Source: Lysobacteraceae bacterium
GTDB lineage: Bacteria; Pseudomonadota; Gammaproteobacteria; Xanthomonadales; Xanthomonadaceae
Direction of reading: 5' to 3'
Assembly (NCBI GenBank): GCA_018333835.1
Contig: JAGXSL010000172.1
Span: 1-39,823 of the forward strand
Length of the DNA: 39,823 nt
Shown: in pieces, positions 1 to 39,823 of the stretch
How positions within the stretch are numbered: position 1 is the first letter of the stretch
Layout of the letters: each line of letters opens with the position of its first letter
Position numbers and translations under genes: made by a program
The notes under the pieces: generated by a model
What the model was told of the DNA's origin: nothing
The model's database searches: none
What the model saw: only the letters and a program-made list of their open reading frames with translations

Positions 1-150
1 GTGGTCGAGCTGCTGCCCGGCGCCACCGTCGAGGCGGTGTTCGCCGCCAGCTGCGGCCTCGCCAAGCAGTTCCCGGAACTGCGCGACGTGCGCTTGCAGT
101 TCGAATCGGCCGACCCCGCCGAGGGCGTGCGCTGGCGGCGCTGCGGCTGA
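1..150 (+). CDS. C-terminal end of an unidentified protein (partial)
   Basis: An open frame enters from the left edge and ends with TGA at 148-150, giving a 49-residue tail (begins VVELLPGATVEAVF, ends GVRWRRCG). The GTG at position 1 is in frame but is more likely an internal valine than a start. The 9-bp gap to the stop of the convergent reductase gene and the lack of another candidate on either strand support it being real. I cannot assign a family from the tail. It shows no signal peptide, membrane segment or metal-binding pattern. Confidence 0.5.
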   Translation: MVELLPGATVEAVFAASCGLAKQFPELRDVRLQFESADPAEGVRWRRCG

Positions 151-159
151 ACCCCGCCG

Positions 160-2148
<1,989 letters not shown>

Positions 2149-2250
2149 GTCGTCCTCCCCCGGGATCGCCTGTGGCCACCGCCGCGCGCGGCTTCGGGCC
2201 TGCGGCTACGGTGCCAGAGCGCCCGTTCGCGGGCAAACCCCGGCGCCGCG

Positions 2251-2280
2251 TTGACCCCCGCGCCGGCGGCATGCTATTTC
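2251..2280 (+). promoter_or_regulatory. Putative sigma-70 promoter for the acyl-CoA-binding protein gene
   Basis: TTGACC (2251-2256) is followed after 18 bp by TATTTC (2275-2280), which has an extended TGC just before it. Transcription would begin near 2287, about 24 nt before the ATG. It lies in the 162-bp gap between the divergent reductase and ACBP genes. No equally good promoter is visible for the reductase on the other strand. Assigned by eye only. Confidence 0.5.
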
Positions 2281-2310
2281 CTGCGGGACGATGCCCTGGG
2301 ACCCGCCGCG

Positions 2311-2568
2311 ATGTCCGACCTGAAGACGCAGTTCGAGAACGCCAAGGAGGCCGTCAAGGGCCTCCCCGAACGCCCCGACAACGACACCCTGCTGCGGCTC
2401 TACGCCCTGTTCAAGCAGGGTTCGGAAGGCGACGTCCACGGCGAGAAGCCGGGTTTCTTCGATTTCGTCGGCAACGCCAAGTACGAGGCCTGGGAAAAGT
2501 TGAAGGGCATGGGCCGCGAGCAGGCGATGCAGGAATACATCGACCTGGTCAAGCGCCTGACCGGCTGA
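2311..2568 (+). CDS. Acyl-CoA-binding protein (ACBP)
   Basis: An 85-residue soluble protein beginning MSDLKTQFENAKEAVKGL and containing the family's core patterns: LLRLYALFKQGSEGD, then PGFFDFVGNAKYEAWEKLKGM. The YxLxKQ-like and K-x-x-AW segments bind the CoA phosphate and the acyl chain in the four-helix ACBP fold. Length equals the family's usual 85-90 residues. Its role is to bind and buffer long-chain acyl-CoA in the cytoplasm. It is divergent from the acyl-CoA reductase and only 14 bp ahead of the TetR regulator, so acyl-CoA supply to the reductase or to storage lipid is a reasonable inference. ACBP is patchily distributed in bacteria. Confidence 0.92.
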   Translation: MSDLKTQFENAKEAVKGLPERPDNDTLLRLYALFKQGSEGDVHGEKPGFFDFVGNAKYEAWEKLKGMGREQAMQEYIDLVKRLTG

Positions 2569-2582
2569 CGCGGAGCCGCCCG

Positions 2583-3209
2583 ATGGCCGCCCAGACCCGG
2601 CAACGGATCCTCGACTGCGCGCTGGCGATGTTCAACGCCCAGGGCGAACCGAACGTCACCACCAACCACATCGCCGACGAGCTGGAGATCAGCCCCGGCA
2701 ACCTGTACTACCACTTCCGCAACAAGGACGACATCATCGAGCAGCTGTTCAGCCGCTACGAGGAGCGGATCAGCGAGGCGATGGCGGTGCCGGCGACGCG
2801 GCTGCCGAACCTGGAGGACATCTGGCTGCAGATGCACCTGGTGTTCGAGTGCATCTGGGACTACCGCTTCCTGTACCGCGACCTGGTCGACATCCTGAGC
2901 CGCAACCGCCGCCTGCGCCTGCGCTTCGCGCGCATCCTCAAGCGCGCCACCGACAACGCCAACCAGGTGGTGCGCGGGCTCGGCCGCGCCGGCATCGTCC
3001 GCGCCTCGCCGGCCGAGATGGAGGCGTTCTCGACCAACCTGCTGGTGCTGGCGACCTTCTGGCTCAACTACGCGGCGGCCCGCGGCGAGGCCGACGAGGC
3101 GCGCTCGATCCGGCAGGGCATCGTGCAGGTGATGATGCTGATCGCGCCTTTCCTGCGCGACGCCGAGCGCGTGCACCTGCACACGCTGAGCCAGGCCTAC
3201 CTCGACTGA
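2583..3209 (+). CDS. TetR/AcrR-family transcriptional regulator
   Basis: A 208-residue regulator with a typical TetR N-terminus: TRQRILDCALAMFN (residues 5-18), then a helix-turn-helix around residues 26-50 ending in GNLYYHFRNKDDII. The remaining helical domain, containing ECIWDYRFLYRDLVDIL, should bind a ligand and dimerise; the sequence does not show which ligand. It starts 14 bp after the ACBP stop, so the two are probably cotranscribed. Control of the acyl-CoA reductase/ACBP intergenic region, with an acyl-CoA or fatty acid as effector, is inferred from context only. The ATG was chosen because the helix-turn-helix starts at the normal distance from it. Confidence 0.88.
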   Translation: MAAQTRQRILDCALAMFNAQGEPNVTTNHIADELEISPGNLYYHFRNKDDIIEQLFSRYEERISEAMAVPATRLPNLEDIWLQMHLVFECIWDYRFLYRDLVDILSRNRRLRLRFARILKRATDNANQVVRGLGRAGIVRASPAEMEAFSTNLLVLATFWLNYAAARGEADEARSIRQGIVQVMMLIAPFLRDAERVHLHTLSQAYLD

Positions 3210-3224
3210 TTCCGTCGGACGGAT

Positions 3225-3482
3225 TCAGGCGCGGCGGCGGCGCAGCGGGCGGGCCGGCTTGCGGGCGGCACCAAGCCCTCCAACCAGGCCGCCGAGGCGG
3301 TCGCCGAAGCGGCGTGCCTCGCCGGCCAAGGGGGCGATCCGCTGGCCGGCCGCGGCGGCGAGCCGCAGGGCTTCGCGGCGGCCGCACAGTACCGCGCCGA
3401 TCGAGGCGAGCAGCAGGTTGCGGGCGTTGAGGGGCGCGCTGGACGTCGCGCGGCTACGGGAACGAGAAACCTTGCTGTCCAT
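3225..3482 (-). CDS. Small basic phasin-like protein (tentative)
   Basis: An 85-residue reading frame starting at the only ATG available. The core NARNLLLASIGAVLCGRREAL resembles the opening helix of phasins (PhaF/PhaI-type granule-associated proteins). The rest is alanine/glycine rich and amphipathic, and the protein ends in a basic RRRR tail. Phasins coat polyhydroxyalkanoate granules, and a lipid-storage role would suit the neighbouring acyl-CoA genes, but the similarity is short. The stop lies 15 bp from the convergent TetR stop. Between them is the 13-bp palindrome TCCGTCGGACGGA (3211-3223), which may help end transcription both ways. A GTG at 3503 would add seven residues. It could be a non-phasin hypothetical. 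Confidence 0.5.
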   Translation of the reverse strand: MDSKVSRSRSRATSSAPLNARNLLLASIGAVLCGRREALRLAAAAGQRIAPLAGEARRFGDRLGGLVGGLGAARKPARPLRRRRA

Positions 3483-3613
3483 GGGGAACACCGTTCGTGG
3501 CACCGCCCAAGCTGGCGGCTGGGGCCAGTCTCGGCAGCCGACCCCGAGCTTTCACACTAGACGAAACCGTCGCTTCGCCGCAGGCTTTGCGTCGGCCCAA
3601 GGGAGCCCAAGGC

Positions 3614-4470
3614 ATGGCGACGAGGAAGAAAAGCGGCTGGACGGCGATGTCGGCGAAGGCCCCGGCCTTCGATTTCGGCGGCGATGCGCTGAAGAAGGCC
3701 TGGAAGGACTTGCACGCCGGCGACGCCGAGCCCTGGCCCGACGCCAAACGCGCCAGCGCGCTGCTGAAGGCGGCGGGGAAGTCCGCGCCCAAGGGGATCG
3801 ATGCCGCCGCCCTCGCCGGGACGCTCGAGGCGGGTTGGCGGGCCTTCCACGAGGGGCGCTTCGAGGAGGCCTTCGAGGCCGGGGCCGGGCTCGGTGTGCT
3901 CGGTGCCTCGCTGGCGGCCAAGGCCATGGGCATCCACGCCGCCTACCTCGTCGAGGACGCGGCCGAGCGCCTGCAGCGCTTCGAGACCGTCGCCGCGCTG
4001 GCCGAGGCCGCCGTCGCCGCCCTGCCCGAGGAGGCCAACAGCCACTACCGACGCGCCTTTGCGCTCGGCCGCTACAGCCAGGGCATCAGCATCGTGAAGG
4101 CCCTGAAGCTGGGCCTCGCCGGCAAGGTGCGGGAAAGCCTCGACCGGACCCTCGCGCTCGCCCCCGGGCATGCCGAGGCGCATCTGGCGCTGGCGGTCTA
4201 CCACGCCGAGATCGTCGCCAAGGTCGGCGGACTGGTCGCCGGCCTGACCTACGGCGCCAAGGCGGCCGAGGCCGAGAAGCACCTCGCCGCGGCGCTCAAG
4301 CTCACGCCGAAATCGCCAGTGGCCCACCTCGAGCAGGGCAATGTGGCGCTGCTGCTGCACGGCGCGAAAGGCGAGGACGCCGCCGCCGCGGCCTACGAGA
4401 AGGCCGCCAAGCTCAAGCCGCGCGACGCGATGGAGTGGCTGGACGCGCGCCACGCGGCGAGCCTGATCGA

Positions 4471-4474
<4 letters not shown>
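3614..4474 (+). CDS. TPR-repeat protein of unknown function
   Basis: A 286-residue alanine-rich helical protein without a signal peptide. The C-terminal half has tetratricopeptide-like units: LDRTLALAPGHAEAHLALAVYHAEI (about 185-210) and EKHLAAALKLTPKSPVAHLEQGNVALLL (about 228-255), followed by YEKAAKLKPRD. Such repeats usually mediate protein contacts; no catalytic motif is visible. The ATG at 3614 was preferred to an upstream in-frame one at 3497, because the extension has no TPR character and would run through the divergent promoter region. Its TGA overlaps the start of the nucleotide-sugar dehydrogenase (ATGA), so the two are translationally coupled. A link to polysaccharide or envelope assembly is a guess from position. 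Confidence 0.8.
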
Positions 4475-5754
<1,280 letters not shown>

Positions 5755-5772
5755 CCCGCCACCAAGGACCCC

Positions 5773-6780
5773 ATGCGCATCCTGATCACCGGCGCCGCCG
5801 GCTTCATCGGCTCGACGCTCGCCCACCGCCTGCTCGATCGCGGCGACGAGGTGCTCGGCCTCGACAACCTCAACGACTACTACGACGTGCGCCTGAAGCA
5901 GGCGCGGCTCGACCGGCTCGCCCCGCGTGCCGGCTTCTCCTTCGTCAAGGCCGCACTGGAGGATGGCGGTGCGCTGGAGGCCGCGTTCGACGCCTTCCGG
6001 CCGCAGCGGGTGGTGAACCTCGCCGCCCAGGCCGGCGTGCGCTACTCGCTGGAGAACCCGCGCGCCTACATCGACGCCAACATCGTGGGTTTCCTGAACG
6101 TGCTGGAGGCCTGCCGCCACAAGGGCGTGGAGCACCTCGTCTACGCCTCGTCGAGCTCGGTCTACGGCGCGAACCGCAAGCTGCCCTTCGCCGTCGAGGA
6201 CAGCGTCGACCACCCGGTCAGCCTCTATGCCGCGAGCAAGAAGGCCAACGAGCTGATGGCGCACACCTACAGCCACCTGTTCGGCCTGCCCACCACCGGC
6301 CTGCGCTTCTTCACGGTGTACGGGCCGTGGGGCCGGCCGGACATGGCGCTGTTCCTGTTCACCCGGAAGATCCTCGCCGGGGAGCCGATCGACGTCTTCA
6401 ACCACGGCCGGCACACGCGGGATTTCACCTACATCGACGACATCGTCGAGGGCGTGCTGCGCACGCTGGACCGGGTGCCGGGGCCGGATCCGGGCTTCGA
6501 CCCGCTGCAGCCGACGCCGGCCTCGAGCACGGCGCCGTACCGGCTCTACAACATCGGCAACCACGCACCGGTCGAACTGCTGCGCTACATCGAGCTGATC
6601 GAACAGGCCACCGGCAGGACGGCCCGCAAGAACCTGCTGCCGCTGCAGCCCGGCGACGTGCCCGACACCGAGGCCGAGGTCTCGGCGCTGATGCGCGACG
6701 TGGGCTATTCGCCCTCGACCCCGGTGGAGGTGGGGATTCCGCGCTTCGTGGCCTGGTACCGGGCTTACTACGGGGTCTGA
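5773..6780 (+). CDS. capI: CapI-type nucleotide-sugar (UDP-uronate) 4-epimerase
   Basis: A 335-residue extended SDR with TGAAGFIG at residues 6-13, SSSSVYG at 126-132 and catalytic Y152/K156 in [27 protein letters not shown] and [18 protein letters not shown] are characteristic of the CapI/UDP-glucuronate 4-epimerase group, which interconverts UDP-glucuronate and UDP-galacturonate. Here it sits 18 bp after a TviB-type dehydrogenase, so an N-acetylated uronate could be the true substrate. This is inference. Products would feed capsule, O-antigen or exopolysaccharide. No glycosyltransferase or export gene is visible nearby, so these two genes are probably a detached precursor cassette. A hairpin follows the stop. 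Confidence 0.87.
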
Positions 6781-6794
6781 CGCGGGGGTCGTGG

Positions 6795-6817
6795 CGCGGC
6801 CCGCACCGTGGGCCGCG
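6795..6817 (+). terminator. Stem-loop after the epimerase gene
   Basis: CGCGGCCC (6795-6802) pairs perfectly with GGGCCGCG (6810-6817) around a 7-nt loop, 14 nt after the stop. There is no run of T after it, so it may act as a pausing or mRNA-stabilising hairpin rather than a classic intrinsic terminator. Confidence 0.42.
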
Positions 6818-6842
6818 ATGCGGGGGCGGTTCAGGCAAGTGC

Positions 6843-6871
6843 TTGATCGGCGGCGGGGTTTGCCCCATACT
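6843..6871 (+). promoter_or_regulatory. Putative sigma-70 promoter for the L36 gene
   Basis: TTGATC (6843-6848), 17-bp spacer, CATACT (6866-6871), followed by a GC-rich CGCGCGC discriminator. The start would be near 6878, about 34 nt before the ATG. A GC-rich discriminator is typical of growth-rate-controlled (ppGpp-sensitive) promoters in proteobacteria, which would suit a ribosomal protein. Assigned by eye. Confidence 0.5.
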
Positions 6872-6911
6872 CGCGCGCTTCCCGATCCATCCTTCCCGCC
6901 ACAGGTGTCGC

Positions 6912-7037
6912 ATGAAAGTCCTCTCGTCCCTGAAGTCCGCGAAGTCCCGCCACCGCGACTGCAAGGTCGTGCGCCGCCGTGGCAAGGTCTTCGTGATCTG
7001 CAAGTCGAACCCGCGCTTCAAGGCCCGCCAGCGCTGA
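6912..7037 (+). CDS. rpmJ: 50S ribosomal protein L36, cysteine-poor (C-) form
   Basis: A 41-residue highly basic protein ([11 protein letters not shown]... ending [10 protein letters not shown]) recognisable as bacterial L36. The zinc-binding form has C-x2-C-x12-C-x4-H. Here the first Cys and the His are replaced (RHRDCK, then ICKSNPRF), leaving only C17 and C30, so zinc binding is unlikely. This is the alternative, zinc-independent type (YkgO-like), also standard in Xanthomonas. It stands alone, with its own promoter and terminator, rather than in a ribosomal operon. The ATG is 10-11 nt after AGGTG, a usable ribosome site. Confidence 0.95.
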
Positions 7038-7063
7038 ACCGCGGCGGTCCCCGAAGCCCTGCG

Positions 7064-7093
7064 ACGCCGGCCCCGTGCCGGCGTTGTTGTTTT
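7064..7093 (+). terminator. Rho-independent terminator of the L36 gene
   Basis: An 8-bp perfect stem, ACGCCGGC (7064-7071) with GCCGGCGT (7077-7084) and loop CCCGT, is followed directly by the T-rich TGTTGTTTT (7085-7093). It starts 27 nt after the L36 stop. It is the best intrinsic terminator in the window. Confidence 0.85.
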
Positions 7094-7146
7094 CGCGGTC
7101 GGCGATGCCACAATCCAGCGACCCGTCCCGGCCCCGGAGAACCGCC

Positions 7147-7479
7147 ATGCCGTCGCGTTCCGTCTTCCTCGCCGCGAGCCTTGCCCTCGCCTTCGCCCTG
7201 CCGGCCCAAGCCGATCGCCTGCTGATCGAGCGTGTCCAGGCCGGAGAAACCGCCAACCTTCCGGCCCGCGGCCAGAGCATGGCCCAGGTCGAGGCCCGCT
7301 TCGGCGCCCCGCAGCAGAAGCTGGAGCCGCGCGGCGGCCAGCGCGCGGCTTGGCCGGTGATCCACCGCTGGGTCTATGCCGACTTCACCGTCTACTTCGA
7401 GCGCGACCGCGTCATCAATGCCGTGCTCAACCGCGCTTCGCCTACGGAGATCGGGCCGGCCCCGGTGCCGCGGTCCTGA
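7147..7479 (+). CDS. Small exported protein, possibly BamE/SmpA-like fold
   Basis: A 110-residue protein with a clear Sec signal peptide (MPSRSVFLAASLALAFALPAQA, cleavage expected after residue 22). The mature part has RGQSMAQVEARFGAPQQKL, which resembles the GMSkxqVxxxlGxP start of BamE/SmpA-like domains, then HRWVYADFTVYFERDRVINAVLN, like that fold's closing strands. There is no lipobox, so it should be periplasmic. Its stop is 14 bp before aguA, and it probably heads that operon. A possible promoter is TTGTTT (7087-7092) and CACAAT (7109-7114) with 16-bp spacing. Its function is unknown and the BamE comparison is tentative. Confidence 0.78.
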   Translation: MPSRSVFLAASLALAFALPAQADRLLIERVQAGETANLPARGQSMAQVEARFGAPQQKLEPRGGQRAAWPVIHRWVYADFTVYFERDRVINAVLNRASPTEIGPAPVPRS

Positions 7480-7493
7480 ACCGGGCACCCCTG

Positions 7494-8534
7494 ATGTCCC
7501 TGCGTTTTCCCGCCGAATGGGAGCCCCAGGACGCCGCCCTGATCGCCTGGCCGCACGAGGGCACCGACTGGGCCGAGCGCCTTGCCGAGGTGGAGGCGAC
7601 CTACGTCGCGCTGGGTCTTGCGGTGACGCGCTTCCAGCGCCTGGTCATCGTCGTGGCGGACGCCGCGCTCGAAGCCCGCGCGCGCACCCTGCTGGCGGGC
7701 GCCGGCGCCGACCTCGGCCGCGTCCGCTTCGTGCACGCCGCCTACGACGACACCTGGCTGCGTGACTCCGGCCCGATCACCTTGATCGACGCCGCCCTGC
7801 GCGACGGCGACGCTTTCCGCCTGCTCGACTTCCGCTTCACCGGCTGGGGCGGCAAGTACGGCGCGGCGCAGGACGACGCACTGATCGCGCAGCTCGTTGC
7901 CGCCGGCCTGTTCCGGAACGCGAGGCACCAGCGCATCGACTTCGCGCTCGAGGGCGGCGCCATCGAGACCGACGGCGACGGCACCCTGCTCACCACCGCG
8001 CGATGCCTGCACGCGCGCCACCCCGGGCTGACGCGCCAGGAGATTTCGTGGCAGCTGGAGAACGCCCTGCAGCAGCGGCGCGTACTCTGGCTCGAACACG
8101 GCGCGCTGGAGGGCGACGACACTGACGCGCACATCGACACCCTCGCCCGCTTCGCCGCGCGCGACGCCATCGTCTTCCAGGACTGCGACGACCCCGCCGA
8201 TGCGCACTACGCCGGCCTCAAGGCGATGGGCGCGGAACTGGCCGCGCTGCGCACCGCCGGGAACCGGCCCTACCGCCTGTACCCGCTGCCGTGGCCGCGG
8301 CCGATCCTCGACGGCGGCCGCCGCCTCGCGGCCTCCTACGCGAATTTCCTGGTCGTCAACGGCGCGGTGCTGATGCCGGCCTACGGCGACCGGGCGGACG
8401 CCGCCGCCGCGGTGATGCTCGGCAACGCCTTCCCGGGCCGCGCCATCGTGCCGGTGCCCTGCCGGCCGCTGGTCTGGCAGAACGGCAGCCTGCACTGCAT
8501 CACCATGCAGCTGCCGGCCGGCCTGCTGGCCTGA
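7494..8534 (+). CDS. aguA: Agmatine deiminase
   Basis: A 346-residue enzyme of the agmatine deiminase/porphyromonas-type peptidyl-arginine deiminase family. It hydrolyses agmatine to N-carbamoylputrescine and ammonia. Recognisable parts are FPAEWEPQDAALIAWPHEGTDW at the N-terminus, DDTWLRDSGPI (about 84-94), FTGWGGKY, ALEGGAIETDGDGTLLTT, and NGSLHCITMQ with the catalytic Cys335. The catalytic His lies in EGDDTDAHIDTLARF. Length is normal. It is followed after 52 bp by aguB, the next enzyme of the route from arginine to putrescine. The decarboxylase that makes agmatine is not in the window. Confidence 0.95.
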   Translation: MSLRFPAEWEPQDAALIAWPHEGTDWAERLAEVEATYVALGLAVTRFQRLVIVVADAALEARARTLLAGAGADLGRVRFVHAAYDDTWLRDSGPITLIDAALRDGDAFRLLDFRFTGWGGKYGAAQDDALIAQLVAAGLFRNARHQRIDFALEGGAIETDGDGTLLTTARCLHARHPGLTRQEISWQLENALQQRRVLWLEHGALEGDDTDAHIDTLARFAARDAIVFQDCDDPADAHYAGLKAMGAELAALRTAGNRPYRLYPLPWPRPILDGGRRLAASYANFLVVNGAVLMPAYGDRADAAAAVMLGNAFPGRAIVPVPCRPLVWQNGSLHCITMQLPAGLLA

Positions 8535-8586
8535 ACGGCGCATCGCCCGCCCGACCGACCGACACGACGACCACGGATCCTCCCGA

Positions 8587-9489
8587 ATGTCCCGCCTTCT
8601 CAAAGTCGCCCTCGTCCAGGAAACGAACCAGGGCGACGCCGAAGCCAACCTCGCCCGCATCGAAGAGCGCGTGGCCGAAGCCGCTGCCGCCGGCGCGAGG
8701 CTGGTGCTGCTGCAGGAGTTGCACAACGGCCCGTACTTCTGCCAGCACCAGAGCGTCGACGAGTTCGACCGCGCCGAGCCCGTCCCGGGCCCGAGCACGG
8801 AGCGCCTGTCGCGCCTCGCGAAGCAGCACGGCGTGGTGCTGGTGGGTTCGCTGTTCGAGCGCCGCGCGCCGGGGCTCGCCCACAACACCGCGGTGGTGTT
8901 CGATGCCGACGGCCGCTTCGCCGGCAAGTACCGCAAGATGCACATCCCCGACGATCCGGGCTTCAACGAGAAGTTCTACTTCACGCCGGGCGACCTCGGC
9001 TTCACCCCGATCGACACCTCGGTGGGCCGCTTGGGCGTGCTGGTCTGCTGGGACCAGTGGTACCCGGAAGCGGCGCGCCTGATGGCGCTGGCCGGCGCGG
9101 AACTGCTGCTCTACCCCACCGCGATCGGCTGGGACCCGCGCGATACGCAAGCCGAGAAAGAGCGCCAGCGCATGGCCTGGATCCTCTCGCACCGCGGCCA
9201 CGCGGTGGCCAACGGCCTGCCGGTGCTGGCCTGCAACCGCACCGGCTTCGAGGCCTCGCCGCTGGCGCCGCAGGGCGACGACGGCAGGCACGGCATCCGC
9301 TTCTGGGGCACGAGCTTCGTCTGCGGCCCGCAGGGTGAGATCCTCGCCGAGGCCTCGCACGATGCCGCGGAAGTGCTGCTCTGCGAGATCGACCTCGACC
9401 GCGGCGAAGCCGTGCGCCGCATCTGGCCCTTCCTGCGCGACCGCCGCATCGACGCCTATGGCGACCTGACGAAACGGTTCCGCGATTGA
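8587..9489 (+). CDS. aguB: N-carbamoylputrescine amidase
   Basis: A 300-residue nitrilase-superfamily enzyme that hydrolyses N-carbamoylputrescine to putrescine, CO2 and ammonia. The Glu-Lys-Cys triad is visible: E44 in LLQELHN, K117 in YRKMHIPDD and C154 in VLVCWDQWYPE. DPGFNEKFYFTPGD and PTAIGWDP are typical of the AguB subgroup. It follows aguA in the usual order, and its stop overlaps the possible TTG start of the next gene, so translation is probably coupled. Confidence 0.95.
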   Translation: MSRLLKVALVQETNQGDAEANLARIEERVAEAAAAGARLVLLQELHNGPYFCQHQSVDEFDRAEPVPGPSTERLSRLAKQHGVVLVGSLFERRAPGLAHNTAVVFDADGRFAGKYRKMHIPDDPGFNEKFYFTPGDLGFTPIDTSVGRLGVLVCWDQWYPEAARLMALAGAELLLYPTAIGWDPRDTQAEKERQRMAWILSHRGHAVANGLPVLACNRTGFEASPLAPQGDDGRHGIRFWGTSFVCGPQGEILAEASHDAAEVLLCEIDLDRGEAVRRIWPFLRDRRIDAYGDLTKRFRD

Positions 9490-10772
9490 ACAAGGCGATC
9501 GAACACCGCAACCTGCGCTCGTCCAGCGCGCCGCCGGAATCCGACTTGAACGACACCCCGCTCCCGGCCGCACTGGCCACGGAACCGCATGCCCTCGTCG
9601 AACGCGATGGCGTGCGCTACACCCTGCTCGGCACCGCCCACGTCTCGAAGGCGAGCGTGCAGGCGGTCGAGGCGGCACTCGCCAGCGATGCCTTCGACGT
9701 CGTCGCGGTCGAACTCGACCCGGCGCGGCACCGCGCGCTCACCGACCCCGACGCACTCGCCCGGCTCGACCTCGTGCAGGCGATCAAGGACGGCAAGGCC
9801 GGCCTGCTCGCCGCCAGCCTGGCGCTCGCCGCCTACCAGCGGCGGCTGGCCGAACAACTCGGCGTCGAACCGGGTGCCGAACTGAAGGCCGCGGCCCTCG
9901 GTGCCAGCGCCCGCGGCCTGCCGCTCGCACTGATCGACCGCGATGTCGGCTTGAGCTTCCGCCGCGCCTGGGGTCGGCTCGGCTGCTGGAAGCGGGCCCT
10001 GCTGGGGTCCGGCATCCTCGCCAGCCTGCTGGTCGACGAGCAGGTCGAGGAGACCGCCATCGAGGCGCTCAAGCACGGCGACGTGCTGCAATCGAGCTTC
10101 GCCGAGTTCGCCGGCCAGAGCCCGGTGCTGCACGAAGCGCTCATCGCCGAACGCGACCGCTACATGGCGGCCAAGCTGCGCGAGGCCGGTGCCGCCCATC
10201 CCGGTGCCCACGTGCTGGCGGTGGTCGGGGCCGGCCACCTGGCCGGGCTCAAGGCGGCGCTGGAATCCGGCGGCGGCGAGCCGGCCACCGAGATCGCCGC
10301 TCTCGAACGACCGCCAGCGGCCGATGGCCTGCCGTGGTTCTCGATCGTCCTGGTCGCCTTCCTGCTCGGCGGCTTCGCCTGGGGCTGGCACCAGGGCGGC
10401 ATCGAGACCGGCGGCATGGTGCTGCTGCACTGGGCGCTGGTCACCGCCGCCGGCGGCGCGCTCGGCTGCCTGGCGGCGGGCGGGCACCCCTTGAGCATCC
10501 TGGCGGCGGCGCTGGCCTCGCCGATCACCCCGCTGCACCCGGCGCTGGGCTCGGGCACCTTCAGCGCCCTGGTCGAGGCCTGGGTCCGCAAGCCCGGCTA
10601 TGCCGATTTCCTCGCCCTGCGCGACGACACCCGCCGGCTCGGTGGCTGGTGGCGCAACCGGGTGGCGCGCATCCTGCTCAACTTCTTCCTGACCTCGTTG
10701 GGCACGGTGCTGGGCATCTGGCTGGCCGGCGCCGGCATCCTCGCCCGCCTGCTCGAAGGCGGCGGCGCATGA
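9486..10772 (+). CDS. TraB/PrgY-family membrane protein
   Basis: A protein of up to 428 residues. The N-terminal half is a TraB domain: RDGVRYTLLGTAHVSKASV (about 41-59), DVVAVELDPARHRAL, and later VVGAGHLAGL. The conserved GxAH, ExD and GxxH motifs resemble the Tiki/EreA-like metalloprotease fold. The C-terminal half has three to four hydrophobic segments (from about residue 285), suggesting a soluble domain anchored in the inner membrane. In Enterococcus, TraB blocks pheromone; the role in Gram-negatives is not settled. No ATG exists near the start. TTG at 9486 overlaps the aguB stop, and TTG at 9546 (beginning LNDTPLPAAL) is a good alternative. It overlaps proB by ATGA. Confidence 0.85.
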   Translation: MNKAIEHRNLRSSSAPPESDLNDTPLPAALATEPHALVERDGVRYTLLGTAHVSKASVQAVEAALASDAFDVVAVELDPARHRALTDPDALARLDLVQAIKDGKAGLLAASLALAAYQRRLAEQLGVEPGAELKAAALGASARGLPLALIDRDVGLSFRRAWGRLGCWKRALLGSGILASLLVDEQVEETAIEALKHGDVLQSSFAEFAGQSPVLHEALIAERDRYMAAKLREAGAAHPGAHVLAVVGAGHLAGLKAALESGGGEPATEIAALERPPAADGLPWFSIVLVAFLLGGFAWGWHQGGIETGGMVLLHWALVTAAGGALGCLAAGGHPLSILAAALASPITPLHPALGSGTFSALVEAWVRKPGYADFLALRDDTRRLGGWWRNRVARILLNFFLTSLGTVLGIWLAGAGILARLLEGGGA

Positions 10773-11883
10773 ATGCGTCGCTGCCGCCGCTGCCGCCCTG
10801 GCGGCGGGCCGTCCTCAAGGTCGGCAGCAACCTGATCGCGCCGGAAGGCCGGCGGCTTTCCACCCGCCACCTGCTCGGCATCGCCCGCTTCATCACCGAT
10901 GCGAAGGCCGAGGGGCGGGAACTGGTGCTGGTGTCCTCCGGCGCGGTCGCCGCCGGCCGCGCCCTGCTCGGCAACCCCGATGCCTCGGCCCTGCCGGCGA
11001 AGCAGGCGCTGGCCGCGCTCGGCCAGCCACGCATGGTCGAGGTCTGGGCACGGCTGCTCGACCTGCCCTGCGCGCAGGTGCTGCTGGCCTTCGACGACCT
11101 GCAGAACCGCCGCCGCTTCGTCAACGCCAAGAACACTCTGCGCGAGCTGCTGCGGCTCGGGGTGCTGCCGGTGGTCAACGAGAACGACTCGGTCGCCATC
11201 GACGAACTGCGGCTCGGCGACAACGACAACCTCGCCGCCCACGTCGCCGTGCTGGTGGAGGCCGACCTGCTGGTGCTGCTGTCCGACGTCGATGGCCTGT
11301 TCGACGCCGATCCGCGCAGCACCCCGGGCGCGAACCGGATCGAACGCGTGGCGGTGATCGACGATGCGGTGTTCGCACTGGCCGGCGGCGCCGGGTCGGC
11401 GGTCGGTACCGGCGGCATGCGCACCAAGCTGGAGGCCGCGGCCAAGGCGACGGCACGCGGCATCCCGACGCTGATCGCCAACGGCCGCGAGGCCGCCGCC
11501 CTGGAAGCGCTGGCGCGCGGACGCTGCCCCGGCACCCTGTTCGAGGCCACCGCCAGCCCGGCCAGTGCCAAGGCGCACTGGATGCGCCACGCGCTGGCCT
11601 GCCGGGGCCGATTGCAGGTCGATGCCGGCGCGCTGCGCGCGCTGCGCGAGCGCGGTGCATCGCTGCTGCCGGCCGGCGTGCGGGCGGTCGATGGCGCGTT
11701 CCACGCCGGCGATGCCGTCGAGGTGTTCGCCGAGGGTGCGGCCCAGCCCTTCGCCAAGGGCATCGTCCAGTACGATGCCGGCGAACTGCGCCGGGTGCTC
11801 GGCCGCTCCAGCGCCGAATTGCCGGCCCTGCTGGGCTACCAAGGCCCCGACACCGTGATCCACCGCGACGACCTGGTGCTGCT

Positions 11884-11887
<4 letters not shown>
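10769..11887 (+). CDS. proB: Glutamate 5-kinase
   Basis: A 372-residue enzyme phosphorylating glutamate to gamma-glutamyl phosphate, the first step of proline synthesis. The amino-acid kinase domain includes AVLKVGSNLI (about 14-23), LVLVSSGAVAAGRALLG, VNENDSVAIDELRLGDNDNLAAHVA and LLSDVDGLFDADPR, then GTGGMRTKLEAA. A C-terminal PUA domain (about 280-372) ends AELPALLGYQGPDTVIHRDDLVLL, the full-length arrangement of E. coli ProB. Feedback inhibition by proline is a property of the family. The start overlaps the TraB gene and the stop overlaps proA (GTGA), so the three are coupled. Confidence 0.96.
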
Positions 11888-13152
<1,265 letters not shown>

Positions 13153-13184
13153 GCCGAAGGCCCAGCCCAGCCCGGGGCACCGGC

Positions 13185-16100
13185 TCAGCCGGGCAGCACC
13201 GCCGGGCCGAGCCCGGCCCGCAGGCGGGCGCGCTGGAAGGCCGCGGCACCCCACAGCCCGAGGTCGTCGAGCAGGCTGTAGATGGTCGGCAGGAACAGCA
13301 GGCTGACCACGGTGGAGAACGCCAGGCCGCCGACGATGGCCCGCGCCATCGGGTAGTAGGCCGGGCCCTCGCCGCCGATCTGGGCGCCGCCGACGGCCAG
13401 CGGCAGCATGCCGAGGATGGTGGTGCCCATGGTCATCAGGATCGGCCGCAGGCGCTCGCCGCTGCCCTCGACCAGGGCGTCGATCCGGCGTTTCCCGGCG
13501 CGCCGCAGGTTGTTGATGTGCTCGACCATGACGATGCCGTTGTTCACCACCACGCCCATCAGCACGAGGATGCCGATCGCCGACATGATGGTGAAGGTGG
13601 TGCCGGTCAGCACGAAGAACCAGAACACGCCGAAGGCCGAGAACAGCACGCTGCTCATGATCGCGAGCGGGTGCAGCAGCGACTCGAACAACGCCGCCAT
13701 GACGATGAAGATCATGATCAGCGCGATCAGGGTGTTGAAGGCCATCTGCGCGCCGGCCTGGTCGTTGCGCTGGAAGTCGCCGCCCCAGCGGTAGCCGTAG
13801 CCGGGCGGGAAGTCCACTTGCGAGAGCACGGCGTCGATGGCGCGGCGCGCGTCCTCGCTGGTCTTGCCTTCGGCGCGGTTGGCGGCGATGGCGAGCGCGG
13901 TACGGCGGTTCTCGCGCTGGATCTGGCTGGCACCGCGCACCACCGCGACGTCCACCACCGAGGTCAGCGGCACCCGGCTGCCGTCGGGCCGGGTCAGGTG
14001 CAGGGTGCCGAGGTTCTCGACGCGGAACTGCTGCGCGCCGTCGAAGCGCACCCACACCGGGATTTCGTCGCCGTCGCGGCGGAACTCGCGCAACGGCGTG
14101 CCGCGCAGGGCGATCCCGAGGTACTGCGCCACCTCCTCGGCGGAGAAGCCGTAGGCCGCCGCGCGCTCGCGGTCGACGCTGACCCGCACTTCGCCGACCT
14201 CGTCGCCGGTGTCGATGCGGACGTCGCGCAGCTCCGGGCGCTGCGCCAGCAGGGGCAGGACGGCCGCGGCGATGGCCTGCAACTCGGTGCTGGAATCGCC
14301 GGTCAGCGACACCCGCACGCCTTGGCCCCGGCCGCCACCGCCACCGCCGGGGCCGCCCGTGCCCTCGATGCCGATCTCGGCCAACGCCGAGCGCGGCAGT
14401 GCCTCGCGCAGCCGCTCGCGGATCGCCGCGGTGTCCTCCAGCCCGGCGCCGGTGGAGCGCAAAGTGAGGTCGATGCCGCCCCAGCCGCGCTCGCTGTAGA
14501 CGACGTAGATCTGCTCGATCTGGAACTCGTCGCGGCGCTGGTCGAGGAAGCGCTCGACCCGCAGCATCTCGTCGCGCATCTGCTCGATGCTGTAGGAGCC
14601 GCGCCAGTCGAAATAGATGTCGATCTCGCGGCCCTCGTCCTCCTGGAACATGTCGACCTTCATCATCCCGGTGGCGGCCGGCAGCACGCCGAGGACGACC
14701 ACCAGCAGGATGCCGGCCACCGACCAGCCGCGGTGCTCCAGAGTCCAGCGCAGCAGGTCGGCGTAGCGCGTCGACAGCCAGGGCACGAGGCCGCGCCGGT
14801 GGCCGATGCCGGACGGCGCCGGGATGCGGGCGGCGATCATCGGGATCAGGCTGACCGCCACCAGCCACGAGGAAAGCAGGGCGATGGTGATGGTCAGCGC
14901 CACCTGGCCGAGGAAGATCGAGATCTGGTTGACCTCGCCGAACAGGTTGGGCACGAACACGATGATGCTGGTGAGAGTGCCGGCGCTGATGGCGAGCTGC
15001 ACGCTGCGGGTGCCCTCGATGGCGCAGCGCACCGGGTCGTCGGGGTACTTGGCGCGGTACTGGTGGATGCTCTCGACCACCACCACGGCGTTGTCGACCA
15101 GCATGCCGACCGCCAGCAGCAGGCCCATCAGGGTCAGTACGTTGAGCGTGACGCCATGGAAGTACATGACGCCGAGGGTCATCACCAGGCAGAGCGGGAT
15201 GGCCAGCGCCACCATCAGCGTGCTCGACCACTGGCGCAGGAAGTAGAACAGCACCAGCAGGGCGAACAGGCTGCCGACGATGCCGGCCTCCAGCAGCTCG
15301 GCCAGCGAGCTGCGCACGCTGTCGGCCTGGTCGTCGGCGACGAACCACTGGATGCCGCCGAGCTCCGGCAGGTCCTCGATGGCATCCATCTCGGCCAGCA
15401 CCGCGCGCGACATCTCGACCAGGTTGGCCTCCGCCTCGCGGTAAACGTCGACGCCGACCGCCGGGCGGCCGTCGAGCAGCCGACCCATCTCGGCGCGCTG
15501 CGGCTGGAAGCGCACCTCGGCGATGTCGGAGAGCCGCAGGCCGCGCTCGTCGAGGACCAGGTCGCGCAGCTCGTCGAGGCTGTGGATCTCGCCGACCGGT
15601 TGCACGCGGATCCGCCGCAGGCCGTCGTCGATGCTGCCGGCCGAGATCGAGAAGTTGACCGCCCGCAGCCGCATCGCCAGGTCGTTGAGGCTCAAGTTGT
15701 GGGCACCGAGCCGCATCGGGTCGATGGCGATCTCGACCTCCGGCTGCTCGACCCCGACGATGTCGACCCGCGCCACGCCGGGGATGCGTTCCATCCGGCG
15801 CTTGAAGTTGCGCTCGAGCATGGCGTACTCGTTGCGCAGGTCGCGCTCGCTGGTGAAGCGCAGCCGCAGCACCGGCTCGTCGGTGGTCGAGAACTTCATC
15901 ACGAAGTAGCGCTGGAAGTCGTCGGGCAGCTCCGGGCGGATGGCGTCGATCCGCTCCCGCGCCTCGTTGGCGGCGATCGAGACGTCGCGGCTCCAGTCGC
16001 TGAACTCGATGAACACGCCGCCGCCGTCGCCGCGCGACTGCGAGAACATGTTGGCGAGCCCGGGCAGGGTCGCCAGCGCTTCCTCGACCGGGCGCACCAG

Positions 16101-16286
16101 GGTGCGCTCCACTTCCTCCGGGGTGGCGCCCGGATAGGGCAGCTCGACGTACAGGAAGGGCGCGCTGATCGCCGGGAACTGCTCCAGCGGCAGGCGGAAG
16201 GCGGCGATGGCGCCGAGCACCATCAGCGAGACGTAGAACATGATCGCTGTCACCGGGCGGCGCAGGCTCCATTCGGCGAGGCTCAT
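13185..16286 (-). CDS. RND efflux permease, second subunit
   Basis: A 1033-residue inner-membrane RND pump (AcrB/MexB class) with the usual duplicated plan: a transmembrane segment after the N-terminus (AIMFYVSLMVLGAIAAF), a large periplasmic loop, six helices, a second loop and six more helices. In TM4 the proton-relay position reads VGMLVDNAVVVVES: D398 is kept, but the second Asp is N399. A glycine-rich stretch (GGPGGGGGGRGQG) lies in the second porter domain. A GGGGAGGG ribosome site precedes the ATG, which overlaps the stop of the first permease. Neither the substrate nor the outer-membrane channel can be told from the sequence. Confidence 0.92.
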   Translation of the reverse strand: MSLAEWSLRRPVTAIMFYVSLMVLGAIAAFRLPLEQFPAISAPFLYVELPYPGATPEEVERTLVRPVEEALATLPGLANMFSQSRGDGGGVFIEFSDWSRDVSIAANEARERIDAIRPELPDDFQRYFVMKFSTTDEPVLRLRFTSERDLRNEYAMLERNFKRRMERIPGVARVDIVGVEQPEVEIAIDPMRLGAHNLSLNDLAMRLRAVNFSISAGSIDDGLRRIRVQPVGEIHSLDELRDLVLDERGLRLSDIAEVRFQPQRAEMGRLLDGRPAVGVDVYREAEANLVEMSRAVLAEMDAIEDLPELGGIQWFVADDQADSVRSSLAELLEAGIVGSLFALLVLFYFLRQWSSTLMVALAIPLCLVMTLGVMYFHGVTLNVLTLMGLLLAVGMLVDNAVVVVESIHQYRAKYPDDPVRCAIEGTRSVQLAISAGTLTSIIVFVPNLFGEVNQISIFLGQVALTITIALLSSWLVAVSLIPMIAARIPAPSGIGHRRGLVPWLSTRYADLLRWTLEHRGWSVAGILLVVVLGVLPAATGMMKVDMFQEDEGREIDIYFDWRGSYSIEQMRDEMLRVERFLDQRRDEFQIEQIYVVYSERGWGGIDLTLRSTGAGLEDTAAIRERLREALPRSALAEIGIEGTGGPGGGGGGRGQGVRVSLTGDSSTELQAIAAAVLPLLAQRPELRDVRIDTGDEVGEVRVSVDRERAAAYGFSAEEVAQYLGIALRGTPLREFRRDGDEIPVWVRFDGAQQFRVENLGTLHLTRPDGSRVPLTSVVDVAVVRGASQIQRENRRTALAIAANRAEGKTSEDARRAIDAVLSQVDFPPGYGYRWGGDFQRNDQAGAQMAFNTLIALIMIFIVMAALFESLLHPLAIMSSVLFSAFGVFWFFVLTGTTFTIMSAIGILVLMGVVVNNGIVMVEHINNLRRAGKRRIDALVEGSGERLRPILMTMGTTILGMLPLAVGGAQIGGEGPAYYPMARAIVGGLAFSTVVSLLFLPTIYSLLDDLGLWGAAAFQRARLRAGLGPAVLPG

Positions 16287-19200
16287 GGCGCACCCTCCCC
16301 GAGCATCCGGCCGATCATGCCGATGCGGCGGTTGCGCTCGCCGTCGCGGGCCCAAGCCTCGTCGCCGCGGCGGTCGAGCAGGTCGTACACCACCGGGATC
16401 ACCACGAGGGTGAGCAGGGTGGAGACCAGCAGCCCGCCGATCACCGTCAGCGCCATCGGCGACTTGACCTCGGCGCCCTCGCCGCCGAGGAAGGCGAGCG
16501 GGGCGAAGGCGAACAGCGTGGTCAGCGTGGTCATGATGATCGGCCGCAGGCGGGTGGCCGCGCCCTCGAGCAGGGCGAGCCGCTTGGGCAAGCCGGACAA
16601 GCGCAGCTGGTTGACTTTGTCGACCAGCACGATGGCGTTCTTGACCACGATGCCGACCAGCAGGATCAGGCCGATGAACACCACCACCGAGACCGGCGCA
16701 TCGCTCAGGAACAGCGCCAGCACCGCGCCGACGATGGCGAGCGGGATGGTGAACAGGATGACGAAGGGATGCAGCAGCGACTCGAACTGCGAGGCCATCA
16801 CCAGGTAGACGAGGAAGATCGCCAGCGCGAAGGCGAACAGCAGGGATTGCAGGGAACGCGCCAGCTCCTCGCCCTGGCCGCCGAAGGCCAGCCGGACATC
16901 ACCCCCGAGCGGGTTCTCCGCGACCAGGCGCTCGACCTCGGCGATGGCGGTGCCGAGGTCGACGCCGCGCAGGTTGGCCGAGAGGATCGCCGCACGGGTC
17001 TGGTCGACGCGGTGGATCTCGCCCGGGCCGATGGCCTCGCGCACCTCGGCCACCGCCGAGAGCGGCACCGGGCGCTCGCTGCGCGGGTTGACGATGAGGT
17101 TGCGGATCTCCGCCACCGAGGCGCGGTCCTGCTCCTGCGCCCGCACCCGCACGTCGATCTTGCGGTCGCGGAGGCTGTAGCGGGTCGCGACCTCGCCACG
17201 CACCTTGCGCACCACCTCGTCGGCGATCTGGCGGGTGGTCAGGCCGAGGGCTGCGGCGCGCTCCTGGTCGAAGATGATCTGGATCTCCGGGAACCCTTCC
17301 TGGACGCTGGAGCGCACGTCGGCGAACATCGGCGAGGCCACCATCAAATCCTGCAGGCGGCGGGCGGCGCGCTCGATGGCGGCGAAATCGCTGCCGCGCA
17401 GCTCGATCTCCAGCGGGGTCGAGAGGGCGACCAGCTCCGGGCGGCTGAACTTGACCTCGACGTCCGGGTACTGCGCCATCAGGGCGCGCAGGTCCTCGGT
17501 GATCGCCGCCTCGGTGGCGCGGGTGTAGCCCTGCCCGAGCACGATGGCGACGCGCGCGATGTTCTCACCGGCCTCGGTCGGGTTGGCGTCGAGCCGGGTG
17601 CCGATGCCGCTGACCCCGAACAAGGCCTGGATCCGCGGGTCGTCCTCGAAGCGGCCCTGCACCGCCGCGACCAGGCGGTCGGTGTCGGCGAGCTGGGTGC
17701 CCGCCGGCAGCGCCGCGGTCATCTCGAAGCGGTCCTGCGCGAGTTGCGGGATCAGGTCGGTGCCGAGCGTGCTGGCCAGGCCCAGCGCGAGCACGAAGGC
17801 GGTGCCGGCGCTGCCCAGCACCAGCGCGGGGCGGTCGAGCGCACCGGGCAGGATGCGCTCGCGGTAGGCCGTGGCCAGCCGCTCGTAGGGCCGCAGCAGG
17901 AACTCGCCGAGCGCGGCGACCCGCGGCAGCACCTGCCCGACGAACCCCCGCCAAGCCAGCAGGGCGAGGCGCAGGCTGCCGGCGACCAGCAGCGAGGCGA
18001 GCGCGAACAGGGCGATGAAGGGTGCCGCCAGCACGGCCGCCGTCCAGCCCAGGGCCTCGCCCGGACGGCCGCCAAGGCGTTCGCGCACGGCCCGCAAGGG
18101 GGCACCGAACAGGGCGCCCCTGCCGCTGGAGCGGGTCGCCAGCGGCACCTCGCCGGGTTCGCGCTCGACCAGGAAGCCCATCGGCGCGGTCGCCTTCAGC
18201 GAGGCCAGCATCGGGATCAGGGTGAGCGCGACCACCATCGAGATCAGCAGGGCGATCGACACCGTCAGCGCCTGGTCCTGGAAGAGCTGCCCGGCGATGC
18301 CCTCCACGAACACCAGCGGCAGGAACACCGCCACCGTGGTCAGGGTGGTGGCCACCACCGGCATGCCGACCTCGCGGGTGCCGGCCAGCGCCGCCTCCAG
18401 CACGCCGAGGCCGCGCTCCCGGGCCTTGGCGATGCTTTCCAGCACCACGATCGAATCGTCCACCACCATGCCGGTGGCGAGCGCCAGCCCGGCGAGCGAC
18501 ATCACGTTCAGGGACAACCCGAGCTGGCCCATGAAGAAGAAGGTGGCGATGATCGAGATCGGCAGCGAGAGCGAGATGACGAAGGTGCTCCAGCCGTCGC
18601 GCAGGAAGAAGAAGATGATCAGGATCGCGAACAGGCCGCCGAGCACCGCCTCGACCTGGACCTGGCCGAGTGCCGCGCGGATGAACACCGACTGGTCCTC
18701 GATGGTGCGCAGGCGGAAGCCGTCGATGCGGTACTCGCCCTCGACGCGCGGTTCCGCCGCGGCCGCATGCCGCTCGCCGGGCCGGGTCGGGCTGGCCTCC
18801 GCCTCCATCCGCCGCAAGGCCTCGTGGACCGCGGCGGCCACCGCCACGGTGTTGGCGTCGCCCTCGCGGTAGATGGCGATCTCCACCGCCTCGGCGGCGC
18901 CGATGCGGATGATCGCCTCGCGCTCGCGGTGGCCCTGCGCCACGGTGGCGACGTCGCGAAGACGGACCGGCACCCCGTCGACGTGGCCGACCAGCATGTC
19001 GCGGATCTGCTCCAGGCTGGCGAACTGGTTGACCGTGCGCACGAGGTAGCGCTGGCTGCCTTCTTCGATGCGGCCGCCGGAAACGTTGACGTTCTCCTCC
19101 TGCAGCCGCTGCACCACCTGCCGGATGTCGAGGTTGAGCCGCGCCAGCGCCTGCTGGTCGATGAGCACCTGCACCTCGTCCTCCAGGCCGCCGCCGACCC

Positions 19201-19732
19201 GCACCGCCGCAACACCCTCGACCGGCTCCAACCGGCGCTGCAGGGTCTCCTCGGCGTAGGTCCGCAGGGCCATCAGCTCCTCCGGCGTGGCCGCCGGGCC
19301 GGAAGCGGCCAGCGCCAGCCGCAGGATCGGCTCGGTGCCGGGGTTGAAGCGCAGCAGCAGCGGCGGCTCGGCCTCCAGCGGCAGCTGCAGCAGCTCCAGC
19401 TTGTCGCGCACCTCCAGGCTGGCCTGGTCCATGTCGGTGCCCCAAGCGAACTCCAGCACCACGTCGCTCTGGCCGGTGCGGGAGATCGAACGGATGCGGC
19501 GCAGGTCCTGCACCACGCCGACCGCCTGCTCGACCGGCTCGGAAACCAGCGCCTCGATCTCGGCCGGCGCCGCGCCGGTGTATTCGGTGCGGACGGTCAG
19601 GGTCGGGTAGCTCAGGTCGGGCAGCAGGTTGACCTGCAGGTCGCGCAGGGCGATCAGGCCGAACAGCACCAGGGTCAGGGCCGCCATGGCGATGGTGACG
19701 CGGCGGCGGATGGCGGTCTCGATCAGTCCCAT
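16283..19732 (-). CDS. RND efflux permease, first subunit, with enlarged central loop
   Basis: An 1149-residue RND transporter, about 100 residues longer than AcrB. TM4 carries the full proton-relay pair in TGMVVDDSIVVLES (D425, D426). The extra length lies between the two transmembrane halves (residues about 515-617). It contains a hydrophobic stretch, GWTAAVLAAPFIALFALASL, that could be one or two further membrane passes. It follows the adaptor gene by 18 bp and overlaps the second permease by ATGA. Two different permeases with one adaptor recall the MdtBC arrangement, where the pump is a heterotrimer; that analogy is inference. Confidence 0.92.
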   Translation of the reverse strand: MGLIETAIRRRVTIAMAALTLVLFGLIALRDLQVNLLPDLSYPTLTVRTEYTGAAPAEIEALVSEPVEQAVGVVQDLRRIRSISRTGQSDVVLEFAWGTDMDQASLEVRDKLELLQLPLEAEPPLLLRFNPGTEPILRLALAASGPAATPEELMALRTYAEETLQRRLEPVEGVAAVRVGGGLEDEVQVLIDQQALARLNLDIRQVVQRLQEENVNVSGGRIEEGSQRYLVRTVNQFASLEQIRDMLVGHVDGVPVRLRDVATVAQGHREREAIIRIGAAEAVEIAIYREGDANTVAVAAAVHEALRRMEAEASPTRPGERHAAAAEPRVEGEYRIDGFRLRTIEDQSVFIRAALGQVQVEAVLGGLFAILIIFFFLRDGWSTFVISLSLPISIIATFFFMGQLGLSLNVMSLAGLALATGMVVDDSIVVLESIAKARERGLGVLEAALAGTREVGMPVVATTLTTVAVFLPLVFVEGIAGQLFQDQALTVSIALLISMVVALTLIPMLASLKATAPMGFLVEREPGEVPLATRSSGRGALFGAPLRAVRERLGGRPGEALGWTAAVLAAPFIALFALASLLVAGSLRLALLAWRGFVGQVLPRVAALGEFLLRPYERLATAYRERILPGALDRPALVLGSAGTAFVLALGLASTLGTDLIPQLAQDRFEMTAALPAGTQLADTDRLVAAVQGRFEDDPRIQALFGVSGIGTRLDANPTEAGENIARVAIVLGQGYTRATEAAITEDLRALMAQYPDVEVKFSRPELVALSTPLEIELRGSDFAAIERAARRLQDLMVASPMFADVRSSVQEGFPEIQIIFDQERAAALGLTTRQIADEVVRKVRGEVATRYSLRDRKIDVRVRAQEQDRASVAEIRNLIVNPRSERPVPLSAVAEVREAIGPGEIHRVDQTRAAILSANLRGVDLGTAIAEVERLVAENPLGGDVRLAFGGQGEELARSLQSLLFAFALAIFLVYLVMASQFESLLHPFVILFTIPLAIVGAVLALFLSDAPVSVVVFIGLILLVGIVVKNAIVLVDKVNQLRLSGLPKRLALLEGAATRLRPIIMTTLTTLFAFAPLAFLGGEGAEVKSPMALTVIGGLLVSTLLTLVVIPVVYDLLDRRGDEAWARDGERNRRIGMIGRMLGEGAP

Positions 19733-19750
19733 GGTCGCGGCCCGTCGTGC

Positions 19751-20899
19751 TCAGCCGGCCGCCACGGCGGCAGCCGGTACCGGCTCCGCGGGGGCTTCGA
19801 CCGGGGCGGGATCGAGCACTTCCACGGCCACGCCATCGCGCACCGCGATGCGGCCGGCGGTGATCACCCGGTCGCCCTCGGCCAGCCCCTCGACGATCTC
19901 GGCATAGCTGCCATTGACATGCCCCAGCCGCACCACCCGGCGCACCGCCTTGCCGTCCTCGACCAGGAACACCGAGGCCTCGCCGCTGGCCTCGACCACC
20001 GCCGCTCGCGGCACGGTCAGGGCCGCCTCGCGCTCGTCGTAGACGATCTGCAGCCGCCCGAACATGCCGGGCTTCAGGCCCTGGTCGCCCTCGAACACGC
20101 CGACCACGCGGAAGGTGCCGCTGGCGGCATCCACCACCGGGCTGATGCGGTCGACCACGCCGGTGAACACCTGCCCGCGCAGGGCATCGACCACCATGCG
20201 GATCGGCAGGCCCGGCACCATCGTCGCCATCTCGCGCTCGGGCACGTTGAGCACCGCCTCCAGCCGGGAGGTGTCGACGATGCGGTAGAGCGGCGTGTTG
20301 AGGTTGATCAGGTTGCCCGGCTTGGCCATGCGCTCGGCCACCACCCCGCCGATCGGCGCGGTGATGGTGGTGTGGCTGAGCTCCAGCCGGGCCAGTTCCC
20401 AGGCCGCCTTGGCCGCCTCGTACTCGAAGCGGAGCTGGTCGTGCGCCTCGGCGCTGACCAGCTGCCGCCCGAACAACTCGCGGGAGCGCTCGAAGTTGTT
20501 CTTGGCGCGGCGCATGGTGGCCTCGGCGCGGGCGGCTTCCAGCCGTGGCCGCTCGGGATCGAGCTGGGCCAGCACCTGCCCGGCGCGCACGCGGTCGCCC
20601 TCCTCGACCAGCACGCGCAGCAGCACGCCGCTGGTCTTGGCGACCACCTGGGCATCGGCCGGCACCTCGAGGTTGGCGGTTCCGGCGTAGCTGGCGGCGA
20701 TCCGCCGCTGCACCACCGGCGCCACCTCGACCGGAAGCGGCCGCTCGCGCTCCGCTCCCGCGCGCCCGCTGGCCGCGGCGGCCTCGCCGGCCGCGCCGCC
20801 CTCCCCCGGGCCATCGCCACCGCGGCAGCCCGCGAGGCCGAAGGCGGCCAGCAGGGCCAGGGCCAAGGCGAATCGGAAGGGTCGGTCGGGGATGTGCAT
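19751..20899 (-). CDS. RND periplasmic adaptor (membrane fusion) lipoprotein
   Basis: A 382-residue HlyD/AcrA-type adaptor. The N-terminus is a lipoprotein signal with lipobox LAGC (Cys25), so it should be lipid-anchored at the inner membrane. The plan is a lipoyl half (ADAQVVAKTSGVLLRVLVEEGDRV), a coiled-coil hairpin (RLEAARAEATMRRAKNNFERSRELF...), the second lipoyl half (TTITAPIGGVVAERM), a beta-barrel and a membrane-proximal domain. The ATG at 20899 places the signal peptide at the terminus; an upstream in-frame start at 20968 would bury it. It heads the adaptor-permease-permease operon. No TolC-like gene follows, so an outer-membrane channel encoded elsewhere must serve it. Confidence 0.92.
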   Translation of the reverse strand: MHIPDRPFRFALALALLAAFGLAGCRGGDGPGEGGAAGEAAAASGRAGAERERPLPVEVAPVVQRRIAASYAGTANLEVPADAQVVAKTSGVLLRVLVEEGDRVRAGQVLAQLDPERPRLEAARAEATMRRAKNNFERSRELFGRQLVSAEAHDQLRFEYEAAKAAWELARLELSHTTITAPIGGVVAERMAKPGNLINLNTPLYRIVDTSRLEAVLNVPEREMATMVPGLPIRMVVDALRGQVFTGVVDRISPVVDAASGTFRVVGVFEGDQGLKPGMFGRLQIVYDEREAALTVPRAAVVEASGEASVFLVEDGKAVRRVVRLGHVNGSYAEIVEGLAEGDRVITAGRIAVRDGVAVEVLDPAPVEAPAEPVPAAAVAAG

Positions 20900-21031
20900 G
20901 GGCGGCTCGCGAAGGTGTGCTGGTCGGGTAAAACAGTACGGGCGCGGTGTTGCAGGCGCATATGCCAAGAGTCAGCATGACCTTCACCCCGATCCGGCCG
21001 CGCCCCCTGTGCGACCCCGTCACGCGCCGTC

Positions 21032-21037
21032 TATACT
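21032..21037 (+). promoter_or_regulatory. Putative -10 element for the cytochrome genes
   Basis: TATACT (21032-21037) matches the -10 consensus at five of six positions and is followed by a GCG-rich discriminator. Transcription would start about 30 nt before the chosen ATG. No convincing -35 box is seen at 16-18 bp upstream. Confidence 0.45.
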
Positions 21038-21073
21038 GCGATGCGTTTTCCGCCACTCCCCGGATTCTTCCCG

Positions 21074-21439
21074 ATGCGTCGATTCCTGCCCGCCCTCTGC
21101 GGCACCGCGCTCGTCCTCGCGATGGCCCCCGGCCTCGCGGCCGGCAGCACCGCCGGTGCCAGCACCGGCAACATCGAGAACGGCCAGCTGCTCGCCTTCA
21201 CCTGCGCCGGCTGCCACGGCATCGAAGAGTTCCGCAACGCCTACCCCAACTTCCGCGTGCCGAAGATCGCCGGGCAGAACGAGACCTACCTCGTCAACGC
21301 GCTCAAGGCCTACCGCAGCGGCGACCGCAGCCACCCGACCATGGTCGCGCAGGCTTCGAGCTTCTCCGAGCAGGACATCGCCGACCTCGCCGCCTACTTC
21401 GCCTCGCGGAAGCCCCAGCAGCAGGATCGCCGTCCATGA
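21074..21439 (+). CDS. Class I c-type cytochrome (single heme), first of a pair
   Basis: A 121-residue protein with a Sec signal (MRRFLPALCGTALVLAMAPGLAAG) and one heme-binding site, CAGCH (C44, C47, H48). The likely axial Met is in HPTMVAQA, and the closing helix is SEQDIADLAAYFAS. The order NG-Q-L-L-A-CxxCH, KIAGQNETYLVNALKAYRSGDR and the last helix are those of one half of a cytochrome c4. It carries electrons in the periplasm. ATG 21074 is preferred to an in-frame ATG at 21041, because it places the positively charged MRR at the signal start. It overlaps the second cytochrome gene (ATGA). Confidence 0.9.
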   Translation: MRRFLPALCGTALVLAMAPGLAAGSTAGASTGNIENGQLLAFTCAGCHGIEEFRNAYPNFRVPKIAGQNETYLVNALKAYRSGDRSHPTMVAQASSFSEQDIADLAAYFASRKPQQQDRRP

Positions 21440-21825
21440 AGTCCACCGCCCTGATCGCCCTCGCCGCCCTGCTCGCCACCGGCAGCGTCGCCGCCGTCGG
21501 CGGCCCGCCCGGCAACCCGGCGCTCGGCAAGCAACGCTTCGAGGCCACGCCGCCGGGCGGCCAGTCCTGCGCCAGCTGCCACCTCGAGTCCGGTGCCGGC
21601 GCGATCGACGACAGCACGCCCCTGCTCGCCGGCCAGCACGCCGACTACCTCGCCATGACCCTGCGGCAATACCGCTCCGGCGAGCGCGTCAACGTGCTGA
21701 TGAACGCGCAGGTCGCGCCGGACGGCACCAACCCGCTGACCGATGCCGACATCGAGAACATCAGCGCCTACCTCGCCGCCCAGCGCTCGACCCTGCACAC
21801 CTACCAGCCGCCGCGGCGGCGTTGA
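21436..21825 (+). CDS. Class I c-type cytochrome (single heme), second of a pair
   Basis: A 129-residue exported protein with a signal peptide (MKSTALIALAALLATGSVAA) and a heme site CASCH (C45, C48, H49). LLAGQHADYLAMTLRQYRSGER closely parallels the first cytochrome. The probable axial Met is in NVLMNAQV, and the final helix is DIENISAYLAAQ. Together the two proteins correspond to the two halves of diheme cytochrome c4, but each has its own signal peptide. A terminal-oxidase or nitrite-respiration partner is not visible. A GGCGGC/GCCGCC hairpin spans the stop codon. Confidence 0.9.
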   Translation: MKSTALIALAALLATGSVAAVGGPPGNPALGKQRFEATPPGGQSCASCHLESGAGAIDDSTPLLAGQHADYLAMTLRQYRSGERVNVLMNAQVAPDGTNPLTDADIENISAYLAAQRSTLHTYQPPRRR

Positions 21826-21831
21826 GCCGCC
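21815..21831. terminator. Stem-loop at the cytochrome / nfuA convergent junction
   Basis: GGCGGC (21815-21820) pairs with GCCGCC (21826-21831) around GTTGA, which includes the cytochrome stop codon. It has no T-tract. It may serve as a weak bidirectional terminator between the convergent genes, which are separated by 36 bp. Confidence 0.3.
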
Positions 21832-21861
21832 ACACCGCCCGGGCGCCCGAGTGACCTGCCT

Positions 21862-22446
21862 TCAGCGGGCGATGTAGGGCGCCTCGCCGCTGCTGTGGTC
21901 GGTGGCGTCGCGCACCGCGGTGATGCCGGGCACCTTGGCCATCAGGGTCTTCTCGATCCCCTGCTTCAGCGTGACGTCGACCATGCCGCAGCCGTGGCAG
22001 CCGCCGCCGAAGCGCAGCAGCACGACGCCGTCGGCGCTCACTTCCTCCAGGCGCACATGGCCCTTGTGGGCGGCGAGCTGCGGGTTGATCTCGCTGTCGA
22101 GCAACCAGCGCACCTGCTCCGGGATCGACGCGCCTTCCTTCGGCGCGACACCCTTGATCTTCGGTGCGCGGATGTTGAGTTCGCCGCCGGTGGCGTTGCT
22201 GCGGTAGTCGATCTCGGCGCCGTCGAGCCAGCCGGCGCTGTCACCGTCGACGAACAGGGTGAAGCCCTCGCAGTCGATCGCCCACTCCTTGCCGTCGAGG
22301 TCGCCCTGCTCGGCGAACTCGAGGCGCACATCGGCCTTCGGCGTGCCGGCGTGCAGGGCGGAGAGGCGGATGCCGACGGCATCGCCACCCTGCGTTTCGA
22401 GCAGGCGGCGGAAGTGGGACTGGGCGGATTCGGTGATCTGGATCAT
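21862..22446 (-). CDS. nfuA: Fe-S biogenesis scaffold/carrier NfuA
   Basis: A 194-residue protein with two domains. An N-terminal A-type-like domain ([17 protein letters not shown]..., about 1-95) lacks the family's three cluster cysteines. The C-terminal Nfu domain has [20 protein letters not shown] with C150 and C153, which bind a 4Fe-4S cluster shared across a dimer. This is the standard NfuA layout of gammaproteobacteria and close to the E. coli length. It delivers clusters to target enzymes, especially under oxidative or iron stress. No ribosome site is visible, and a TAGAAT -10 lies only 6 bp upstream of the ATG, which suggests a leaderless mRNA. Confidence 0.96.
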
Positions 22447-22451
22447 GCGGG

Positions 22452-22458
22452 TATTCTA
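22452..22458. promoter_or_regulatory. Overlapping bidirectional -10 of nfuA and the pterin dehydratase gene
   Basis: TATTCT on the plus strand (22452-22457) and TAGAAT on the minus strand (22453-22458) share the same bases in the 36-bp gap between the two start codons. The plus-strand start would give the dehydratase gene a leader of about 19 nt that includes GGAG. The minus-strand start would fall on the nfuA ATG. No clear -35 box is seen for either direction. Confidence 0.5.
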
Positions 22459-22482
22459 GCCCGCCCGTACGCCGGAGCCGCC

Positions 22483-22830
22483 ATGACGACCCTCGCCGAA
22501 CTCGCCACCGCCCGCTGCACGCCGCTGCGTGGCCCCGAACACCGGCTGCCGACCGGGCGCATCGCCGAGCTGCTGCGCCTGCTGCCGGAGGGCTGGCGGC
22601 AGGTCGACGACGGCCTCGCCATCGAGAAGACCTTCCGCTTCGCCGACTACCACCGCACGATGGCCTTCGTGAACGCACTCGCCTTCATCGCCCATGCCGA
22701 GGACCACCACCCGGACCTCGGCGTGCACTACGACCGCTGCGTGGTGCGCTACTCGACCCACGACGTCGGCGGGCTCTCGATCAACGACTTCGTCTGCGCC
22801 GCCAAGGCCGAGGCGCTGCTGGCGCGCTGA
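22483..22830 (+). CDS. phhB: 4a-hydroxytetrahydrobiopterin dehydratase (PCD/DCoH)
   Basis: A 115-residue protein that dehydrates 4a-hydroxytetrahydropterin, the by-product of aromatic amino-acid hydroxylases, so that the cofactor can be recycled. The signature E-D-HHPDLGVHYDRCVVRYSTHDVGGLSINDF (about 71-105) contains the catalytic histidine pair and the conserved Thr-His. FRFADYHRTMAFVNALAFIA is the usual preceding helix. Length is normal for a bacterial PhhB. No phenylalanine hydroxylase is nearby. A moonlighting role in molybdopterin or regulation has been proposed for relatives. Confidence 0.93.
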   Translation: MTTLAELATARCTPLRGPEHRLPTGRIAELLRLLPEGWRQVDDGLAIEKTFRFADYHRTMAFVNALAFIAHAEDHHPDLGVHYDRCVVRYSTHDVGGLSINDFVCAAKAEALLAR

Positions 22831-22896
22831 ACACCCCCAGCGAGGGGCCACAGGCATCGCGCGCGACACGGCCCGCAGCGCACGCGGGAACCTACC

Positions 22897-23850
22897 TCAA
22901 GCGAGGCGATCCAGCACCGCGCGCAGTTCGTCGCCGAGCGGTGCGGTCACGAGGTAGGACGTCGCGCCACCGTCGAGGGCGAACTCCATCGAGGCGGCGT
23001 GCAGGAACAGCCGCTTCAGGCCGGCCTGCTCGGCGAGGCGCTTGTTGGCCTCGCGATCGCCGTACTTCGGGTCGCCGGCGACCGGGTGGCCGACGTGGGC
23101 GGCATGCACGCGGATCTGGTGAGTGCGGCCGGTCTCGATGCGGATCTCGCAGAAGCTGTGGCCGCCTCTCCGCTCCAGCACCCGGATGTGGCTGACCGAG
23201 GGCTTGCCCTCGGGATCGACGCGCACCATCCGCTCGCCGCCCTGCAGCACCGACTTCCGCAGCGGGGCATCGACGGTGATCGTGCCGTCCGGCACGCGGC
23301 CGACGAGCAGGGCGAGGTAGCGCTTGCCGGGGCCTTCGTCGTCCTCGCCGCCGCGCATCAGGGCCTGCAGTTCCAGCAGGGCCGAGCGCTTCTTCGCCAG
23401 CACGATCACGCCCGAGGTGTCGCGGTCGAGCCGATGCACCAGTTCGATCGACTCGTTCGGCCGCAGGGCGCGAAGGCCCTCGATCACCCCGAAGCTGACC
23501 CCGGAGCCGCCGTGGGCGGCGATGCCGGAGGGCTTGTTCAGGGCCAGGATGGCCTTGTCCTCGAAGACGATGCTGGCGGCCAGGCGGTCCAGCAGGCTCT
23601 TCGGTGCGCTCCTGGGTTCACTCTCTTCGGCCAGTCGCACCGGCGGGATACGCACCTCGTCGCCCCCGTTCAGCCTGGTCTCCGGCTTGGCCCGGCCGCC
23701 GTTCACCCGCACCTGCCCCGAGCGCACGATCTTGTAGACGATCGAACGCGGCGCGCCCTTCAGCTGGCCGAGCAGGAAGTTGTCGAGGCGCTGGCCGTCG
23801 CGGTCGTCCGGCACGCGGACGAGACGGACACCACCGGCTTTCTCATTCAT
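22897..23850 (-). CDS. rluC: 23S rRNA pseudouridine synthase RluC
   Basis: A 317-residue enzyme with an N-terminal S4 RNA-binding domain (GQRLDNFLLGQLKGAPRSIVYKI..., about 19-75) and a RluA-type catalytic domain. The active-site motif ELVHRLDRDTSGVIVLAKK has catalytic Asp142, and GRTHQIRVHAAHVGHPVAGDPKYG is the second signature. RluC modifies U955, U2504 and U2580 of E. coli 23S rRNA. The divergent position next to rne, as in E. coli, supports RluC rather than RluA or RluD. The ATG at 23850 gives the usual short N-terminus before the S4 domain. Confidence 0.94.
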   Translation of the reverse strand: MNEKAGGVRLVRVPDDRDGQRLDNFLLGQLKGAPRSIVYKIVRSGQVRVNGGRAKPETRLNGGDEVRIPPVRLAEESEPRSAPKSLLDRLAASIVFEDKAILALNKPSGIAAHGGSGVSFGVIEGLRALRPNESIELVHRLDRDTSGVIVLAKKRSALLELQALMRGGEDDEGPGKRYLALLVGRVPDGTITVDAPLRKSVLQGGERMVRVDPEGKPSVSHIRVLERRGGHSFCEIRIETGRTHQIRVHAAHVGHPVAGDPKYGDREANKRLAEQAGLKRLFLHAASMEFALDGGATSYLVTAPLGDELRAVLDRLA

Positions 23851-24244
23851 GGGCGAGACCGACGGGATGGCGGGCCGGGGCGCATCTGTATACACTCCGC
23901 GCGCAGGCCCAAGGTTCTGATTCGCTTGGGAGTTGGCCGAAAGCCCCCTCCCCTGGGTTCCCGCCGAAACGCGACCACGCCCCCCGGGGGCGATCATGTT
24001 AGCGGCTTTCGCGTGGGCAGACCTGCCCCTGCCCGCCTGTCCCGAGGGGTTGCCCGACGGTCGTGCGGCAAGCACCGGCGTGGCCTGACGAACCGCCCGG
24101 ACCACTGGAATACCAAGAAGCGCTCCCGCGGGCATGGCCCGATGGTCCGAAGCGCTGGAAAGGTGCCAGGCGCCGCTTCCGCGGCGCCGGATGACGGGCC
24201 CCGAGCCGGCGTTCCTCGCGGTAGAGCGCGTGAGGAACCTGACA
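23851..24244 (+). promoter_or_regulatory. rne leader / rluC-rne divergent control region (394 bp)
   Basis: This gap has no protein gene. It holds a symmetric TGTATACA (23887-23894) overlapping a plus-strand TACACT (23891-23896) with a CGCGCGC discriminator. It also has a CCCCCGGGGG block near 23981-23990 and a strong hairpin (GGCGCCGC at 24169-24176, loop TTCC, GCGGCGCC at 24181-24188). If transcription starts near 23903, the rne leader is about 340 nt. E. coli rne has a leader of similar length, whose hairpins RNase E cleaves to control its own mRNA. A functional match here is inference, because I cannot align the structures. Confidence 0.6.
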
Positions 24245-27013
24245 ATGAAGCGGATGCTGATCAATGCCACGCAGGCCGAAGAACTGCGCGTGGCGATCGT
24301 GGACGGCCAGTCCCTGTACGACATCGACATCGAGCAGTCGGCCAAGGAACAGCGCAAATCCAACATCTACAAGGGCCGCATCACCCGGCTCGAACCCTCC
24401 CTCGAAGCGGCCTTCGTCGAATACGGCGGCGAGCGCCACGGCTTCCTGCCGCTGAAGGAGATCGCCCGCGAGTACTTCCAGCCGGGCACGAACCCCGACA
24501 AGAACAGCCTCAAGGAATGCCTGCGCGAAGGCCAGGAAGTGGTCGTCCAGGTCGACAAGGAGGAGCGCGGCAACAAGGGCGCGGCGCTGACGACCTTCAT
24601 CTCGCTGGCCGGCCGCTACATGGTGCTGATGCCGAACTCGCCGAACGCCGGCGGGGTGTCGCGGCGCATCGAGGGCGAGGACCGCCAGGCCCTCAAGGAG
24701 GCCCTGGACCGGATCAACATCCCCGATGACATGGGCGTCATCATCCGCACCGCCGGCGTCGGCCGCGATGCCGAGGAACTGCAGTGGGACCTCGCCTACC
24801 TGCTGCAGGTCTGGCGCGCCATCTGCGAGGCCGCCCTGTCGAAGCCGGCGCCCTTCCTGATCTACCAGGAATCGCGGCTGATCGTGCGCGCCCTGCGCGA
24901 CTACCTGCGCGGCGACATCAACGAGATCCTGATCGACACGCCGGCCATGTACGACGAGGCCCGCGAGTTCATGCAGCAGGTGATGCCGAACTCGCTGCGC
25001 AAGCTGAAGCTCTACAAGGACACGATCCCGCTGTTCAACCGCTTCCAGATCGAGTCGCAGATCGAGAACGCCTACGACCGCCACGTGCGCCTGCCTTCCG
25101 GCGGCATGCTGGTCATCGACCAGACGGAAGCCCTGACCGCCGTCGACGTCAACTCGGCGCGCGCCACCAAGGGCGGCGACATCGAGGAGACCGCGCTGCA
25201 GACCAACCTGGAGGCCGCCGACGAGGTGGCCCGCCAGCTGCGCCTGCGCGACTTGGGCGGCCTCGTCGTCATCGACTTCATCGACATGGGCTCGACCAAG
25301 GCCCAGCGCCAGGTCGAGGACCGCCTGCAGAACGCGCTCAAGCACGACCGCGCCCGCGTCCAGGTCGGCCGCATCTCGCGCTTCGGCCTGCTGGAGATGT
25401 CGCGCCAGCGCCTGCGTCCGTCGCTCGGCGAGAGCAGCCAGATGGTCTGCCCGCGTTGCGACGGCCATGGCCGCGTGCGCAGCGTCGAGTCGCTGTCGCT
25501 GTCGATCCTGCGCGTGGTCGAGGAGCACGCGATGAAGGAAAACACCGGTCAGGTGCTGGTGCAGGCCCCGTCGCAGATCGCCAACTACCTGCTCAACGAG
25601 AAGCGCCGCGCCATCCTCGAGATCGAGCAGCGCCACGACGCACCGATCATCATCGTCGCCGATGCCGAGTTGGAGACGCCGCACTACAACGTCACCCGCA
25701 TCCGCGAGAGCGAACTGGGCGAGGAGAGCGCCAAGCCCAGTTACCACCGCGGCAGCCCGCGCAAGCTGGAACTGCACGCCCTCACCAAGAACCAGCTCAA
25801 CATCCCGCCCCCGCCGGCGGTCACCAAGGTGCAGCCGGTCCAGCCGATGCCCAGCCGGCCGGCGCAGGAATCCGAGGGCGAGGTCGCCGTCGTGACGGCA
25901 CCGGCCGCGGCCCCCGCCACAGCCCCGCCCCGCGGCGGCTTCTGGAACCGCCTGATGGCCGGCCTGAGTTCGGTGTTCACTGGCGAGCCGGCGACGCCGC
26001 CCGCGGCCACGCCGGTCGCATCGACCCCGGCCAGACCCGCGGCCGAGCGTCCGCGTCGTGAAGAGCGCAGCGCGCGCGGCGAGCGCGGCCAGCGCGGAGA
26101 CAGGCCGCAGCGTGGCGAGCGCCCCGAGCGCGGCGAGAAAGCCGAGCGTGGCGAGAAGCCGGAGCAGGCCCGGCGCGAACGCAACGGCAAGCCGGAGCGC
26201 AGCCCGGAGGAGCAGAAGCGGATCGACGAACAGCGCAAGCTCGAGGAACAGCGCCGCCTCGAAAAGCAGCAGCGCCGCGAGGAACAGCAGCGGCGCGAGA
26301 CCGAGAAGGCCGAGGCGCGCCGGCAGGAACAGGCACGACGGCAGCAGGAGTCGCGTGCAGGCAACGGTCCGGCCGGGGATCCTCCGGCGTCCGTGGCGGC
26401 CGCGCCCGGGCAGGCCGTCGCGGGCATGCCGGTGCCGACCGCCGCCGCCGCCGCACCCGCCGCGGCGCTGGCCGATGCGACCCCGGCCGCAGCGGACGGC
26501 CTGATGACGGCCGAGGCCATGCCGGAGGCCGCCGCCGTCCCGACGCACGAACAAGCCGACCCTTCCGAAGCCGCCGGCAGCGGCAAGCGGCGTCGCGGAC
26601 GCCGTGGCGGCCGTCGCCGTCGCCGCGGCCAAGGCGAGGCAACCGGCACCGAGGGTGGCCAGCAGGACCAGGACGATCCGTCCTTCGATCCCGAGGACGA
26701 TCCCGAGGAAACACCGGCCGCCACCCGCGGCGATGACGCGCCGGCGTCGGCTCCGGCCCAGGTCCTGCGCCTGCTGACCGCGGTCGAATCGGATTTCGAG
26801 GATCTGCCGGCCCCAACCCCGGCCACGGTCCAGGCCGTACCAGCCGTGACCGAGGCCCAGCCAACCGTGGTCGAAGCAGCCCCAGCCCCGGCGGTGCCCG
26901 AAACCCAAGCTGCCGTGGTCGAAACCTTGCCGGCCCCGCGACAACCGGACCTGCTGCTCGATCTGCCGGACGATGCCGGGGAACGCCGCCCCGAGGAATC
27001 GCCCCGGCCCTGA
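24245..27013 (+). CDS. rne: Ribonuclease E
   Basis: A 922-residue endoribonuclease and RNA-degradosome scaffold. The catalytic half (1-510) shows [22 protein letters not shown], an S1 domain (about 35-125), metal-binding D301 (AVDVNS) and D344 (VIDFIDM), and the Zn-link cysteines C402 and C405 (VCPRCDGHG), matching E. coli D303/D346 and C404/C407. The C-terminal half is low complexity. [14 protein letters not shown] (about 565-578) is a likely amphipathic membrane anchor, followed by arginine/glutamate-rich RNA-binding tracts (RGER repeats, then EEQ/RR coiled segments) and [17 protein letters not shown] near 780. The alanine/proline-rich tail may carry partner motifs I cannot assign. GAGG lies 7-10 nt before the ATG. 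Confidence 0.97.
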
Positions 27014-27028
27014 AGCCGGAACCAAGCC

Positions 27029-27048
27029 GCCGCCCGCAGCAGGGCGGC
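27029..27048. terminator. Stem-loop between rne and the response-regulator gene
   Basis: GCCGCCC (27029-27035) pairs with GGGCGGC (27042-27048) around a 6-nt loop, 15 nt after the rne stop, in the 73-bp gap of two convergent genes. With no T-run on either side, it may be a modest bidirectional terminator. Confidence 0.38.
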
Positions 27049-27086
27049 CCGACCGGGGACCGAGGTGGCCGGCCTTGGGCCGTCGC

Positions 27087-27731
27087 TCAGTGCGGGGCGA
27101 GGTAGGCGTCGTGGACCCCGTACTGGGTAGCCAGCCGCGCCAGGGACAGCGTGTCCTTGATCGAGAGCTTGTCCAGCAGGCGGTATTTGTGGGTCGCGAC
27201 GGTCTTCCCCGACAGGTGCAGGCGGCGGCCGATCTCCTCCAGCTTCAGGCCCTGGCAGAGCAGCTTGGCGACCTCCATCTCGCGCGGCGACAGGGCCTCG
27301 AAGGGCGAAGCCCCTTCGTTCCCGGCGAGCGCGAGGTGCTGGGCCACTTCCGCGGCGAGGTAGCGGCGACCGCGCGCGGCCTCGCGGATGGCGCGGAGCA
27401 GTTCCTGGGCGTCACAGGCCTTGCCGACATAGGCATGGGCGCCCGCCTCCATCAGCCGGCGCGGCATCGGACCATCCTGCTGCACGGAACAGATGACCAC
27501 GCGGCTGCTGGCACCGGCCTTGGCCAGCCGTTCAGTGACCTCCAGCCCACTGACGCCGGGCAGGTGCAAGTCGCAGAGCACCACGTCGGGCTTGAGCTGG
27601 CGGATCAGCGGCAAGGCCGCCTCGCCATCCTCGGCCTCTCCCACCACCCGCAGGTCGGTCTCGCGCTCGAGGATGAGCCGGTAACCAGTGCGCACCAGGG
27701 CGTGGTCGTCCAGCAGGAACACGGTGATCAT
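27087..27731 (-). CDS. GacA/UvrY-like response regulator (NarL/FixJ family)
   Basis: A 214-residue two-domain regulator. The receiver domain has DD at 8-9, phospho-acceptor D54 (VVLCDLHLPGVSGLE) and a conserved K in YVGKACDA. The C-terminal LuxR-type helix-turn-helix reads LSPREMEVAKLLCQGLKLEEIGRRLHLSGKTVATHKYRLLDKL. The spacing SPFEALS before it, and VRTGYRLIL and GLEVTERLAK in the receiver, resemble GacA/UvrY, which in other gammaproteobacteria switch on small RNAs that titrate CsrA. The usual downstream uvrC and a cognate sensor kinase are absent here, so orthology is not certain. ATG 27731 places the first strand correctly. Confidence 0.88.
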   Translation of the reverse strand: MITVFLLDDHALVRTGYRLILERETDLRVVGEAEDGEAALPLIRQLKPDVVLCDLHLPGVSGLEVTERLAKAGASSRVVICSVQQDGPMPRRLMEAGAHAYVGKACDAQELLRAIREAARGRRYLAAEVAQHLALAGNEGASPFEALSPREMEVAKLLCQGLKLEEIGRRLHLSGKTVATHKYRLLDKLSIKDTLSLARLATQYGVHDAYLAPH

Positions 27732-27770
27732 GCGTCCTCCGCGCCCGGGCGTTGTGCCGGGCATGGGAAG

Positions 27771-27799
27771 AGACTAGGCAGACCGCCGAGTGCGGGCAA
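27771..27799 (-). promoter_or_regulatory. Putative promoter of the GacA-like gene
   Basis: On the minus strand, TTGCCC (complement of 27794-27799) is followed after 17 bp by TAGTCT (complement of 27771-27776). The start would be near 27764, about 33 nt before the ATG. The spacing is ideal, but the -10 matches consensus at only three positions. Confidence 0.35.
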
Positions 27800-27904
27800 G
27801 CGGTGGATTCCGGCCTTCGCGTAGGAAATCGATGCGGCCCTCGACCGGAGGAATCCTACCCTTCGCCATCGGAACCGCCGGCCGACGGGCAGCTGCGCCT
27901 GGAG

Positions 27905-28040
27905 GGCGAGCCTGTCGGTGTATCGGGGCGGACTTCCCGGGGCGAGCCTGTCGGCGGATCGGAGTGCGCTCGAACTCGGCAAGGCGAGCCTGTCGGCGGA
28001 TCGGATCCGGTTCGTGCTGGCGAGCCTGTCGGCGGATCGG
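27905..28040. repeat. Four interspersed copies of a 22-bp direct repeat
   Basis: Core GCGAGCCTGTCGGCGGATCG, flanked by one more G on each side, occurs at 27941-27962, 27983-28004 and 28019-28040 without change. A diverged copy (GTGTA instead of GCGGA) is at 27905-27926. Start-to-start distances are 36, 42 and 36 bp, with unrelated 14-, 20- and 14-bp spacers. Repeat and spacer are too short and too regular for a CRISPR array, and no cas genes are present. Confidence 0.9.
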
Positions 28041-28210
28041 GCCACCTGCTTCCCGCGCGATCGGGCTTCCTGCCCTCACGCGCGGCGCTCGGCTCCTGCC
28101 TCGCTGCCGCAGGTCGGCCCTCACCACCGCGGCTCGCCCGACAGGCACCGCGCTTGCGACCACGGCTCGCCCACGCTCGTGGTGTAGCCATGCCGCAGCG
28201 TGTTTGTGAT

Positions 28211-28225
28211 CCCGGCCTTGCCGGG
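28211..28225. repeat. REP-like stem-loop
   Basis: CCCGGC (28211-28216), CTT loop, GCCGGG (28220-28225). A perfect 6-bp stem inside the repeat spacer. It resembles a small repetitive extragenic palindrome. Its copy number elsewhere cannot be judged from this window. Confidence 0.5.
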
Positions 28226-28290
28226 TGCTTCGCTCCACGACCCGCCGGGAACGATCCGCGCCGTGCCCGTGGGCCATGGGGATCGCAGGA

Positions 28291-28309
28291 GGCGCACACG
28301 ACGTGCGCC
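28291..28309. repeat. Perfect 7-bp stem-loop in the repeat spacer
   Basis: GGCGCAC (28291-28297), loop ACGAC, GTGCGCC (28303-28309). It could be a structured RNA element or the terminator of the minus-strand transcript entering from the 5'-nucleotidase gene. There is no T-tract. Confidence 0.5.
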
Positions 28310-28360
28310 GTCCGGTGACTGCGGAGCGGGACGCGTAGCCGTCGCCGGCCGCGACCCCAT

Positions 28361-28480
28361 GGACCACGAAGGCAGGCGCGTCCGGAACCGTCGGCCCCGT
28401 GGCCCACGAAGGCAGGCGCGTCCGGGACGGTGGACCGAGTGGGCCGCGCAGGCAGGCGCACCCGGGATTCCTTCACTCGT
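28361..28480. repeat. Three tandem 40-bp units
   Basis: Units start at 28361, 28401 and 28441. The shared core is CACGAAGGCAGGCGCGTCCG in the first two and is diverged in the third (CGCGCAGGCAGGCGCACCCG). The second halves of the units differ more. The last unit runs 8 bp into the 3' end of the 5'-nucleotidase gene (stop at 28473). The period is not a multiple of three, so it is not a coding repeat. Confidence 0.8.
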
Positions 28481-29366
28481 TGGAGACCCCGTGCGGCACG
28501 TGGCCGGCGGCGACATGCTGCATCGCGCTCTCGATGTTGTGCATCGAATCGTCGAAGAAGATGTCGGCGCCGAAGGTCTCGAGGAAAGGCCCCTTCGGCC
28601 GGCCGCCGAGGAACAGCGCCTCGTCGAGGCGGATGCCCCATTCGCGCAGGGTCAGGATGACGCGCTTGTGCGCCGGCGCGGAACGGGCGGTGACCAACGC
28701 GATGCGGATCGGCGGGTCGTCGGCCGGCAAGGCCTGCTGCAGGTCGTGCAGGGCCGCGAGGAAGCCGCGGAAGGGGCCGCCGGACAGCGGTTCGGCGGCG
28801 CGTTCGCTCTCGTGCGCGTGGAAGGCCAGCAGCCCGGATTGCTGCGAAACCCGCTCGCTCTCGTCGCCGAAGATCACCGCGTCGCCGTCGAAGGCGATCC
28901 GCAGTTGCGGGTGCGGCTCCACCTGCGGCCGCGTGGCGGAAGGCAGGATGGTGGCGGCGGCGACGCCGTGCTCCAGCGCGCTGCGTACGCTGGCCGGGTT
29001 GGCGCTCAGGAACAGCTGGGCGCCGAACGGCGTGATGTAGGGATGGGTGTCGGCACCGGCGGTGAACACCGCGCGCACGATCGGCAGACCGTAGTGCTCG
29101 ATGGCGTTGAAGATGCGCAGGCCGGTGTCGGCGGAATTGCGCGAGAGCAGGATCACCTCCACCGGCGGCACGCCCTCGGGCAAGCTGCGGTTGAGTGCCA
29201 GCAGCTTGCGCACCAGCGGGAAGGCGATGCCCGGCCGCAGCAGCACGTTCTCGTGGCGACGCTGGTACTCGGCGTAGGCCAGCAGGCCCTCGCGCTCGAA
29301 CAGGGCGTGGCCGTCCTCGAGGTCGAACAGCGCGCGGGCGGTGATGGCGACGGTGAGCGGGCGCAT
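28473..29366 (-). CDS. Cytosolic-type 5'-nucleotidase
   Basis: A 297-residue protein matching the bacterial relatives of vertebrate cytosolic 5'-nucleotidase I. Landmarks are VILLSRNSADTGLRIFNAIEHYGL, LRIAFDGDAVIFGDESE, IALVTARSAPAHKRVILTLREWG, LFLGGRPKGPFLETF and DIFFDDSMHN, a HAD-like arrangement with the catalytic aspartates in DGD and the metal-binding DD near the end. It dephosphorylates nucleoside monophosphates such as AMP, and possibly NMN. Its start overlaps the nadK stop by one base, so the two are coupled. With glutamate dehydrogenase upstream this makes a cofactor-centred operon. The extreme C-terminus overlaps the 40-bp repeat. Confidence 0.88.
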   Translation of the reverse strand: MRPLTVAITARALFDLEDGHALFEREGLLAYAEYQRRHENVLLRPGIAFPLVRKLLALNRSLPEGVPPVEVILLSRNSADTGLRIFNAIEHYGLPIVRAVFTAGADTHPYITPFGAQLFLSANPASVRSALEHGVAAATILPSATRPQVEPHPQLRIAFDGDAVIFGDESERVSQQSGLLAFHAHESERAAEPLSGGPFRGFLAALHDLQQALPADDPPIRIALVTARSAPAHKRVILTLREWGIRLDEALFLGGRPKGPFLETFGADIFFDDSMHNIESAMQHVAAGHVPHGVSNE

Positions 29367-30130
29367 CAGCCTTCGAACTGCTCGTCGAGGATGCGTTCGG
29401 CCAGTTCGTGGCCGGGGTCGAACAGCAGGGTGACGGTGCGCTCGCGCGACTGCCGGATGCTGACCTCGACCACGTGGCGGACCTCGTGGGAATCGGCGGT
29501 GGCGCTGACCGGTCGCTTCAGCGCATCGAGCACCTCGAGGCTGACCTCGACGTCGGCGCGCAGGATCGCGCCACGCCAGCGTCGCGGCCGGAAGGCCGCG
29601 ATCGGGGTCAAGGCCACCACGTCGGTGCCGAGCGGCAGGATCGGCCCGTGCGCCGAGTAGTTGTAGGCGGTCGAACCGGCCGGCGTGGCGACCAGCACGC
29701 CGTCGCAGACCAGTTCGTCGAGCTTGCGCTGGCCGTTGACGTGGATGCGCAGGTGCGCCGCCTGGCGGGTCTGCCGGAGCAGGGCGACCTCGTTGTAGGC
29801 CAACGAGTCCACCGTGGTCCCGCCTTCGGTGACCGCCCGCATCTCCAACGGCCGCAGCACGCTCGGGCGGGCGCTGGCGAGGCGTTCCTCGATGGCCTCG
29901 GGGTGGTACTGGTTCATCAGGAAGCCGACCGTGCCGAGCTTCATGCCGTAGACCGGCAGGCCCAAGCCCCCGTGGCGGTGCAGGGTCTGGAGCATGAAGC
30001 CATCACCACCGAGCGCCACCAGCACCTCGGCCTCGGCCGGCGCGCAGGCGCCGAGCCGGGCCACCAGCACCTCGCGCGCAGCCTGTGCCTCGGGCGTCGG
30101 ACCGGCCAGCACGGCGATGCGCGGGGTCAT
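29366..30130 (-). CDS. nadK: NAD kinase
   Basis: A 254-residue enzyme that phosphorylates NAD+ to NADP+. The invariant GGDG motif is at 41-44 ([15 protein letters not shown]). [26 protein letters not shown] and the glycine-rich [24 protein letters not shown], which forms the nucleotide pocket, follow in order. It is on the short side of the family (E. coli about 290) and starts almost directly with the first strand. It begins 12 bp after the glutamate dehydrogenase stop and overlaps the nucleotidase start, so the three are cotranscribed. Confidence 0.96.
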
Positions 30131-30142
30131 GCGCGGGTTCCC

Positions 30143-33100
30143 TCAGCGGGCGGCGGCGTGGTGGCCGGCGGCCACCAGCTGCCCGAGGCGGCGCACCGCG
30201 ACCAGCAGGGTGGCGTAATCGACGCCACGCAGCAGGCGCATGTCGGCGAACATGGCGAGGGTGCGGCGCAGGCCAAGGTCCTCGCGGGCCAGCCAGGTGC
30301 CCAAGGCCTCGCCCACCGGCCGGCCGGCGGGAAGGCCGGCCAGCACCTGCCCCACCAGCACGCTCTGCTGCTGCTGCAATTCGTCGCGCAGCGCGCTGCG
30401 AGCCTGGGCATGCCAGGGACCCTCGACCGGCAACTGCTCGACCTGGTCCATCAGCCACTTGGTGTGCAGCGCCTCGGAAAGGGCGAAGTAGAGCACCGCC
30501 ACGTCGGCCACCGGCAGGCCACGCTCGAGGGCGATGACCGCGATGTCCGGACCGTAGGTGAGGAACGGCAGGGCCGCGAGGTCGGTCGCCATCGCCGGCC
30601 CGAAACCACGGCGCGCCCAGGCCTCGGCACTGTCGGTGAACTGGGCGCGCGCCTCGGCGGGAAGGGCCTGCGGCAGGGTCTGGCGAAGCTCGCGCAGGGG
30701 ATCGGCGAAGCGCTCGACCATGGCGGCGATGCCGAGCTTGCCGCCGGGGCGGTTGAGCATCCAGCGGGTGTACTGGCGCAGCAGGTGCCAGATCGCCATC
30801 AGGGCGTCGATCTGCGCTGTCTCCGGCACCTTGAGGTCGGCGGCGTCGATCGCCGACCACCACTGCCTGGCATCGAGGATCTCGCGGGCGATGGTGTAGG
30901 CCTTGGCGATCTGCGCCGGTGGTTCGCCCGCGTCCTCCTGCATGCGCAGCACGAAGGTGGCGCCCATGCGGTTGACCATCGAGTTGGTGACCGCGGTGGC
31001 GATGATCTCGCGGCGCAGGCGGTGGCCCTCCATGTCGGCGGCGTAACGCTCCTGCAGGGCTTTGGGGAAGTAGCGCAGCAGCTCGCGCGAGAGGTACGGG
31101 TCCTCCGGCACGTCGCTGTCGAGCAGCTGGTTGAAGATCACGATCTTGTCGTAACTGAGCAGGATCGAAAGCTCCGGCCGGGTCAGGCCGAGGCCGCGCG
31201 AGCGGCGGTCGCTGAACTCGGCATCGGAGGGCAGGAACTCGATGGCGCGGTCGAGCAGGCCCTGCGATTCCAGCGTGCGGACCAGGTGCTGGAAGCTGCC
31301 GAGCCGCGGCGCGCTCATCCGTTCCATCAGGCTGATGGCCTGGTTCTGCCGGTAGTTGTCGTTGAGCACCAGTTCGCCGACCTCGTCGGTCATCTCGGCG
31401 AGCAGGGCGTTGCGCTGCTCCAGCGTCAGCCCGCCGCGGGCCATCACCGCGTCGAGCAGGATCTTGATGTTGACCTCGTGGTCGGAGGTGTCGACGCCGG
31501 CCGAGTTGTCGATGAAGTCGGTGTTGAGCAGCACGCCGTTCAGCGCCGCCTCGATGCGGCCCTTCTGGGTCATGCCGAGGTTGCCGCCCTCGCCCACCAC
31601 CTTGCAGCGCAGCTCCCTGCCGTCGACGCGCAGGGCGTCGTTGGCACGGTCGCCGGCGTCGGCATGGGTCTCGGCACTGGCCTTGACGTAGGTGCCGATG
31701 CCGCCGTTCCAGAGCAGGTCGACCGGCGCCTTCAGGATGGCGTTCATCAGCGCGGCCGGCGTCATCTGATCGACCGCCTCCTCGATGCCGAGCGCCGCGC
31801 GCACCTGCGGGCTCACCGGGATGTGCTTGGCCGAACGCGGGTACACGCCGCCGCCGGCCGAGATCAGCGCCCGGTCGTAGTCGTCCCAGCTCGAGCGCGG
31901 CAGCCGGAACAGGCGCTCGCGCTCGGCGAAGGAAGCCCCGGCATCCGGGTCGGGATCGAGGAAGATGTGGCGGTGGTCGAAGGCCGCCAGCAATCGGATG
32001 TGCTTCGAGAGCAGCATGCCGTTGCCGAACACGTCGCCGGACATGTCGCCGACGCCGACGACCGTGAAGTCCTGCGTCTGGCAGTCGCGGCCCAGCGCGC
32101 GGAAGTGGCGCTTCACCGACTCCCACGCACCACGGGCGGTGATGCCCATGCCCTTGTGGTCGTAGCCGGCCGAACCGCCCGAGGCGAAGGCGTCGCCCAG
32201 CCAGAAGCCGTGCTCGGCGCTGATGCCGTTGGCGATGTCGGAGAAGCTGGCCGTGCCCTTGTCGGCGGCGACCACCAGGTAGGGATCGTCGGCGTCGTGG
32301 CGCACCACGTCGACCGGTGGCACGATCCGGCCGTCGACGATGTTGTCGGTGATATCCAGCAGGCCGTGGATGAAGCGCTTGTAGCTGGCGATGCCCTCGG
32401 CCATCCAGGCGTCGCGGTCGCTGCTGGGCGGCAGCCGCTTCGGGAAGAAGCCACCCTTGCTACCGACCGGCACGATCACCGTGTTCTTCACCATCTGCGC
32501 CTTGACGAGCCCCAGCACCTCGGTGCGGAAGTCCTCGCGGCGGTCCGACCAGCGCAGGCCGCCGCGGGCCACCGGCCCGAAGCGCAGGTGGACGCCCTCG
32601 ACCCAGGGCGAGTACACGAAGATCTCGCGATAGGGGCGCGGCTTCGGCAGGTCCGGCACCTTGGCCGGGTCGAACTTGAAGCTGATGGAATCCCGGTGCG
32701 GGCCCGCGTGGATCTGGAAGAAACTGGTCCGCAAGGTGGCCTGGATGACCGCCCGGAAGCTGCGCAGGATGCGGTCCTCGTCGAGGCTCGCGACCTGCTC
32801 CAGCATCTGGCCGATGGCCTCGTCGCAGGCGGCGATGGCGGCCTCCCGGCTGGAGCCCGGGAAGTCGCGGCGCGGGTCGAAGCGCGCCTCGAACAGTTCG
32901 ACGAGGAGTCGCGCCGCCTGCGGGTAGCGCGCCAGCGTCTGCTCCATGTAGGCCTGCGAAAACGGCACGCCGGTCTGCAGCAGGTACTTGGCGTAGCCGC
33001 GCAGCATCGCCACCTGCCGCCAGGCGAGGCCGGCGGCCAGCACGAGCTTGTTGAAGCCGTCGTTCTCGGCGTCGCCGCTCCAGACGTGTTCGAAGGCCGC

Positions 33101-34930
33101 CTCGAAATGCGCCCGCACCGCGGCCAGGTCGCCGAGCGGACACTGCGGCTCCACCACGAAATCCTGGATCGCGATGGTGCGGCCCTCGCCGTCGGAGAGT
33201 GCGTGGGGATGCTCGGAGAGGATGCGCAGGCCGAGGTTCTCCAGCATCGGCAGGGCGTCGGAGAGTGCGATGGCGTGCTCGAGGCGGATCGCCTTGAAGC
33301 GCAGGCCCTCGGATGTCGAGTAGAGCGAGAGCTTCAGGTCGGCTTCGCCGGCGAGGTGGTCGGCCTGCACCAGGTCGAGCGCCGCCGCCTCCGGCGGCAC
33401 GGTGTCCATGTAACCCGGTGGCAGGCCCCGGGCGAAGCGCCGTGCCAGCCGCAAGCCCTCGCCCTCGCCGCGCAGGCGGACCAGGGCCTCGCGCAGGCCG
33501 TCCTGCCAGTTGCGGACGATGGCGGCGATGCGCTGTTCGAGCTGGGCCGGATCGACCCCGGCCTCGATCCCCGGGCGGGGGCGGACCACCAGGTACATCT
33601 GCGCCAGCGGCGAACTGCCGATCTGGATGCTGGAATCGAGCCGATCGCCCTGCAGCTCGTCGCGCAGCAGGGCTTCGATGCGGCTGCGGACTTCGCCGCT
33701 GAAGCGGTCGCGCGGGATGTAGACCAGCGCGGTGAAGAAGCGGCCGTAGCGGTCGCGGCGCAGGAACAGCCGACTGCGCGGCCGTTCGTGCAGGGTGAGG
33801 ATGCCCATCGCGGTGCCGAACAGCTCCTCGGTCGAGGCCTGGAACAGCTCGTCGCGCGGCAGGGTGTCGAGGATGTGGCGCAGGGCCTTGCCGCTGTGGC
33901 TGCCGGGCGCCAGGCCGGAGCGCTCCATGATCTGGTCATGGCGGCGCCGCACCAGCGGGATCTCCCAGGGCCGGCGGTTGTAGGCGCCCGAGGTGTAGAG
34001 GCCGAGGAAACGCCGTTCGGCGATCGCATTGCCATCGGCGTCGTAGTCCAGCACGCCGATGTAATCCATGTAGCCGGGCCGGTGCACGGTGGCCCGGGCG
34101 TTGGTCTTGGTCAGGATCAGCACGTCGCGCTCGCCGCTGCGCCGCCGCGCCAGCACCTCGGCGAGCGGACGCGGGCCGTGCGAGGGGGTCGCGCGCATCA
34201 GGCCGAGCCCGCTGCCCTCGACCGGCACCAGCAGCCGTGCCTCGTCCTCGCCAATGACCCGGTACTCGCGGTAGCCGAGGAACGTGAAGTGGTTGTCGGC
34301 CGCCCAGTGCAGGAAATCCTGGGCCTCGGTGCGGGCCACGTTGTTGACCGGCAGCGGACGGCTGGAGAGTTCGTCGGCGGCACGCACCATCGCCTCGCGC
34401 ATCGCCGCCCAGTCCTGCACACAGATACGCACATCGGCGAGCACCGCCTCCAGCCGGGCCTGGAGGGCGGGCAGTTCCTCGGCCGGCTGGCGGTCGATCT
34501 CGATGTGCATCAGCGATTCCGCCCTGCCCGCGCCGATCGCGACCAGAGTCCCGGCCTCGCGCCGGACCGCAAGGACCGGATGCACCAGCAAGTGGGTGCC
34601 GATGCCGTGCTCGGCCAGGGCCATGCTGGTCGAGTCGACCAGGAACGGCATGTCGTCGTTGACCACCTGCAGCACGCTGTGGCTGCTCGACTCCGGGTTG
34701 AACAGACGGATCTTGGGTACGCCGGGGGCGCGCCGCTCCGCGAAGGCGAGGAACTCCCGGGCCAGCGCCAGCCATTCCGCCGCCGGCCGCTGGGCCAGTT
34801 CCTCGGCCGGCAGGCGGTCGTAGAGCGCCGCGACGAAGTCCACCAGCAGGGTCTTGGCGGGATCGGCCACGGCGGCGGCCTGGACCAGGGCGGTCAATTC
34901 GGCATTCGGAGCGGGGTTCGGGGCACTCAT
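30143..34930 (-). CDS. gdhB: NAD-specific glutamate dehydrogenase, large (about 180 kDa) type
   Basis: A 1595-residue enzyme of the large bacterial NAD-GDH family (Bac_GDH), which oxidatively deaminates glutamate to 2-oxoglutarate. The N-terminal third is regulatory (ACT-like segments, for example HSVLQVVNDDMPFLVDS near 75-100). The catalytic region has GPVARGGLRWSDRREDFRTEV and KNTVIVPVGSKGGFF, then VGVGDMSGDVFGNGML and WNGGIGTYVKASAETH for the NAD domain. The long C-terminal helical region ends near the nadK start. Length is typical for the class found in Pseudomonas and Xanthomonas. The ATG at 34930 was chosen because the frame upstream lies inside uup. There is no clear ribosome site. Confidence 0.95.
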   Translation of the reverse strand: MSAPNPAPNAELTALVQAAAVADPAKTLLVDFVAALYDRLPAEELAQRPAAEWLALAREFLAFAERRAPGVPKIRLFNPESSSHSVLQVVNDDMPFLVDSTSMALAEHGIGTHLLVHPVLAVRREAGTLVAIGAGRAESLMHIEIDRQPAEELPALQARLEAVLADVRICVQDWAAMREAMVRAADELSSRPLPVNNVARTEAQDFLHWAADNHFTFLGYREYRVIGEDEARLLVPVEGSGLGLMRATPSHGPRPLAEVLARRRSGERDVLILTKTNARATVHRPGYMDYIGVLDYDADGNAIAERRFLGLYTSGAYNRRPWEIPLVRRRHDQIMERSGLAPGSHSGKALRHILDTLPRDELFQASTEELFGTAMGILTLHERPRSRLFLRRDRYGRFFTALVYIPRDRFSGEVRSRIEALLRDELQGDRLDSSIQIGSSPLAQMYLVVRPRPGIEAGVDPAQLEQRIAAIVRNWQDGLREALVRLRGEGEGLRLARRFARGLPPGYMDTVPPEAAALDLVQADHLAGEADLKLSLYSTSEGLRFKAIRLEHAIALSDALPMLENLGLRILSEHPHALSDGEGRTIAIQDFVVEPQCPLGDLAAVRAHFEAAFEHVWSGDAENDGFNKLVLAAGLAWRQVAMLRGYAKYLLQTGVPFSQAYMEQTLARYPQAARLLVELFEARFDPRRDFPGSSREAAIAACDEAIGQMLEQVASLDEDRILRSFRAVIQATLRTSFFQIHAGPHRDSISFKFDPAKVPDLPKPRPYREIFVYSPWVEGVHLRFGPVARGGLRWSDRREDFRTEVLGLVKAQMVKNTVIVPVGSKGGFFPKRLPPSSDRDAWMAEGIASYKRFIHGLLDITDNIVDGRIVPPVDVVRHDADDPYLVVAADKGTASFSDIANGISAEHGFWLGDAFASGGSAGYDHKGMGITARGAWESVKRHFRALGRDCQTQDFTVVGVGDMSGDVFGNGMLLSKHIRLLAAFDHRHIFLDPDPDAGASFAERERLFRLPRSSWDDYDRALISAGGGVYPRSAKHIPVSPQVRAALGIEEAVDQMTPAALMNAILKAPVDLLWNGGIGTYVKASAETHADAGDRANDALRVDGRELRCKVVGEGGNLGMTQKGRIEAALNGVLLNTDFIDNSAGVDTSDHEVNIKILLDAVMARGGLTLEQRNALLAEMTDEVGELVLNDNYRQNQAISLMERMSAPRLGSFQHLVRTLESQGLLDRAIEFLPSDAEFSDRRSRGLGLTRPELSILLSYDKIVIFNQLLDSDVPEDPYLSRELLRYFPKALQERYAADMEGHRLRREIIATAVTNSMVNRMGATFVLRMQEDAGEPPAQIAKAYTIAREILDARQWWSAIDAADLKVPETAQIDALMAIWHLLRQYTRWMLNRPGGKLGIAAMVERFADPLRELRQTLPQALPAEARAQFTDSAEAWARRGFGPAMATDLAALPFLTYGPDIAVIALERGLPVADVAVLYFALSEALHTKWLMDQVEQLPVEGPWHAQARSALRDELQQQQSVLVGQVLAGLPAGRPVGEALGTWLAREDLGLRRTLAMFADMRLLRGVDYATLLVAVRRLGQLVAAGHHAAAR

Positions 34931-34960
34931 GGGGGGGTGGACGGCGAGGTGAAGGCGCGA

Positions 34961-34966
34961 AGTGTA
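34961..34966 (-). promoter_or_regulatory. Putative -10 element of the glutamate dehydrogenase operon
   Basis: On the minus strand GGGTACACTTCGCGCC spans the 61-bp gap between uup and the dehydrogenase gene. TACACT (complement of 34961-34966) would start transcription about 24 nt before the ATG. No -35 box is seen. The same element occurs before deaD, uup and rne. Confidence 0.42.
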
Positions 34967-34991
34967 CCCGGCGGCGGCCCGGGGCCGGGGA

Positions 34992-36929
34992 TCAGCCCTC
35001 CAGCTCGGCCCAGCGCGCGAAGGCCGCGTCCAGCCCGGCTTGCAGCGCCGCCATCCGGGCATGGTGCGCGGCCTGCGCCGCGCCGTCCCGCGCGTAGAAG
35101 TCCGGTGCCGAAAGCGCTTCGGTGAGGGCCGCCATCTCCCTTTCGAGGGCGTCGATCCGTCCCGGCAGGGCCTCGAGTTCGCGCTGCTCCTTGAAGCCGA
35201 GCCGGCGCTTCGGCGCTGGGGTGGCTGCGGCACCTGAGGCCCCGGCGTCGGGCGCAGCGCCCGTCGATGCCGACCCGGGGAGCTGGCTGGGGGCGGGGCT
35301 CGATGCGGACGGCTTGGCCACCGCGCCGGCGGTCGCCGCCACGCTGGCCGCGGGCCGCTGCCGCAACCAGTCGCTGTAGCCGCCGACGTACTCGCCGACC
35401 CGGCCATTGCCCTCCATCACCAGGGTCGAGGTCACCACGGCATCGAGGAAATCGCGGTCGTGGCTGACCAGCAGCAGGGTGCCGGGGTAGTCGCCGAGCA
35501 GCTCCTCCAGCAGCTCCAGCGTCTCGACGTCGAGGTCGTTGGTCGGCTCGTCCATCACCAGCAGGTTGGAAGGCTGGGCGAAGAGCCGCGCCAGCAGCAG
35601 GCGGTTGCGTTCGCCGCCCGAAAGCTTGTGGATCGGCGCGCGGGCGCGCTCCGGCGTGAACAGGAAGTCCTGCAGGTAGCCCATCACGTGCTTGCGCTGG
35701 CCGCCCACCTCGACGAACTCGGCACCCTGCGAGACGTTGTCGAGCGCGTTCCAGTCCTCGCGCAGGGCCATGCGGTACTGGTCGAAGTAGGCGACCTGGA
35801 GCCCGGTGCCCTGCCGCACCTCGCCGGCCTGCGGCGCGAGCTCGCCGAGCAGCAGGCGGATCAGCGTGGTCTTGCCGCTGCCGTTCGGGCCGACCAGGCC
35901 GATGCGGTCGCCGCGCATAACCGTCAGGTCGAGCCCACGCACCAGCGCCTTGTCGCCATGCGCGAAGCACAGGCCTTTGGTCTCGATGACCTTGCGGCCG
36001 CTCTGCTGCCCTTCGGCCAGCGCCATCCGTACGTTGCCGGTCTTGTCGCGGCGCTCGGCGCGCTCGCGGCGCATGGCCTCCAGCCGGCGCACGCGGCCCT
36101 CGTCGCGGGTGCGGCGGGCCTTGATGCCCTGGCGGATCCAGACTTCCTCCTGCGCCAGCAGCTTGTCGAAGCGTGCGTTCTCCTGCGCCTCGGCGTGGGC
36201 ACGCTCGGCCTGCCGGCGCTGGTAGTTGGCCCAGTCGCCGGACCAGCTCGTCAGCGCGCCGCGGTCGATCTCGACGATCCGCGTGGCCAGCGCCTTCAGG
36301 AAGCGGCGGTCGTGGGTGACGAAGACGATGCTGCCGGCATGGTCGAGCAGCGCCGCCTCCAGCGCCTCGATGGCGGCGATGTCGAGGTGGTTGGTGGGTT
36401 CGTCGAGCAGCAGCACCTGCGGCTCGGCGACGAAGGCGCGGGCCAGCAGCACGCGGCGCTTCAGGCCACCGGACTGGGCGCTGAAGGGCAGTTCGCCATC
36501 GAGCCCGAGCTTGGTCAGCGTGGCCGCGACCCGGGCCTCCAGCCGCCAGCCGTCGGCAGCATCGATACGCGCCTGCACGCGGCCCAAGGCCTCCATGTCG
36601 ATGTCCTCGGCATGGCTCAGATGATGGAACTCGGCGATGTCGCGCCCGACCGAACCGAGGCCGTCCGCGACCACGTCGTAGATCGAGCCCGCGAGGTGGG
36701 CGGGCACCTCCTGCTCCAGCCGCGCCACGCGCACGCCGCCCTCGAGTCGGCGCTCGCCGTCGTCGGGGGCGATCTCGCCGGCGATCAGCTTCAGCAGGGT
36801 GGACTTGCCGGCGCCGTTGCGGCCGATCAGGGCGATGCGTTCGCCGGCGTCGATGGCGAGGTCGACGCCATCGAGCAGGCGCGGGCCGCCGACGCCATAG
36901 TCGACGCGATTCAGGGTGAGCAGAGGCAT
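34992..36929 (-). CDS. uup: ABC-F ATPase Uup
   Basis: A 645-residue soluble protein with two ABC ATPase domains and no membrane segments. Walker A motifs are GRNGAGKST (36-44) and GPNGSGKTT (about 345). The signature motifs are SGGLKRR and LSGGERNR, and the Walker B sites are LLLDEPTNHLD and LVMDEPTNDLD. The ABC-F linker (ERAHAEAQENARFDKLLAQEEVWIRQGIKARRTRDEGRVRRLE) lies between the domains. An A/P-rich hinge leads to a C-terminal coiled coil (GRIDALEREMAALTEAL...), the DNA-binding region typical of Uup. It acts in ribosome-associated quality control and genome stability. It has no ribosome site: the ATG lies 7 bp after a TACACT element. Confidence 0.93.
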   Translation of the reverse strand: MPLLTLNRVDYGVGGPRLLDGVDLAIDAGERIALIGRNGAGKSTLLKLIAGEIAPDDGERRLEGGVRVARLEQEVPAHLAGSIYDVVADGLGSVGRDIAEFHHLSHAEDIDMEALGRVQARIDAADGWRLEARVAATLTKLGLDGELPFSAQSGGLKRRVLLARAFVAEPQVLLLDEPTNHLDIAAIEALEAALLDHAGSIVFVTHDRRFLKALATRIVEIDRGALTSWSGDWANYQRRQAERAHAEAQENARFDKLLAQEEVWIRQGIKARRTRDEGRVRRLEAMRRERAERRDKTGNVRMALAEGQQSGRKVIETKGLCFAHGDKALVRGLDLTVMRGDRIGLVGPNGSGKTTLIRLLLGELAPQAGEVRQGTGLQVAYFDQYRMALREDWNALDNVSQGAEFVEVGGQRKHVMGYLQDFLFTPERARAPIHKLSGGERNRLLLARLFAQPSNLLVMDEPTNDLDVETLELLEELLGDYPGTLLLVSHDRDFLDAVVTSTLVMEGNGRVGEYVGGYSDWLRQRPAASVAATAGAVAKPSASSPAPSQLPGSASTGAAPDAGASGAAATPAPKRRLGFKEQRELEALPGRIDALEREMAALTEALSAPDFYARDGAAQAAHHARMAALQAGLDAAFARWAELEG

Positions 36930-36936
36930 GCGGCGC

Positions 36937-36942
36937 AGTGTA
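36937..36942 (-). promoter_or_regulatory. Putative -10 element of uup (leaderless arrangement)
   Basis: On the minus strand GCGTACACTGCGCCGC leads straight into the ATG. TACACT (complement of 36937-36942) ends 7 nt before the start codon, so transcription would begin at or next to the A of ATG. No Shine-Dalgarno sequence or -35 box is visible. Confidence 0.4.
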
Positions 36943-36964
36943 CGCGCCGGCCCCGAAGCTCGGG

Positions 36965-36970
36965 TACACT
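36965..36970 (+). promoter_or_regulatory. Putative -10 element of the DEAD-box helicase gene
   Basis: CGGGTACACTCCGCGCCC contains TACACT (36965-36970) and a GC-rich discriminator. The start would be near 36977, giving a 41-nt leader with GAGG 7-10 nt before the ATG. No -35 box is clear. Confidence 0.45.
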
Positions 36971-37017
36971 CCGCGCCCTTCCCGCCGGGCTTTTCCGCCG
37001 GCACTCTCGAGGCCGCC

Positions 37018-38940
37018 ATGAGCGCCGATACCGACCCCGCCAACGAAGCGCCCTCGCTGCGCTTCGCCGACCTCGCCCTGCCCGAGAGCCTGATGAAGGC
37101 GCTGGCCGCGGTCGGCTACGAATCCCCCTCGCCGATCCAGGCCGCCACCATCCCGCCCCTGCTCGCGGGCCGCGACGTGCTCGGCCAGGCCCAGACCGGC
37201 ACCGGCAAGACCGCCGCCTTCGCCCTGCCCCTGCTCGCCCGCATCGCCGAGGAGCCGGCCGGCACGCCGAAGGTCGTGGTGCTCGCGCCGACCCGCGAAC
37301 TCGCCATCCAGGTCGCCGAGGCCTTCCAGAAGTACGCCGCCTTCCTCCCCGGTTTCCAGGTGCTGCCGATCTACGGCGGCCAGGCCTACGGCCCGCAGCT
37401 CGGTGCCCTGAAGCGCGGCGTGCATGTCGTCGTCGGCACGCCGGGCCGCGTCATCGATCATCTGGAGCGCGGCTCGCTGGATCTCTCGCAGCTCAGGGCG
37501 CTGGTGCTCGACGAAGCCGACGAGATGCTGCGCATGGGCTTCATCGACGACGTCGAGGCGGTGCTGAAGAAGACCCCGCCGCAGCGCCAGGTGGCGCTGT
37601 TCTCGGCGACCATGCCGCCGCCGATCAGGCGCATCGCCCAGACCTACCTGAAGGACCCGGTGGAAGTGGCCATCCAGGCCAAGACCACCACGGCCACCAA
37701 CATCCGCCAGCGGATGTGGATGGTCAGCGGCCTGCACAAATTGGACGCGCTCACCCGCATCCTCGAGGCCGAAACCTTCGATGCGATGATCGTCTTCGCG
37801 CGCACCAAGCAGGCCACGCAGGAGCTCGCCGAGAAGCTGGCCGCCCGTGGCCTCGCTGCCGCCGCCATCCACGGCGACGTGCAGCAGGCGCAGCGCGAGC
37901 GCACCATCCAGCAGCTGAAAGACCGCAAGATCGACATCCTCGTCGCCACCGACGTCGCCGCTCGAGGGCTCGACGTCGAGCGCATCAGCCACGTGCTGAA
38001 CTACGACATCCCCTACGACACCGAGAGCTACGTCCACCGCATCGGCCGCACCGGCCGCGCCGGCCGCAGCGGCGAGGCCATCCTGTTCGTCAGCCCGCGC
38101 GAACGCGGCATGCTCAAGGCCATCGAGCGCGCCACCCGCCAGCCGATCGAGCCGATGACCCTGCCCTCGGTACAGGCCGTCAACGATTCGCGCATCACCC
38201 GCTTCCTCGACCGCATCACTCAGGCCCGCCAGCTCGACGACGTCGGCGTCTACCGCAGCCTGGTCGAGCGCTACGAGACCGAGCACAACGTACCGGCCAT
38301 CGAGATCGCCGCGGCGCTGGCCCGCCTGCTGCAGGGCGACACGCCGCTCCTGATGGAGCCGCCGAGCCGCGAGGCGCGCGTGGAGCGCGAATCCGGCGGC
38401 GAGCGTCCGGAGCGCCCCGAGCGGCGTGAGCGCGTGGATTTCGACCGGCTGCCGCGGCAGCCGCGCGGCGAGCCGATGAGCTGGCGCCCGGAGACGCGCG
38501 CGCCGCGCGAAGGCGCCGCGCCGAAGCCGCGCCCGCCCAAGTTCGACAGCGCGCCGCGTCCGCCGGAGCCGGGCTTCGCGACCTACTGGATCGCCGTCGG
38601 CCACGCCCACCAGGTGAAGCCGGGCAACATCGTCGGCGCCATCGCCAACGAGGCCGGGCTCGACGCGGCGCACATCGGCCGCATCAACATCCGCACCCAC
38701 GACACCCTGGTCGACCTGCCCGAGGGCATGCCCAAGGAAGTCATGGCGCACCTGAAGAAAGTGCGCGTCGCCGGCCAGGCCCTGATGCTGAAGGCCTACG
38801 ACCCGTCGAAGGACGACGGCGGCGAGATCGAGGGGGCGGCGCCGCGCTTCCCGAAGAAGGGTGGCTTCAAGCCCGGCGGCTTCAAGCCGGGAGGCTCCAG
38901 GCCCGGCGGTTTCAAGGGCCGTCCCAAGCACGATTCCTGA
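37018..38940 (+). CDS. deaD: DEAD-box RNA helicase, DeaD/CsdA type
   Basis: A 640-residue ATP-dependent RNA helicase. Visible motifs are the Q motif (YESPSPIQ), AQTGTGKT at 58-65, PTRELAIQ, TPGRV, DEAD at 165-168, SAT, and in the second RecA domain ATDVAARGLDVE and HRIGRTGRAGR. A charged linker (REARVERESGGERPERPERRERV) leads to a C-terminal DbpA-type RNA-binding domain (GFATYWIAVGHAHQVKPGNIVGAIANEAGLDAAHIGRI...). The protein ends with a GGFKP repeat tail. The domain order is that of CsdA/DeaD, which aids ribosome assembly and cold-shock mRNA unwinding. A link to RNase E is possible from family knowledge. Confidence 0.93.
   Translation: MSADTDPANEAPSLRFADLALPESLMKALAAVGYESPSPIQAATIPPLLAGRDVLGQAQTGTGKTAAFALPLLARIAEEPAGTPKVVVLAPTRELAIQVAEAFQKYAAFLPGFQVLPIYGGQAYGPQLGALKRGVHVVVGTPGRVIDHLERGSLDLSQLRALVLDEADEMLRMGFIDDVEAVLKKTPPQRQVALFSATMPPPIRRIAQTYLKDPVEVAIQAKTTTATNIRQRMWMVSGLHKLDALTRILEAETFDAMIVFARTKQATQELAEKLAARGLAAAAIHGDVQQAQRERTIQQLKDRKIDILVATDVAARGLDVERISHVLNYDIPYDTESYVHRIGRTGRAGRSGEAILFVSPRERGMLKAIERATRQPIEPMTLPSVQAVNDSRITRFLDRITQARQLDDVGVYRSLVERYETEHNVPAIEIAAALARLLQGDTPLLMEPPSREARVERESGGERPERPERRERVDFDRLPRQPRGEPMSWRPETRAPREGAAPKPRPPKFDSAPRPPEPGFATYWIAVGHAHQVKPGNIVGAIANEAGLDAAHIGRINIRTHDTLVDLPEGMPKEVMAHLKKVRVAGQALMLKAYDPSKDDGGEIEGAAPRFPKKGGFKPGGFKPGGSRPGGFKGRPKHDS
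38860..38919 (+). repeat. Four 15-bp in-frame repeats encoding GGFKP-type units
   Basis: Four units at 38860, 38875, 38890 and 38905 encode GGFKP, GGFKP, GGSRP and GGFKG at the helicase C-terminus. Repeats of this Gly/basic type are common RNA-binding tails. The units differ at synonymous positions, so the expansion is not very recent. Confidence 0.8.
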
Positions 38941-38956
38941 AGCCCGCGACCCTGTC

Positions 38957-39298
38957 ATGACCACCCTGCCCCGCCTGCTGCTGTTTGCCGCCACCCTCGG
39001 CCTTGCCGCCTGCGCGCCCGACCCCGGCCCGCCCCCCGGCGGCACGCCGGACGGGCTCGAAGTGCGCGTGCTGCGCGTCGGCGATGGGCCGGTTGCCCGC
39101 AGCGGCGACGTGGTGAAAGCGCACTACACCGGCTGGCTCTACGATGAGCGCGAGCCGGGGCGACAGGGTGCGGAGTTCGACAGCTCCCGCCCGCGTGGCG
39201 AGCCGCTGGTGTTCGTGCTCGGCCAAGGCCGGGTGATCCCGCCGCACCAGCCGCTGCTGTTCGAGGTCGAACTGGTCGGCATCGACGCCGCGCCCTGA
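38957..39298 (+). CDS. FKBP-type peptidyl-prolyl isomerase lipoprotein, internally shortened
   Basis: A 113-residue protein with a lipoprotein signal (LGLAAC, Cys19) and recognisable FKBP ends. LRVGDGPVARSGDVVKAHYTGWLYD and GAEFDSSRPRGEPLVFVLGQGRVI form the first half; PPHQPLLFEVELVGI forms the last strand. The intervening GWdxGvxgMkvGgkrrlxIPpxxaYGxxGagGvI segment, about 33 residues with much of the active site, is missing, and the frame is kept. A normal FKBP domain is about 105-110 residues; here it is about 78. The fold and activity are therefore doubtful, and this may be a decaying gene. It starts 16 bp after deaD. Confidence 0.8.
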   Translation: MTTLPRLLLFAATLGLAACAPDPGPPPGGTPDGLEVRVLRVGDGPVARSGDVVKAHYTGWLYDEREPGRQGAEFDSSRPRGEPLVFVLGQGRVIPPHQPLLFEVELVGIDAAP

Positions 39299-39305
39299 CC
39301 CCGGC

Positions 39306-39823
39306 ATGGCCGCGCCGCCGCTGCCCTGCCCCGGCGTGGCCGTGATCGGCGGCGGACCGGCCGGCCTGATGGCCGCGGAGGCCGCCCTCGCGGCCGGCGT
39401 GGCGGTCGACCTGTTCGAGGTCAAGGCTTCGGTCGGGCGCAAGTTCCTGCTCGCCGGGCGCGGCGGGCTGAACCTGACGCACGGCGAGCCCCGTCCGGGC
39501 TTCGACCGCCGCTACCACCGCGGCGGCGGACGCGTGGCCGAATGGCTCGACGACTTCGATGCCACCGCCCTCCGGGACTGGGCGCACGGCCTCGGCATCC
39601 CGACCTTCGTCGGCAGTTCCGGCCGGGTCTTCCCCACCGACCTGAAGGCGGCCCCGCTGCTGCGGGCCTGGCTTGCACGGCTGAAGGCGCAGGGCCTGCG
39701 CCTGCACGTCCGCCACCGCTGGGCGGGCTTCGAGGACGACGGCACGGTCCGCATCGACACTCCGCAGGGGCCGCGCCGTCTCGAGGCCGCGGCGGTGGTG
39801 CTTGCCCTGGGCGGCGGCAGTTG
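39306..39823 (+). CDS. FAD-dependent oxidoreductase, HI0933/PP_4765-type flavoprotein (partial)
   Basis: The first 172 residues of a flavoprotein cut by the right edge. An N-terminal dinucleotide-binding motif VAVIGGGPAGLMAAEAALAAG (about 11-31) is followed by the FAD-contacting GRKFLLAGRGGLNLTHGEP (about 45-63), which is diagnostic of this family, and FVGSSGRVFPTDLKAAPLLRAWL. The last visible residues, VVLALGGGS, form the next FAD strand. The physiological substrate is not known for most members. It starts 7 bp after the FKBP stop and is probably cotranscribed with it. Confidence 0.88.
   Translation, partial: MAAPPLPCPGVAVIGGGPAGLMAAEAALAAGVAVDLFEVKASVGRKFLLAGRGGLNLTHGEPRPGFDRRYHRGGGRVAEWLDDFDATALRDWAHGLGIPTFVGSSGRVFPTDLKAAPLLRAWLARLKAQGLRLHVRHRWAGFEDDGTVRIDTPQGPRRLEAAAVVLALGGGS

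Follow-up and report, generated by a model that had tools for sequence, protein, structure and literature searches.

A new family of dispersed palindromic repeats, with a copy upstream of a GacA-like regulator gene, in a Lysobacteraceae genome

Introduction

Several families of short, dispersed palindromes are known in bacterial genomes. REP sequences and BIMEs, described for E. coli, Stenotrophomonas and Xanthomonas in the available part of PMC2817692, form clusters of extragenic palindromes in opposite orientations and at high copy number, and the palindrome is maintained through sequence change. ERIC (IRU) elements are intergenic repeats of 127 bp with a folded RNA form (PMC2229807, available part). 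BOX elements of Streptococcus pneumoniae are composite and strongly folded as a whole, with a variable number of tandem boxB modules between boxA and boxC (PMC3049150, available part). Small RNAs of the CsrB/RsmZ type, which antagonize CsrA/RsmA proteins, expose GGA in ANGGAN-like loops. The available text of PMC7652899 gives the CsrA/RsmE site as RUACARGGAUGU with, at its best, an ANGGAN hexaloop and paired flanking AC and GU, and A(N)GGA is also named as the CsrA/RsmA site in the accessible part of PMC4066749.

The stretch of Lysobacteraceae DNA analysed here (the window, 39,823 nucleotides) is contig 172 of a genome assembly (G000) of 2.55 Mb in 211 contigs that is 90.4% complete. It carries four near-identical 22-mers, for which a first-pass annotation had considered a regulator's binding array, a dispersed repeat family, a structured RNA and the remnant of a peptide-repeat gene. 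Our analysis indicates with high confidence that these 22-mers are tandem copies of the 5' arm of E1, a palindromic mosaic repeat of ~120 bp that is non-autonomous and dispersed between genes. E1 is a dispersed palindromic repeat of the REP/ERIC/BOX kind and represents a new family. No published account of the E1 repeat, or of CsrA sites on dispersed repeats, was found among the titles and abstract openings searched, in which few subscription journals are covered.

The 22-mer array and its neighbours

The four copies lie on the forward strand upstream of the GacA-like gene, and the 36/42/36-bp spacing first reported for them holds (starts at 27905, 27941, 27983 and 28019). Three are identical (27941-27962, 27983-28004 and 28019-28040). 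The first one (27905-27926) is diverged: it has two mismatches within the 21-base pattern and, as had been claimed, no GGA. Copy 4 adjoins the core and is predicted to pair with the 3' arm. An array of this kind is not expected by chance: four matches at up to three mismatches compare with a mean of 0.02 in 100 dinucleotide-shuffled windows, none of which attained four. At the same threshold, no further arm match was found elsewhere in the window. The feature extends past position 28040: the last arm is joined to a conserved core, which is closed by a 3' arm whose end is at 28138.

On the regulator side, the array is flanked by a response regulator gene on the reverse strand (27087-27731). Its best NCBIfam model is UvrY/SirA/GacA, at 202.7 bits and thus below the cut-off of 280, which bears out the GacA-like label given to this neighbour at that sub-threshold level. 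Regulators of the GacA-like class control the Rsm system. The first E1 arm is located 174 bp upstream of the regulator start (27731). An RNase E gene (24134-27013, forward strand) lies just past the regulator. On the other side is a 5'-nucleotidase gene (28473-29366, reverse strand, PF06189), whose stop codon abuts the array of a second element, E2. Overlapping open reading frames of 89 to 261 amino acids cross the arrays on both strands between 27728 and 28641. They are likely spurious gene calls, and the several frames that span arrays are a caution for gene callers.

E1, an imperfect palindrome dispersed in one genome

The E1 element of the window (28019-28138, forward strand) was delimited by fold, alignment and a sequence model, R1. 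It consists of a 5' arm, a two-hairpin core and a single 3' arm at 28124-28138 (CCACCGCGGCTCGCC, from the predicted fold). Its score of 128.5 bits against R1 is that of a copy which is itself a row of the model. The element is an imperfect palindrome of 120-121 bp of which the 22-mer is the left arm. It is bounded by 8-bp terminal inverted repeats of the kind expected for MITEs (GGCGAGCC/GGCTCGCC), which read GGCGAACC/GGTTCGCC in the E1 of the sister species (G007).

The possibility of a dispersed genomic repeat family, raised at first reading together with the advice to count the 22-mer genome-wide, is supported by that count. The genome holds 124 arm copies at up to three mismatches, divided 67 to 57 between the strands, and a reversed-pattern control gave none. 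This number is both inflated and depressed, since the assembly is redundant as well as fragmented. Three pairs of contig pieces around E1 (C153/C13, C34/C18 and C193/C94) have 658-2195 bp in common at 99.7-100% identity, which reflects redundancy or mis-joins in the draft. Many contigs end about 95 bp past the last arm, indicating that the repeat breaks the assembly.

About 140 kb around the arm copies were fetched. From 59 sites, three duplicates were removed (L038, the minus strand of L058, and L061), leaving 56 distinct sites with 102 arms. One arm is present at 28 of these, two at 13, three at 12 and four at three. The last arm runs into exactly GCCACCTGCT in 49/56 sites, and at 36/56 a 3' arm is present no more than 115 bp further on. 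The core is truncated in five of the remaining sites, and in 15 the contig ends first. One of the 36, L049, probably combines a truncated core with a chance 3'-arm match. Nearly all assessable arrays thus lead to the same core. A miniature E1 was noticed on the minus strand of L073 (from position 348), with arms around hairpin 1 alone. It looks as though the two inner segments were deleted between the short direct repeats ATCGGG and CCCTCAC, and it is predicted to fold into a single long hairpin.

At up to two mismatches, the arm is absent from all seven congeners, and in a set of 100 genomes, own genome included, one match each was found in the more distant G016, G070 and G087. A search of 119 family genomes with model R1 returned, besides the own genome, weak matches in G001 (at least three) and G016 (at least one); these are lower bounds, as 30 candidates were scored per genome. 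The exact 21-mer gave no match in the genome_contigs set, from which near relatives may be missing. A phage or plasmid origin was rejected, with no exact 21-mer in viral contigs and no blastn match of 27905-28160 to plasmids and phages at E ≤ 1e-5.

E2, the facing element

E2 has the same plan as E1 and lies in the window on the reverse strand. Its 5'-arm array (28365-28460) was read from arm-core matches and by eye: the core CGCGCCTGCCTTCGTG is exact at 28405-28420 and 28365-28380, 40 bp apart, and a third, diverged arm was read by eye at 28445-28460. The last arm, core and 3' arm occupy 28255-28380, with an inner boundary that is approximate as it comes from the fold, and the 3' arm is placed at about 28255-28275. 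Together with its array, E2 has a fold z-score of -2.4. The own genome has 68 copies of the E2 arm core (up to one mismatch). At several loci, E1 and E2 are oppositely oriented, head to head or tail to tail, and their combinations are a BIME-like mosaic. In two E2 copies, L060 and L099, a nested extra palindromic stretch replaces the hairpin loop, forming a repeat within a repeat.

Position relative to genes and absence from congeners

Gene context at the 56 sites was assigned with a home-made six-frame codon model trained on five window genes (RNase E, the regulator, the nucleotidase, NAD kinase and the 30143-35407 frame), whose recovery is no independent test of it. The 30143-35407 frame we take to be an NAD-glutamate dehydrogenase. 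On the arm side, the nearest gene is directed towards the array at 25 sites and away from it at 17, with 14 unassigned. On the 3'-arm side, the gene is convergent at 28 sites, not convergent at four and unassigned at 24. Of the 25 arrays with a gene directed towards them, 18 begin 1-54 bp past the predicted gene end. Only four of the 56 arrays overlap a predicted gene. E1 is thus found mostly at the 3' ends of genes. The window copy, upstream of a gene start, is an exception.

A conserved position next to the regulator, the pattern to look for in relatives if the array were regulatory, was not found in the closest congener, G003, which has the nucleotidase/regulator pair (93% and 94% identical) and neither element. 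The stretch without a counterpart covers approximately 27891-28470, and the intergenic space measures ~740 bp in the window versus ~170 bp in G003. For the remaining six, the stretch fetched beside the nucleotidase did not show the regulator. A second E1 site is flanked by a VanY-like gene and by one resembling a DNA glycosylase, both named by eye. Six congeners gave a match there, and five of them (G002, G003, G004, G006 and G007) have the gene pair with a short gap and no E1; the sixth, G001, is without the first gene, and G005 gave no match.

From the two sites compared, we infer that E1 was recently gained in its own lineage. The difference from the congeners may stem from insertion, from expansion of a small repeat already present in the ancestor, or from loss in the congeners. 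In the one boundary alignment available at the window site, against the diverged flanks of G003, no clean target-site duplication is visible.

A conserved predicted fold

The structured-RNA option is borne out as far as structure is concerned, in terms of predicted folds and conserved pairing. E1 is predicted to form an outer stem, an inner stem and two adjacent hairpins. This overall fold is common to all 26 distinct full copies (37 occurrences, selected by core and 3' arm), with predicted energies from -66.8 to -80.5 kcal/mol. The typed consensus has a z-score of -5.4, and the hairpin variant one of -7.2. The isolated parts are unremarkable: 0.50 for the 22-mer alone, -0.86 for the array (27881-28030) and -0.90 for 28041-28180 without the arm. 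Rfam gave no match in the window at the gathering threshold, and none in 27760-28480 at E ≤ 5.

Some compensatory changes appear to be present in E1. The two main versions of hairpin 1 in the own genome, GGGC-gtcct-GCCC and GCCC-atccat-GGGC, differ by a double swap under which pairing is preserved. In an alignment of 26 own and six sister copies, both sides have changed in 7 of 32 pairs, and 98.6% of the cells are able to pair, compared with 39-54% in slid controls, which reach at most two double-change pairs; the structure counted is the RNAalifold consensus of the very alignment under test. In the shuffle control, seven double-change pairs were reached in 127 of 500 runs and the number of further pair types in 476 of 500, and none attained the 43 double-change cells, the percentage paired or the covariation score. 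Those 43 cells trace to few events, namely one hairpin swap and one species contrast.

Growth of the arm arrays

Only the 5' arm is multiplied, with one to four copies in a row, and the 3' arm is single. The sister species shows this asymmetry too, in sequences that differ: one of its E1 copies is preceded by two arms, and an E2 copy by three arms at 33-bp spacing. The spacers of the own genome are 12-27 bp long. They had been described as unrelated, and look so within the window, but across loci they are similar in kind: of the 41 distinct spacers, 35 contain CTCG (mean of 4.2 after mononucleotide shuffling) and 17 contain GGCTCG (shuffled mean, 0.8). As GGCTCG complements CGAGCC of the arm, each unit of arm and spacer with this hexamer may be able to form a small local hairpin.

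Likewise, the distances are all multiples of six in this array but not throughout: of the 46 spacings measured at the fetched sites, 29 can be divided by six and 32 by three, and 38, 40 and 44 bp also occur. The steps of six bases would fit the gain or loss of one CTCGGG-like hexamer. The remnant of a peptide-repeat gene, proposed because the spacings of the array all keep frame, is rejected on the 14 of 46 spacings that are not divisible by three and break it; 52 of the 56 fetched arrays also lie outside predicted genes. Within an array, neighbouring spacers resemble each other more than expected by chance: five of 18 adjacent pairs are at least 85% alike, against a mean of 0.71 under permutation, and none of 2000 permutations gave as many. 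This suggests that arrays grow in part by local duplication.

CsrA/RsmA-like loops and other readings of E1

Read on the reverse strand, the core hairpins of E1 display loops resembling the sites of CsrA/RsmA. In the predicted fold of the window copy, hairpin 1 (28063-28075) has the loop AGGAA and hairpin 2 (28091-28100) the loop AGGA. The GGA of the 22-mer arm is on the other strand and is without the preceding A of a CsrA site. For the own copies, the loops were left free in a search that fixed the flanks and part of the hairpin 2 stem. Hairpin 1 carries CAGGACG in 41 copies, CATGGATG in 10, and CAGGAAG (the window copy), CAAGGATG and CAGGGATG in one each. The GGA is kept in 54/54 hairpin 1 loops and 48/49 hairpin 2 loops. 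The A(N)GGA loop that marks CsrA/RsmA-binding RNA is thus found in own E1; in E2, GGA is present in 9 of 15 copies.

These loops would be accounted for if the antisense twin hairpins were transcribed, bound a CsrA/RsmA dimer and either titrated RsmA or imposed Rsm control locally; at the window, the element would then sit in the leader of the GacA-like gene. We consider this reading possible, though rather unlikely. A pattern of hairpin 2, searched beyond the own genome with its upstream neighbour left free, matched at least 107 stretches, of which those in Bradyrhizobium, Streptomyces and others are possibly chance or coding matches. Among the matches listed, the upstream hairpin carries CA(N)GGA(N)G in 26/33 with stems of at least eight pairs, 34/59 with at least seven and 39/88 with at least six. 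They comprise 21 distinct hairpins, and 35 of the 39 are no more than 11 nt away from hairpin 2. When the hairpins to either side are taken together, again among the matches listed, A(N)GGA is found in 40/143 on this strand versus 3/143 on the other, and in 2.0/51.2 per shuffled set. The loop N is A, C, G, T or absent and the GGA is fixed, as in the CsrA/RsmE sites presented in the available part of PMC7652899. Twin hairpins were seen in Azotobacter vinelandii, Stutzerimonas, Pseudomonas, Pseudoxanthomonas, Stenotrophobium, Aeromonas, Geothrix and others, and the own genome has one CsrA match.

Several observations argue against such a sponge or local site. The sense RNA of genes that end before an array has the complementary loops, without GGA, the GGA strand being antisense. 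The E2 hairpin is without GGA in six of 15 copies, including that of the window. The distant loci are non-independent, with several per genome, and several stems exceed the short ones favoured in SELEX (PMC7652899, available part). No Rsm small RNA family of Rfam was found among 11 distant loci, where the sole match was JUMPstart, and none in the window, nor was a GacA-box-like site found in the window at up to three mismatches.

Side observations were made at three of these loci. In L116 (G255) and L127 (G208), from two other genera, the hairpin-2 motif adjoins tRNA-like genes, as judged by eye, with repeated stretches of the tRNA-like end beside it. In L203, from the Proteobacteria MAG ZJ1.bin62, the motif occurs three times in tandem at 105-bp spacing.

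Taken to its furthest, the loop pattern might reflect widespread dispersed repeats, chiefly of Gammaproteobacteria, made of twin hairpins with conserved CsrA/RsmA loop sites and stems free to change. These would be RsmA decoys or Rsm-responsive 3' or 5' UTRs scattered by amplification, one of them in a GacA-like leader. This proposal is speculative and, on balance, improbable. Because of the GGA gaps in E2 and the antisense GGA strand, putative CsrA binding is kept as our boldest reading and not as a conclusion.

Selection of E1 as a transcription terminator or as a stabiliser of mRNA 3' ends is unlikely as well. Such a role would agree with the sense orientation past stop codons, with the location between genes that converge, and with the very stable predicted fold. 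The congeners, however, are without the element at both gene pairs compared, and the sole terminator-like site within 27700-28520 is a five-pair stem at 28189-28202, a weak site for which an intrinsic terminator was rejected.

E1 might instead be a genuine REP/BIME family, moved by a RAYT (Y1) transposase. In favour are the palindromic and clustered units, the two kinds of which are often oppositely oriented, and RAYT-REP/BIME systems are known in Stenotrophomonas and Xanthomonas (PMC2817692, available part). Yet PF01797 gave no match in the own genome, at its 90.4% completeness, or in the seven congeners, the 22-mer alone folds no better than shuffled sequences, and the arm starts with GGCGAGCC and has no GTAG-type start. 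RAYT mobilisation is therefore disfavoured, and this reading appears very improbable.

The weakest reading, a dedicated array through which a DNA-binding regulator would control the GacA-like gene, would suit the regular spacing and the position 174 bp upstream of the gene start, but is rejected as highly improbable on the number of arm copies, the differing flanks of the 56 fetched sites and the empty orthologous site of the closest congener. In addition, some pairs of the 5' and 3' arms have changed in concert from one species to the other, a sign of pairing and not of protein contact alone. The position of E1 beside the GacA-like gene looks incidental.

A possible course of amplification

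As a dispersed palindromic repeat, E1, together with E2, would have been gained and amplified in its own lineage. The folded single strands would be copied or moved by a trans-acting enzyme, a RAYT being the candidate looked for and not found. Arm number would rise locally through slippage or unequal exchange, partly by duplication of an arm with its spacer. Copies would be retained mainly because the 3' ends of genes tolerate them with least harm. When transcribed, the folded RNA would probably act on the 3' ends or the stability of neighbouring mRNAs; by analogy with the ERIC review, in its available part (PMC2229807), such effects are plausible.

If the A(N)GGA loops are true sites, the repeat family would act as a mobile source of RsmA sites, and its amplification would be tied to post-transcriptional regulation. 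With one arm of its palindrome multiplied, E1 offers a case in which to ask how hairpin repeats are copied when a RAYT is not detected.

Comparison with known repeat families

E1 resembles the REP/BIME systems, as far as the available part of PMC2817692 describes them, in its extragenic palindrome clusters, opposite orientations, high copy number and palindrome kept through sequence change. It differs in its longer unit of ~120 bp with two hairpins, in a tandem part made of the 5' arm alone, and in that neither a RAYT nor a GTAG-type start was found. The GGA-bearing loops recall the CsrB/RsmZ-type antagonist RNAs (PMC7652899, available part), with two such loops per E1; unlike them, E1 is dispersed, multicopy and without an Rfam match.

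With ERIC, the comparison is one of architecture: both are intergenic, of similar length (127 versus 120 bp) and have a folded RNA form (PMC2229807, available part). BOX was likewise compared by architecture alone, its host belonging to a different phylum. It shares with E1 the composite build, the variable number of tandem modules and the strong fold of the whole, and differs in that boxB repeats between boxA and boxC, whereas E1 repeats its pairing 5' arm (PMC3049150, available part).

We know of no ERIC with tandem copies of one arm. E1 is ordinary in kind and unusual in plan, with a single arm of the palindrome multiplied, also in the sister species with another arm sequence.
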